This document shows positions 1 through 49,925 of a stretch of DNA of 49,925 nt, piece by piece; the first letter of the stretch is position 1; the number at the start of each line of letters is the position of its first letter. The notes under the pieces are model-generated. The model saw only the letters and a program-made list of their open reading frames with translations, ran no database searches and was not told where the DNA came from. This stretch comes from an uncultured Lachnospiraceae bacterium (lineage in GTDB: Bacteria > Bacillota > Clostridia > Lachnospirales > Lachnospiraceae): the NCBI GenBank assembly GCA_947179245.1, contig CAMXBD010000004.1, forward strand, positions 1-49,925, read 5' to 3'. The translations under genes and the position numbers were made by a program.

Positions 1-696
1 ATCGGCTTTAAGACACACGCAGTTAAAAATACTATGATCATCGGCGGCGGCAAATCCGCTTATTACCTTGCTTCCCAACTTCTTCACATGGGAATTTCCG
101 TCAAGATTATTGAGAGTGATGTCAAACGCTGCGAAGAGTTGAGTATCCTGCTGCCCAAAGCGATCATCATCAACGGTGACGGAACCAATGAAGGACTTCT
201 CAAAGAAGAAGGGATTGAATACGCGGAATCTTTCGTCCCGCTGACAGGTATCGATGAAGAGAATATTATGCTCACTCTTCACGCCAAAATGGTCTCTCAG
301 GCAAAAGTAATCACGAAGATCAACCGTATCACCTTTGACGACGTGGTAAGCAATCTGGATCTCGGCAGTGTTATTTACCCGAAATTCATTACTTCCGAGG
401 CGATTATCGCCTACGTTCGTGCGAAAAAAGATTCCATGAACAGCAATATAGAGACACTTTACCATATGTTTGACTCCCGCGTAGAGGCAATCGAGTTTCG
501 TGTGGAAAACGAATCCAAAGTCACCAATATCCCGCTGGCAGAGCTTTCCTTAAAAAAAGGACTGTTAATCTCTTTTATCAATCGGAACGGCTCTATCATC
601 ATTCCGAGTGGACAGGATTCCATCAAGGTCGGCGATACGGTCATGATCGTTACCACTCACACAGGTTTTAACTCCATTCAGGACATTTTAAACTAA
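1..696 (+). CDS. trkA: Trk potassium uptake regulator TrkA, C-terminal half (partial)
   Basis: The reading frame is open from base 1, so the gene starts upstream of the window; only the last 231 codons are present, about half of a usual two-module TrkA of about 450 residues. What is visible is the second RCK module: a nucleotide-binding Rossmann start (IGGGKSAYYLA) with the acidic residues of IIESD at the end of the second strand, then a TrkA_C domain ending in a VGDTVMIVT strand. TrkA is the peripheral cytoplasmic subunit that gates the TrkH/TrkG channel in response to NAD(H) or ATP. It is 17 bp upstream of trkH, with a GAGGAA ribosome site between, so the two are one operon. Identity is secure. 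Confidence 0.93.
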   Translation: MGFKTHAVKNTMIIGGGKSAYYLASQLLHMGISVKIIESDVKRCEELSILLPKAIIINGDGTNEGLLKEEGIEYAESFVPLTGIDEENIMLTLHAKMVSQAKVITKINRITFDDVVSNLDLGSVIYPKFITSEAIIAYVRAKKDSMNSNIETLYHMFDSRVEAIEFRVENESKVTNIPLAELSLKKGLLISFINRNGSIIIPSGQDSIKVGDTVMIVTTHTGFNSIQDILN

Positions 697-713
697 CAGA
701 GGAATTAAGAGAG

Positions 714-2186
714 ATGAACAGTTCAATCATTCGTTATATTCTGGGATCTATTTTAAAGACAGAAGCTGCCCTGCTTCTGCTTCCCTGTATCGTTGCACTC
801 ATTTACACGGAACGGGAAGGCTTATGGTATCTGCCGGTAGCAGCAGCCTGCTTTATGTTAGGTTTTCTAATGACAAGAAGGAAACCCAAGGATAATGTGT
901 TCTATCTGAAAGAGGGCTGTATCGCCACGGCGCTAAGCTGGATATTCCTAAGCTTTTTTGGCTGCCTGCCTTTTTGTCTGACAGGTGAGATCCCTTCTTT
1001 TACAGATGCTATGTTTGAAACAATCTCCGGATTTACGACCACCGGTGCCAGCATCTTAAGCGATGTGGAGGCGCTCTCACACTGCTCATTGTTCTGGCGC
1101 AGCTTTACACACTGGATTGGCGGCATGGGCGTCTTAGTCTTCCTGCTTGCCATTGTTCCCTTGAGCGGCGGCTCCAACATCAATCTGATGCGTGCGGAAA
1201 GCCCCGGTCCTTCTGTTGGCAAGCTTGTCCCGAAAGTAAAATATACGGCAAGAATCCTCTACTTGATTTACCTTGGCATGACTGTCATAGAGATTATTTT
1301 ACTTTTAATCGGCAAAATGCCTCTGTTTGATGCCCTATGTACAGGCTTCGGAACTGCCGGAACCGGAGGATTCGGCATCAAAAATGACAGTTTCGCCAGC
1401 TACTCTCCTTACTTACAATGGGTCGTTACCATATTTATGATTTTGTTCGGCGTCAATTTTAACGCCTATTACCTTGTCCTGTTTGGTAAGATTAAGAAGG
1501 CATTACAAATGGAAGAGGTTCGTTATTATTTACTGACGATCATTGCTGCCGTGGGGATTATTTTCCTGAGTATCCTTGGAACCTGTACCAGCGCTTTCGA
1601 TGCTCTGACACAGTCGGCATTTCAGGTTGCTTCCATTATCACCACCACCGGTTTTTCGACCACAGACTTTAACACATGGACAGGTACCTGCAAAGTTATT
1701 CTCGTCCTTTTAATGTTCGTGGGTGCATGCGCCGGCAGTACCGGAGGCGGTATTAAAGTATCGCGGTTCGTAATACTTTTTAAAACAGTAAAAAAGGAAT
1801 TTACTTCCTTTATCCATCCTAAAAGCATCAAGAAAATTCAAATGGATGATAAGCCCGTAGACCATGAGACTATGCGGACAGTCAATGTGTACATCATTAC
1901 TTTCATGGTAGTTTTCGTCCTGTCCGTATTTCTTGTATCATTTGATGATACGGATCTTGTGACAGGTTTCACAGCAGTTGCCGCTACTATCAACAATATT
2001 GGTCCCGGTCTGGAGATGGTTGGTCCGGCGGCGAATTTCGGCTTCTTCTCCAACTTCGCCAAGTATGTTCTGATGTTTGACATGCTCGCCGGAAGACTGG
2101 AACTGTTCCCGCTGCTGCTTTTGTTCCATCCTAGTATCTGGAAGGATTTGTTTGCTTATAAAAAGAGCGTGCGTAAAAGGAAATAG
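714..2186 (+). CDS. trkH: Trk potassium uptake membrane subunit TrkH
   Basis: Integral membrane protein of 490 residues, normal length for TrkH/KtrB. It carries repeated selectivity-filter-like loops: TTGAS near residue 109, GTAGTGGFG near 219, TTTGFS near 311 and a last glycine-rich loop TINNIGPG near 426. These correspond to the four pore loops of the SKT family, and many hydrophobic helices surround them. It forms the K+ path that the upstream TrkA gates. The start has AGAGGAA 8-10 bases upstream. Its 3' end overlaps the convergent MATE gene by 56 bp, which leaves no room for an intergenic terminator. Confidence 0.95.
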   Translation: MNSSIIRYILGSILKTEAALLLLPCIVALIYTEREGLWYLPVAAACFMLGFLMTRRKPKDNVFYLKEGCIATALSWIFLSFFGCLPFCLTGEIPSFTDAMFETISGFTTTGASILSDVEALSHCSLFWRSFTHWIGGMGVLVFLLAIVPLSGGSNINLMRAESPGPSVGKLVPKVKYTARILYLIYLGMTVIEIILLLIGKMPLFDALCTGFGTAGTGGFGIKNDSFASYSPYLQWVVTIFMILFGVNFNAYYLVLFGKIKKALQMEEVRYYLLTIIAAVGIIFLSILGTCTSAFDALTQSAFQVASIITTTGFSTTDFNTWTGTCKVILVLLMFVGACAGSTGGGIKVSRFVILFKTVKKEFTSFIHPKSIKKIQMDDKPVDHETMRTVNVYIITFMVVFVLSVFLVSFDDTDLVTGFTAVAATINNIGPGLEMVGPAANFGFFSNFAKYVLMFDMLAGRLELFPLLLLFHPSIWKDLFAYKKSVRKRK

Positions 2187-3474
2187 AAAGTATTGTGGCT
2201 ATCGTCCAGCCGATAGGCCATGCACACCATATGCCTACCGCGCTCCCTGTCCATCCCGACAGGACAAAGGCCAGAACCACCCGCAGGATCAGGTCGGTGA
2301 AAGTGGCCGCCATAAACTGACGCATAGCGCTGATTCCCCGGAGTATCCCGTCTGCAACTAATTTGGATGAGATGACAAAGTAGAAGGGCGATAATATCCA
2401 CAAAAACTGCTTTCCGGTCATGAGCGCCGCGGCAGAACCTTTTTCCATAAACAGAAGGAGCAGATACCTTCCAAAGAATATATAAAGGATACAGAACGGA
2501 ATGCACAGGCACCATACCATTTTCACTCCTGCCCGGAATCCCTCTTTGATCCGCCCGTGTTTGTGAGCGCCAAGATTCTGTGCTGAGAAATTAGAGATTC
2601 CGTTTCCGATCGTAGTAAATGACGTGATAACCAGATTATTCAATTTCACTGCGGCAGAGTAACCTGCCATGACAGATGCTCCAAAGCCATTGATCACACT
2701 CTGAATCAGAATATTTCCTACCGAAATAAAGCTCTGCTGTAAGATACTTGGTATTGCGATCACCATAATCTTTTTCAAAAGTTCCCGATCAAACAGTGAC
2801 GGTTTCCCCTGAATCTGAATTTTCTTAAGTCTCATCCATACAGTAAGAACAGCCAGTATACAACTGATTCCCTGACACAAGAAGGTTGCCCACGCGACAC
2901 CAGCCACCCCCATATCAAACGCTTTTACAAACAAAATATCCACGGCAATATTTGATGTGGAAGATACCGCCAGAAAATAAAACGGCGTTTTGGAATCACC
3001 TAGCGCAGAGAAAATTCCAGTTGCGATATTGTAAAAGAATACAAATGGAAGACCCCATACATAAATATCCAGATACAGCTTCGAGTCTGCGAATACTTCC
3101 TGCGGTGTTCGGATCAGCCGAAGCAGAGGACTGCACCCCAGAATACCGGCAAACATCAGCATGCCACAGAGAAAAGCACTGAAAATACATGCTGTCGATA
3201 CCGCAGTTTTCAGTCTGCTATAATCCTTTGCCCCGAAAAGCTGTGAAACAATCACAGAGCACCCCATATTGCATCCAAAAGCAAAAGCGATAAAGATCAA
3301 TGTGACCTCATAGCTGTTTCCGACAGCCGCCAGCGCATTTTCCCCGATGAATTTACCAGCCACCAGACTGTCCGCTATATTGTATAGTTGCTGGAAAATA
3401 ATGCTGCCAAACAGAGGAAGACAGAATTTCCACAATACTGTCTCCGGCTTTCCAACCGTCAAATCTTTGTTCAT
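2131..3474 (-). CDS. MATE family multidrug/Na+ antiporter
   Basis: A 447-residue, roughly 12-helix membrane protein. The N-terminal pattern (PLFGSIIFQQLYNIADSLV, then GENALAAVGNS and FGCNMGCSVIVSQ) is typical of the bacterial NorM/DinF-type MATE exporters that use Na+ or H+ gradients to expel cationic compounds. The start has AAAGGA 9 bases upstream. It is divergent from a LysR regulator 111 bp away, so that regulator probably controls it. The substrate cannot be read from the sequence. Its C-terminal codons lie inside the convergent end of trkH. Confidence 0.9.
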   Translation of the reverse strand: MNKDLTVGKPETVLWKFCLPLFGSIIFQQLYNIADSLVAGKFIGENALAAVGNSYEVTLIFIAFAFGCNMGCSVIVSQLFGAKDYSRLKTAVSTACIFSAFLCGMLMFAGILGCSPLLRLIRTPQEVFADSKLYLDIYVWGLPFVFFYNIATGIFSALGDSKTPFYFLAVSSTSNIAVDILFVKAFDMGVAGVAWATFLCQGISCILAVLTVWMRLKKIQIQGKPSLFDRELLKKIMVIAIPSILQQSFISVGNILIQSVINGFGASVMAGYSAAVKLNNLVITSFTTIGNGISNFSAQNLGAHKHGRIKEGFRAGVKMVWCLCIPFCILYIFFGRYLLLLFMEKGSAAALMTGKQFLWILSPFYFVISSKLVADGILRGISAMRQFMAATFTDLILRVVLAFVLSGWTGSAVGIWCAWPIGWTIATILSISFYARSFYKQTNPSRY

Positions 3475-3585
3475 ATAATCATATCCTTTCCCGAATTTAA
3501 TTTACTTCTTTCCGAAGTTGTATTATAATACGTCTTAACTGATATGAAAAATATATATAATATATTGGAGATATATAAAAAATAT

Positions 3586-4503
3586 ATGGATATCGATTTT
3601 GAATATTATAAAATCTTCTATTTTGTAGCAAAATACGGGAATATAACGAAAGCCGCCACAGCGTTAGGAAGTAACCAGCCGAATGTGACACGTACTATGA
3701 AACTGTTAGAATCACAGTTAAATTGCAGATTATTTATCCGCGAGGCAAGAGGGATCAGTTTAACAGAAGAGGGGGAACTTCTCTATTCCCATGTGGAAAT
3801 TGCGTGCCGGCATTTGTTGAATGCACAGGAAGAAATATTCAGACAGGACTCACAAAGAGGCGGCAGTGTGGAGATTGGCGCAACAGATACGGCACTGCAT
3901 CTGTTCCTGCTAAATGCACTGCATGATTTCAAACAGGAATATCCTGCAATCAGAATTAAGATCCATAATCACACTACGCTTGAGACGGTAAAACATCTGA
4001 CGAACGGCAAACTGGACTTTGCGGTGATCACAACCCCTTTTGAAACGCCTAAGACATTTTCCTCTATCAAGGCACTGGACTTTGCAGAAATACTGGTAGG
4101 CGGATCGCAGTATGCAAATTTATGTGACACAGCCTTAGACCTGAAAGATATCAAACAATATCCATGGATTGGTTTAAGCCGTGGGAGCGCCACCTACGAG
4201 CTGTACAGAAACTTTTTTATCGAACACAAAATAGACCTTGAACCCGATATGGAAGTTACGACTGCCGACCTCATGCTGCCGCTGATCGAGAACAATTTGG
4301 GCATCGGCTTTGTACCGGAAACACTGGCTTTGCCTTTATTGAAAGAAAAGAAGCTTGTGCAGATTCATCTCACCTGTGAGATTCCGAAACGTTCCATACA
4401 GATTGTCTCGGATAAAGAACGCGGGAAGGGGCTGGCGGCGGATACGTTTTACAAGTATCTCAAGAACCGCCCCGTAACGCTCTCCGCATTAAGCGCAATC
4501 TGA
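3586..4503 (+). CDS. LysR family transcriptional regulator
   Basis: 305 residues from the chosen start. The N-terminal winged helix reads FYFVAKYGNITKAATALGSNQPNVTRTMKLLE in overlapping parts, the standard LTTR DNA-binding pattern. It is followed by a periplasmic-binding-like effector domain (VEIGATDTAL, LDFAVITTPFE, GIGFVPETLA). An upstream ATG at 3544 is in frame but has no ribosome site and adds a lysine/isoleucine-rich tail; the ATG at 3586 aligns with LTTR N-termini and has GGAG about 15 bases upstream, so spacing is loose. Divergent from the MATE gene, a common regulator-target arrangement. The inducer is unknown. Confidence 0.88.
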   Translation: MDIDFEYYKIFYFVAKYGNITKAATALGSNQPNVTRTMKLLESQLNCRLFIREARGISLTEEGELLYSHVEIACRHLLNAQEEIFRQDSQRGGSVEIGATDTALHLFLLNALHDFKQEYPAIRIKIHNHTTLETVKHLTNGKLDFAVITTPFETPKTFSSIKALDFAEILVGGSQYANLCDTALDLKDIKQYPWIGLSRGSATYELYRNFFIEHKIDLEPDMEVTTADLMLPLIENNLGIGFVPETLALPLLKEKKLVQIHLTCEIPKRSIQIVSDKERGKGLAADTFYKYLKNRPVTLSALSAI

Positions 4504-4614
4504 TCCGGCGTTCCAGCGGCAATAATCTTCCCGGACAGATGAATTCTGGCTAGAAAATATCGATATAACATCGCATAGCATATTACAATATCGTATATAA
4601 CCTGTCAGATTGTA

Positions 4615-4642
4615 TTGCCCTTTCCAACGGTTTCTGTTAAAT
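4615..4642 (+). promoter_or_regulatory. Probable promoter of type I toxin mRNA
   Basis: TTGCCC, 16 bp, TTAAAT would start RNA near 4650, just where the conserved 5' stem sequence GGGTGCTGCC begins. The match to consensus is moderate, so the site is placed partly by position. Confidence 0.4.
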
Positions 4643-4761
4643 GTATCTATGGGTGCTGCCAGAAAACGGTAGGCGGTCAGGCCTTCATACCAGAGGGACT
4701 GAACCCTCTGATTACATAGAAATCCCTGCAAGGGGAAATCTGGGAAAGGAGGGCTTACTTT

Positions 4762-4854
4762 ATGAGTGATTTTGAAATGCTCTCCATCGTGCCAGAAATT
4801 CTTGGAATCATAGTCACGATTTTGATTGCATATATCGGACACACAAAAAAGTAA
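4762..4854 (+). CDS. Small hydrophobic toxin peptide, holin-like type I TA toxin
   Basis: A 30-residue peptide beginning MSDFEMLSIV, with one membrane helix (LGIIVTILIAYIG) and a basic tail ending HTKK. This is the plan of the Firmicutes putative holin-like toxins related to TxpA/BsrG/Fst: short acidic start, single helix, lysine end. It has one of the strongest ribosome sites in the window, AAAGGAGGG at 4745-4753, 8 bases before ATG. The 5' leader (about 110 nt) carries two hairpins (AGAGGG/CCCTCT at 4692-4709, and TCCC/GGGA). The stop codon lies in a 12-bp inverted repeat that ends the antisense RNA. Expected to insert into the host membrane when translated. Function is inferred from form and context, not from a close named relative. 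Confidence 0.75.
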   Translation: MSDFEMLSIVPEILGIIVTILIAYIGHTKK

Positions 4855-4932
4855 CCGCCCCTCGCCAAGGATTACGGTTACTTTTTAAGTATCTAATCTA
4901 GGGCTGACCGTCTATCGGCAGTACCCTTTTGT
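4843..4932 (-). ncRNA. Antisense antitoxin RNA of the type I TA locus
   Basis: About 90 nt, from a consensus promoter at 4939-4967 to a perfect 12-bp hairpin (arms 4846-4857 and 4875-4886) followed on this strand by a T-run. It is complementary to the last toxin codons and to the 3' untranslated part of the toxin mRNA, the usual arrangement for RatA/SR4-type antitoxins. Ends are estimated from the promoter and terminator positions. Confidence 0.7.
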
Positions 4933-4940
4933 CTTTTTAT
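4901..4940 (+). terminator. Terminator of toxin mRNA with long-range pairing arm
   Basis: GGGCTGACCG ... CGGCAGTACCC can fold, and is followed by CTTTTGTCTTTTT. The same sequence read on the other strand matches 15 of 20 bases at 4651-4670, so the mRNA 5' and 3' ends can also pair with each other. Confidence 0.6.
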
Positions 4941-4967
4941 TGTAACAAACTCTCTTGTGGATGTCAA
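4939..4967 (-). promoter_or_regulatory. Promoter of antisense antitoxin RNA
   Basis: TTGACA (4962-4967), exactly 17 bp, TACAAT (4939-4944) on the minus strand: a near-perfect sigma-A promoter firing into the 3' end of the toxin gene. It is clearly stronger than the toxin promoter, as expected for a labile RNA antitoxin. Confidence 0.82.
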
Positions 4968-5030
4968 ATTCAACCACTTTATAAACTTTTTTGAAGTAGT
5001 TCACTAATAGACTTCCTCGGCATAACCCAC

Positions 5031-7307
5031 TCACATCACCGCCTCATTCCGCAACGCTTCAACCAGACTATCCCGCAATATCCTCCTGCCGCCTATTCCA
5101 TAAGCAAGCGCAACCGCCCCAAATATCGCCATGATAAAAACCATAATCGGCGCGTAAGGCGCCTGTGCCCAGAACTCCACAGGATTCAGATAACTCGCCT
5201 TAATCATGAACGATACCACTAACACCGTAACCGGCAGTGTAATCAAAACAGGGCGTCCCGCAATCACCAGCATCTCGATGCGAAACATTTTCTTTAACCC
5301 ATCCGGCGTCATACCCACGGAAAGATATCTTGCACATTCACGCCGTCTCTGTCTGATAAATCCCAACGTATAGGAAAAGACATTAGCAATTCCTATGATG
5401 GCAAGCAAGGCGCAGAATACGCCGATAACAATCTGATACCCCAAAATAAGCTGGTCATTTGTTATTTTTTCCTGCACGCGGTTCTCTATCTCCACAGCAT
5501 ACTTCAAGCCGATTATCCGTGTCAGAGTTTCTTCGATTCTATTTAATTGTAACAATGTCTCTCCGGTCTGATTCAGTGATGTAATCTGTCTTTCCTGTTC
5601 ATCCGATTCATCTCCTTGCATACAAGAAGTATTTCTGTCTGTCAGAACACGAATATATACATCGGACTCGATGGCTGTGTCCTGCCCAATCTTTCCCGCT
5701 ATGTTTTTCCACAAAGATAACGGTATCACATGCACCAACGTGTAATCGTCGTATTCCTCTCGTAAAACAGGCTCCTGCTCCGTGTAGCCGAGAACCGGAA
5801 TCTCAATATCCTGCAATATCGTACTGTCACGATTTTCCTTTACATAGGGAACATACTCCGGGTAACGGAAGTTACTGTTAATGCTGTCCCATACGCGGTT
5901 GATTATAACCGCTCCGTCCAATCGGGGAACCAAACCAATCTGCTCACAATATTCCCGAAAACCATTATCATCCATTATAACAACAGGTGCCTGAATAAGA
6001 TAGCTTTCCTCCGCCAAGGAATCACCGTCTGCCCTTTGGGCTGTTACTGTCACACGCTCTCCTGCGACTGCTTCCGGTCCTCCCAAAGCATACAGTTCAT
6101 CACTGATTTCCGATTCAGGAACACGCGCTGCCGCCAGTGCCTTTTGATATACCACACTGCTCGATGCTCCCTGTTCCTTCGCCGCATCCTGTACAACTTC
6201 TATTAAGTCAAAATCCTCTATCCTTACATCATGTACCGCCGCCATTACATCCCATACATTCTGATATCTGGCAAAATAAGTATAGTCTGTGCTAATGTTG
6301 GAAAGCTTGAAAAAGCACATCATAATTGTAAACCCGAAAAAAGAAAGAGTCAGGGATAATGTGGAAGTCCTGAGCGCCTTTTTCTGCGCCTTCAGTGCAT
6401 TTCCCGCCAGCTCCCCTTCTATACCAAACAGCATGGACAAAACCGGAGAATACTTCTTTCGTTTAAGCTGCATCTCTCCTGCTCCGCGGATGGCTTCCAA
6501 AGGCGTCAGCTTCGCCAGTTTTCTCGCCGGAATCCACGCTGAGATCAATACAGTCAGTGCAGAGACTATGACCGTCACAAGGAAAATAAGCGGATGATAC
6601 CGGAACGCCACATCATGCCTTCCCGTCATCTGCGCCGCCAGCATATTCATCATTCTTAGCAGACCACAGCTGATTCCTATTCCCACCAGACCGCCGCCTG
6701 CAATAGGCAAAGCACACAGCACTGCCGCTTCCTGTATCAGACAAGTGCGTATCTGCTGTGGTGTAGCTCCTATGCTTGCGAGGATTCCCAGCTGACGGAC
6801 TCTCGCATTCATAGACACCGCAAAAGAATTGTGTATGACAAGAATCAGCGAAAAGCAGACAATCAGCGTGATTGCCACATAGAACGGGAAATTCATTCTC
6901 GGCTTGTCGTCACCCGGAATACGGATAAAATACATTGAAAGCAGCTGATAGTTATATGAAACCTGATCTTTTTCCAACCCGAGTTTTTCTGACATTAATG
7001 TCATATCTTGATAAATTCTGCTTGGTTCGTTGAAATACAAATCAAGTGCGCTTTCATTAATGACAACCTTCTCCACATTGGCAAAACTACGGATCAGATT
7101 CATATCATCCTCACTGAGTTCTCCTACGATGCGTCCCTGCCAGTCTCCCTCTTCCAAGATAACCGATTCCACATCATATACCCACATATTATAGAAAAAA
7201 CTGCACAACAAAGATAACAGCATTGACGCAATTAGAGCCGCCGACATAATAGATATGCTTGACGCACGGTTTTTACGGGCGAAACTGATCGAATATTCTT
7301 TCCACAT
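5031..7307 (-). CDS. ABC transporter permease, FtsX/MacB-type
   Basis: 758 residues from the chosen start. An N-terminal membrane helix is followed by a short outside segment, then an FtsX core (helices around YVAITLIVCFSLILVIHNSF, with GILASIGATPQQI in the cytoplasmic loop), a long middle extracytoplasmic region of about 280 residues, and a second FtsX core near the C-terminus (ARYLSVGMTPDGL). Such two-core permeases pair with MacB/LolD-type ATPases in peptide sensing, peptide export or lipoprotein handling. The ATG at 7307 is 6 bases from GGGAGG; an in-frame ATG at 7313 abuts the same site and the one at 7397 lies inside a hairpin, so both are less likely. It follows its ATPase by 82 bp holding two hairpins. 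Confidence 0.88.
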   Translation of the reverse strand: MWKEYSISFARKNRASSISIMSAALIASMLLSLLCSFFYNMWVYDVESVILEEGDWQGRIVGELSEDDMNLIRSFANVEKVVINESALDLYFNEPSRIYQDMTLMSEKLGLEKDQVSYNYQLLSMYFIRIPGDDKPRMNFPFYVAITLIVCFSLILVIHNSFAVSMNARVRQLGILASIGATPQQIRTCLIQEAAVLCALPIAGGGLVGIGISCGLLRMMNMLAAQMTGRHDVAFRYHPLIFLVTVIVSALTVLISAWIPARKLAKLTPLEAIRGAGEMQLKRKKYSPVLSMLFGIEGELAGNALKAQKKALRTSTLSLTLSFFGFTIMMCFFKLSNISTDYTYFARYQNVWDVMAAVHDVRIEDFDLIEVVQDAAKEQGASSSVVYQKALAAARVPESEISDELYALGGPEAVAGERVTVTAQRADGDSLAEESYLIQAPVVIMDDNGFREYCEQIGLVPRLDGAVIINRVWDSINSNFRYPEYVPYVKENRDSTILQDIEIPVLGYTEQEPVLREEYDDYTLVHVIPLSLWKNIAGKIGQDTAIESDVYIRVLTDRNTSCMQGDESDEQERQITSLNQTGETLLQLNRIEETLTRIIGLKYAVEIENRVQEKITNDQLILGYQIVIGVFCALLAIIGIANVFSYTLGFIRQRRRECARYLSVGMTPDGLKKMFRIEMLVIAGRPVLITLPVTVLVVSFMIKASYLNPVEFWAQAPYAPIMVFIMAIFGAVALAYGIGGRRILRDSLVEALRNEAVM

Positions 7308-7334
7308 ACGCATCCTCCCATTCTTGCTTAACCT

Positions 7335-7390
7335 GCGAGTTTGGGCGTAAGCACAAATCTCGCGATTGAAAAATCCTTGATTTTTCAATC
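7335..7390 (-). promoter_or_regulatory. Double hairpin between ATPase and permease genes
   Basis: A perfect 12-bp inverted repeat, GATTGAAAAATC (7364-7375) and its complement (7379-7390) with a 3-base loop, starts at the ATPase stop codon. Directly behind it is a second stem, GCGAGTTTG/CAAATCTCGC (7335-7363, one bulge). There is no T-run, so an RNA stabiliser, processing site or small palindromic repeat is more likely than a terminator. Confidence 0.55.
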
Positions 7391-8073
7391 TAATCACCCC
7401 GCTTCCTGTCGGCGATGATGCGTCCGTCTTCTATCGTCACAATGCGGTCCGCCTCCAGCGCAACCCTCTCATCGTGGGTAATCAAAAGAATCGTCTGATT
7501 CAGATTGCGGTTGGACAGCTTCAACATATCAACGATTTCTTCCCCATTCCTGCGATCCAGATTGCCGGTGGGTTCGTCTGCCAGCAAAAGCGCCGGACGA
7601 TAAATCAAAGAACGTGCAATCGCCGCACGCTGCTGCTGCCCGCCCGACAGTTGATTTGGTAAGAAATCAAGTTTATCCGCTATCCCAAGCGATGTCACCA
7701 CCTGCTCAAAATATTCCTGATTCACTTTTTTCTTATCTAATAAAAGCGGCATCAAAATATTCTTACGAACAGTCAGCGTCGGAATCAGATTGTAGAATTG
7801 ATACACCAGACCCACTTTTCTCCGACGGAAAATTGCAGACTGCGTCCGGTTCATAGTAGAGATATCTATGCCCTCCACCATGACGTTACCCTCCGTCGGA
7901 GTATCCACTCCGCCCAGAATATGAAGCAGTGTGGATTTACCTGAGCCAGATGCTCCGATAATCGCAACAAACTCTCCCTTTTCCACTGACAGATTGATTC
8001 CATTAAGCGCTGCGACCTGATTGTTCCCAGAGCCATATACTTTTCTAATGTTGTCACATTTTAAGATTTCCAT
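7390..8073 (-). CDS. ABC transporter ATP-binding protein, MacB/LolD-type
   Basis: 227 residues. Walker A GASGSGKST, Q-loop (VYQFYNLIP), signature LSGGQQQR, Walker B ALLLADEPTGNLD and the switch histidine in ITHDER are all intact. The DEPTGNLD form is typical of ATPases serving FtsX-type permeases. It supplies energy to the permease encoded downstream. The ATG at 8073 has GGAG 6 bases upstream; an ATG four codons earlier lacks one. It lies 64 bp behind the histidine kinase gene, a gap with direct repeats that may bind the partner response regulator. Confidence 0.92.
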   Translation of the reverse strand: MEILKCDNIRKVYGSGNNQVAALNGINLSVEKGEFVAIIGASGSGKSTLLHILGGVDTPTEGNVMVEGIDISTMNRTQSAIFRRRKVGLVYQFYNLIPTLTVRKNILMPLLLDKKKVNQEYFEQVVTSLGIADKLDFLPNQLSGGQQQRAAIARSLIYRPALLLADEPTGNLDRRNGEEIVDMLKLSNRNLNQTILLITHDERVALEADRIVTIEDGRIIADRKRGD

Positions 8074-8111
8074 AGTATTCTCCATTCTGCTTTTATATGC
8101 TCCCTCTTAAA

Positions 8112-8144
8112 TTATGATAACAACAGAAAGTGACAACTCAGTGA
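8112..8144 (-). promoter_or_regulatory. Candidate response-regulator site and promoter of ABC genes
   Basis: On the minus strand TCACT occurs twice with an 11-bp period (8140-8144 and 8129-8133, overlapping the kinase stop). A CATAAT -10-like box follows at about 8112-8117. An 11-bp period is usual for OmpR/PhoB-family sites replacing a -35 box. Inference only. Confidence 0.35.
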
Positions 8145-9355
8145 CTATAGATTCTGATTTCAAAGCACGCTCCTCCTTGCGGCAGATTGCGCGCTGTTAT
8201 GATTCCATTTTGCAGTTCCAGAATAGAGCGTGCCAGAGATAAACCAATCCCGACACCCGTGTCATTTCTATCTATCTCTTTGCCTGCGGCTTCTTTTTGC
8301 TTATTCCCACGGTAAAACCGTTCAAACAAATGGGGAAGATCTTCCGCCGCAAATCCTGCTCCCTCATCCCATATCCGAATCTCAGTGTAGAGAAGATTAG
8401 AAGAATAATCACAGTGTATCATACCGCCTTGGGGCGAATGTTCCATGCAGTTCTTCATCAGATTCATAAGAGCCTCCATGGTCCATTCCATGTCACCTTG
8501 GAATGTGACACAGCCCTTTTCAGGAATCGAGACATTGACTCTTTTCTGCGAAAGGATATCACTGAGATTATCCACCGCAAGATTTAAGACTGTGTAAATA
8601 TCTACTTCCTCACTCTCTAACTTCAAAACTCCCGCGTCTATCTTCGATAATGTCAAAAGCGCATCTTCCAAATAACGCAGACGCTCTAACTGCTTTTTCA
8701 CCTGACTGACGTAGTTTTCATTTCCCACAACCATCTGCAAAGATAAGTGCGCCGCTGTGATTGGCGTCTTAAGCTGATGCGCTATATTCGCCAGATTCTC
8801 CGCGTAATTTATCTTTGCCGCAACCGCCTGCTCTCTCGTACGGTACAATTCCGTGACCGTCTTATACATCTCATCCTGAAGATGAGAAAACTCGTCCTCT
8901 TTTGTCATAAGAATCGTACCCTCGCCACCCGTATTGATACATTCAAGATAATCGGTCAGTTCAGCGATCCGAGACCGTTTCTGTCTGTCGGGATACCACC
9001 ATATAAAAAGAAATCCGCAAATCAGCACTGACATCACAGCTACCGAAATCATGACCAGTCCCGTCGGCACACTGTTTCCGAAGTCTTCACTCCGATAGCC
9101 ATACTGTTCCAGAAATCTCCCATCCAAAGTTCCATATTTTTCAGAAAATTTCAATGAATCCAAAATCATCTGCTCCATCTCAGGATCATTCTCAACCATA
9201 GTTTCACAGAATACCGACAAAAAATCGAACCAGTTCGATTCAAAGGCGCTCCTGCGGTATTCCCGCATATAGAGCGCCATTGTTCCGAGTAAAATGATCA
9301 GGCATACAGACACGGCAAACGCCATGATCGTCCTGTTTTTCTTTGTTTCCGTCAT
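8138..9355 (-). CDS. Sensor histidine kinase
   Basis: 405 residues. Two membrane helices (about residues 12-30 and 100-125) frame an outside loop of about 70 residues. Then come a HAMP-like linker, a HisKA dimer domain with the phospho-acceptor in ANIAHQLKTPITA, and a HATPase_c domain with N box (LMNLMKNCMEHS), G1 (IWDEGAGF), F box (LFERFYRG) and G2 (GVGIGLSLAR). The start ATG overlaps the response-regulator stop in ATGA, with GGAGG 7 bases upstream, so the pair is translationally coupled. It probably senses a peptide or envelope signal and controls the ABC genes behind it. Confidence 0.93.
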   Translation of the reverse strand: MTETKKNRTIMAFAVSVCLIILLGTMALYMREYRRSAFESNWFDFLSVFCETMVENDPEMEQMILDSLKFSEKYGTLDGRFLEQYGYRSEDFGNSVPTGLVMISVAVMSVLICGFLFIWWYPDRQKRSRIAELTDYLECINTGGEGTILMTKEDEFSHLQDEMYKTVTELYRTREQAVAAKINYAENLANIAHQLKTPITAAHLSLQMVVGNENYVSQVKKQLERLRYLEDALLTLSKIDAGVLKLESEEVDIYTVLNLAVDNLSDILSQKRVNVSIPEKGCVTFQGDMEWTMEALMNLMKNCMEHSPQGGMIHCDYSSNLLYTEIRIWDEGAGFAAEDLPHLFERFYRGNKQKEAAGKEIDRNDTGVGIGLSLARSILELQNGIITARNLPQGGACFEIRIYSH

Positions 9356-10023
9356 AGGGTGTCCTCCATTCGATAGCCAAAACTGCGTATCGTCTTGATG
9401 CACATCGGATTCTGTAATTTCTCCCTGAGCCTCTTCATCGTGACCGTCAATGTATTATCATTCACATAGCTTCCATTCACATCCCAGACCTGTTCCAGCA
9501 GTTTCTCACGCATAAGCGTTTTCCCTTTATTCTCCATAAGGAGTAAAAGTAGTTGGTATTCTGGCTGACTTAAAGCCACTTCGTCTTTTCCGCAGAATAC
9601 CGCTATCTTTTCCGTATCTATCAAAATGTCGTCACAACGAAGCCTCGTTTCCTTAACCTGATTTACCCGCCTAAGCAGAGCCAGAATACGGGAACGCAGT
9701 ACCTCCAGTTCAAAAGGTTTCACGACATAATCATCTGCCCCGTCCTCAAACCCTGCAACAATATCTTTCGCATCATCCCTGACCGTCAGAATTATAATCG
9801 GAAGCTGTTTCCACTCAGAGCGAATCCATCGGCAGAACCTGTCCCCCTGCCCGTCCGGCATGTTCCAATCAAGCAGAAGGATCTGCGGCAGCATTGCCTT
9901 GACCGCCGCACGTGCATCGGCAATCGTGGTGTAGATTGTGACATGGAAATTGTGCTGTTCTAAATATTCTTTGATGGAGTGGGCGATGGATAGGTCGTCT
10001 TCGACGTAGTAGATTGTGGTCAT
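9352..10023 (-). CDS. Response regulator, OmpR/PhoB family
   Basis: 223 residues. The receiver domain has the acidic pair (VEDD), phospho-acceptor aspartate in ILLLDWNMPDG, the threonine of ILTVRDD and the lysine of DYVVKPFE. A C-terminal winged helix follows (LLLLLMENKGKTLMREKL, VTMKRLREKL, RSFGYRM). First gene of the RR-HK-ATPase-permease set. Start at ATG with AAAGGGA 12 bases upstream. Partner of the kinase encoded in the overlapping frame. Confidence 0.94.
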   Translation of the reverse strand: MTTIYYVEDDLSIAHSIKEYLEQHNFHVTIYTTIADARAAVKAMLPQILLLDWNMPDGQGDRFCRWIRSEWKQLPIIILTVRDDAKDIVAGFEDGADDYVVKPFELEVLRSRILALLRRVNQVKETRLRCDDILIDTEKIAVFCGKDEVALSQPEYQLLLLLMENKGKTLMREKLLEQVWDVNGSYVNDNTLTVTMKRLREKLQNPMCIKTIRSFGYRMEDTL

Positions 10024-10069
10024 TTTAATTGTTGTCCCTTTCTCAGAAATAATATTAACTAGAATCTAT

Positions 10070-10098
10070 TTGACACATTCTACTCAATTTTATACAAT
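10070..10098 (+). promoter_or_regulatory. Strong sigma-A promoter of a short RNA upstream of the toxin remnant
   Basis: TTGACA (10070-10075), 17 bp, TACAAT (10093-10098): close to consensus. RNA would start near 10105 and meet a terminator 75-110 nt later, before any gene. Confidence 0.8.
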
Positions 10099-10104
10099 AA
10101 TATC

Positions 10105-10213
10105 AGAGACGGAGCAATCCGCCATCGAAAATATTGTTCGCACATCGTCTGCGACTAATAAATGTACGGCTTGAAAATTCCAGCCTTATCGCTTAGGTGA
10201 TAAGGCTATTTTT
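10105..10213 (+). ncRNA. Short terminated RNA, possible type III antitoxin remnant
   Basis: An RNA of about 105 nt is predicted between the consensus promoter and the hairpin terminator. In type III TA loci the antitoxin RNA is made in just this way, from a promoter, through short tandem repeats, to a leaky terminator ahead of the toxin gene. No clear tandem repeats are seen here, so the array would be degenerate or lost. Confidence 0.5.
10182..10213 (+). terminator. Rho-independent terminator before the toxin-like ORF
   Basis: Perfect 9-bp stem AGCCTTATC/GATAAGGCT (10182-10190, 10199-10207), 8-base loop, then ATTTTTA. Confidence 0.8.
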
Positions 10214-10227
10214 ACGGAGATGACATT

Positions 10228-10524
10228 ATGGATTACCAAGAAGGATATGAAAAAACATCCTTACTTTGGCTGGTTCCCCTCAGTAGTCGTGTCGAAAAAT
10301 TTCAACCAATTTATAATAAACAGATAGAAAAATATCTTGACCATATACATACCCGTAATAACAACCCTGTACCTGTTAAATACTCCATACAGACTGAAAT
10401 AGGCACGAAGATGAAACGAATACTACAGCTTCACGCACGTGGAAAAAAGATTGTTTTCCCTAATATTTCAAAACTTCAACACCTGATGTTAGAAGAAGCC
10501 ACATCTACTGATTGTGCTGTGTAA
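10228..10524 (+). pseudogene. ToxN/CptN-like type III toxin, internally deleted
   Basis: 98 codons with GGAG 8 bases before ATG. The start (LLWLVPLSSRVEKF, then IYNKQIEKY) matches the beta-strand-PxSS pattern of ToxN/AbiQ/CptN/TenpN-type endoribonucleases. The end (HIHTRNNNPVPVK, then KIVFPNISKLQHLML) resembles the C-terminal part of the same proteins as I know them. Full members have roughly 60-70 more residues, with an N-terminal part before the W-x-x-P strand and a core strand region after the EKY segment; both appear missing here. A promoter and terminated RNA upstream fit a type III locus. Family assignment is from memory of patterns, not an alignment. The alternative is a short uncharacterised protein. 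Confidence 0.5.
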
Positions 10525-10663
10525 GGCTCTCATATTCCTTTTTCAGACTGTCCGTAGCCGCAACCATTTCCAACCAGTCTTTCATATACATTGGTTCTTG
10601 ATTCATATACATACCAAACCATAATACCAATAAATTTGATATCACATTAATATTTTCTACCAT
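10505..10663 (-). pseudogene. Small ORF abutting the inverted-repeat element, possible gene fragment
   Basis: 52 codons, start MVENINVISNLLVLWFG, end ESLTQHNQ; too short to have been scored as a normal gene. Its ATG lies on the left edge of the 111-bp inverted-repeat element and there is no ribosome site, because the sequence before it is the element's terminal repeat. The other side of the element has a 12-codon start (MNDEEIVLKLFL, 10778-10816) that stops at the junction. Together they look like a small gene cut in two by the element. No family is recognised. It overlaps the end of the opposing toxin-like ORF by 20 bp. Confidence 0.3.
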
Positions 10664-10772
10664 GATTCGGGTGTTAAAAGATGCTTAAATAAATTGAAAT
10701 CGGCAAATTGCACAAAATGTTCACGAAGATGTCCTGCGCAGTCTATAAAAGCACTTTTGACACCCGAATCAT
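10662..10772. mobile_element. 111-bp MITE-like inverted-repeat element
   Basis: The two ends are inverted copies. ATGATTCGGGTGTTAAAAG at the left pairs with ATGATTCGGGTGTCAAAAG read from the right end, 18 of 19 bases, and after one skipped base TGCTT continues on both. The centre (about 60 bp) has no ORF. No clear target-site duplication beyond the AT shared by the repeat ends. Size and ends fit a non-autonomous transposable element or a large RNA hairpin repeat. Confidence 0.55.
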
Positions 10773-10864
10773 ATCATTCACAAAAACAGCTTCAACACGA
10801 TTTCTTCATCATTCATTGTTCATTGGATGCAATATAACATGTCTGTTTAGACGATACATATAAT

Positions 10865-11524
10865 CTATCCAATATGTATTTTATTTTTGATGCGCAGGCT
10901 CGCCTCGATATGCATAATCCAATGCCTTGAAAAAGGCATCTGTATCAGCCCTTTAACATCTTTGCCGCACCAATAGTCTATCAGCCAGCAAGCTTTTTCA
11001 TCCTGACTCACGACATTTAGTGATTGCAAACGCTCCTTATCCGCATCTGTCATTTTACGTTTTAAATCAACAAAAGATAGATGTTCTAACATATTATTTG
11101 TACTGTCCGCAACAGATGAAATATACCGATATAATTCATCTAAGTTTAAAGCCGCAGAAAAATCTGAAATCTGCTCTTTCACAAGTTCATTTCCGGTCGT
11201 AATGATCGGAGCACCTATGCATGTCCGGTAGTCTCCTGAGAAGAAAATCTGTTCGTCTTTGCCAATCAATGTATGTGCAACAATATCTTCAATGCGAAAA
11301 ATATGCCATATAGAATATGCAATCGTCTTGCTATGATAGCCATTCGCATTAATAAAGGGAATGGCAATAAATTCTTCCCGGCTTAATTCTGTTTTGAACT
11401 CAAGTATCTCATTCATCAACTGCTTTCGCAGTTCCAGAAGCGTTTCAATTCCCTCACAAAATGTCGCTTCCTTTTTGATTTTCTCCTGTACTGTTTTGTT
11501 AAGCGCTGACCATTCTTTATTCAT
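10865..11524 (-). CDS. DinB/YfiT-like four-helix protein
   Basis: 219 residues, helical. The histidines expected of the DinB superfamily metal site are present as YHSKTIAYSIWHIFRIEDIVAH (in overlapping parts, about residues 63-84) and RHWIMHIEASLRI near the C-terminus. Related proteins in Clostridia are often labelled phage head-tail adapter, but nothing here supports that. DinB-type proteins are metal-dependent, some acting as thiol transferases; the reaction here is unknown. It follows the helicase-nuclease gene by 25 bp on the same strand, so they are probably co-transcribed. Confidence 0.72.
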   Translation of the reverse strand: MNKEWSALNKTVQEKIKKEATFCEGIETLLELRKQLMNEILEFKTELSREEFIAIPFINANGYHSKTIAYSIWHIFRIEDIVAHTLIGKDEQIFFSGDYRTCIGAPIITTGNELVKEQISDFSAALNLDELYRYISSVADSTNNMLEHLSFVDLKRKMTDADKERLQSLNVVSQDEKACWLIDYWCGKDVKGLIQMPFSRHWIMHIEASLRIKNKIHIG

Positions 11525-11549
11525 TTTCTGACATATTTTCTCCTCATAA

Positions 11550-14500
11550 TTAATGTGAAACCGAGAAATAATTAATCAAAATCTCCTTGATGTGATTATA
11601 CCTTCTTGCATATGAGTTTTCTACCCGGATCAACTGCAAATCATGTTCTTTACAGATAGCATTTTTCTTCTTATCCCTGTTAATTACCACTTCACTCTCA
11701 AAATGTTCTTTACCGTCGAGTTCGATCGCTAAGATTGGAATTTCCTGCTTTCCATGCTTTTCATACACTACAAAATCAAAGCGTCCGTTGTAGAATAAGT
11801 CGTTGTAACTCTCATTATTCCGGAATACATGGGCAATTGCCACCTCTTTATGTATCGTGTACCGGCTCTGCGTCAGCCATATATTTTCCAGCGCGTGAGT
11901 CAAATTCTGTAAAAACGCTTCCTCTGTAACACTGCTAAACGGTTTCACACCTAAAGCTCTGGATGATACTTGTTTTGGCGTGACTTTAGTTGTTCCGTTG
12001 GAGCGCACATACTGCGCAAGTTCGTATAAATCATCGTCTCCTTCTTTCTGATGAAGACGTTCCAGATTCTTTTTACTGGACAACATAATTAATTTATCTT
12101 TTGCTCTGGATGTTGCAACATTGATTAATTCTTTGTTATTCTTAAGCCACTCATATGTACCTGCCTGCGTTTCATCAGTAATTGCTGTGGAAAACAAAAT
12201 AATGTCTTTTTCATCTCCCTGAAAAGCATGAACTGTCCCACAGGTCACATTCGTCACCTTAGCACGAGCCAATTCCTCCTCTATTAACTTCTTTTGATTT
12301 ACAAAAGGCGTAATGACTCCGATATTTTTATCCCGGTTTTGCGCCGCGTATTTTGCAATCTCATAAGCCTCTGTCGGAGCTGTATTCTTATAATCTGAAA
12401 ATGCTTCCTGCATATCTATATATAAAAGTGGCTGTACCTCACTACTTTCTGACAGAATACTCAGACGCGAATTATAGTATTTCTGATTATTAAATCCTAT
12501 AATGCTCTTATGACAGCGGTAATGATTATGCAGCAGCGTCTCATCACTGACTGCATCGCAAGCAAGATAAGTCTTATAAATGGAATTCTTACGGTAGTCA
12601 TATTCATCAGATATTGTATAACGCTTCTTTAATTTTTCATTAGTTATCTCATCTAATAATATAACCGGATTAAGCTGCTGGGGATCTCCTACCAGCATAA
12701 GACTCTCTCCCCGCACAATCGGCACCAAAGATACTGCAACATTACATTGACTTGCTTCATCCATAATCACCATGTCAAACATCGGTTCTGGCTCTCCAAG
12801 ACGATGCGCTGAAATGCAAGTTGTAACAATAATCGGAAAAATTTTCTGCAGTTTTATAATATTATCTTTCTCTCCCAAATATTTCGTGAAAGCCTCAAGC
12901 TGTTTTCCTTCCTCTTCCATCTCTAAAATTTTTTTAAGTTCCGAGTTTCTGGGCGCTCCAATCTTTTTAATGTATCCAGCAGAAGTATAATAAAGATATT
13001 CTTTCAGCCTCTCTACATCCTTGTCAAGAAGCGATATTGCCTCCTCTTCCGACACCTCTCCTGTCGTTTCAATTTTTCTATTAATCTGTTCCCGCTGCCT
13101 GTTTCTCAAATCTTCTTCAAAAGACATCATTTGAAATGAAGTTCCCTTTTTCTCTTCATAATCAAGTACTCTGTCAATCGTCTCCTTGCGCTCTTTCAAA
13201 TCTAACAAATCTTCATATCGTTTCAGCAACTCCGACAAACGTTTAGCGCGCTTCTTTCGATCATCTTTGTTTCGGTCCAAAGTATTCTCAAACACTTTTA
13301 TATTCTGCACACTCTCATACAACCTCTTGATTGTAGAAAGTGCTTCTTTGACTTTCTCATTATTCCCCAGACGCAGGATTGGAAACGGAATCGTTTTCCC
13401 TCGGAATTTTATCGTACTCAATTTCTCATAAACCCCATTGATCGGATGATTATTATAAGATGCAAATAAGACGGTACGTTCATTAAAAAATGCTGTCACA
13501 ATCGTATTGATAATCGTATTTGTCTTTCCTGTTCCGGGCGGACCCTGTATATATGCTACCGGATACTTCATAGCATTGTCAATTGCAAGCAACTGATCCA
13601 TATTAATTCGACGGTTAATTAAAGCAATCGGATAAGCTGCCGTTCTCCTCGGTCGCTCCAGCAAATCACCAAAGAAAGCTCTAATCGGTACAGAAACTTC
13701 TCCGTTCTGATACATCTTCATAATTGCCTGATATTCTTTGTGCAAGTCCAGCGCAATATCTGTCTCCAAGCCAATAATATACGGCATATCATCCACATTG
13801 TTTCCGTTCCTCTGCATACGTCTCATAATGCAGTCTTTAATTTTCTCTTGATTTGCTTCGAAATCAGCGAGCAATTCATATTCATCCCCATCCAAGAATC
13901 TACGAATACTTTGCTTTGTTCCATCTATGGTGAATTCCGTACAAATCGTAATCTCGTCCTCAGCCTTTAATGCACGATGTTTCACATCCAGATTCAACTT
14001 GCGATAAGCTAACACATACAATCCTTTAGTCATATGAACACTTAAAACATTCATCGCCAGCTGTTTGATTTTCAAACCTCCATCCGCACGGTTATTATAT
14101 TCTGTCTGATATTGGAAATTTTTCACGATTTCGGAAAACTGTTCTGAACTCAACTGATATAATTCTCCCCTGATATGATCGTGATCCAAGTACTGAACTA
14201 AGCTAAAATCTGACTTGTATGGAGTTGCATCAAGACGGTTGCACATTTCAAGATAGCTAAGTATCTTCAAATTTGCCGAATTATCAAAAACTGAATTATA
14301 TTTATGGGGATTCAAATAAATATCCTTGACCAAGGTTTCATTGACAGGATAAAAAGAACCTTCTATGATTCTGGAAGACTGTATGGAATCTATCTTTATT
14401 CTATCAAAGGTCTCCACCGTATACTGCCTAAGATGAAGACCTTCCACTGCCAGAGTACGATTACGAACATCCAAGTTACGGATACCGATCCAGTATTTCG

Positions 14501-14588
14501 TATTCTGATTTTCTTTATTGTGGTATTCGATGCTTAACCACTTTCCTTCATGAATCGCACGGAATATATCCCGAAGAACTGCATTCAT
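11550..14588 (-). CDS. WYL-like / SF1 helicase / PD-(D/E)xK nuclease fusion
   Basis: 1012 residues. Residues 11-80 resemble a WYL-type beta barrel (EGKWLSIEYH ... TFDRIKIDSI). The Upf1-type SF1 helicase core has Walker A GPPGTGKT at 349-356, Walker B MDEASQ at 609-614, GDPQQL at 634-639, HYRCH at 689-693, GTVHAFQGDEKD at 784-795 and VATSRAKDKL at 824-833. A coiled-coil-like insert (about 430-560) sits after motif Ia. The C-terminus (about 925-1005) is a DUF2726/Vsr-like nuclease fold with D938 and ELDGK at 956-960. A nucleic-acid motor with a built-in nuclease and an N-terminal sensor is usual for defence islands; the target is unknown. The ribosome site AAAAGGGGA is 7 bases upstream. Confidence 0.85.
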   Translation of the reverse strand: MNAVLRDIFRAIHEGKWLSIEYHNKENQNTKYWIGIRNLDVRNRTLAVEGLHLRQYTVETFDRIKIDSIQSSRIIEGSFYPVNETLVKDIYLNPHKYNSVFDNSANLKILSYLEMCNRLDATPYKSDFSLVQYLDHDHIRGELYQLSSEQFSEIVKNFQYQTEYNNRADGGLKIKQLAMNVLSVHMTKGLYVLAYRKLNLDVKHRALKAEDEITICTEFTIDGTKQSIRRFLDGDEYELLADFEANQEKIKDCIMRRMQRNGNNVDDMPYIIGLETDIALDLHKEYQAIMKMYQNGEVSVPIRAFFGDLLERPRRTAAYPIALINRRINMDQLLAIDNAMKYPVAYIQGPPGTGKTNTIINTIVTAFFNERTVLFASYNNHPINGVYEKLSTIKFRGKTIPFPILRLGNNEKVKEALSTIKRLYESVQNIKVFENTLDRNKDDRKKRAKRLSELLKRYEDLLDLKERKETIDRVLDYEEKKGTSFQMMSFEEDLRNRQREQINRKIETTGEVSEEEAISLLDKDVERLKEYLYYTSAGYIKKIGAPRNSELKKILEMEEEGKQLEAFTKYLGEKDNIIKLQKIFPIIVTTCISAHRLGEPEPMFDMVIMDEASQCNVAVSLVPIVRGESLMLVGDPQQLNPVILLDEITNEKLKKRYTISDEYDYRKNSIYKTYLACDAVSDETLLHNHYRCHKSIIGFNNQKYYNSRLSILSESSEVQPLLYIDMQEAFSDYKNTAPTEAYEIAKYAAQNRDKNIGVITPFVNQKKLIEEELARAKVTNVTCGTVHAFQGDEKDIILFSTAITDETQAGTYEWLKNNKELINVATSRAKDKLIMLSSKKNLERLHQKEGDDDLYELAQYVRSNGTTKVTPKQVSSRALGVKPFSSVTEEAFLQNLTHALENIWLTQSRYTIHKEVAIAHVFRNNESYNDLFYNGRFDFVVYEKHGKQEIPILAIELDGKEHFESEVVINRDKKKNAICKEHDLQLIRVENSYARRYNHIKEILINYFSVSH

Positions 14589-14699
14589 TGTCGTCCCCTT
14601 TTATGTAATAATATTAATAACAAGTTGCGAGATGCTGTCTTACAACATTTATTCTACAACTTTAATCAAAATATGACAATATACTCTGAATGCAAACAC

Positions 14700-16382
14700 T
14701 TACACACTGGCATTATACAACTCCACGAAATAATCGTCAGTACACATAAGCTGCTCGAAAGTGCCCTGTCCAACAATCCTGCCTTCCCGAAAAACTACAA
14801 TCCGGTCAAATCCCATGATAGAATTTAGCCGATGTGCAACCGCAATTACAGTCTGCTCTTTTAATTTTAGAATAACTTCCCGCATCACATTTTCCTCTGT
14901 CAGATTATCCATTGCAGAGGTAGCTTCATCCAAAATAATAAGTTCGGAATTTTCAAACCATAGCCGTGATAGTGCGAGTCTTTGCTTTTCTCCTCCTGAT
15001 AAACGTGTGCCTTTTTCGCCAATCGCTGTATTTAGTCCATTATCGGAAGTTTCAATCAAATACGATAATTGCACCTTATCCAGCGCCTCCCATATCGCCT
15101 CATCCGATACATCCTTATCAAACGCCACATTTTCTTTTATCGTTCCATCAAAAACAGGGGCATCTTGTGACAGGTAACTGATTCTATCATACAGTTCATT
15201 CAGGCAAAGCCCGTCTAACTCCATACCACCCAGACGAACCTGCCCTTTTCCGTATTTCAGCAGACCTATCAATATCTTTATCAAGGTGGACTTACCTGAA
15301 CCGCTTTCTCCGACAAAAGCCACCTTTTCTCCCTTCCTGATTGATAAACATAAATCATCAAGAATTTTTCGCTCTTCATATTGAAAAGAAAGCTTTCTAA
15401 TGGATATATCTCCAATATTGCCATGTAACGTTCTGCCGTTTGTCAAGTGTTTATCATCTTTTGCACACAGAAATTCTTCAAATCTGGCATAGGAGGCTCT
15501 GTCCAATTTATACTGTACGTAAATCACATTGAAAATAGCTATTGGCATATAGGCATTTTCAATCAATGTAATTAATGCTACCACAGAACCAACCGTAAGA
15601 CTTGTATCTTTCCATGCAAAAATGAGGATTCCAACATCCAGCATGGCTACCAGTAAAACAAATATGGCAAAAAATGCTTCATGAATCATTTTCATCTTTA
15701 CTTTGGACGAAACAATCTCTTCTTTAGCATTGTTCGCTTTTTCTATTTCATTAGGAAATTGTTTCTCTATACGAAAAACCTGCATTTCCATGAAGCCCCT
15801 GACCAAATAATGATTTAACAGCTCTTCATTATTCAGGATTTTTTCTTTGATCTGGTAAAGGAACTTCAATAATACGTTCGTTATCATAAAAATAACGGCA
15901 TAGCCTATAAGCAGCACATAGGTAACACTTCTATTTATTTTCCAGATAAAGTAAATACTAAACATGACAGTTGGAAGCAAATTTCGTATCACCCGCAGCC
16001 AAAAACCAAATAATACATTTCTTCCTGCACAAGCGCCATTCTCAATTCTTTGAACAAGCTTTCCGGTACCTATCTTCTGATACTCCATATAATCTACGGT
16101 GCTTATCTTTTGGAGCGCCAACAGCTTAAAATCCAAATAAATGCCCTGTTCCAGTTTCTGTTCAGGATAATTATCCAAATATTCCATGCAATGATTTATA
16201 ATCAAGATGAAACCATAGATGATGATACCCGTAAATGCAAGCGTCCCACTCGCCAGTCCATCAATGACCTTTTGAAAATAATCTGCTTTATAATTTGCCA
16301 TATATGCATTAAATATTCCTAATGCAATATAGGCTGATACCATTATTCTGTTTTTCTGTAATATTTTCTTTATGTAACGCAT
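14700..16382 (-). CDS. ABC exporter (fused membrane and ATPase domains)
   Basis: 560 residues. Six membrane helices occupy about residues 12-290. The ATPase domain has Walker A GESGSGKST, signature LSGGEKQR, Walker B ELIILDEATSAMD and the H-loop AVAHRLNSI. This is a half-transporter of the MsbA/LmrA type, expected to work as a homodimer because no second half-transporter is adjacent. No peptidase domain is present, so it is not a bacteriocin-processing exporter. Ribosome site AAAGGAG is 7 bases upstream. The 180 bp before it hold a cluster of GTAC-centred repeats that look like repressor sites. Substrate unknown; a lipid, peptide or drug is possible. Confidence 0.88.
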   Translation of the reverse strand: MRYIKKILQKNRIMVSAYIALGIFNAYMANYKADYFQKVIDGLASGTLAFTGIIIYGFILIINHCMEYLDNYPEQKLEQGIYLDFKLLALQKISTVDYMEYQKIGTGKLVQRIENGACAGRNVLFGFWLRVIRNLLPTVMFSIYFIWKINRSVTYVLLIGYAVIFMITNVLLKFLYQIKEKILNNEELLNHYLVRGFMEMQVFRIEKQFPNEIEKANNAKEEIVSSKVKMKMIHEAFFAIFVLLVAMLDVGILIFAWKDTSLTVGSVVALITLIENAYMPIAIFNVIYVQYKLDRASYARFEEFLCAKDDKHLTNGRTLHGNIGDISIRKLSFQYEERKILDDLCLSIRKGEKVAFVGESGSGKSTLIKILIGLLKYGKGQVRLGGMELDGLCLNELYDRISYLSQDAPVFDGTIKENVAFDKDVSDEAIWEALDKVQLSYLIETSDNGLNTAIGEKGTRLSGGEKQRLALSRLWFENSELIILDEATSAMDNLTEENVMREVILKLKEQTVIAVAHRLNSIMGFDRIVVFREGRIVGQGTFEQLMCTDDYFVELYNASV

Positions 16383-16384
16383 AA

Positions 16385-16496
16385 CTGTACTCCTTTATCT
16401 TTTCTTCAATAATTAGGAACAGTACAGTTGTGACTGTTAGCAAGTTTATTTTAACCTCAGTACAATCTGCCAACAGTTTATATCAACTGTACTGAG
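16385..16496 (-). promoter_or_regulatory. Cluster of GTAC-centred operator-like repeats
   Basis: Four related sites sit upstream of and next to the ABC exporter start: AACTGTACT (16383-16391), AACAGTACAGTT (16419-16430, a 12-bp palindrome), CTCAGTACA (16456-16464) and TGTACTGAG (16488-16496). The last two form a perfect 9-bp inverted pair. Such clusters are usual for repressor or two-component control of export genes. No matching regulator is adjacent. Confidence 0.45.
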
Positions 16497-16561
16497 TATT
16501 TATCTCGGATATATTTCATGCCAAATCTCGCCTCCAAGGTATTGTATTTTTTTCTATACTT

Positions 16562-17062
16562 TTATACTCCGATAAACTCTTTTATAAATCCTTTGCCATC
16601 ACCATAAAAAGTTACTTGTTCTATATCAAAAAAGAACAGCCATTTTCTCTTTAATACCATTTCACCCTCTATGGTTCCAACATGCACTATATCATCCCCT
16701 TTCTGGTAATCAGAAATCGGCAGCATAAGTGAAACGGTATATTCCTTCTTGATATATGTATTTACAAACAGTTCCCTAAAATCGTCATATTCTTCCAAAT
16801 GACCATATGAGCCACTACTGGTAAACGTTTGCACTTTTACCATATTTTCTTTAGCATTTACATATTTAATCTGCCGGTCATTTAATTTAAACACCGTATC
16901 TTCTGAAAAAAAATTGTCATATTTCTCCATATCGTGTGAATTTAAAACATTAGCGATTTTTTTTGCATAATTTCCTGCTATCCATCTGATGCAGAAAGGA
17001 TAAATAACAAAAAATAATGCACTGAGAACAATAGGAATCACTATCCTTTTAAAATAAGACAT
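16562..17062 (-). CDS. Membrane-anchored protein with NTF2-like outer part
   Basis: 166 residues from the ATG at 17062, chosen because GGAGGTG lies 9 bases upstream; a longer frame to 17140 overlaps the upstream flavoprotein gene. One N-terminal membrane helix (IVIPIVLSALFFVIYPFC, about residues 6-24) is followed by an outside domain of about 140 residues beginning KKIANVLNSHDMEKYDNFF, which has the start of an NTF2/SnoaL-like cone fold. No catalytic motif. It starts 8 bp after the flavodoxin-type gene and is probably co-expressed with it. Not recognised as a named family. Confidence 0.7.
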   Translation of the reverse strand: MSYFKRIVIPIVLSALFFVIYPFCIRWIAGNYAKKIANVLNSHDMEKYDNFFSEDTVFKLNDRQIKYVNAKENMVKVQTFTSSGSYGHLEEYDDFRELFVNTYIKKEYTVSLMLPISDYQKGDDIVHVGTIEGEMVLKRKWLFFFDIEQVTFYGDGKGFIKEFIGV

Positions 17063-17070
17063 ATCAAATC

Positions 17071-17760
17071 TCACCTCCAAGGTCTTTTCTTCCCCGTCCA
17101 TCCTTTCTCTTGCCAATACTTCCGGTCTGCCTCGTTCCATCCTGCTTTCTGCGCCAGACGCATAATGGAAAAGAAGGCTCTCGTCTTAACAGACGGTTTA
17201 ACTCTGCCGCAATTTTTCCTAATCCTGTGCGCCAGTACCGTAGTCTTTCTCTCCACGCCTTTTTTGATCTTATTATTTACACGCTCCCATGCTACTTCCC
17301 GCACGGCTACTCCATACTTATATGTCTTTGCCACACCCCAGAAAAACATACTGTCCGCCATGTCTTTATTCGTGCTTTTCATACCCGCACCGGCAGCCGT
17401 GGAGACACATACTGCCTGCTTGCGGAACATCTTTTCCTCCGGACGGTGCACCATCCACCGATAGCCATAATGATCTAAGAATGCTTTCATTGCCCCTGTC
17501 GCATGATACACATACACAGGGCTTGCCAGAATTATGACATCAGCGTCATCTAAAGCTTTTGTGATTGGATTCAGCTTTTCATAATGCGGGCATAGTGTTT
17601 CCGACTTCTCAAAACAAGAAGTGCACCCAACACAAAAAGAACCGAAGTCCCTCGGTAAGAAGAATTCGGTAACTTTTCCCTGTAACTTTTTAGCAAGTAA
17701 TCTTGCAATATGGTATGTAGACCCTTTATGGTTCTGTCCGTGGATAATAACGATATTCAT
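17071..17760 (-). CDS. Flavodoxin-family NAD(P)H-dependent oxidoreductase
   Basis: 229 residues from ATG 17760, which has AAAGGA 9 bases upstream; the frame extends further only through unsupported sequence. The flavodoxin-like fold starts with the FMN phosphate loop IHGQNHKGSTYHIA. Next is a CxxC pair in FCVGCTSCFEKSETLCPHY, as in iron-sulfur-flavoprotein-like and multimeric flavodoxin reductases, then ADVIILASPVYVYHATGAMKAFLDH. FMN-dependent redox enzyme; the substrate cannot be inferred. The C-terminal 60 residues are basic and variable. The next gene follows after 8 bp. Confidence 0.85.
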   Translation of the reverse strand: MNIVIIHGQNHKGSTYHIARLLAKKLQGKVTEFFLPRDFGSFCVGCTSCFEKSETLCPHYEKLNPITKALDDADVIILASPVYVYHATGAMKAFLDHYGYRWMVHRPEEKMFRKQAVCVSTAAGAGMKSTNKDMADSMFFWGVAKTYKYGVAVREVAWERVNNKIKKGVERKTTVLAHRIRKNCGRVKPSVKTRAFFSIMRLAQKAGWNEADRKYWQEKGWTGKKRPWR

Positions 17761-17815
17761 TTTTGTGGTTCCTTTCCTGCAAACCAAATCTATGTGATAA
17801 TGTATGCTGCTTCCC

Positions 17816-18328
17816 TCAATAATAATTCGGCATCGGCTCCTCCGGATACTCTCCCAGCATATTGAGCACATAAGGCCATTTGCCCGCATCCTCTATAATA
17901 AATCCGTAAATCACACCCATATGACGGTGCCAATGTCTGAACTGCCCCAAAATCAGACGAAATCTGCTCATATCACAGTTTTCGGGATTCTCAGAAAGCT
18001 CGTCATCCTTTAATTTCACAATATAATTTTGTATCTTATCGCGAATCTGAAAAAAATATCCTTCCAGCTGTTCTCTGCTAAGATATTCTTCTTCTGGTAT
18101 GACATTCAAGTTGGCTAAATTATCTGTGTGAAAAGGCGGGTCTTGATATGAGCCGTCGCACGGATTGATATACCATCTGTCCATAGAATATAACGTATGA
18201 TACAGAAATTTCCACATAGGAATCCCGTCATACCGTTTCACCCATAGTTCGTCCGGAATACATTTTATGAGATTTTCCGTTTCCCACAGTGCCCTGTCTG
18301 TCAGGTATCTGATATCATCGCATAGCAT
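17816..18328 (-). CDS. DinB family protein
   Basis: 170 residues. The expected metal-site histidines are in KFLYHTLYSMDRW (near residue 45) and FRHWHRHMGVIYGFI (near 132-145), matching the DinB/YfiT-like four-helix superfamily. Second DinB-like gene of the window after 10865-11524; the two are not obvious copies. Separate from its neighbours by 38-55 bp on the same strand. Function in this organism is unknown; the superfamily includes metal-dependent thiol transferases. Confidence 0.75.
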   Translation of the reverse strand: MLCDDIRYLTDRALWETENLIKCIPDELWVKRYDGIPMWKFLYHTLYSMDRWYINPCDGSYQDPPFHTDNLANLNVIPEEEYLSREQLEGYFFQIRDKIQNYIVKLKDDELSENPENCDMSRFRLILGQFRHWHRHMGVIYGFIIEDAGKWPYVLNMLGEYPEEPMPNYY

Positions 18329-18366
18329 TTTTGATTCTCCTTATATCATAGATTCAAAGTTATCCA

Positions 18367-18855
18367 TTACTTCATTATCATATCCCCAACCATCTTCCAA
18401 GCCTCCACCAGCCTCTCCAGAGAATACCCCGCATTTGCCGGACTCGTTGACGGCAGGAGCAATGCTTCCCGCCCGTTCACCGGGAAAATATATTTCTGAT
18501 ACAACTGATGTGCCTTACCTCCGTTCGTATAGATTGCCCGTATGTCCGCATGTGATAAAATACACGACAGATCATTCGGAACCACATCACGGATACTCGC
18601 ATCCGACGAACCTGTAATCTCACAACTTGCGATTACGTCCCACACCGCAATATGATGGGTAATCAGCATCGCCCGTTTTTCTTCTATACTTGCCGGCACC
18701 GCACAGCCAAGCACCTGCGCCAAAACCCGCCAGAAGCGATTCTGCTTATGCCCGTAGAAAAACTGTTGTTCCCGCGACTTCACAGAGGGGAAGCTGCCCA
18801 GTATCAGAATTTTGGATTCACTGTCGTAGACAGGCGGAATAGGGTGATTTAACAT
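18367..18855 (-). CDS. DNA-deoxyinosine glycosylase (UDG superfamily, family 6)
   Basis: 162 residues, the usual short length. Motif LGSFPSVKSRE (residues 19-29), the following FFYGHKQNRFW, and the C-terminal LLLPSTSPAN are those of the hypoxanthine-DNA glycosylase branch of the uracil-DNA glycosylase superfamily. It removes hypoxanthine, formed by adenine deamination, from DNA in base-excision repair. Start ATG with GGAGGAGAA about 8 bases upstream. Stands alone. Confidence 0.9.
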   Translation of the reverse strand: MLNHPIPPVYDSESKILILGSFPSVKSREQQFFYGHKQNRFWRVLAQVLGCAVPASIEEKRAMLITHHIAVWDVIASCEITGSSDASIRDVVPNDLSCILSHADIRAIYTNGGKAHQLYQKYIFPVNGREALLLPSTSPANAGYSLERLVEAWKMVGDMIMK

Positions 18856-18923
18856 GATAAAATTCTCCTCCGTCTATTGTTATCATATAGTATCTAACGG
18901 CATCACCGATGGGATTTTTATCT

Positions 18924-19154
18924 CTATATTTCTGCCTGAATTAAGCGCTCGAAATTCCTTTCATCTTGAAAAATACCATAAACATACGCTGAACTTTCAA
19001 GATATAAACCCGTCTCAATATCTGTAAGCTTATCAAAAGTTTGTGAATTATAAAATAGCTGCATTGCCTTATCATATTCAATATTTAAGTCCATAACTAT
19101 ATACTCAGTAATATCCTGAATATGGTATTCAACGAGCTGCTCCTGCTTCGTCAT
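18924..19154 (-). CDS. Small acidic helical protein, third gene of the DUF3990 unit
   Basis: 76 residues from ATG 19154, overlapping the DUF3990 gene by 26 bp; a TTG four codons earlier is in frame but unneeded. Sequence starts MTKQEQLVEYHIQDITEYIV and ends FERLIQAEI. It has the size and rhythm of DUF3791-like proteins (helix, then a conserved YDKAMQLFYNSQTFDKL segment, then a Y-rich helix). It is the last gene of the four-gene operon. An immunity or antitoxin role for the ADP-ribosyltransferase-like neighbour is likely but not shown. Confidence 0.7.
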   Translation of the reverse strand: MTKQEQLVEYHIQDITEYIVMDLNIEYDKAMQLFYNSQTFDKLTDIETGLYLESSAYVYGIFQDERNFERLIQAEI

Positions 19155-19659
19155 GATAAACACCAACTTTCTTCAAAAATTTTATAGCTTTTTCTGTGTG
19201 AAACGAATATTGACTCGTTGTTTCTCTATAAGTCATTCCATTTATTAAAGTATCTAACGAAATCATGTTATTCTGATATTGATGAAACAGTACAGTCATA
19301 TCGTCATCTGCAATCGGACCGGATACAATATCATATTTACAATCAAAATTGCAATCTTTACTTTTAAAATCCGTAAAATATTTATTGCGGTTGTTCATTA
19401 CAAATAATGCCCAGCCTTTTGATGGTATCTTGCCAAAATTTCTAATATTCAGCTCCTTGCTCTCTAACAAATCATCCGATATTTCATAAATATTTACAAA
19501 CGGTGTTCCTCCATAAATTTTTGCAACACGTTTTGACATCTTTTGTGCCTGTTCAAGCAGTTCAGTAGTATAGAATCCTCTCCCAAAGTCCTTATAAGGA
19601 CGACACAACGCCATGTCAATAGACTGTATATCAAGATTTGTACCATGATACAAAATCAT
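19129..19659 (-). CDS. DUF3990 protein, ADP-ribosyltransferase-like
   Basis: 176 residues. The opening MILYHGTNLDIQSID, the block DFGRGFYTTELLEQAQKMSKR and a middle conserved W-A-x-F-x-x-x-N-R block are those of DUF3990, whose fold is thought to be related to ADP-ribosyltransferases (YHGT as first NAD-binding strand). Likely a cytoplasmic modifying enzyme or toxin. The start overlaps the upstream DUF3791 stop as ATGA, with GGAGGG 9 bases upstream. A longer frame to 19686 is not needed. The flanking small genes on both sides overlap it, so all three are translationally coupled. Confidence 0.82.
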   Translation of the reverse strand: MILYHGTNLDIQSIDMALCRPYKDFGRGFYTTELLEQAQKMSKRVAKIYGGTPFVNIYEISDDLLESKELNIRNFGKIPSKGWALFVMNNRNKYFTDFKSKDCNFDCKYDIVSGPIADDDMTVLFHQYQNNMISLDTLINGMTYRETTSQYSFHTEKAIKFLKKVGVYHDEAGAAR

Positions 19660-19877
19660 GTAAGCATCCCTCCATTTTTTCTGCAAATCATCATCATATC
19701 ATCAAGTACGTCCTCCAGTGACAATGTATGCTCAATATCATAATTTTCTTTCAAAAATTCTATCGCTTTATACTGAAAAAGATACTGGAATGCCTCTTTC
19801 ATTTTCAGATTATGCCTATGCGCAAATTCGTTGACGCAAACAACAGCATAATTTATTTGTTTTCTCTCTTCACTCAT
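19656..19877 (-). CDS. DUF3791 protein
   Basis: 73 residues, helical. VVCVNEFAHRHNLKMKEAF, then FQYKAIEFLKENYDIEHTLS and VLDDMMMICRKNGG are the DUF3791 pattern. DUF3791 genes commonly precede DUF3990 genes in Firmicutes, as here, with a 4-base stop/start overlap. A role as small partner or antitoxin is inferred from that pairing. Ribosome site AAAGGGGG just upstream. It lies 33 bp after the RHH regulator gene. Confidence 0.82.
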   Translation of the reverse strand: MSEERKQINYAVVCVNEFAHRHNLKMKEAFQYLFQYKAIEFLKENYDIEHTLSLEDVLDDMMMICRKNGGMLT

Positions 19878-19910
19878 ATATACCCCCTTTTAAGGCTTTA
19901 AAACGATACC

Positions 19911-20270
19911 TTACTTCACAATGTACTGTGCATGACGACCATAATCAGCCATATCATGGAACTCAATTTTATTCGGACACTCTTCTTGAATATAACTGAA
20001 AAACTGCTTTCCAAATACACCTGCTATGCCTCTTTCGATGGTCCATTCATCACCATATAGTTCCGGCAAGGTAAATAAAGAACCCGGCATATATTCTCCA
20101 CTATCGCATTTTTTCATGACACGCTTTACAGCTTCTGCTGGTGTAAATATCGTCTTTAAGTTAAATAAACGATTCCTGACGCAATCCTGTATGGACACTC
20201 CGTCCTGCTTTGCCATTTCTTTCAGCTTTTCATAGTATTCCTCGCTCAATGCAAATGTAATTTTAGGCAT
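19911..20270 (-). CDS. Ribbon-helix-helix regulator with DUF1413 domain
   Basis: 119 residues. The N-terminus (PKITFALSEEYYEKLKEMAKQDGVSIQDCVRN) is a ribbon-helix-helix DNA-binding domain. The C-terminus (about 60-119: MPGSLFTLPELYGDEWTIERG, then GIAGVFGKQFFSYIQ) is DUF1413. First gene of an operon with DUF3791 and DUF3990. Two 16-bp palindromes in its own promoter are good candidates for its binding sites, so autoregulation as in RHH antitoxins is likely. Strong ribosome site GAGGAGG 5 bases upstream. Confidence 0.85.
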   Translation of the reverse strand: MPKITFALSEEYYEKLKEMAKQDGVSIQDCVRNRLFNLKTIFTPAEAVKRVMKKCDSGEYMPGSLFTLPELYGDEWTIERGIAGVFGKQFFSYIQEECPNKIEFHDMADYGRHAQYIVK

Positions 20271-20304
20271 ATATACCTCCTCATATATCTACACAAACAC
20301 ATCG

Positions 20305-20365
20305 TTGACATGCAGTCTACTGCATATATTGTATCCAATATATCATGCAGTAGACTGCATGTCAA
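20305..20365 (-). promoter_or_regulatory. Promoter with double palindromic operator of the RHH/DUF3990 operon
   Basis: A near-perfect 61-bp palindrome. Each half holds ATGCAGTCTACTGCAT, itself a palindrome (20310-20325, and its complement form 20345-20360). On the minus strand TTGACA (20360-20365), 17 bp and TATATT (20337-20342) form a strong promoter whose spacer is exactly one operator copy; the second copy lies just after the start point. Fits repression by an RHH dimer of dimers. Confidence 0.85.
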
Positions 20366-20432
20366 TATACATTTTATCCCATGCATTCATATCCATATTT
20401 AGAAAGATTCTTTTTCAGCTGATAACGCCCTT

Positions 20433-22715
20433 TCACTCCCCAACCGAACTCTTAAACAGTATCCACGTACTGATAAAATAGCACAACAGTAACAATACAA
20501 GAACCCCTCCGGTCACCAGAATCTGCATCATCAACGTTCCAAATCCGATATACGCCGAAATCTGTGCAGATACCGATTGTATAAAATATGTCGCAATAAC
20601 TGCCGAAACAAGAATTGCCACAATAACAGGAAGCCCGAACCATACTCCTAACTGCTTCAATATAAGATGTTCGACATCCTTTTCCTCAACGCCCAATTTC
20701 CGCAGTACAGCGAAGCGGTATCGGTAATGTCCGGCATCCAAAAGCTGCTGTAAAGAAAGTATCGTAAGACAGATAACCATCAGTATAACTGCGCCATACA
20801 GCATGACCGCCTGTAAAACAAACATATCCGCCTTTGTCCGGTTAATCTGCAATGTGCTCAAGCCGATTCCATAAGCGACGCCGCTCTCTGTATTTTCTGG
20901 ATAGACTGACACAAAAAGCTCTTCAAGTTCATATGCTTTTTCATAAGAAATCTTATCCGTCGTAATGATATACCGATTCCGCATGACCGGAAGCAATTTC
21001 CGGCAGACACTGTCAGGAAATACAAGCACGGCATCCGTGTAGGAATTATAGAGCGTCTCACCCATCGCCTCAGTATAGCAGTTTCTTTTGGCAAGAGTTA
21101 ACTTGCCGGCATCTGTTGAAATTTCCCCATGCGTCTTAAGGAAATCATCCCGCTCATCTTCGGTGGCAATGGTCTGCCACTGCGTCGTAAATTCATTTTC
21201 TTCCAAAGAAATCTGTTCATAGCCCAGCATCTGCCTGATCACATTGTAATCGCTCAATGATATTGCCACCACAGGGAAATCATATTTGATCCGCTTATGA
21301 AAATCCTCGCTTCTTGGCAGGTATAAGTCAAACGTAATATCATAAGCCGTTTCCACGCCATTTTCTGCCAGATAATCCGCTACAAATTCATAATCATCCC
21401 GCGGGAGATTTTCCTCCTCATACACATTGTTGTAGCGTGAAAAGATTTGCACATCATACTTTGAACGCACATCCAGATATCCCCCAGCCCATCCAATCAA
21501 CACGGGAGCTATCATAAACAGAAATATCGCCATTGCTAACGTTGCACAGATTAACGTCATGGTCTTGTTCGTCGTGGACAGTTTCGTTGTAATCTGCCCG
21601 TAAAAGAACAAATTCTGACCGTGGTATCTGTGTTCCGGTGACTTTTCTTTCCATGCAATAATAAAACTGTTTGCCAGATAAATCACCGCACAGATCAGGA
21701 AAAGCAGGTCAACCAGAACGGACATCATATATTGATTATTGATACCGGTCCCAAAGGATAAGTAATATTTATTCTGCATTCCCGGCATACTCGCCGCACA
21801 AAAAGCATTCAGTATGGAACAGACAAGCAGTCCGGTAATCAGCGTAGAAAAGCTATTTTTTTGTCCATCTGTTCCGCTGCCTGCCTGATTTGCGACCGCC
21901 TGCTTATGATCGCACTTCTTCCTGCCAGCCCATATTGCAATAAGCCATCCAACAGACCAGAGAAGCATCGCCGCCGGAAGCAGGATATTTCCCCAAAACA
22001 TGATATGCACAGGAATCGCAAAGCGTCTGTCAAAATAGTAATACATTGTCTGGATTCCATTCGCAAGCATTCCAGCTGCGGACAATTCATACAGTATGAT
22101 GACGGTTGGCATCCAGCGGCTTTTCTTTAATGAAGGCTCGTTCTTTTTATCCGCAGAAAGCATATCGATAATCTTGATTTTCCTGACCGTGCGAAGATTA
22201 AATAACCCGACAACAATAAAACTCAGCACGAAAAATCCAATCGTAAGAAGCACCGTATCCGGGAACAGCGTCCACGATATACGATAACTTTTCTCATAAG
22301 AAGTCAGCACCATTGCCGTAATAAATTGTGAGCCAAATACACCGAAAAATATTCCTGCTGCAATGGCACAAATCCCCATAATGAATGTCTCCGCAAAGAA
22401 AATCCTGCCTATTGTCTTCTGTTCCATTCCCATTACAGCCTGCAGTGCAAATTCTTTCTGTCTGCTCCTAAGCATATAATGATTGACATACCGTATCAAA
22501 AACAGCAGCAGCAGTGTGACCGCACAGATTGCATATTTCATGCCTCTGCCCAATATTCTGAAATTGTATTCACTGCCTACATCCGGATGATAATATCTGC
22601 TGGATATGGACAAAAAAGAGTAAAACAGCGTAACACAGATGGTCATGGTCACAAGATAGACCAGATATTCTTTTACAGACCGTTTCGCATTCTTAAGAAC
22701 AAGTTTAGCATACAT
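20433..22715 (-). CDS. BceB-type ABC transporter permease
   Basis: 760 residues. Ten predicted helices: an FtsX core near residues 50-160 (FALQAVMGMEQKTIGRIF), a middle group, a large outside domain (about 430-640), and a C-terminal FtsX core (FAVLRKLGVEEKDVEHLI). This is the layout of BceB-like permeases, which sense cell-wall-active peptides and free their lipid targets together with a Bce-type kinase. ATG at 22715 has GGAGGAGGG 7 bases upstream and overlaps the ATPase stop by 11 bp; the longer frame to 22733 lacks a ribosome site. Confidence 0.9.
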   Translation of the reverse strand: MYAKLVLKNAKRSVKEYLVYLVTMTICVTLFYSFLSISSRYYHPDVGSEYNFRILGRGMKYAICAVTLLLLFLIRYVNHYMLRSRQKEFALQAVMGMEQKTIGRIFFAETFIMGICAIAAGIFFGVFGSQFITAMVLTSYEKSYRISWTLFPDTVLLTIGFFVLSFIVVGLFNLRTVRKIKIIDMLSADKKNEPSLKKSRWMPTVIILYELSAAGMLANGIQTMYYYFDRRFAIPVHIMFWGNILLPAAMLLWSVGWLIAIWAGRKKCDHKQAVANQAGSGTDGQKNSFSTLITGLLVCSILNAFCAASMPGMQNKYYLSFGTGINNQYMMSVLVDLLFLICAVIYLANSFIIAWKEKSPEHRYHGQNLFFYGQITTKLSTTNKTMTLICATLAMAIFLFMIAPVLIGWAGGYLDVRSKYDVQIFSRYNNVYEEENLPRDDYEFVADYLAENGVETAYDITFDLYLPRSEDFHKRIKYDFPVVAISLSDYNVIRQMLGYEQISLEENEFTTQWQTIATEDERDDFLKTHGEISTDAGKLTLAKRNCYTEAMGETLYNSYTDAVLVFPDSVCRKLLPVMRNRYIITTDKISYEKAYELEELFVSVYPENTESGVAYGIGLSTLQINRTKADMFVLQAVMLYGAVILMVICLTILSLQQLLDAGHYRYRFAVLRKLGVEEKDVEHLILKQLGVWFGLPVIVAILVSAVIATYFIQSVSAQISAYIGFGTLMMQILVTGGVLVLLLLCYFISTWILFKSSVGE

Positions 22716-23472
22716 GGCTCTGCCCTCCTCCAATCATAGTAAGAACATTTATGATTTTGTCGAAAAAGGCGCCTCTGCTGTCACTGCCCTTATACAATTC
22801 TGTGAAAATTTCCCCGTCCTGCAAAAACAAAATACGACTGGCATAGCTTGCAGTGAAGGCATCATGTGTGACCATAATGATCGTCGCACCAAGCTGTTCA
22901 TTGATTCTCTGCATGGTAGAAAGCAACATTTGGGCGGAGTGGCTGTCTAACGCTCCGGTAGGCTCATCCGCCAAAAGCAGTTTCGGATTGTTAATCAATG
23001 CCCTCGCACAGGCACAGCGCTGTTTCTGACCACCCGAAACCTGATAAGGATATTTATTCAAAATATCACTGATATTCAGCCGTCTAGCCATTTCCAGAAT
23101 ACGCTCTTCCACTTCTTTTGCCGGTACCTTATTGATTGCCAGCGCTAAAGCAATATTTTCAGAAATGGTCAGCGTGTCCAGAAGATTGAAATCCTGAAAC
23201 ACAAAGCCCAGATTCTCCCTGCGAAACCGCGCAAGCAGCTTCGGGTTCATTTCTGTTATATCGGTCCCTTCCAGCCGGATATGCCCCGCGCTCACGGTAT
23301 CAATTGTAGAGATGCAGTTGAGCAGGGTCGTCTTCCCGGAACCGGAAGCCCCCATAACGCCGAGAAATTCACCTCCCTCTACCTCAAAACTGATATCTTT
23401 AACCGCTTTTGTGATATTCCCCTCATTGCCGTAATATTTCTGAATTTGTTCCAATTCTAAGATCGTACTCAT
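22705..23472 (-). CDS. BceA-type ABC transporter ATP-binding protein
   Basis: 255 residues. Walker A GASGSGKTT, Q-loop FVFQDFNLLD, signature VSGGQKQR, Walker B LLLADEPTGALD and ITHD-type switch (MVTHDAF). The N-terminal LEQIQKYYGNEGNITKAVKDISFEV and the FQDFNLLDTLT stretch are typical of BceA/YxdL/VraD ATPases. It powers the permease downstream. Its promoter region, between the kinase stop and this start, holds three TTCTTAC sites for the partner response regulator. Confidence 0.92.
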   Translation of the reverse strand: MSTILELEQIQKYYGNEGNITKAVKDISFEVEGGEFLGVMGASGSGKTTLLNCISTIDTVSAGHIRLEGTDITEMNPKLLARFRRENLGFVFQDFNLLDTLTISENIALALAINKVPAKEVEERILEMARRLNISDILNKYPYQVSGGQKQRCACARALINNPKLLLADEPTGALDSHSAQMLLSTMQRINEQLGATIIMVTHDAFTASYASRILFLQDGEIFTELYKGSDSRGAFFDKIINVLTMIGGGQSHVC

Positions 23473-23549
23473 GTGTCATAATCTCCGTTTCTGAAAAATC
23501 ATTTCTGAGTATCATTGTAATAATATAGCATGAATCTTTGTATCACATT

Positions 23550-23580
23550 TTCTTACGAAGTTCTTACAAAAACGTAAGAA
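23550..23580 (-). promoter_or_regulatory. BceR-like operator of the bceAB-type genes
   Basis: TTCTTAC at 23550-23556 and 23561-23567 and its inverse GTAAGAA at 23574-23580. The last two form an inverted pair with a 6-bp gap. Repeated half-sites with this spacing just before peptide-resistance ABC genes fit binding of the linked OmpR-family regulator. Confidence 0.55.
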
Positions 23581-23592
23581 GTGCAGAGTTTA

Positions 23593-24606
23593 TCACCCCT
23601 GCACCTCAGCTACAAAATCATTGATATGAAAAGAAAGTACGATGACCGCACCTTCCCCTTCCGAATAAGCACTCAGCCCGATTCCGAGTTTGTCGCAAAG
23701 CCGCTTGCATAAGTACAATCCTATGCCCGTGGAGCCTTGCACGGTCCGTCCGTTTTGTCCGGTAAAGCCTTTGTCAAAAATACGGGGCAGGTCGCCCTCC
23801 GGTATACCGATGCCATTATCCTCCACAGACAGCTCTATCCAATCCCCTTTTTTCACGGCGTAAAAATGCAATGCTGGCTGTTCGGTACGATACTTTACAG
23901 CATTGCCGATGATCTGGTCCAGAATAAAATGCACCCATTTTTCATCCGTATAAACATGTTCCTGAATATCGTCCACGGTTATCGCCACACTGTTTTGACG
24001 CAGAAGATGTTTATTGTCCGCAATCGCACCATGAACAACAGCTTCCAAATCAGTTTCCCGTATCAGATAATCTTTTTCCGTATGCTCACTGCGGGCATAA
24101 TAAAGAGCCTGCTCCGTATAACGGTTCATATTTTCCAGCTCTATCAAGAGTTCCCCTGTAAAATCGCAGCGGTTGTTTTCACATATCAGCTTCATAGCCG
24201 TGATGGGCGTTTTCGCCTCGTGAATCCATTGTTCAATGTATTCTTTATACTCTTTCCGTTCCTTTTCTATCCGCCCTATCTTTTCTAACATGGACTTTTC
24301 GCCCATTTTCATGATGCGATAATAGACCTGCTCCCCGGCTCTTTCGGGCACTGTCATGACTTCCGTAATCAGATACTTTTCCTCCAGCTGCTCCGTCATG
24401 TCAAGCAGCCTGTCCAGATACTTTTTTCGTGACAAGAAAACAACGATCAGATAACAGACAGCCGTAAGCACCCAGATGACTCCGATAAAAAGAATCGTCT
24501 GAATCCCAACGCCTCCCGCAGACAAAAACAGCGCAAGCGCAAGCATACCCAGCAGATTAATCAAAATCACAGGAAGTTTATTTCTCAGATATTGCTTTCC
24601 ACTCAT
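23593..24606 (-). CDS. BceS-type intramembrane-sensing histidine kinase
   Basis: 337 residues. Two N-terminal helices (about residues 12-30 and 35-55) have almost no outside loop, the mark of intramembrane-sensing kinases that read the state of a Bce transporter. HisKA motif EQWIHEAKTPITAM. The ATPase part has N box (LDQIIGNAVKY), G1 (VEDNGIGIPEGD), F box (IFDKGFTG) and G2 (STGIGLYLCKRL). Start overlaps the response-regulator stop (ATGA). Confidence 0.92.
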   Translation of the reverse strand: MSGKQYLRNKLPVILINLLGMLALALFLSAGGVGIQTILFIGVIWVLTAVCYLIVVFLSRKKYLDRLLDMTEQLEEKYLITEVMTVPERAGEQVYYRIMKMGEKSMLEKIGRIEKERKEYKEYIEQWIHEAKTPITAMKLICENNRCDFTGELLIELENMNRYTEQALYYARSEHTEKDYLIRETDLEAVVHGAIADNKHLLRQNSVAITVDDIQEHVYTDEKWVHFILDQIIGNAVKYRTEQPALHFYAVKKGDWIELSVEDNGIGIPEGDLPRIFDKGFTGQNGRTVQGSTGIGLYLCKRLCDKLGIGLSAYSEGEGAVIVLSFHINDFVAEVQG

Positions 24607-25271
24607 ATCATATACCCCTGCCTGTGTTTCGTCTTAATAAAATCCGCCAGTCCGATGCACACCAGCTTCTCCCGGATGCGGGTAACATTCACACTGAGCG
24701 CATTATCATCAACATAGAGCTGGCTGTCCCACAAATAATCAATGATGTCATTCCGTGAACAGATTTTTCCAGCATTTTTAAAAAGGTAGTAGAGGATCTT
24801 CATTTCATTTTTCGTCAGTTCTGCCCTTTGATTATCATGCTCAATATAACTGCCCTCTAAATGTAAAGCCGTTCCGTTCCAATTAAGAATTTCCTGTCCC
24901 TCGGACGGATATGCCCGCCGCAGGAGCGCAGATATTTTTGCAAGCAGAATCGCCGTATTGTAGGGCTTCGTGATAAAAGCATCCCCGCCTAACATAATGC
25001 TGTTCAGTTCATCCATATCGGTGTTACTGCTCGTCACAAAAATGACAGGTGCCTCGGAAAAGGTACGGATTTCTGAACAGATTGCAAAGCCATCGCTGCC
25101 GGGCAGCTTGATATCCAGAAGAATCAAGTGAGGTTCATAAGCTTTCACCTGCCCGATGACTGATGAAAAATCCGTGACACTTTCCACGTCGTATCCGTTT
25201 CCAATCAACAGATTTTTTAATTGCAGTTGTATTGTAACATCATCTTCGATGATTAATATTCGTTGTTTCAT
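24603..25271 (-). CDS. BceR-type response regulator
   Basis: 222 residues from ATG 25271, with GGAG 7 bases upstream; the longer frame to 25304 is unsupported. Receiver: acidic pair in IIEDDVTIQ, phospho-acceptor in LILLDIKLPGSDG, FVTSSNTD, and lysine in FITKPYNTAI. Winged-helix output: ELTKNEMKILYYLFKN, VNVTRIREKL, KHRQGYMI. OmpR family. Encoded 39 bp after a TPR-XRE regulator, ahead of kinase, ATPase and permease. Confidence 0.93.
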   Translation of the reverse strand: MKQRILIIEDDVTIQLQLKNLLIGNGYDVESVTDFSSVIGQVKAYEPHLILLDIKLPGSDGFAICSEIRTFSEAPVIFVTSSNTDMDELNSIMLGGDAFITKPYNTAILLAKISALLRRAYPSEGQEILNWNGTALHLEGSYIEHDNQRAELTKNEMKILYYLFKNAGKICSRNDIIDYLWDSQLYVDDNALSVNVTRIREKLVCIGLADFIKTKHRQGYMI

Positions 25272-25310
25272 AGCAGTTCTCCATTGGCAGTCATTGCAGA
25301 CCACTTCGTG

Positions 25311-26327
25311 TCACTTTAGTTCTTCCCATCTGCTGTCCCCTTGCAAGAATCCGTATGTTTCATTCTTAAAAGACTTCAACAGATCCTCCCTAAGCTGTGT
25401 CACAAATTCCTCCCTGATTTCCGAAAAGGTCACATGCTCAAAAAGCGGTGACTTTGTAAAATGATTGATATCCTCAATGCTCGAAAGCAATTGTTCCATG
25501 GTAGTAATCGCAGTTTCCGCATCTTTTTCCATCACCGCAAGTTCAAGTCTTCCCGAAATCTTATGATACTCGCCCATATCAAAGAGTTCGGCGAGCATAC
25601 CCAGCTTCTCAACGATCAACCGATACTTATCCATGTTCTGTTCCTGCACTGCCAGCATTCCAATGCTGTTAAGCAGCATATATGTCATCTGATACGTGGA
25701 AAAAAGAAGCTCTTCGTAAACTTTATAGGCTTCTTCCTGTCTGCCCGTCCTGCTGTAAATAAGCGCCTGTCTCCGCTTCCTCTCCGGATTTTGCCCGGAT
25801 AAATACTTCAGGCTCTCCTCCGCCTTGTCATACTGTTCTTTGTTCAAGTGAAAACTAAACAGCCCGTCCGCCGCCATAGTGCGAATCTGTTCCTGCTCAC
25901 TTTGAAGCGCTCCCGCAAACCACTGGTCTATGACACCGTCATACTTGTCGCAGTCTTGTTTTATGCACTCCGCATTCAGCAACACAGCCGCCTCAAGTAT
26001 CAACGTCTCGCAATTCGGATACTGCTCTATTTTTTCCTTCACCCACTCAAATGCTTCATCAATGGATTTCTCTCTTAACATAGAATTCATCGTATAAATA
26101 AAATCCTGTATCTCTTCCCGTGTCAGTTCCTCCCGAAAAGACAGCAGCGTATCCAGAGAAATATCTAACAGTCTGGCAATAGGTGCAAGAAGCGTAATAT
26201 CCGGCATGGAATTACCGTTCTCCCATTTATTGACCGCCGGAGCCGTCACTCCGAGACGGTTCGCCATCTCCTCCTGCGTCATATCCTTTTTCTTACGGTA
26301 TTGTCTGATTACTTGTCCGATCTGCAT
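25311..26327 (-). CDS. XRE regulator with C-terminal TPR-like helices
   Basis: 338 residues from ATG 26327 (GGGGAGG 8 bases upstream). Residues 1-60 are a lambda-repressor-type HTH (IGQVIRQYRKKKDMTQEEMANRLGVTAPAVNKWENG, in overlapping parts, then MPDITLLAPIARLL). The rest, about 90-330, is alpha-helical repeat of TPR type (YDKAEESLKYLSGQNPERKR, then QEEAYKVYEELLF). This design is common in Clostridia for regulators tuned by a peptide or small ligand. It lies directly ahead of the Bce-type set and may be transcribed with it. Confidence 0.85.
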   Translation of the reverse strand: MQIGQVIRQYRKKKDMTQEEMANRLGVTAPAVNKWENGNSMPDITLLAPIARLLDISLDTLLSFREELTREEIQDFIYTMNSMLREKSIDEAFEWVKEKIEQYPNCETLILEAAVLLNAECIKQDCDKYDGVIDQWFAGALQSEQEQIRTMAADGLFSFHLNKEQYDKAEESLKYLSGQNPERKRRQALIYSRTGRQEEAYKVYEELLFSTYQMTYMLLNSIGMLAVQEQNMDKYRLIVEKLGMLAELFDMGEYHKISGRLELAVMEKDAETAITTMEQLLSSIEDINHFTKSPLFEHVTFSEIREEFVTQLREDLLKSFKNETYGFLQGDSRWEELK

Positions 26328-26447
26328 ATGGAATACCTCCCCTAATTGTTTCGTTTTATTAGCTGGTTTCAATATAGCAGATTAAGATTGCAGCTGCCAT
26401 TGAGCAGATGTTAATGAAAAAGAAATTTTGTTAACTATTGTTCATTA

Positions 26448-27461
26448 TTATCTTCCCTTCGTCGAGTCTCTCTCCGTAATTGAAGGCAGTGTACAATAAA
26501 ACTGTATTTGCAGGTTAGGCTTTTTCATTTTATTCAAAATCAGTTTTCCCGCCTGCATCCCCATATCGTACACATCGATATTGACTACAGTGAGCTTCGG
26601 TTCCAGTATTCTGGAAAAGGGATAATCGTCAAAAGTCAGGACACCCATATCCCCGGGTATCCTGATCTTGTTTTCTTTTAACGCATTCACACAGCCATAA
26701 GCAATATAATTATTGGCACAGATAATGGCATCGGGCAGGTTAGGATTCTCCAGAAGCTGCTCAGTCATACGAAATCCACTGTCACAATCTGATTCGCCAT
26801 ATTGAAGATGATGTCTGGGCACAATCACATCATACTCCTGCAAAACTGACAGTACACCCGCCAGACGATGGGCAGATATCTTATCCTCGTCAGTCCCACC
26901 AATAAATGCCAATGACTGATATCCGCACTGCAATAAATAGTTTGCCGCCATCTCTCCTGCCAGCTTATTATCGATGTCCAGCCAACAGAAGTGGCTCGCA
27001 AAATTCGGCAGTCCCAGCACGATATGCGGAATCTCTTTATATTTAATCAGTTCATCCAATTCTTTTGATATGACCGATGCATGAATCACCACACCATCTA
27101 CCATTTTGCTGTCAAATACTTCTTTGACAAAATCCGGTGCTTCCTCCGGCGAAATATTCTTGACGCCAAGCAGATAACCCTTTTTCCCTAACGCGCACTC
27201 CAGACCGGACATGATCTCAAACATATGGGGGTTAGAAAATCCCGCGCTCTCACCCAATGTCGTAAGAAACAATACCTGCCTCGTACTCTGTCTCGCAAAA
27301 TTTCTTGCCCGGAGGTTCGGATGATAATTCAATTCTTCCATCACTCTGTGAACCCGTTCCACAGTCGCCTGTGAAATGGAATACGAACCGTTCATTACCT
27401 TGGATACTGTCGCCGTGGACACCCCTGCCATCTTTGCAACGTCTTTGATCGTAGCAGCCAT
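26448..27461 (-). CDS. LacI/GalR family regulator of the starch operon
   Basis: 337 residues from ATG 27461. The N-terminal LacI HTH (TIKDVAKMAGVSTATVSKVMNG) and hinge helix (NYHPNLRARNFARQST) are complete. The periplasmic-binding-like sugar-sensing domain follows, with the usual GVLTFDDYPFSRILEPKLTVV block near the end (given in parts). Last gene of the maltodextrin operon, 14 bp after the amylase gene; expected to control the operon. GTAACCGGTTTC at 33665-33676 in the operon leader has the CG-centred palindrome such regulators use. Confidence 0.92.
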   Translation of the reverse strand: MAATIKDVAKMAGVSTATVSKVMNGSYSISQATVERVHRVMEELNYHPNLRARNFARQSTRQVLFLTTLGESAGFSNPHMFEIMSGLECALGKKGYLLGVKNISPEEAPDFVKEVFDSKMVDGVVIHASVISKELDELIKYKEIPHIVLGLPNFASHFCWLDIDNKLAGEMAANYLLQCGYQSLAFIGGTDEDKISAHRLAGVLSVLQEYDVIVPRHHLQYGESDCDSGFRMTEQLLENPNLPDAIICANNYIAYGCVNALKENKIRIPGDMGVLTFDDYPFSRILEPKLTVVNIDVYDMGMQAGKLILNKMKKPNLQIQFYCTLPSITERDSTKGR

Positions 27462-27475
27462 CCGCTCCCGCCTTT

Positions 27476-29242
27476 CTATACAATGTTCACAACCGCCCAT
27501 CCCATAGGAGCAAGCTTTCCTCCGTCAAGTCCTTCCTGCCATAGCAGTTGTCCGTTTTGTACTCTGCCGGCACTCTCCCATCTGAAGTCTGATTTCATTC
27601 CACTAAGTTCCGGCAGCAGACATGTTTCATCACTCACATTCATTGCAATAATCATTGTAACAGAATCCTTTTCTCTTGCATATATGTAAAGACCACTCCC
27701 TTGGTCTGCCTTCAGCGTCCGATATTCTCCCTGACGCAGTACAGCGTGTTCCCTGCGGAGCCCGATTGCCTTTTTATAAAATATAAAAAGATCATCCTCT
27801 GCCTTATCCCACTTCATCGGTGCCCTGTACTCTTCCTCCAAAATGCCACATATTCCCTTTTCGTCTCCGTAAAAAACAGATGGGATTCCCGGAAATGTCA
27901 TCTGAAATAACACCGCAAGCTTATACTTTCTCTCATCACCATCACATAAAGACAGAAATCTGCTCACATCATGGCTGTCCAATAAATTCAACTGCGCATA
28001 GACTGTCTGCTGCCGGTATCTCATTCTCATGTTGGTTACCCTACCATCGAACTCATAAGCATCAATACTTCTTTCAGCAAAAAATCTCCTGCAATGTTTC
28101 CTGAAATCATAATTCATGGTAGAGTCAAATTTCTTGCCATCCAGCCAATGCCGCGCCGTCTCCCACACTTCTCCGATTAAGACAGCTTCTGAATTGACTT
28201 CCTTCGCCGCCTGATAGAAGCTTTCCCAGAACTGATCATTAATCTCGCTCGCCACGTCCAAGCGCCACCCGTCGATACCGTACTCCTCTAGCCAATACCG
28301 GCATACCTTGCAGAAATAATCTATCACTTCAGGATTCTGCGTATTCAGCTTGGGCATCATCCGCTCATAGCCAAAGCATTCATAATTCGGATAGATTTCT
28401 CCATTTTCAGGTCTTACCACCGGAAACTCAAGGCGGTAAAACCAATCTTTATATCGGGAATTTTCACCTTTATCCACCACATCGTTGAAGGCAAAAAACC
28501 TCCATCCACAATGGTTAAAAACGCCGTCCACAATGACCTTCATACCATTCTCATGATAGAGCTGCACCATCTCTTTGAACTCCTCATTCGTTCCGAAACA
28601 TGGGTCCACATGATAATAATCCAGCAAATCATATTTATGATACTCTCCCGCCGCAAAAATCGGATTGATATAAACAGCATTAAATCCCAGTTCTTTCAGA
28701 TATCCGACATTTTCCGCAATACCTTTAATCGTGCCGCCAAGCTTTCCACGGACTTTCTCACCGTTCAATTCCTTTTCCACGGACTCCCCCGCAAGATATG
28801 CTCTGCCTGTTGCAAAACTGTCCGGAAAAATATTATAAATAACTGCATCTTGAGCCCACTCAGGCACAGATACAATATCCGCCCTGTGGTTATACGGAAG
28901 CTGATAATATTCTGATCTGTCATCCACACAATCTTCCATAAAGCAGTCCCCGTAATATAGTATCCTCTCATCCTCTGAAATTAACTCAAAGTAATAATTG
29001 ATCCTTTTATAAGGATGGTCCAGAACAGCCTCATAATAATCAAAATATTCATCCGAAGCCTTCACATACATCTCTTGTTCTGTGAAAATGACCGGAGTCT
29101 GCCTGCACGCCCTGTCACCGAAGTGCAAAATACATTTTTGTAAATCTCCTCTCGCACAGCGGAGCCTGAAAGCCACATGTTCTTCGTCTATCCCGTAAGC
29201 ATACTCCGACATCGGAATATGCAATATTGCACTTCTATTCAT
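27476..29242 (-). CDS. GH13 alpha-amylase family enzyme (neopullulanase/maltogenic amylase type)
   Basis: 588 residues from ATG 29242. An N-terminal beta-sandwich (about 1-120, CBM34-like) precedes the (beta/alpha)8 barrel. Region I DGVFNHCG, region II GWRLDVASE with nucleophile D329, region III GEVWE with acid/base E358, region IV LLDSHD with D425 are all intact. No signal peptide, so it is cytoplasmic: it cuts imported maltodextrins or cyclodextrin-like sugars. This matches its place after an importer operon. The enzyme subtype (neopullulanase, cyclomaltodextrinase or maltogenic amylase) cannot be set from sequence alone. Confidence 0.92.
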   Translation of the reverse strand: MNRSAILHIPMSEYAYGIDEEHVAFRLRCARGDLQKCILHFGDRACRQTPVIFTEQEMYVKASDEYFDYYEAVLDHPYKRINYYFELISEDERILYYGDCFMEDCVDDRSEYYQLPYNHRADIVSVPEWAQDAVIYNIFPDSFATGRAYLAGESVEKELNGEKVRGKLGGTIKGIAENVGYLKELGFNAVYINPIFAAGEYHKYDLLDYYHVDPCFGTNEEFKEMVQLYHENGMKVIVDGVFNHCGWRFFAFNDVVDKGENSRYKDWFYRLEFPVVRPENGEIYPNYECFGYERMMPKLNTQNPEVIDYFCKVCRYWLEEYGIDGWRLDVASEINDQFWESFYQAAKEVNSEAVLIGEVWETARHWLDGKKFDSTMNYDFRKHCRRFFAERSIDAYEFDGRVTNMRMRYRQQTVYAQLNLLDSHDVSRFLSLCDGDERKYKLAVLFQMTFPGIPSVFYGDEKGICGILEEEYRAPMKWDKAEDDLFIFYKKAIGLRREHAVLRQGEYRTLKADQGSGLYIYAREKDSVTMIIAMNVSDETCLLPELSGMKSDFRWESAGRVQNGQLLWQEGLDGGKLAPMGWAVVNIV

Positions 29243-29273
29243 TCCACCTTCCCCCATCCTGAAAAATTATATG

Positions 29274-30119
29274 TTATCCCTTCACACCGCCCGAGGTAAG
29301 CCCCGATGCCATGTTACGCTGCATTGCAAAGAAAATAATCAGTATAGGCAGCGATACCAGAAGCGAAGCCGCAGAGAACACCGGCCAGCTGCCGCTCGTC
29401 TCATTGGCCTGCAGGGAATATAAGCCTGCCGCCAGTGTATAAGTACTCTCGCCCGTCATAAAATTAATTGCAAAAATATACTCGTTCCACACATAAATCA
29501 GAACCATCATCGCCGTCACCGCGATTGTCGGCTTCGCCAAGGGTATTACAATCTTTAACACAATCCGTATCGGATCAGCCCCGTCGATCATAGCTGACTC
29601 CTCGATCTCAATAGGGATTGTATCGAAATATCCTTTCATATTCCACAATGCAAACACAGCCATCGTTCCGGTATAGACAATAATCAACCCAACCTTGGTA
29701 TTGATAAGCCCCATCGGACTGAGCAGTTTATACAGCGCAGTCATAGATAACAGTGATGGAAACGCATACAACAGAATCAATAACTGCAAGATCACATTTC
29801 TTCCCGGAAATTTTCTTCTGGAAAAAATATACGCCGCCGGAACCCCTGTGCCAAGTGATATCACAACCGTAGAAACGGCAAGCAGCAGGCTGTTGCGAAA
29901 CCACATAAGTACAGGCTCCTCCGTAAATACTTTGCGGTAATTTTCCAAAGTCACCTGCTTAGGAATAAATGAAAAGTCAGAACCCAGCAAACTGTTCTGT
30001 TCATTGATCGAAACGGAAAATGCATACAGGATCGGCACAAAAGTCACAAAGCACACGAGTATCAATACCAAATTGACAAGCAATAATTTCAGATTTTGTT
30101 TTCCTTTTCTCCGCCTCAT
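29274..30119 (-). CDS. Maltodextrin ABC transporter permease, MalG type
   Basis: 281 residues, six helices. The EAA loop (EIEESAMIDGADPIRIVLKIVIPLAKP, in parts) that docks the ATPase is intact. Family CUT1. Its start overlaps the stop of the MalF-type gene by one base. Together with the MalF-type subunit and the binding lipoprotein it imports maltodextrin. No ATPase gene is in the operon, so a shared MsmX-type ATPase from elsewhere is expected. Confidence 0.92.
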   Translation of the reverse strand: MRRRKGKQNLKLLLVNLVLILVCFVTFVPILYAFSVSINEQNSLLGSDFSFIPKQVTLENYRKVFTEEPVLMWFRNSLLLAVSTVVISLGTGVPAAYIFSRRKFPGRNVILQLLILLYAFPSLLSMTALYKLLSPMGLINTKVGLIIVYTGTMAVFALWNMKGYFDTIPIEIEESAMIDGADPIRIVLKIVIPLAKPTIAVTAMMVLIYVWNEYIFAINFMTGESTYTLAAGLYSLQANETSGSWPVFSAASLLVSLPILIIFFAMQRNMASGLTSGGVKG

Positions 30120-31024
30120 CAGGATTCCTCCTTCGGTTTTATATTAATTGCATAAGAGAATATGATCAGAAGAACAAAGATAATCATCGATACAGCTGAA
30201 CTGTACCCGTAATTATTCGTGATAAAAGCATTCTCATATGCGTAAGTTAAAATCGTGTGAATATGCGCACCCGTCTTTGCTCCCGCCTGTTGTGTCATTA
30301 AATAAATCACATCAAACTGTTTAAAAGTAGTAAATATAGTGATGACGACCGACGGCGCAATAATTGGTTTGATTGACGGAATCGTAATATACCACGTCCG
30401 TTTCAGCCATCCCGCGCCATCTAACAGGGCACTCTCATAGAAACTTTGATCTACACTCTGCAATGCGCCGTCTATGATCGTAATCATGAAAGGCAGCGCC
30501 AGCCACAGATTGACTATGGTGCAACAGATAAATGCCGACAAATCATCCGCAAGCCATTTGACAGGCGAAAAACCCAATCTCTCCATCCACTGATTTAACA
30601 GCCCGAACTGTGAATTGAACATCCCTGTTTTCCATAATAAGATAGAAACATATCCGGGCATCGCCCACGGAAAGATCAACAGCGTCCTATATCCGTTCCG
30701 CAGTTTCAGCCCTTTGGTGTTAAGCAGGCTTGCCAGCACATATGCAATCACAAGCTGTACTATCATATTAACCGCTGTCCAGATAATGGTCAGCATAAGC
30801 GCCGACAAAAATCCGCTGTCAAACACAAGAAGTGCTTCCTTATAGTTCTGAAGCCCGATCAAGTCATAGTTAAACCAATGGTAAACATTCATATTGGTCA
30901 GCGAGATATATCCCGTGTATAGAATCGGAAATATAACTATCAAGCTGATCAAGATCAAAGATGGCGCCGACCACAGATAGGAAACCAATATGCCGTTTTT
31001 CTTCTTTTTATCCGATTTTTTCAT
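30119..31024 (-). CDS. Maltodextrin ABC transporter permease, MalF type
   Basis: 301 residues, six helices, with the EAA loop QSFYESALLDGAGWLKRTW. It lacks the large outside loop and extra N-terminal helices of proteobacterial MalF, as usual in Gram-positives. Lies 52 bp after the binding-protein gene and is coupled to the MalG-type gene. Confidence 0.92.
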   Translation of the reverse strand: MKKSDKKKKNGILVSYLWSAPSLILISLIVIFPILYTGYISLTNMNVYHWFNYDLIGLQNYKEALLVFDSGFLSALMLTIIWTAVNMIVQLVIAYVLASLLNTKGLKLRNGYRTLLIFPWAMPGYVSILLWKTGMFNSQFGLLNQWMERLGFSPVKWLADDLSAFICCTIVNLWLALPFMITIIDGALQSVDQSFYESALLDGAGWLKRTWYITIPSIKPIIAPSVVITIFTTFKQFDVIYLMTQQAGAKTGAHIHTILTYAYENAFITNNYGYSSAVSMIIFVLLIIFSYAINIKPKEES

Positions 31025-31076
31025 TTATATCACCAATTTTCTTTTTCATACTTCCACGCTTACAGCCAAGGCTTCT

Positions 31077-32297
31077 TTACTGCATCTTCCTGATCAGTTC
31101 CTCGGCATTCTTTTGTGCCGCCTCACAACTTGTAACCACATCCTGTCCGCTCATATTAATATTGACCAGCATATCCGCCGCCACAGTCCACATGATGTCC
31201 ATCTCCGGACGGTTTGGCATCGGAATCGTATTTTCCGCCGTCTCCCGCATAGCCATGACTACATCGTCAGCCGTCACTTCTTCACTCTCATAACACGCCT
31301 CCACCGCAGGCGCACACCCGCTGACCTTCGCCAATGTAATACCCACATCAGGCTGCATCAGTGCATTCAGAACTTTCTTAACCGCCTCTGTCTTATTTTC
31401 AGCCGCGTGCTTTAGTACCTGCACTCCCTGTACACCCATGTACGGGGAAATAGGTATCTGGCTCTCATCCACTATAGGCATAGCCGCGATTCCCAGATCC
31501 ATTCCCGCCGCACGCGACGCCGATACGAGCCACGGTCCGCCGATGGTGGCATGGGCTTTCCCCTCTTGAAAAAGCGTGTTCACCGTGGCATATTCACTCT
31601 CCCCGGGCATCAGTTCCACAAATTTCTTATGGTACTCCAGCGCCGCAATTGTCTCCGGCATATTTAATCCCACATTGCCGTTCCCATCCATAATATATCC
31701 CCCAAATCCATGGATCCATCCGGCACTGTAATACGCCGTGCTGTGCTGCTCAACAAAACCATAATGCCCTCCGCGCGTTTTTTCTTCCATATAGGCATAT
31801 AACTGTTCCGTCGTTTCAGGAACATTCTCGTCCGCCATATACAACCGGTTATACATGAAAAGCAATGTCTCGAAATAAACCGGAAGTTGATAAAGCTTCC
31901 CGTCATATGTGGCTGCTTCCAGCGTCATCGGTACATAGGCATCATCCAGTGTCTGCCTGTCTATGAGATCGGTGATTGGCGACAAGATTCCCATTTCCGC
32001 ATAAACACCAATCTTGTCGTGAGCAAAAAAGTACATATCCGGCGCTGCCTTCGGATCATTCCCGACCATCTTAAGTGCCTCCGTCAGATTACTTTTATAC
32101 TCCAACTGTACTGTAACATCAGGAACCAGTTTTTGCAGTTCACCCAGCAGTGCCTCCGACACCGCTTCCTCTTTATCATGCCAGATCACGATAGTATTTT
32201 TCTCTTCCTCTGTCAGCGACTGCGCTTGCGTTCCGCAGCCGCACAACAGAGTTGCCAGCATCGTGACTGATACTAATAATGCAATGATCCTTTTCAT
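31077..32297 (-). CDS. Maltodextrin-binding lipoprotein
   Basis: 406 residues from ATG 32297 (GGAGGT 5 bases upstream); an in-frame ATG at 32357 lies before the signal sequence and is unsupported. Lipoprotein signal IIALLVSVTMLATLLCGCG with acylated cysteine near residue 20. Family 1 solute-binding fold: TIVIWHDKEEAVSEALL, PVYFETLLFMYNRLYM, FQEGKAHATIGGPWLVSA. Captures maltodextrins outside the membrane for the MalFG-type permease. Confidence 0.93.
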   Translation of the reverse strand: MKRIIALLVSVTMLATLLCGCGTQAQSLTEEEKNTIVIWHDKEEAVSEALLGELQKLVPDVTVQLEYKSNLTEALKMVGNDPKAAPDMYFFAHDKIGVYAEMGILSPITDLIDRQTLDDAYVPMTLEAATYDGKLYQLPVYFETLLFMYNRLYMADENVPETTEQLYAYMEEKTRGGHYGFVEQHSTAYYSAGWIHGFGGYIMDGNGNVGLNMPETIAALEYHKKFVELMPGESEYATVNTLFQEGKAHATIGGPWLVSASRAAGMDLGIAAMPIVDESQIPISPYMGVQGVQVLKHAAENKTEAVKKVLNALMQPDVGITLAKVSGCAPAVEACYESEEVTADDVVMAMRETAENTIPMPNRPEMDIMWTVAADMLVNINMSGQDVVTSCEAAQKNAEELIRKMQ

Positions 32298-32357
32298 TTC
32301 ATACCTCCACTGCCACTTTGGTCTTACATCCGTAAAAGCAGTTCTATGCATACGCAT

Positions 32358-33566
32358 CTATGACTTCTTTTTCTTCGTTACAAAGTAAACCGCCAGTGCC
32401 ACAATGACAATACATACTACCACGATCAATACGATCACCCCTGTACTTACACCGGATTCTTCTGTCTGAACTGTCATTGCATCCGATTCCTGTCCGGCAT
32501 CCGGCTGCGCTTCACCGTCTTCTGTTTCTGACACTTCTGTCTCTTCTCCGGTATCCGCTGTCACACCGTTAGGTTTTTCATAAGACAACTCATATTCCTC
32601 CGGTCCTGCAACCACAAGCCAGATATCCTTACCTGTCTCCACAGAAATATCCGTTGTCTGTACACTTCCCTCATTACCGTTGATAATCACCGAATTAATC
32701 CAGCCCGGAACCGCCAGCGTAAGCCATCCGTCTTCGCCCTCTGTAAAAGCTTCACCCGGCCATGACGCAAATACATTCGTACCGTCCGGCGCTGACCACG
32801 CCCACAGACATGGTGCCTCCCAATCAGCAGGGGCCATAACATTCACATTAATATCCGGTGCACTTACCGCATCGGGATCATCATAACTAAATTCATAGCT
32901 TCCATCCTCTTCCACTGTAACCCATAGTTCGGCAGGATCAATAGAAATATCTTCTGTCTGGACAGAACCTTCATTTGCATTAATAATGACTGAATTGACC
33001 CATGTAGGCGCTTTACCTGTGTACCAGCCATCTTCTCCCACTTTCAACGCTTCTCCCGGCCACGCTTCAAATACGTTCGTGCCGTCCGGCGCTGACCATG
33101 CCCACAAGCATGGTGTTTTCCAACTATCCGGAACACTGACATGAATCTCAAACCGCTCCACATACTCTGGAATATCACCCTCTGTCAATGCTTCATAGGA
33201 AACTTCTGCATTTTCCGGATCTTCTATCGTAATCCATACATTGCCACCTTCAAGAACCAGTTCTCCCGTCTGCACCTCTCCCTCATTTGCATTCACGATC
33301 ACGTGATTTGCCCACGAAGGAATCCAGATATAATACCACCCCTTGTTACCCTCATCCGCTTCTGTCTCACCGCCGGGCCACGCTTCAAACGCATTATTTC
33401 CGTCTTCGTCCCACGCCCATACACAGGGTTCGTTCCAGTCCTCTGGAACCTGTACATAAATTGCCGACCTTTCTTCCTCCGCATTTGCGGTCATAGGACA
33501 GAAAAGTACAAATGCCACTGTAAACATGCATATCAGTTGTGTTATTTTTTTCAATGCCTTTGCCAT
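32358..33566 (-). CDS. Surface-anchored starch-binding protein with three CBM26 modules
   Basis: 402 residues. Signal peptide 1-29 (cleavage after ANA), three tandem modules at about 36-127, 140-230 and 238-330, an acidic linker (332-370), one membrane helix (374-396) and a KKKKS tail. Each module has the CBM26 pattern: PCxWAW ... N-x-F-x-x-WPG ... GW ... V-I-[IV]-N-x-N-E-G-x-V-Q-T, whose aromatic residues stack on starch. Modules 2 and 3 share PCLWAWSAPDGTNVF exactly, so they arose by recent duplication; module 1 is more distant. No catalytic domain. First gene of the operon; likely holds starch at the cell surface for the importer. Confidence 0.9.
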   Translation of the reverse strand: MAKALKKITQLICMFTVAFVLFCPMTANAEEERSAIYVQVPEDWNEPCVWAWDEDGNNAFEAWPGGETEADEGNKGWYYIWIPSWANHVIVNANEGEVQTGELVLEGGNVWITIEDPENAEVSYEALTEGDIPEYVERFEIHVSVPDSWKTPCLWAWSAPDGTNVFEAWPGEALKVGEDGWYTGKAPTWVNSVIINANEGSVQTEDISIDPAELWVTVEEDGSYEFSYDDPDAVSAPDINVNVMAPADWEAPCLWAWSAPDGTNVFASWPGEAFTEGEDGWLTLAVPGWINSVIINGNEGSVQTTDISVETGKDIWLVVAGPEEYELSYEKPNGVTADTGEETEVSETEDGEAQPDAGQESDAMTVQTEESGVSTGVIVLIVVVCIVIVALAVYFVTKKKKS

Positions 33567-33664
33567 AACAGAATCCTCCTCCTTATCATTTGCCTATATT
33601 CAGCTCTTTCCTGTTTACAAGGAAAGTGTATCATTGTGGTTTCCTTACGGCAATTTAAATTTAA

Positions 33665-33676
33665 GTAACCGGTTTC
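33665..33676. promoter_or_regulatory. LacI-type operator candidate in the starch operon leader
   Basis: GTAACCGGTTTC is a 12-bp palindrome with one mismatch and a central CG, as LacI/GalR family regulators prefer. It lies about 50 bp downstream of a TATAAT box (33728-33733, minus), so binding would block elongation. Confidence 0.5.
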
Positions 33677-33681
33677 CCGAT

Positions 33682-33733
33682 TTTTTGCACTAATTTCACA
33701 ACCTCAAATCGGCTTTTTTGTGCAAAAATTATA
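33682..33733 (-). promoter_or_regulatory. Putative starch operon promoter region with inverted repeat
   Basis: TATAAT at 33728-33733 on the minus strand has no good -35 box, which suggests an activated promoter. TTTTTGCAC (33682-33690) and GTGCAAAAA (33720-33728) are a perfect 9-bp inverted pair touching the -10. Confidence 0.4.
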
Positions 33734-33786
33734 TTTTATTGGATATTTTTTCCCATTTGTAAAATATTTGTGAAAAATATACAATC

Positions 33787-33805
33787 AAGTTTCCCTAAGT
33801 TTCCC
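33787..33805 (-). promoter_or_regulatory. 10-bp-phased direct repeats upstream of the starch operon
   Basis: AAGTTTCCC occurs at 33787-33795 and 33797-33805, one helical turn apart, 55-75 bp upstream of the -10 box. GGTTTCCC recurs in the LacI-type operator at 33671-33678. Placement fits an activator site. Confidence 0.35.
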
Positions 33806-33814
33806 ATGAAGTTT

Positions 33815-34516
33815 TTATGGTTCCTTACGCACAGACGACAAAACAACTTCATAGATATTGTCAATCATATCCTCATAGAAAGGATTATATTCTCTCAGAA
33901 TATCTATCACATACTCTCTCGGAAACGCACCCAGAAACTCCTGCTCCTGCCGTATGCACCCCAGATACTCATAGATCCGGTCTATCCCTGTATATACAGT
34001 AAGGTCTCTGCACACCGGATAATCCAGCGTCAGAATTGTATCCTGCGGCGCAAACTGTATGTCATACCATTTGAAAAATTCCGGCATATCTTTTACAAAA
34101 GTATCATATAGACAGCGGTTTCCATAACTGTCAAAATGTGTCTGCATCTCATTGTATAAGGTAAGCGCCGCTTTTACTTCCTTTTCCACACAGGCAAGTC
34201 CCATTTCATATGCCTGCTGCGCCGACAACTTTTTCTTCTCATTGTCAACTTCATTCAGCATAAACTGCGCTCTGGCATTGCCGGTATCCTGCCCTGAATA
34301 TTCCGATTCGCAGTTATACGGGTTATCTGCATCTCTCTCTGCACTCTTGACCTCCCGGATACAGTAAAGCACAGCTTCCATCAACTGCTGTGCCCTCTCG
34401 TAAGTAACAGAAGTGCTCTCGCCTGCCGTGTAACGTTCTGTCAGTTTTCCGACGATCGGAAGCAATTCTTCCATTGCTATATGGGACATATCATAATTCT
34501 TATCCTGCTTCTTCAT
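33815..34516 (-). CDS. DUF6179 protein
   Basis: 233 residues from ATG 34516 (AAAGGAG 6 bases upstream; the ATG at 34534 lies before this site). All-helical, acidic, no signal or membrane segment. The opening MEELLPIVGKLTERYTAGESTSVTYERAQQLMEA (in parts) and end DIQFAPQDTILTLDYP are those I associate with DUF6179 of Lachnospiraceae. Follows DUF6323 by 24 bp; the two are usually neighbours. Function unknown. Confidence 0.75.
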   Translation of the reverse strand: MKKQDKNYDMSHIAMEELLPIVGKLTERYTAGESTSVTYERAQQLMEAVLYCIREVKSAERDADNPYNCESEYSGQDTGNARAQFMLNEVDNEKKKLSAQQAYEMGLACVEKEVKAALTLYNEMQTHFDSYGNRCLYDTFVKDMPEFFKWYDIQFAPQDTILTLDYPVCRDLTVYTGIDRIYEYLGCIRQEQEFLGAFPREYVIDILREYNPFYEDMIDNIYEVVLSSVRKEP

Positions 34517-34540
34517 ACCATTCTCCTTTTTCATCAGAAA

Positions 34541-35071
34541 TCAACCAAAAAGTTCCTTCAAAGCTTCCATATACAGTTCATGATCCCACCGATTTACTTC
34601 ATCAAGTCTCCCATACTCTCCGTATCCTTCCGTAGCTTGATATCCCCGGTATCCTGCCCGGATCGCCTGCGCAAAGACTGAAAGGCAGGTTCCTTCCAAA
34701 TACTCCAAATCACCATAACAAATCTGGTCAAACTGTTCCCTCATAAAATGCAGAAGTTCATCGTCTGAAATTTCATCCCGCATCTCATTTTTATATAAAT
34801 AAAAAATCTCCTGCAAGTTAACCAGCGTTTCTACATAATTACTCTGGTCTATAAAGTCTGAATCACAGAATTCATAAATAATCTTCGGCATGATTCCCTC
34901 GCCAAATTCCACTCTTCTTGATTCCCGCAATGCATGACTTCGCTCAGCTAAAATCAACTCTGCATCCTGCTTGCTCAAACTAAGCCCGTATTGTTCTGTA
35001 ATACGGTTTGTTTCAATCACTTTTGCCAGTTGATTCTGCTGCTGTAATAATACTATCCACTCTTGATTCAT
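34541..35071 (-). CDS. DUF6323 protein
   Basis: 176 residues from ATG 35071 (GGGGAGGG 7 bases upstream). Helical. YGLSLSKQDAELILAERSHAL and RRVEFGEGIMPKIIYEFCDS are the family marks. Partner of the DUF6179 gene behind it. No enzyme motif. Function unknown. Confidence 0.75.
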   Translation of the reverse strand: MNQEWIVLLQQQNQLAKVIETNRITEQYGLSLSKQDAELILAERSHALRESRRVEFGEGIMPKIIYEFCDSDFIDQSNYVETLVNLQEIFYLYKNEMRDEISDDELLHFMREQFDQICYGDLEYLEGTCLSVFAQAIRAGYRGYQATEGYGEYGRLDEVNRWDHELYMEALKELFG

Positions 35072-35120
35072 GCGCATCCCTCCCCGTTAAGTTCCCGCCT
35101 TCCTGCACCATTGCACTTTC

Positions 35121-35163
35121 CCGGCTTCACCCTATAGGCAGCAGAAGCCGGAAGTTGATTATA
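35121..35163 (-). promoter_or_regulatory. Possible promoter -10 and leader hairpin of the DUF6323/DUF6179 genes
   Basis: TATAAT on the minus strand at 35158-35163 with a weak TGGTAA 17 bp upstream, then an 8-bp stem CCGGCTTC/GAAGCCGG (35121-35128, 35144-35151) in the expected leader, without a T-run. Confidence 0.4.
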
Positions 35164-35267
35164 GCACCGTGCAAAAAGGCTTACCAGTCTTGAATTTGGT
35201 GCATTTTTGTGGTATTATGACAATGGAAAGAGGGAGCAGATTCTTAAGTTGCTGCCTCTCAATATTT

Positions 35268-36062
35268 TCACCTTCCAAGTCTCTGATAACATCGAAATAA
35301 GCAGAGCCACTGCACATACAATGTGAGACCATCTTCATGGGCATGCGGCAGTCCCGCCTGTTTAAGAGCAACTGCCACCTGTCTCTTGGTCAGCAGCCCG
35401 TTTTTCCCGCAGATGCCGTACTTCATAGTATGTTCAATAAACTTATGAAAAGCATAATATTCATTTCTGCTAAGATCAGCCTTTTCTTTTCTGCTAAAAT
35501 GTACAAGAACGGAATCCACTGACGGCATAGGATGAAAATCCTCTCTGCGAAAATGGTACACAGTCTTCATCTCCCACTCTACTTTCAGAAGCAGGGATTT
35601 CTGCGTTTCCCGCGGAACTCCCATAAATCTTTTTGCCGCCCCTTTCTCCATAATCAGCCAGATATCCGTAGGCATATTTGCCCCTCCAGTCAGTTTATCA
35701 ATGATCTGCGTAGTAATGAAATATGGTATGTTTGCAAATACTTTGTAATCTCCCCGCGCAGGAAGCTTGTAATTTAAGAAATCCCCATGGATCAGTTTCA
35801 GATTAGAATGTCGAGACAAACGCTCACCCGCACTCTCATACAGTCTGCGGTCTATCTCCACAGAATATATGCATCCCGCCTTCCCGCACAGTACTTCCGT
35901 CAGATGCCCCTTTCCGGTCCCGATCTCAAGAACGGTGTCGTTTTTGTTTAAACTGCTCAAACCAATAATTTTGTGTATCAGCTTTTTATTTGTTATAAAA
36001 TTCTGTGAGTCCGATAAATGTTTTGTATAGTCAGTTTTCTGATGTCTTTTACCTTTTTGCAT
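35268..36062 (-). CDS. erm: Erm-type 23S rRNA adenine-N6 methyltransferase
   Basis: 264 residues. SDSQNF (17-22) before the Rossmann fold, SAM motif EIGTGKGHLT (46-55), acidic strand end SVEID, GDFLNYKLP and the catalytic NIPYF (111-115) place it in the KsgA/Erm family. The N-terminus and NIPY form favour Erm, which methylates A2058 of 23S rRNA and gives macrolide-lincosamide-streptogramin B resistance, over KsgA. Ribosome site GAAGGAGG 6 bases upstream. The long leader with short ORFs and stacked terminators also fits an antibiotic-inducible gene. It does not match an allele I can name. Confidence 0.85.
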   Translation of the reverse strand: MQKGKRHQKTDYTKHLSDSQNFITNKKLIHKIIGLSSLNKNDTVLEIGTGKGHLTEVLCGKAGCIYSVEIDRRLYESAGERLSRHSNLKLIHGDFLNYKLPARGDYKVFANIPYFITTQIIDKLTGGANMPTDIWLIMEKGAAKRFMGVPRETQKSLLLKVEWEMKTVYHFRREDFHPMPSVDSVLVHFSRKEKADLSRNEYYAFHKFIEHTMKYGICGKNGLLTKRQVAVALKQAGLPHAHEDGLTLYVQWLCLFRCYQRLGR

Positions 36063-36124
36063 AGTGTGCCTCCTTCATTTTCCGTTGCCGTAACTTGTAC
36101 ATTAAGCCACATATCTGTTCCCGA

Positions 36125-36152
36125 AAAAAATCGTCGCCCGACAACGACGATT
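36125..36152 (-). terminator. Second leader terminator before erm
   Basis: On the minus strand AATCGTCG, 8-base loop, CGACGATT then TTTTT: a perfect 8-bp intrinsic terminator about 60 bp before the erm start. A smaller hairpin (AGAATGC/GCGTTCT) lies just ahead of it. Confidence 0.75.
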
Positions 36153-36183
36153 AAGAGAACGCTTCGCATTCTCCCTAAACAAT

Positions 36184-36309
36184 CTACGCTGCCGCAATTT
36201 TATGCACAATAAAAAAGCAGGTGACACTCCATAAACGGAATTTCCCTGCTAAAATACCAAAAGGCTGACAGCACAAACAAACCCTGTCACATCTATCTGA
36301 CAAACGCAT
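36184..36309 (-). CDS. Second possible leader peptide of erm
   Basis: 41 codons starting MRLSDRCDRVCLCC. It runs across both alternative hairpins of the attenuator, so ribosome stalling on it could choose between them. Ribosome site is weak (AAGAG). May be only a chance ORF; kept because its position is exactly where a regulatory ORF would act. Confidence 0.3.
   Translation of the reverse strand: MRLSDRCDRVCLCCQPFGILAGKFRLWSVTCFFIVHKIAAA
36211..36290 (-). promoter_or_regulatory. Attenuator-like alternative hairpins in the erm leader
   Basis: In RNA order: TGACAG/CTGTCA stem (36284-36289, 36266-36271), a competing GTGACA... partner (TGTCAC 36285-36290 with GTGACA 36221-36226 on the plus strand), then AGCAGG ... 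CCTGCT followed by TTTTTT (36211-36250), an intrinsic terminator. The GTGACA pairing and the AGCAGG terminator share bases, so they exclude each other, as in ribosome-controlled attenuation. Confidence 0.6.
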
Positions 36310-36354
36310 AATGTCTCTTTTATTCGCACGCAAAAAAATCCCATTTACATGAGA

Positions 36355-36423
36355 CTATTCAACTACTTTCTTATCTCCCCTGAATCCGGGTACGAGCGCA
36401 ACGAATAAATGCAGAGAACACAC
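36355..36423 (-). CDS. First possible leader peptide of erm
   Basis: 22 codons from GTG 36423, AAAGGTGG 5 bases upstream, sequence CSLHLFVALVPGFRGDKKVV(E). Short hydrophobic leader peptides ahead of erm and other ribosome-protection genes stall the ribosome when drug is bound. Position at the start of a 360-nt leader fits. The non-ATG start lowers certainty. Confidence 0.42.
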   Translation of the reverse strand: MCSLHLFVALVPGFRGDKKVVE

Positions 36424-36449
36424 GCAAGCCACCTTTCTATCTATATTTT

Positions 36450-36488
36450 ATTATAATAAACTTACCACAAATTAATGTGGGTTGTCAA
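36450..36488 (-). promoter_or_regulatory. Probable erm leader promoter region
   Basis: TTGACA (36483-36488) and TATAAT (36450-36455) lie on the minus strand but 27 bp apart, so they do not form one standard promoter. Between them CCACA/TGTGG (36466-36481) is a small palindrome. The true start point is uncertain. Confidence 0.3.
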
Positions 36489-36510
36489 TTTGCTTAATTT
36501 CATTTTTACA

Positions 36511-36915
36511 TCATTCCGTCTTACTAATATACTCCTCAGTTTTTTTGAGGAATCTTTCCACAAATTCGAGAAGTTCCTTCGTTTCTTCTTTATTTACAAT
36601 ATAAAAATCATCGTAATCAGAAGCATTTCTTATGCGATCAGCTTTAGCAATTTTTTGATAATCCTCTTTTGTAAAAGCAGTATTTTGGGGATGTATAAAC
36701 AGAAGATTAAACTGTGATACCGCACCATTATGTGTCTCTACATCCATCTGCTGTGTTGCCAGCAATGCTTTTATACATTTTTCAATTGCATAAAAAGCTC
36801 TATTGTTTGCGGATTTATAGCAATCCATATTCACCAGTTCTTTCGCTTCACAATACAATTCTTTTGCCCTGTCAAATCGTATCGAAATCAAAGCTTTATA
36901 ATGATTTTCATCCAT
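36511..36915 (-). CDS. HEPN domain toxin of MNT-HEPN pair
   Basis: 134 residues, helical. Segments SANNRAFYAIEKCIKALLA (35-53) and RNASDYDDF (96-104) are the HEPN pattern of the COG1895 group, whose RNase-like members carry an R-x4-6-H motif; here the position reads R-N-A-S-D-Y-D, so the usual RNase histidine is absent. Overlaps the MNT gene by 8 bp. In type VII TA systems the MNT partner AMPylates or otherwise modifies the HEPN protein to silence it. Confidence 0.82.
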   Translation of the reverse strand: MDENHYKALISIRFDRAKELYCEAKELVNMDCYKSANNRAFYAIEKCIKALLATQQMDVETHNGAVSQFNLLFIHPQNTAFTKEDYQKIAKADRIRNASDYDDFYIVNKEETKELLEFVERFLKKTEEYISKTE

Positions 36916-37270
36916 ACAATTTTACTCCTTCTGTCTCGATATTTTTAAAATATCCATACCAATTTTTTTTCTCCTCGAATTCATCATATGGAAGGAGTAC
37001 AAAATTTACGATTGCAAAATATTCTAATGCAAGTTCTGTTGCTACTTCATCAATTCTATCATTATATTTCCAAGAATCCGTCCGGCTGCCTCTGGTGAGA
37101 AGCGCTATATCCACATCAGAATGCTTTTTGAAGTCCCCTCTTGCGCATGAACCATACAGAATCATTTTTACAAGATCCTTTTCCATAAATGCTCTGATCA
37201 TATCAGGTACTTCTATCTTTATTTTTTCTATAATGTCACTACTCAATTCTATATTCTTCGATAATTCCAT
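36908..37270 (-). CDS. Minimal nucleotidyltransferase (MNT) antitoxin
   Basis: 120 residues from ATG 37270; an ATG 3 codons earlier lies only 2 bases from the GAGG site and is less likely. GSCARGDFKKHSDVDIALL (40-58) is the GSx10DxD nucleotidyltransferase motif with both metal aspartates. Paired with HEPN as a type VII toxin-antitoxin unit, expected to transfer nucleotides to its partner. Confidence 0.85.
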   Translation of the reverse strand: MELSKNIELSSDIIEKIKIEVPDMIRAFMEKDLVKMILYGSCARGDFKKHSDVDIALLTRGSRTDSWKYNDRIDEVATELALEYFAIVNFVLLPYDEFEEKKNWYGYFKNIETEGVKLYG

Positions 37271-37412
37271 CCAGCGCATTACCTCTGTTAATCTATATCA
37301 ACTTTTTTATTCCCAAATTTCTTTACCATAATTATAGTATGCACTTTCATAAAATACAATGGTTTTCACAAGTGTCGCATCTGTCCTGTAACCCAGATAA
37401 ACACTATCTCTT

Positions 37413-38378
37413 TTAATCTATCTCAACTGCAACCGCGCTTTGTATCCTCTTCAACAAAACACCAATCCCCACCACAAGTACAATTGTCACTGCAAGACCA
37501 CCTTCCGGTCCAAAAGCGCCGCCGTTTATGACATCTCTGTTGTCCACAAGACTGCTTTGGAATATGGAACACTCTGTAACCATACCGCTCACCCTGAGTC
37601 CCCAGAAATTTCCCTGCACGAGATTCCAGACACTGTGAAATGCGGCAACTCCCCAGATGCTTCCCCGTTCGATAAAATACAAAGATGCAAACACGCCGTA
37701 GAGCACCAAATTGATAAATGCCAACACACTGATTCCATTATTCAATAAATGAAGCGCCGCAAATATCAATGCATTTGACAATATTGCGACCCACATGGAA
37801 TATCGTCTGCCAATCGATACCATAAGATATCCACGGCAGATCACTTCTTCGCTCATCCCCTGAAGCATAAACCCTATTGCATAAAGTACAAACATTCCAA
37901 TACTGAAAGTACTCGAAACACCATTAATTTTTAGCGCACCTGTCAATACGCAGATCAGTACAGCCGCCGAAAAAAGAGCAAATCCCATACCTAATCCGAC
38001 AAGATAATCCTTTCCCGCTCTCGGCTTTGCAAATCCAACCGATTCCAATTTTCTTTTCTGGATAAAACGGCAAAAAGCAATCGTGACCGCCGTCATACCA
38101 ATCGTAGCAACTAACGACACAACCATATAGATATCCGAACTACCGATCGCTGCCGCTGCCGCCGTTGCCGCTTCTATATCTCCCGCTTCTGCTGCCATCC
38201 GATACGCTGTACTTTGCGAAAGAATCAATAGCTCCGCCGGTATCATACACAAGACCTGTGCGATACTGCCAACAAGAAACACTGCAACGAAAACCAAAAT
38301 TTCCAGAAACCAGTTCATGCCCTTCTGCCGTTCTTGTGCATTCAAAACTACTTCCGGTTTTTGTATTTGCAACTCCAT
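37413..38378 (-). CDS. CPBP family intramembrane metalloprotease
   Basis: 321 residues, about eight helices. The catalytic motifs of the CAAX-protease/bacteriocin-processing (Abi) family are intact: SEEVICRGYLM (E177-E178, R182), FAALHLL (H210) and FHSVWN. Such proteases process prenylated or peptide substrates and in Gram-positives often give bacteriocin immunity. Divergent from the XRE pair, 208 bp away, across a region with operator-like repeats. Confidence 0.88.
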   Translation of the reverse strand: MELQIQKPEVVLNAQERQKGMNWFLEILVFVAVFLVGSIAQVLCMIPAELLILSQSTAYRMAAEAGDIEAATAAAAAIGSSDIYMVVSLVATIGMTAVTIAFCRFIQKRKLESVGFAKPRAGKDYLVGLGMGFALFSAAVLICVLTGALKINGVSSTFSIGMFVLYAIGFMLQGMSEEVICRGYLMVSIGRRYSMWVAILSNALIFAALHLLNNGISVLAFINLVLYGVFASLYFIERGSIWGVAAFHSVWNLVQGNFWGLRVSGMVTECSIFQSSLVDNRDVINGGAFGPEGGLAVTIVLVVGIGVLLKRIQSAVAVEID

Positions 38379-38490
38379 AATAATCTCCCCTCTTATTTTC
38401 TGTTTCTATTTTATGTACTACTCAATTATAAAAGAAATTATTTCTTTTGGCAAATCAGCAGCTTGCTCTATATTTTGTTGTGATACCCCC

Positions 38491-38526
38491 TTGTATACCA
38501 CTTATTATATACTTTTGCGTATACAA
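38491..38526. promoter_or_regulatory. Inverted repeat between CPBP gene and XRE genes
   Basis: TTGTATAC (38491-38498) and GTATACAA (38519-38526), a perfect 8-bp inverted pair 20 bp apart, beside TTGTTGTG and AACAAC repeats. Likely operator for the XRE proteins encoded next to it. Confidence 0.5.
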
Positions 38527-38586
38527 TTTTTTGTTGTGTGATAATACCTATAACAACGAACTATGCAATATAACGAGGTATGATAC

Positions 38587-38931
38587 ATGAAAGAATTGCG
38601 CGAAAAAATCCGAGAGCTACGCGAGGATCGCGATATAAAACAAAAGACGATTGCCGACTATTTGGGTGTCTCCCAGCAGACATATTCTAATTATGAAAAC
38701 GGTTATCGCGAAATTCCCACATGGGTAGTCACCGACTTGGCTAAATACTATAAGGTCAGCACAGATTATCTTCTCGGTGCAGAAACCGGTTATCTCGGCA
38801 GTACCAACCTTAAGAAACTTTATCTGGAAAATATCACGATGCATGACGTGATGTATGATATTCAGAAATTAAAGCGAAATGAGCGGAAAGATCTGGTCAA
38901 ATATATCCGTTACCTAAAGAGTCTCGAATAG
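38587..38931 (+). CDS. XRE family regulator, copy 1
   Basis: 114 residues. Complete Cro/C1-type HTH (KTIADYLGVSQQTYSNYENG) with the YKVSTDYLLG end typical of Firmicutes XRE proteins, then a helical tail (MHDVMYDIQKLKRNERKDL). About 73 percent identical to the next gene, so a tandem duplication. Likely controls itself and the CPBP genes. Confidence 0.92.
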   Translation: MKELREKIRELREDRDIKQKTIADYLGVSQQTYSNYENGYREIPTWVVTDLAKYYKVSTDYLLGAETGYLGSTNLKKLYLENITMHDVMYDIQKLKRNERKDLVKYIRYLKSLE

Positions 38932-38945
38932 AATGGAGCTTATGT

Positions 38946-39296
38946 ATGAAAGAACTACGCGATCTGATACGCGATCTAAGAGAAGATCATGATTTGAAAC
39001 AAAGAGCAGTTGCATCCTATCTGGGCGTCTCCCAACAGACATATTCCAATTATGAAAACGGACGCCGCGAGATTCCCACATGGGTCGTTGCGGCTTTAGC
39101 CAAATACTACAAAATCAGCACTGATTACCTCTTAGGTGCAGATTCCGGCTACCTTGGCAACACGAACCTTAAGAACCCGTATCTGGATGATATCACACTG
39201 CACGATATCATGTATGATATTCAGAAACTCAAACCACGTGAAAGAAGAGATCTGCTTAGATATCTCCAATATTTGAAACAACTCAGTAAGTCATGA
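38946..39296 (+). CDS. XRE family regulator, copy 2
   Basis: 116 residues, 14 bp after copy 1 and colinear with it along its whole length. Differences gather in the first helix and the tail; the recognition helix (SQQTYSNYENG) is the same, so both copies should read similar operators. Its last codons form half of a 14-bp palindrome shared with the end of the convergent CPBP gene. Confidence 0.92.
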   Translation: MKELRDLIRDLREDHDLKQRAVASYLGVSQQTYSNYENGRREIPTWVVAALAKYYKISTDYLLGADSGYLGNTNLKNPYLDDITLHDIMYDIQKLKPRERRDLLRYLQYLKQLSKS

Positions 39297-39324
39297 ATGC
39301 CGAATAACTGTTCATGACTTACTG
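39284..39324. terminator. Perfect 14-bp inverted repeat between convergent genes
   Basis: CAGTAAGTCATGAA (39284-39297) and its exact complement (39311-39324), 13-base loop, spanning both stop codons. No T-run on either strand, so a weak bidirectional terminator or RNA-end stabiliser. Confidence 0.5.
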
Positions 39325-40119
39325 GCGTATCATGTCTGTCCCCTTTTTACAAAACCACACCATAACCACAATCGAAACCACCGCCGCTGCCAATGCAAGG
39401 ACAGCCCTCACTCCGAATTTCACTTCCGGTATAAACTGCATAACGAAATCCGGAAGGTTTGCGAACGCATGTGCAATAACAGCCGCGTACAAAGATTTTG
39501 TTTTCACAAAAACAATGCCAAAGCAAATCCCCATCAACGTCGCACCTAAAGCAAGCACCGCGCCGCCTGCCGGCAGATGTGCAATTCCAAAAACAGCCGC
39601 GCTTATAAATACAGCGGCCCCGTCGGGAAAACTTAGTTTCAATTTATTCAACATGATTCCGCGGCACAGCACTTCTTCCATGACCGGCTGTGCAAATAGC
39701 AGCATAAACACCATCATCACACCGCCAAGTCCCGGAATCATACCGGAATAGAAATTAACGCTTTTGCCAATCTGCTCTGCATTGTCAAAAGACAGGTCAT
39801 ATGTAATAAATGCCCATGCAAGTGAGAGTAAAAACGCTGCCAGTGCCGGGTAAATGTATAGTCCTGCTTTGAGCGGCGCCATGCTCCACTCTTCTCTTAT
39901 ATCTTTCTTGCGAATCTTGTTAAATAAGATAAAAAGTGCAATCGTAAGCACGTTAGACACAAGCGTTATAAGCAGGAGATGGTTCATACTGAAATCAATC
40001 AGACCGTTCTGATCCTGAATCCCCGACACGGTGCCAATCATCATAAACGCCATTTGTACTATAAGCTGAAATATAAAATATAACACAAAATAAAGTAGTG
40101 CCTGCACAACATTTTTCAT
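39319..40119 (-). CDS. Second CPBP family intramembrane metalloprotease
   Basis: 266 residues from ATG 40119 (AGGAG 10 bases upstream). EEVLCRG, FGIAHLPAGG and AVIAHAFAN give the catalytic set. Related to but well diverged from the protein at 37413-38378. Convergent with XRE copy 2. Its promoter carries two CAGCTCAATTT repeats. Confidence 0.88.
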   Translation of the reverse strand: MKNVVQALLYFVLYFIFQLIVQMAFMMIGTVSGIQDQNGLIDFSMNHLLLITLVSNVLTIALFILFNKIRKKDIREEWSMAPLKAGLYIYPALAAFLLSLAWAFITYDLSFDNAEQIGKSVNFYSGMIPGLGGVMMVFMLLFAQPVMEEVLCRGIMLNKLKLSFPDGAAVFISAAVFGIAHLPAGGAVLALGATLMGICFGIVFVKTKSLYAAVIAHAFANLPDFVMQFIPEVKFGVRAVLALAAAVVSIVVMVWFCKKGTDMIRQ

Positions 40120-40212
40120 ATTCTTCTGTCTCCTATGGTTTGCGATTCTCTTACCTCTCAAATATGCGCTTACGCACAGATGTGGCTCCCTTTCGAGACA
40201 CTTCTACAGATG

Positions 40213-40267
40213 CAGCTCAATTTGGCATCATATCTGTTATTATAGCACAGCTCAATTTATTCCACAA
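40213..40267 (-). promoter_or_regulatory. Promoter with paired direct repeats upstream of the second CPBP gene
   Basis: On the minus strand TTGTGG (40262-40267), 17 bp, TATAAT (40239-40244). CAGCTCAATTT occurs in the spacer (40248-40258) and again just after the start (40213-40223). The layout suggests repression. Confidence 0.5.
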
Positions 40268-40292
40268 AAATTATATTATTTTTCAAAAAGTG

Positions 40293-40323
40293 TTGACTTC
40301 AACGTAACGTGATACTGTATTCT
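40293..40323 (+). promoter_or_regulatory. MerR-type 19-bp-spacer promoter
   Basis: TTGACT, 19 bp, TATTCT, with ACGTAACGT in the spacer. MerR activators twist such over-long spacers into an active form. The promoter of the second MerR gene has the same plan. Confidence 0.65.
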
Positions 40324-40412
40324 TTAATTGCGGGAACAGAAAAGATATCTGCCGGCATTTCTATCCTGTTTCTCCGTCAATAGAAAAAGCCAAGTGAAAG
40401 GAGCCGGACACG

Positions 40413-41300
40413 ATGCAATCTATCAGCCAAGTTGCCAAGCTAACAGGCATCAGCACGCGCACATTGCAATACTATGACGAGATCGGGCTGCTGAAACCAA
40501 GTAAATTAACTCAATCGGGCTATCGCCTGTACGATGATGAAGCCTTGCAAACCTTACAGCAGATACTATTCTTCAAAGAATTAGGTTTCAGGTTGAAAGA
40601 TATCAAGATGATACTGAACGCTCCCGATTTTGACAGGATTGCCGCTTTTAAAAAGCAAAAAGAGCTGCTCTTGTTAAGACGCAATCGGACGGACAGACTA
40701 ATCCGACTCCTTGACCGCTTAGAAAAAGGAGAGCAATGTATGAGTTTTAAAGAGTTTGACCTGTCCGATTATATCAAAGCGCTGGAAGATTTTAAAAAGC
40801 GAAGCAGTGACGATGTAATCAGACATTGGGGCAGTATCGAAAATTATGATATGTTTATGCAGAAGATTAAGGACGATGAAGAACTTGTAGCCAGACTTGC
40901 CATCAAACAATTCGGAAGCGTAGAAAAATATACCGAAGCCATGAAGTATAATTTGGAACACTTTTCAGAGATTATGGACAGATGGCAGTCTCAAATTCCG
41001 GAGGAAATAAAGCAAAATGATTTGTTCCTAAAACTGGCTTCCCATAAGGAGAAAGAAGTTTCTTCTGACGAAGTACAGCACGTTGTCAAGGAAATCATCG
41101 CTTTTGCACAGGGCAATGCCACATCGGAATTGTGCGGAAATCAAGACGGTTATTGTAACATGATTATAGACCTCTATTCCAATGATTATCTGAAAGCTGT
41201 GACAGATAGCAAATATGGTGAAGGCTCCTGTGATTATATTGTAGAGGCGTTTCAGTATTACATTATGAATGTTGATACAAGAGCCGATATTGATAAGTAG
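40413..41300 (+). CDS. MerR family regulator, TipA type, copy 1
   Basis: 295 residues. MerR winged helix (SISQVAKLTGISTRTLQYYDEIGLLKP, in parts), a dimer coiled coil (about 75-110), then a TipAS-like ligand domain with repeated Y-x-x-F/M and LA-x-x-Q-FG patterns. TipA-type proteins bind drugs or other ligands and activate export or binding genes. Ribosome site AAAGGAG 9 bases upstream. Confidence 0.9.
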   Translation: MQSISQVAKLTGISTRTLQYYDEIGLLKPSKLTQSGYRLYDDEALQTLQQILFFKELGFRLKDIKMILNAPDFDRIAAFKKQKELLLLRRNRTDRLIRLLDRLEKGEQCMSFKEFDLSDYIKALEDFKKRSSDDVIRHWGSIENYDMFMQKIKDDEELVARLAIKQFGSVEKYTEAMKYNLEHFSEIMDRWQSQIPEEIKQNDLFLKLASHKEKEVSSDEVQHVVKEIIAFAQGNATSELCGNQDGYCNMIIDLYSNDYLKAVTDSKYGEGSCDYIVEAFQYYIMNVDTRADIDK

Positions 41301-41316
41301 AAAGGATGTATTTTAA

Positions 41317-41385
41317 ATGAGTAGTGCAGTAAAAGATATTGCCAAAAACGGCACTATTCCCCATAGCGCTATTAATTGGGACTGA
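41317..41385 (+). CDS. 22-residue ORF behind MerR copy 1
   Basis: Begins MSSAVKDIAKNGTIPHS, ends INWD, with AAAGGA about 10 bases upstream and only 16 bp after the regulator stop. Not recognised. It could be a real small peptide or the leftover start of a lost MerR target gene. Confidence 0.3.
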   Translation: MSSAVKDIAKNGTIPHSAINWD

Positions 41386-41421
41386 TAAAGACGGTCTATT
41401 ATGAACTCAAAATTATTTTTT

Positions 41422-41443
41422 TACCCCGCCAAAAGGCGGGGTA
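41422..41443 (+). terminator. Intrinsic terminator between convergent MerR genes
   Basis: ACCCCGCC, AAAA loop, GGCGGGGT: a GC-rich 8-bp stem (9-10 bp with the flanking TA) followed by ATTTAATT. Serves MerR copy 1 and perhaps both directions. Confidence 0.7.
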
Positions 41444-41455
41444 TTTAATTCAGGC

Positions 41456-42187
41456 TTAATGCCCAGAGGAATAAATCTTAATCGCCTCAGCCGTAAACTT
41501 CGCAGTTCCCTCGCCGCCGGCGCGATCAATATTGTCGGTAAATTCCCCACAGTCGGCATACATCTGCCCAAGGCTCGCAAGGATATCATTAGAGCATTGA
41601 TAGAAATGCTCCGTAATATAGTCCTGCAGTTTCTTCACAAGATTTTGAGCATCGGCAGATTCCGGTGCGGTATCCTTTAACTTCCCGAAGTCTGCAAATA
41701 TCTGCATAAATTCTTCCATTACAGAATGCTCTTCTTCTTTGCTTATGCCTGCTGCCTTTTTCTCAAATTCCTGATACTCAGCAGTTTTGCCCCACTGTTT
41801 CTTTGCCCTCTTTGCATATTCATCGATTTTTTGCGTATCAAATACTGAAAAATCCATCGTTTTCACTCCTTCACATTGTATTCTACGGGCAAAGTCGATC
41901 AAATTTTCCAGATGTTCTTTTTTCATTGTAAGCAATGTAATTTGTTGCTCCAATGCCTTATTTCTGTCAAAATCCGGTCCGGATAATATTGTTTTGATCT
42001 CCTTTAGCGGAAATTCCAATTCACGAAACAGTAAAATCTGCTGCAGCTTTTCCATAGCTGTATCGTCATACAGCCGGTAACCGGACTCTGTGTACTCAGT
42101 CGGTTTCAAAAGTCCGATCTTGTCGTAATATTGCAGAGCGCGTATACTCACTCCGGTCAATTTACTTACTTCATTTACTGTCATCAT
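41456..42187 (-). CDS. MerR family regulator, TipA type, copy 2
   Basis: 243 residues from ATG 42187, GGGAGGG 7 bases upstream; the longer frame begins inside the promoter -10. MerR HTH (VNEVSKLTGVSIRALQYYDKIGLLKP, in parts), coiled coil, then a shorter TipAS-like domain (QKIDEYAKRAKKQWGKTAEY). It shares the first 90 residues closely with copy 1. Convergent with it. Confidence 0.9.
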   Translation of the reverse strand: MMTVNEVSKLTGVSIRALQYYDKIGLLKPTEYTESGYRLYDDTAMEKLQQILLFRELEFPLKEIKTILSGPDFDRNKALEQQITLLTMKKEHLENLIDFARRIQCEGVKTMDFSVFDTQKIDEYAKRAKKQWGKTAEYQEFEKKAAGISKEEEHSVMEEFMQIFADFGKLKDTAPESADAQNLVKKLQDYITEHFYQCSNDILASLGQMYADCGEFTDNIDRAGGEGTAKFTAEAIKIYSSGH

Positions 42188-42211
42188 CGTCATTCCCTCC
42201 CGTGTAAACAT

Positions 42212-42242
42212 ACAATAAACTATTACGTAACGTAGGAGTCAA
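42212..42242 (-). promoter_or_regulatory. MerR-type 19-bp-spacer promoter of copy 2
   Basis: TTGACT (42237-42242), 19 bp, TATTGT (42212-42217), with ACGTTACGT in the spacer, matching the copy 1 promoter in box, spacing and central sequence. Confidence 0.65.
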
Positions 42243-42270
42243 GAGATTTTTACATAATTAATCATTCCAC

Positions 42271-42351
42271 TCAGCACCAAAATGATTTATCAAGCAAATC
42301 TTTTAACAGATCATCCGGCACTTCTCCATCAGGTTTAATAGATTTCCAATG
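42271..42351 (-). pseudogene. MmcQ/YjbR C-terminal remnant
   Basis: 26 codons in the same frame as mutT, straight after its stop: HWKSIKPDGEVPDDLLKDLL then DKSFWC and TGA. This is the conserved end of MmcQ/YjbR proteins (HW-x-x-V-x-x-DG-x-VPD-x-x-L-x-x-L-x-D-x-S). The rest of the gene, about 90 residues, is gone, so a deletion joined the mutT end to an mmcQ end. No own start. Confidence 0.65.
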
Positions 42352-42762
42352 TTATATAATAGGGCTCATCATTTTCTCTAATATCTCAATCAGCGACAGA
42401 TCCGCCGGAAGCCACTGCACATCATACAATTCTTTCTTTGTAAGCCATCTGGCGGCTTCTGCTTCTTTGAGCACCAGCCTGCCCGCATTCACTTTCGCCA
42501 AGAAGCACCCCATTGAAAGATGGAATGCCGGATAATCATATTCTATGGTATGTATCATACTGCCCACTTCGATATCAGTGTCCAGCTCTTCCCTAATTTC
42601 TCTGATAAGTGCATTCTCCGGGGTTTCCCCTTCTTCAATTTTGCCGCCCGGAAATTCCCACTGTCCTTTGAACTCTCCGTAGCCTCTGGCTGTTGCAAAT
42701 ATCTTCGAGGGGTTCTCCATGTCGTCACAGATGATTGCTGCTACTACCCGTATTGTTTTCAT
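42352..42762 (-). CDS. MutT-type NUDIX hydrolase
   Basis: 136 residues. NUDIX box GGKIEEGETPENALIREIREEL (in parts) has all catalytic glutamates. The opening IRVVAAIICDD and EFPGGKIEEGE fit the MutT/8-oxo-dGTP pyrophosphohydrolase group. Overlaps the helicase stop by 4 bases, so translation is coupled. Its C-terminus after WLPADLSLIEILEK is unusual (MMSPII), at the fusion with the MmcQ remnant. Confidence 0.88.
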   Translation of the reverse strand: MKTIRVVAAIICDDMENPSKIFATARGYGEFKGQWEFPGGKIEEGETPENALIREIREELDTDIEVGSMIHTIEYDYPAFHLSMGCFLAKVNAGRLVLKEAEAARWLTKKELYDVQWLPADLSLIEILEKMMSPII

Positions 42763-45746
42763 AGTGTGTTCTCCTCAACCGCTATTCCGCTTTGCAGATA
42801 ACGAAGCAAATCCTCCCTCACCGGATGATGCATCTTAACCCGCACTTTTGAAATAGCTTCTTTCTTCCCTTTATTGTTTTCTTTTTCTGCCTCTTTTACA
42901 TCTACGATATCAAACTGTCCCATATAATAGAAATTACTTTCGGCATCACTTTTTTTGACAAACAAGCGTTTGCGCTTCGCAGTGATTACATCCTGCATAT
43001 AAGAACTGCCAATGCCTTTACCGATCTGAGAATCCCAACGGAAAATCATATTATCTTCAAACATATCCGCATAATCGGGCTTGCCTTCTACATAATTCTT
43101 ATCATCGTCTGCCTGTTCCTTATGATATGTAACAAAAATAAAAACATCATCATCTATACGCTTCATTCCATACATGATCGATGATAAGTCCTTCCCGCAA
43201 TTCATGAGAAGGCTTACATCTCTTCTCGAATATTTCTCATACATAACAAAAGGAGTTTCGTCATTTCCTCTCACCATATACTTATCTGCATATCGCTTTA
43301 ATCCCACCGATACAATGTCATCAATCTGATCATAAAACTCTTTATGTTCCAAGCGATTGGCAAAACTGCTCATTCTGTTAAGATTTCTTTTTTCATCATA
43401 ATCGAGCACATCTATATGACAAAACTTCTGATATTCCTCCTCCTTACTGACAAAATGTCCCTGCAGTACATCGATTGCGTTTTCAACATATTGTAATTTA
43501 AAATCATAGTCATATTTTTTCTTAAAGTCTGTCTGCAAACGCTCGATGGAAACACAATCGCACATCACGACTGCCTTCAAAATTTCCAGTTCATATGGAC
43601 GTGCTCCACTCAAAATCGTTTTAGACAAATATTCTAAAGTCAATTTTTCCTGATCTGTCAAGGAACATATATAAGTGTCCTTTTCCATTGCTTCCAGAAA
43701 AGCATAGTATGTTTTATACTCTTTTATTATAACAAGTGGATCAACTTCTCCATTTTCATAAAAATCTAACAGATATGGAATTCGTCCCAGCCTGTTTTTA
43801 AGTGATACATAACTATCCTTGATAATCGTCCTGATACCACGAATTTTATCGATGGATTTGAATATTTTATCTTTTGCCACTTCATCAAAATGTATTGTAG
43901 ACACTCCCGGTATCGTACTGTTTCCACTAATCACATATTTTCTGATAGTATCCGCGTTGTATGTACGGTCTCCCGACAACGCAACAGGAATCATAAAATT
44001 ATTCGTATAATTACCAATAAAATCTAAAACTACAACATATTCCTTATCTTCTGCCTTACGCAAACCCCGTCCTAACTGCTGAATAAATACGATCGGCGAC
44101 TCCGTCGGACGTAACATAATAACCTGATTAACCTCTACGATATCAACGCCTTCATTTAGAATCTCAACTGAAAAAATATAATCTAAAGGCCGTCTATCAT
44201 CTGTTGACTCACTCTCGTCCATTGCCAGTCTCTCAAAGGCTTCTATGCGCTCATCCTCTGATGCATCGCCGTTCAGAGAAATCGTTCTATATCCCAATGC
44301 ATTAAACTTATCCGACAATTCCTTAGACTCATCAATCCGACTGCAAAACACCAAACCTTTCACACGCTCACCGCTATAACCATAATACTCCGCCTGCTCA
44401 ACGATATGCTTTACGCGCTCATCACAAACAAGCTGTCTAAAGTCTTTCGCCAACATTTTTGTTGTCTTAAGCGTTTTATCCTTCACCATAGAAAGATCAC
44501 TGATTCCGAAATAATGAAACGGGCAAAGAAGATTTTGTTCCATCGCCTGTTGAAGTCTGATTTCATAGGCAATCTGATGATGAAAAATTTCGTATATATT
44601 TCTACCTTCTTCATGGTCATCACGTTTGTCTGGAGTCGCCGTCATACCAAGCCATAACTTTGGCTTAAAGTAACCCATAATCTTCTGATAGGAATTAGCT
44701 GAACTATGATGTGCCTCATCCAAAATAATACAATCAAAATCCTCCGGTTTATAATGAGTAAGATGATCTTCTCTAGTTAAAGTCTGAACTGTCGCGAACA
44801 CATAATCTTTGTCATACTCATGGTATCCGGCACCAACAAGCCCCATAGAAACATTGTTTCCGAATACTTTTTCATAGGATCGCTTTGTCTGCCGAGCCAG
44901 TTGTCCTCTATGTACAAGGAAAAGTACTCGTTCAAACTCAAGCTCACGCATAGCGAATGCTGAAGCATAGGTTTTTCCCGTACCTGTAGCAGATATAAGC
45001 AAGGCTCGCTCTTCGCCGGAGGCTATAATTTTACGCAGATTACTAATAAATCCAATCTGCATCTCATTAGGTCTTAGTCTATATTTCTCTATAGATGGAA
45101 TTATTTCTTGCTTAGCTAATTCCCGCTGTTTCTTTATAATCCGATAACGTTCTTGATAAGCCTCAAAAAAATCATCATATTCCAATGTGTGAACTGATTC
45201 CCACAACTGTGAAAATTCTTCAACCAACTCACTGGTAACTTCACCCTGCTCTGTAGAAACAATCTTCGTATTCCATTCTTTATTGCTAGTGAGCGCGGCA
45301 CCTGTCATATTAGAACTGCCTATAATAATGCGATATATCTCTTCCTTCCTAAAAATATATCCTTTTGTGTGAAAATCGGCGTCTGACGCCTCAGCATCAT
45401 ACATTTTAAGAGTAATATTTTTTAATTCATGAAGCTTCTCTAATGCTGCCGGCTCGCTAAAACTTAAGTAATTCGTTGTGAGAATTTCGCCCGGAATCTC
45501 TCGTTTCTCCAGTTCCTTTAACGTCTGCAAAAGAGGTGTGATTCCTCCCATTGTGATAAAAGCAACACTGATCTGAAAACAGTCGCATGCCAAAAGCTCA
45601 TCCTCGATAGAAGATAATACCTTTTTACCTTCTTTGTGATTATTAGAAACAAATTGAGGCCTGTATGATATGTTAGAAGCCACACTGCCATCTATATATG
45701 CTGTTTTATATCCATTATAAAGCTCGTTGATAATAGTTTGATCCAT
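42759..45746 (-). CDS. PLD nuclease / SF2 helicase / DUF3427 protein
   Basis: 995 residues. A phospholipase-D-type nuclease half-site comes first (HTKGYIF, H126/K128, then GSSNMTG at 143-149). The SF2 helicase follows: Walker A SATGTGKT (252-259), DEAH (343-346), TAT (369-371), and motif VI QQLGRGLRKAEDKEYVVVLD near 540-560. A C-terminal DUF3427 (about 690-990, ending with FVKKSDAESNFYYMGQFDI) closes it. This order is shared by known DUF3427 helicases, whose role is unproven but often near defence genes. Preceded by a P-loop protein 7 bp away. Confidence 0.9.
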   Translation of the reverse strand: MDQTIINELYNGYKTAYIDGSVASNISYRPQFVSNNHKEGKKVLSSIEDELLACDCFQISVAFITMGGITPLLQTLKELEKREIPGEILTTNYLSFSEPAALEKLHELKNITLKMYDAEASDADFHTKGYIFRKEEIYRIIIGSSNMTGAALTSNKEWNTKIVSTEQGEVTSELVEEFSQLWESVHTLEYDDFFEAYQERYRIIKKQRELAKQEIIPSIEKYRLRPNEMQIGFISNLRKIIASGEERALLISATGTGKTYASAFAMRELEFERVLFLVHRGQLARQTKRSYEKVFGNNVSMGLVGAGYHEYDKDYVFATVQTLTREDHLTHYKPEDFDCIILDEAHHSSANSYQKIMGYFKPKLWLGMTATPDKRDDHEEGRNIYEIFHHQIAYEIRLQQAMEQNLLCPFHYFGISDLSMVKDKTLKTTKMLAKDFRQLVCDERVKHIVEQAEYYGYSGERVKGLVFCSRIDESKELSDKFNALGYRTISLNGDASEDERIEAFERLAMDESESTDDRRPLDYIFSVEILNEGVDIVEVNQVIMLRPTESPIVFIQQLGRGLRKAEDKEYVVVLDFIGNYTNNFMIPVALSGDRTYNADTIRKYVISGNSTIPGVSTIHFDEVAKDKIFKSIDKIRGIRTIIKDSYVSLKNRLGRIPYLLDFYENGEVDPLVIIKEYKTYYAFLEAMEKDTYICSLTDQEKLTLEYLSKTILSGARPYELEILKAVVMCDCVSIERLQTDFKKKYDYDFKLQYVENAIDVLQGHFVSKEEEYQKFCHIDVLDYDEKRNLNRMSSFANRLEHKEFYDQIDDIVSVGLKRYADKYMVRGNDETPFVMYEKYSRRDVSLLMNCGKDLSSIMYGMKRIDDDVFIFVTYHKEQADDDKNYVEGKPDYADMFEDNMIFRWDSQIGKGIGSSYMQDVITAKRKRLFVKKSDAESNFYYMGQFDIVDVKEAEKENNKGKKEAISKVRVKMHHPVREDLLRYLQSGIAVEENTL

Positions 45747-45753
45747 CGTATCC

Positions 45754-46518
45754 TTACTCTTTCGCTCTCAAAACAACCGCATTCTCTCCCAAAACCTCAC
45801 CAATAATCCGAAGCTCCAGAGCCTTTCTCTCCTCCAAGTGCGCCAGTAGCCCTTCCAATCCCATTAAAGCACGCGCCTTCCCAAGAGGTGATTCCTCCAG
45901 ATACCTGACCATCATCGGAAACCACAACTCGTTTCCTTGATCGTCAGAACGCTCTTTTCTGATCACATCGATTGCACCCGGAACATCGTCCACGTTTAAA
46001 TAGATAATCTTGTACGGTTTGCCATCCAGAACATCTTTTAATTCTCTATAGAAATCCATAATCTCATCATCGCGCATCATGAAATACAACATCTGATTTT
46101 CGATAATATTCTGGAAAATGGAACATTCAAAAATCTGCCCTTCTCCGTTCCACCTTTTGAAGCGCTCAAAAATCACTTTTTCAAAGGATTCTCTGTCCAG
46201 ATTACCGTTATATATTTCATATTTTTCCAAGTTCTTGTGAAAGCCCGGAATATCTGTCAGTATCTGTGTGTAACAGATAATTCTTTTATCTTCCTCTGCA
46301 ACTGTTTTTTCCTTAATCTCTTCTTCAATTGACGGATACTCACTTAACACACGCTGATACTGTTCTTCTGTAACATAAGCGCACCACGCCAGTTCCACGG
46401 GCGAATAGTCGCCTTCATGAAAAACCTGATAATCGCTAAGATGTTCAGATAACTTCTGTACAAAAGTACTTTTTCCGGCGCCTTGTAAACCTTCTATAAA
46501 ATAATTCGTTTTTCGCAT
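45754..46518 (-). CDS. P-loop ATPase/kinase-like protein
   Basis: 254 residues from ATG 46518 (AGGAG 8 bases upstream). Walker A IEGLQGAGKST at the N-terminus, FHEGDYSPVELAWCAYV after it, and ECSIFQNIIENQML in the middle resemble nucleoside-kinase-like P-loop proteins. Acidic and soluble. The substrate is not clear. Third unit of the helicase operon. Confidence 0.75.
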   Translation of the reverse strand: MRKTNYFIEGLQGAGKSTFVQKLSEHLSDYQVFHEGDYSPVELAWCAYVTEEQYQRVLSEYPSIEEEIKEKTVAEEDKRIICYTQILTDIPGFHKNLEKYEIYNGNLDRESFEKVIFERFKRWNGEGQIFECSIFQNIIENQMLYFMMRDDEIMDFYRELKDVLDGKPYKIIYLNVDDVPGAIDVIRKERSDDQGNELWFPMMVRYLEESPLGKARALMGLEGLLAHLEERKALELRIIGEVLGENAVVLRAKE

Positions 46519-46543
46519 TAAAACTACTCCTGTCAAAGTTTTC

Positions 46544-47254
46544 TTATAGGTCTGCCATAAATTTCTTGCTGTCAGGACAATATTTCCTAATCAGTTCTAC
46601 TACCTGATCAAACTGCTTGCCATTCTCCAGATAAATTTTATCACGTTCCTCACCTTTTTTGGAAACCGCATCCGGTTTATACTCTATCACAAGAGAAATC
46701 CCCATTGTTATATTCTGCATGATACGATAATCACCCATACGATAACGCACTCTTGATTTTTCTTCCTCAGCGTAAATATCATCGATATCCGCTACACGGA
46801 TAAAACGGCAACTCAAGTCCCTGACAAACATAAAATAGTCCGGTCCTGCGATAAACCGGCACGGGTACTTATCCATTGCCGTATTCAAAAAGTGAAGTTT
46901 CCCATAGTTGCCGCTCTCCATCTGGCGGAGAAAAGTGTTTCTGTCCTCCTCCTTCTGAAAAAATGCTGCAATCGACCTCTCATAAGCCGCCCGCACCTTT
47001 TTGATTGATGAAAATTTATTTTGAACCCAGAAGCAAAACCAGACAAACAAAGCAATCACACAACCTATCGGAAAATGAATGCGAAAAACCGAAGCCGCAT
47101 CACCACCCACCGCAAATCCGAGTGCTACCATTCCCACCACACTGCATGCCATCCACAGATATACCATTCTGGTTTGTTTCTGGCTAAATTCCTTTAAAGC
47201 ATCAGCATACTCTTTCATTTCTTCATCTAACCAGCGTTTCATTTGTTCGTCCAT
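46544..47254 (-). CDS. Two-helix membrane protein, first gene of the helicase operon
   Basis: 236 residues from ATG 47254 (GGAGG 5 bases upstream). A basic/acidic helical start, two membrane helices (about 31-50 and 57-76) with a short loop, then a cytoplasmic mixed alpha/beta domain of about 150 residues (RFIAGPDYFMFVRDL, YRMGDYRIMQNITMGISL). Family not recognised. It precedes the P-loop gene by 25 bp and the helicase by two genes, so may anchor that system at the membrane. Confidence 0.7.
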   Translation of the reverse strand: MDEQMKRWLDEEMKEYADALKEFSQKQTRMVYLWMACSVVGMVALGFAVGGDAASVFRIHFPIGCVIALFVWFCFWVQNKFSSIKKVRAAYERSIAAFFQKEEDRNTFLRQMESGNYGKLHFLNTAMDKYPCRFIAGPDYFMFVRDLSCRFIRVADIDDIYAEEEKSRVRYRMGDYRIMQNITMGISLVIEYKPDAVSKKGEERDKIYLENGKQFDQVVELIRKYCPDSKKFMADL

Positions 47255-47269
47255 TTTGTCCTCCATTCT

Positions 47270-47340
47270 GGAGCGTTTACACGACAGTACGGTACAAATG
47301 TGAAATTTGCTCCTGCCCTCAATCAAATCTGTGACGCTCC
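47270..47340 (-). promoter_or_regulatory. Inverted repeat in the helicase operon leader
   Basis: ACGCTCC (47334-47340) and GGAGCGT (47270-47276), a 7-bp pair 57 bp apart just before the first ribosome site; a TCCA/TGGA hairpin covers part of that site. Confidence 0.3.
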
Positions 47341-47376
47341 GACATTTTTATTTTAATAAAATCTTACCATAACTTA

Positions 47377-47405
47377 TTGTTCCAAACAACCTTACGCTAT
47401 ATAAT
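47377..47405 (+). promoter_or_regulatory. Promoter of the methyltransferase gene
   Basis: TTGTTC, 17 bp, TATAAT. It leaves a leader of about 100 nt before the ATG at 47510. Confidence 0.7.
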
Positions 47406-47509
47406 CTATACATACCGTCGTGTACAAAAATACGGTTAAAACGCCACAACAACACGCCACATGTCGTGCTGTCTACCAAAAATCACCCACTAGCAGAAGG
47501 AGGTCACGT

Positions 47510-48292
47510 ATGCCAATTATCAAAGGATTAGAATGGACATTTGACACTGTAGCACAACAATATGAAAAATTGCGCCCCGAATATGTTCCCGCTTTGTACG
47601 AGGATCTTTTCAACTATAAACCACTCGACGAAACATGCCGTGCCCTTGAAGTAGGAATCGGCGGCGGACAGGCGTCTCTCCCTATTTTAAAAACAGGATG
47701 TCAGTTAACTGCCGTCGAGTATGGAGAGAATTTCTCTAATCTGTGCCGTTATAAATTTCGAGAATATCCCAACTTTTCAGTTGTGACATCTAAATTTGAA
47801 GATTTTGCCGGTGAAAGCAATTCCTATGACCTAATCTATTCCGCCTCTGCATTCCACTGGGTTCCGGAAGAACTAGGTTATCCAAAGGTATTTGATCTAT
47901 TGAAAAGCGGAGGCGTCTTTGCCCGATTTGCCAATCATCCTTACGAAGATAAAGGCAGACCGGAACTTAGTCAGGCAATCCAGAAAGTATATGACATGTA
48001 TAAGCCGGGATCTGCAGAGCCAGCCGAATACAGTGAACAATCTGCTAAAGAACGGGCGGACATCGCGCAGAAATATGGTTTTGTGGATATCTGTTATAAA
48101 CTCTATCAGCGTACGCGGTCATTTACCGCCAAAGAATATATCGCACTGCTCGGAACATACTCCGATCATATGACTCTGGAAGACGAACCGAAAAAGGCAT
48201 TGTTTTCCGGAATAGAAGATGCAATTAACCAGTATGGCGGCAAGATTACCATATATGATACGATTGACATAGAGTTTGCAAGGAAGCCCTGA
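47510..48292 (+). CDS. Class I SAM-dependent methyltransferase
   Basis: 260 residues from ATG 47510 (GGAGG 7 bases upstream); the open frame back to 47420 is leader. A typical Rossmann start: ALEVGIGGGQASLPIL, TAVEYGENFSN, then the post-motif DLIYSASAFHWV seen in UbiE/Methyltransf_11 type enzymes. The substrate is unknown. Convergent with thiE, with a stem-loop between. Confidence 0.88.
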   Translation: MPIIKGLEWTFDTVAQQYEKLRPEYVPALYEDLFNYKPLDETCRALEVGIGGGQASLPILKTGCQLTAVEYGENFSNLCRYKFREYPNFSVVTSKFEDFAGESNSYDLIYSASAFHWVPEELGYPKVFDLLKSGGVFARFANHPYEDKGRPELSQAIQKVYDMYKPGSAEPAEYSEQSAKERADIAQKYGFVDICYKLYQRTRSFTAKEYIALLGTYSDHMTLEDEPKKALFSGIEDAINQYGGKITIYDTIDIEFARKP

Positions 48293-48311
48293 TAGAAATC
48301 AAGGCTTCCTT
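48280..48311. terminator. Stem-loop between methyltransferase and thiE ends
   Basis: AAGGAAGCC (48280-48288) and GGCTTCCTT (48303-48311), 9-bp perfect stem, 14-base loop over the methyltransferase stop. No long T-run. Confidence 0.55.
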
Positions 48312-48327
48312 ACGCATCTCATTCCAG

Positions 48328-48954
48328 CTACTGCTTTTTCTCAAAAGCAGCTTTTAGTTCGGCTGCTGCCCGTTTAATGTCCGGCTGTGCGATGATTGCC
48401 GAAACAACTGCCAGTCCATCCACCCCTAACTTGGCAAACTCCGCGGCATTTCCTGTATGAATCCCGCCGATTACTACAATAGGGATTTGAACCGCCTGTC
48501 TGATCGCGCATAGTTCACTCATTGGCACAAGCTTTGCATCTTTCTTTGTTTTTGTTGGAAACATTGCGCCCACACCCAAGTAATCGGCGCCATCATCCTG
48601 CGCCCGCACTGCCTCCTGCAAAGTCGATGCCGACACGCCAAGCAGCATCTCCCTGCTAATCATCTTCCTCACTGCAGATGCCGGTATATCATTCTGTCCA
48701 ATATGTACTCCTGCCGCATCAACTGCAAGCGCTATATCTGCTCTGTTATTGATGATTAAAGGAATACTGTATCGGTCTGTAATCCGTTTTATTTCTTTTG
48801 ACGAATGATAGAAATCCAACGACGATATATTACTTTCCCGTAACTGCACCATAGTACAGCCTCCTAAAATCGCCTGTTCCACTGCCTCACACAAGGTTGT
48901 CGTACTCATACAGGTACGGTCTGTAACCAGATAAATAGAATAATCAAATGTCAT
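48328..48954 (-). CDS. thiE: Thiamine-phosphate synthase
   Basis: 208 residues from ATG 48954; the frame open to 49071 overlaps thiD and is not needed. TIM barrel marks: [41 protein letters not shown], and phosphate-binding [12 protein letters not shown] near the end. Joins HMP-PP to thiazole phosphate to make thiamine phosphate. The 19-bp gap and shared direction make it the second gene of a thiD-thiE operon. Confidence 0.93.
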
Positions 48955-48973
48955 AATTTTCTTCCCTGCCTTT

Positions 48974-49774
48974 CTACTCGTATAATCCCTTTTGATATAA
49001 GTCATAAAAGTGATGTGTCGGACCATTCCCTTTTCCGATTGAAAGCGAATGCCTGATTGCGGTCGTGACATAATCCTTCGCCACGCTCACCGCCTCCTGC
49101 ACATCCAGTCCTTTGGCAAGCCCGGATGCAATTGCCGAAGAAAAAGTACAGCCTGTGCCATGCGTATTTTTGGTATTGATTCGGGTCGTCTCAAAATAGT
49201 AGAATTGTTTCCCGTCAAACAAAACATCCACCGCATTTCCAACAGCATGACCCCCTTTCACAACTACTGTTTTAGCTCCCATAGCACATATTTTCCGCGC
49301 CACTGTTTCCATGTCCCTAACCGAAGATATTTTCATGTCCACTATTTTTTCTGCTTCAGGAATGTTAGGAGTCAGAACATCGGCAATAGGAATAATCTTT
49401 TGAATTAACGTGTCAATTGCCATCATATCCATAAGCGGGCAGCCGTTTTTGGCATACATCACTGGGTCAATAACGATATTCTCCGGCCTGTAATACTCCA
49501 TTCTTTCAGCAACAGCCTCCATGCATTCCGGCGAAGACAGCATACCGATTTTCACAGCATCGACCTCAATATCTTCAAAAACAGCGTTAATCTGTTTTCC
49601 CACCATATCAGGTGCAATATCCTGAATGTCAATGACTCGGCTTGTATTCTCCGCAACAACAGAGACGATAACGCTCATGCCATAGACACCGTGCGCAGAA
49701 AATGTTTTCAGATCCGCCTGTATCCCTGCTCCACCACTGCAATCGGAACCCGCAATACTTAATACTTTTTTCAT
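48974..49774 (-). CDS. thiD: Hydroxymethylpyrimidine/phosphomethylpyrimidine kinase
   Basis: 266 residues. N-terminal [41 protein letters not shown] and the late [15 protein letters not shown] are the ribokinase-like ThiD motifs with the catalytic aspartate/glycine end box. Phosphorylates HMP twice to give HMP-PP for thiE. Ribosome site AAGGAGG 8 bases upstream. Controlled by the TPP riboswitch before it. Confidence 0.95.
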
Positions 49775-49821
49775 TGATAAACTACCTCCTTGAATTTAAA
49801 TGATTTTATATATGCTTCTAA

Positions 49822-49857
49822 AATAAAAAAATAGAGCCTCAAATAGTAAGAAGCTCT
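49822..49857 (-). terminator. Terminator between TPP riboswitch and thiD
   Basis: On the minus strand AGAGC ... GCTCT followed by ATTTTTTTATTTT: intrinsic terminator in the riboswitch leader. Confidence 0.65.
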
Positions 49858-49874
49858 TTCAAAAACGCAAAAAA

Positions 49875-49925
49875 CGGCGTAAGAAATTGCTTCCCTACGC
49901 CGGTATTAGCCGACAGGTCCAGAGG
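49875..49925 (-). promoter_or_regulatory. TPP riboswitch, 3' part (cut by window end)
   Basis: On the minus strand ACCTGTCGGCTAATACCGGC followed by GTAGGGAAGC matches the 3' half of the THI-box (ACCTGATCTGG.TAATACCAGCGTAGGGAAG type). The 5' half is outside the window. CGGCGTA in it also pairs with TACGCCG (49875-49881), followed by TTTTTT, a likely part of the expression switch. Confidence 0.85.

What the first reader, a model, noticed from the sequence alone, without database searches (positions are those of the whole stretch)
18924..20365. Four-gene RHH-DUF1413 / DUF3791 / DUF3990 / small-protein operon
Overlapping genes around an ADP-ribosyltransferase-like protein, led by an RHH regulator with a purpose-built promoter, have the form of a toxin-antitoxin or effector-immunity module. 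DUF3791-DUF3990 pairing is recurrent but poorly described, and the RHH-DUF1413 leader and the third small gene may define a distinct type.
Basis: partly seen in the sequence, partly recalled or inferred. Interest (0 to 1): 0.75.

Follow-up and report, generated by a model that had tools for sequence, protein, structure and literature searches.

The report
ADP-ribosyltransferase toxin operon with twin partners
A gut bacterium carries a small, probably toxic enzyme gene sandwiched between two related small genes that probably keep it in check; this trio is already listed as a candidate virus-defence system, and the only unusual thing here is the borrowed virus-type regulator placed in front of it.

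Summary
Three of them (DUF3791, DUF3990, small gene) form a conserved unit: all 12 close DUF3990 homologues found have the same order. They match PADLOC's candidate system PDC-M13 as genes A, B and C. The predicted DUF3990 structure is confident; its 50 listed fold matches are all ADP-ribosyltransferase folds, and H5, Y30 and Q150 fit an H-Y-Q triad. The "third small gene" is not a new type: it is a distant paralogue of DUF3791, and the two occur fused in other genomes. The leader fails the conservation test: an RHH-DUF1413 profile finds it in the window's locus only, among 154 DUF3990 loci scanned, and its homologues sit in prophage or other settings. It looks like a regulator acquired with its own promoter, which carries two exact copies of a 16-bp palindrome found nowhere else in the held assembly. 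Its DUF1413 half best matches LP1413, a winged-helix ssDNA-binding protein, at a middling score. Best reading: an autoregulated ADP-ribosyltransferase toxin neutralised by a DUF3791-type pair, probably anti-phage. No toxicity, neutralisation or defence was tested. Novelty: new variant of a known, unvalidated kind.

The parts
20305..20365 (-). Promoter-operator: TTGACA-17-TATATT inside a perfect 21-bp inverted repeat with a 19-bp centre; contains two 16-bp palindromes (20345-20360 and 20310-20325)
   Evidence: the exact palindrome occurs only at these two places in the held assembly
19911..20270 (-). Leader R: RHH plus DUF1413 (predicted winged helix, LP1413-like), probable autoregulator
19656..19877 (-). 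Gene A: DUF3791 small protein, PADLOC PDC-M13A
   Evidence: PF12668 E 5.9e-22; PDC-M13A E 5.4e-41
19129..19659 (-). Gene T: DUF3990, predicted ADP-ribosyltransferase toxin, PADLOC PDC-M13B; putative triad H5, Y30, Q150
   Evidence: PF13151 E 8.5e-44; PDC-M13B E 9.8e-52; model pLDDT 89.7; fold matches ParT, RES, diphtheria toxin, tankyrase, MbcT; conservation
18924..19154 (-). Gene B: second small protein, distant DUF3791 paralogue, PADLOC PDC-M13C
   Evidence: PDC-M13C E 6.3e-35; A against B profile-profile 93.3%, E 2.6e-7

Best explanation
A three-gene toxin-antitoxin-like unit, A-T-B, under an acquired autoregulator R. T (DUF3990) is a single-domain ADP-ribosyltransferase of the H-Y-[E,D,Q] clade. 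A and B are paired DUF3791-fold proteins that hold T inactive, and may also help it fold, in a T:A:B complex whose translation is coupled by overlapping genes. When a trigger (most likely phage infection) removes or competes away A or B, T modifies an essential target or consumes NAD and stops growth. R (RHH plus winged helix) binds the two palindromes around the -10 hexamer and keeps the operon low. Shown: gene order, overlap, conservation, predicted fold, paralogy of A and B, natural fusions, operator architecture. Inferred: catalysis, toxicity, neutralisation, trigger, defence role and R binding.
Against: No activity was tested. Foldseek E-values for T are no better than 0.01. No solved relative is found by sequence. 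Which of A or B neutralises T is unknown; 21 of 142 modules have B but no A that my rules found, and another 21 fall in no class, so A at least is not universal. PDC-M13 is a bioinformatic candidate only, and its model letters are not exclusive (P0003 also hits M13A and M10A models, P0002 an M13C model, P0004 M13B models).
Confidence: 0.6

Rival explanations
1. Selfish maintenance (addiction) module: same toxin-antitoxin biochemistry, but selected for keeping a mobile element rather than for defence.
For: T homologues on 69 plasmid records, 42 of them Bacteroides and 28 predicted conjugative; on pBF9343 the module is followed, after one small ORF, by a zeta-toxin gene; on Geobacillus phage E3 near an integrase.
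Against: Here it sits between ordinary chromosomal genes and in some other genomes next to type I restriction genes; PADLOC lists it as a defence candidate.
Confidence: 0.2
2. Effector-immunity cassette: T is a contact- or secretion-delivered toxin and A and B are immunity proteins.
For: DUF3990 is the C-terminal domain of Serratia Rhs5 and of an Enterobacter RhsA (PMC4524185 and PMC10763514, passages read); a 901-aa viral-contig protein carries DUF3990 (L107).
Against: T here is a single domain of 176 aa beginning with its first strand, without a trafficking domain; the partners overlap it on both sides.
Confidence: 0.07
3. A and B are not antitoxins but folding or targeting subunits; the active toxin is the T-A-B complex and the off switch is transcriptional (R) or post-translational.
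For: A or B domains are fused to T or to each other; CmdA is needed for CmdT to accumulate (PMC11618068, passages).
Against: A long partner in the same place, in L114, carries an HTH_3 domain (39.8 bits), as antitoxins that autoregulate often do (established knowledge); homology of that partner type to A or B was not significant.
Confidence: 0.15
4. R is unrelated to the module: a prophage remnant that merely lies upstream.
For: R homologues sit in prophage-like or other settings without DUF3990; 0 of 12 close modules have R, and no other survey locus has it.
Against: Same strand, 33-nt gap, no other gene or terminator-like site on that strand between R and A, and the best promoter-like site of the region lies in front of R; other modules have other DNA-binding leaders (L163, L171, L090, L152).
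Confidence: 0.25

Closest known systems
PADLOC PDC-M13 (phage defence candidate, genes A, B, C)
   Same: All three core genes match A, B and C models in the same order; counted 3324 times in rumen genomes (PMC13356809, passages)
   Different: R is not part of it (0 PADLOC hits); I found no validation of the candidate in the passages read
CmdTAC (mRNA ADP-ribosyltransferase, antitoxin, chaperone)
   Same: Three-part operon around an H-Y-[E,D,Q]-type ADP-ribosyltransferase (PMC11618068, passages)
   Different: No SecB-like chaperone hit among the four proteins; no Cmd-named model among the PADLOC hits (whether the library holds one was not checked)
ParST / RES-Xre / MbcTA toxin-antitoxins
   Different: Partners here are DUF3791-type; no Xre-type antitoxin domain hit in A or B
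LP1413 of SCCmec elements (DUF1413, winged-helix ssDNA-binding protein)
   Different: R adds an N-terminal RHH-like domain; ssDNA binding of R untested; DUF1413 score marginal
PDC-M10 and PDC-M42 (PADLOC candidates)
   Same: DUF3990 plus a downstream partner
   Different: The M10B-type partner scanned (L093) is an A-B fusion by profile; the M42B-like partner scanned (L114) is 212 aa with an HTH

Membership tests
PADLOC PDC-M13 | Three adjacent genes matching M13A, M13B, M13C in order | tested here: met
   E 5.4e-41, 9.8e-52, 6.3e-35; overlapping or adjacent genes
PADLOC PDC-M13 | Anti-phage activity | not testable with these tools
   Needs a plaque assay; [quoted passage not shown]
ADP-ribosyltransferase superfamily (H-Y-[E,D,Q] clade) | ADP-ribosyltransferase fold | tested here: met
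ADP-ribosyltransferase superfamily (H-Y-[E,D,Q] clade) | Conserved H, Y and E/D/Q positions | tested here: met
   Y30 and Q150 invariant and H5 at 90% or more in alignments of 25 and of 21 sequences; their placement in the pocket was not measured
ADP-ribosyltransferase superfamily (H-Y-[E,D,Q] clade) | NAD-dependent activity | not testable with these tools
   Needs an assay
CmdTAC | SecB-like chaperone in the operon | tested here: not met
   No SecB family among the Pfam hits to E 10 of the four proteins
DarTG | Macrodomain antitoxin | tested here: not met
   No macrodomain among the Pfam hits to E 10 of the four proteins
Classical type II TA with RHH antitoxin | RHH antitoxin conserved next to the toxin | tested here: not met
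   R absent from 12 of 12 close homologues and from all survey loci but the window's; A lies between R and T
DUF3791 (for gene B) | Homology to DUF3791 | tested here: met
   By profile: A against B families E 2.6e-7, reversed control 0.15. Direct: P0004 has no PF12668 hit and only E 0.093 to my A profile; of 6 B-type relatives scanned, L086 passes the cut-off (29.5 bits), L021 and L094 fall just under, L058, L084 and L103 do not hit
LP1413 / DUF1413 (for R) | DUF1413 winged helix | tested here: met
LP1413 / DUF1413 (for R) | ssDNA binding | not testable with these tools
   Known for LP1413 (PMC6851490 passages), not for R

The most novel reading that the evidence does not exclude
R is a sensor-repressor borrowed from phage replication loci: its RHH half holds the two palindromes and its LP1413-like half binds single-stranded DNA. 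ssDNA made by replicating phage (or by DNA damage) pulls R off the operator and floods the cell with the A-T-B complex, so a defence candidate is switched on by the invader's replication intermediate. It could equally be answered by a phage-encoded R homologue acting as a counter-repressor.
Probability: 0.1. Interest if true: 0.75.

Novelty: new variant of a known kind. Interest (0 to 1): 0.42.

Why it matters
DUF3990 genes are very common in this bacterial family (86 of 150 genomes). Of the 5 held papers that name DUF3990 or DUF3791 I read the passages of all five; none tests a function, and one calls it unknown (PMC10763514). The analysis gives a simple rule, toxin fold plus an A-type and a B-type DUF3791 domain as separate genes or fused, that makes toxicity and neutralisation directly testable. 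It also shows that regulators in front of the same core are swapped, one of them carrying a domain known elsewhere to bind ssDNA.

Tried and rejected
Rejected: the four-gene unit as a type. None of the 7 distinct homologue loci holds DUF3990, DUF3791 or gene B by profile search, but L049 ends 120 bases after R and L047 has about 1.9 kb after it.

Rejected as too weak: a shared operator design for all R homologues. Of 8 upstream regions, the window (0 of 200 shuffles) and L052 (fraction 0.005) exceed shuffles; L050 and L049 are suggestive (0.075, 0.105); L046, L047, L048 and L051 are not (0.345-0.965). Rejected: significant homology of the M42-type long partner to A or B (probability 1.1% and 3.1%). 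Three 1-mismatch palindromes elsewhere in the assembly (C41, C46, C60) were not followed up.

Led nowhere: phage nucleotide search; PDB by sequence; a scan for A-T fusions in viral contigs. The Bxa system (two immunity proteins; PMC11699363, outline and passages) looked relevant but its toxin is a MuF-type arginine-modifying enzyme with an ADP-ribosyl hydrolase; DUF3990 is not named in it. An invertible promoter was considered because a DUF1413 gene lies in an invertible region of C. difficile (PMC5903667, passage); the 19-bp centre makes it unlikely here (inference).

Limits of the survey: 142 is the number of distinct DUF3990 ORFs of 120 aa or more kept from 154 loci searched; repeats of the same protein and shorter ORFs were dropped, and L003, L004, L034, L053 and L083 were not put in. 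An upstream ORF was available in 119 of the 142. The loci were the 30 best-scoring genomes' matches and 60 further matches of it, the best, and 34 viral loci, so the sample is biased to one bacterial family and is not random. Classes rest on adjacency, length and profile rules of my own, and miss some M42-like partners (L113 and L166, by eye). One search's DUF3791 profile drifted onto DUF3990 through fusion proteins; its A column was used only where an ORF other than T was hit, and was redone cleanly. Restriction-gene neighbours were picked by eye and no background rate was measured; two short fragments (L063, L174) gave no Pfam hit. Papers: of those cited I read passages only (and one outline); the Payne et al. 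preprint behind the PDC labels is not held, and I saw it only as a reference and as described by others.

Full report
Check of the observation. On the minus strand between an ABC-transporter permease (20433-22733) and a glycosylase-like gene (18367-18855; both named by eye) lie four ORFs: 119, 73, 176 and 76 aa. DUF3791 and DUF3990 overlap by 4 nt, and DUF3990 overlaps the last gene by 26 nt. Pfam assigns DUF1413 (25.3 bits, cut-off 25), DUF3791 (77.9) and DUF3990 (149.3); RHH_1 is below its cut-off and the last protein has no family above cut-off. A six-frame search of the own genome with DUF1413 gave no match at E 0.001, so that label is marginal by sequence.

The promoter. TTGACA-17-TATATT with an extended -10 is the best of 11 promoter-like sites in the region. 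It sits in a perfect 21-bp inverted repeat with a 19-bp centre. Each arm holds a 16-bp palindrome; the exact palindrome occurs only at these two places in the held assembly, with three single-mismatch sites elsewhere. This fits a dedicated autoregulated operator; binding is not shown.

The core is a three-gene unit. Among 397 same-family genomes searched, 195 carry a P0003 match; 12 full-length close homologues other than the window's own are 54-71% identical. All 12 have DUF3791 (A) directly upstream and the small gene (B) directly downstream, B truncated by the contig end in L054; none has the leader. In PADLOC the three genes hit PDC-M13A, M13B and M13C best, in that order. PDC-M13 is one of the phage defence candidates; a rumen study counts 3324 occurrences (PMC13356809, passages), and validation is pending for most candidates of the core defensome (PMC12988326, passages).

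A and B are related. Profiles of 40 A-type and 65 B-type proteins align over 67 columns with E 2.6e-7 (probability 93.3%); with B reversed, E is 0.15. Singly the signal is weak: the window's B scores E 0.093 against my A profile and has no DUF3791 hit. Of six B-type relatives scanned, one (L086) passes the Pfam DUF3791 cut-off (29.5 against 25), two (L021, L094) fall just below it and three do not hit. Fusions occur in several senses: A-T (L073), B-A downstream of T (L029), B-A upstream of T on pBF9343, and A-B downstream of T in PDC-M10B-type loci. Of 142 distinct DUF3990 proteins, 40 are A-T-B, 28 T-AB/BA, 5 AT-B fusions, 21 T-B, 23 T with a long M42-like partner, 1 A-T without B, 3 at contig ends and 21 other or none. 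Of the 41 with A directly upstream, 40 have B downstream.

The leader is not part of the type. R-like proteins were found in 7 other distinct loci: L046 (Lysinibacillus), L047-L049 (Lachnospiraceae bacteria), L050 (Ohessyouella, the same place as L035), L051 and L052 (viral contigs). None holds DUF3990 or its partners, within the DNA held; several are flanked by phage replication-type genes (assigned by eye). An R profile run over 5131 ORFs of the 154 survey loci finds only the window's own gene. Other modules carry other DNA-binding leaders: HTH_3-like before A in L163 and L171 (22.1 and 25.0 bits, cut-off 23), RHH_3 in L090 and RelB-like in L152, the last two before T without A. Leaders are thus swapped in front of a stable core.

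Setting. A type I restriction gene is the next gene upstream of at least 7 of the 142 modules, against a background that I did not measure. In the same genus, G542 has the permease and the glycosylase on one contig about 2.5 kb apart with a MATE-type gene (by eye) between them instead of the module, so the slot is variable. The window also carries a type IV restriction enzyme gene and a PDC-S07 gene about 22 kb away.

Verdict. The three-gene core is a regular member of a catalogued but unvalidated defence candidate, best explained as an ADP-ribosyltransferase toxin with a paired DUF3791-type antitoxin. The addition of an RHH-DUF1413 leader with its own operator is, in my searches, unique to this locus, and is what makes it a variant.

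Noticed in passing
window 42352-45746: Type IV restriction enzyme-like gene (PADLOC mREase_IV, E 1.1e-181) directly after a PDC-S07 gene (E 9.8e-46), overlapping by 4 nt.
   Followed up: partly
window 11550-14588: 1012-aa protein with partial matches to Mokosh MkoA and MkoC (E about 1e-47) and PDC-S37.
   Followed up: no
L001 (own genome, contig C114) and L003 (contig C1): Two further DUF3990 loci in the same genome: one with a 163-aa partner that hits the B profile and resembles the A-B fusions, one truncated with a partner fragment.
   Followed up: partly
L202 2055-4115 (Bacteroides fragilis plasmid pBF9343): B-A fusion then DUF3990, followed after one small ORF by a zeta-toxin gene; DUF3990 homologues occur on 42 Bacteroides plasmid records.
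   Followed up: partly
L029, L075, L088, L155, upstream of DUF3990: A different leader, overlapping DUF3990's start by a few bases; L088 and L155 were scanned and match DUF6788 weakly (20.7 and 16.2 bits, below the cut-off of 27.2).
   Followed up: partly
L114 3647-4285: Long partner of DUF3990 carries a C-terminal HTH_3 domain and matches PDC-M42B: an antitoxin-like layout.
   Followed up: partly
L107 742-3447: 901-aa protein on a viral contig that holds a DUF3990 match, resembling a polymorphic toxin.
   Followed up: no
L046 4375-4593 and L035 1858-2055: Two R homologues are followed by a similar 65-72-aa protein of unknown function, a possible partner of R outside this window.
   Followed up: no
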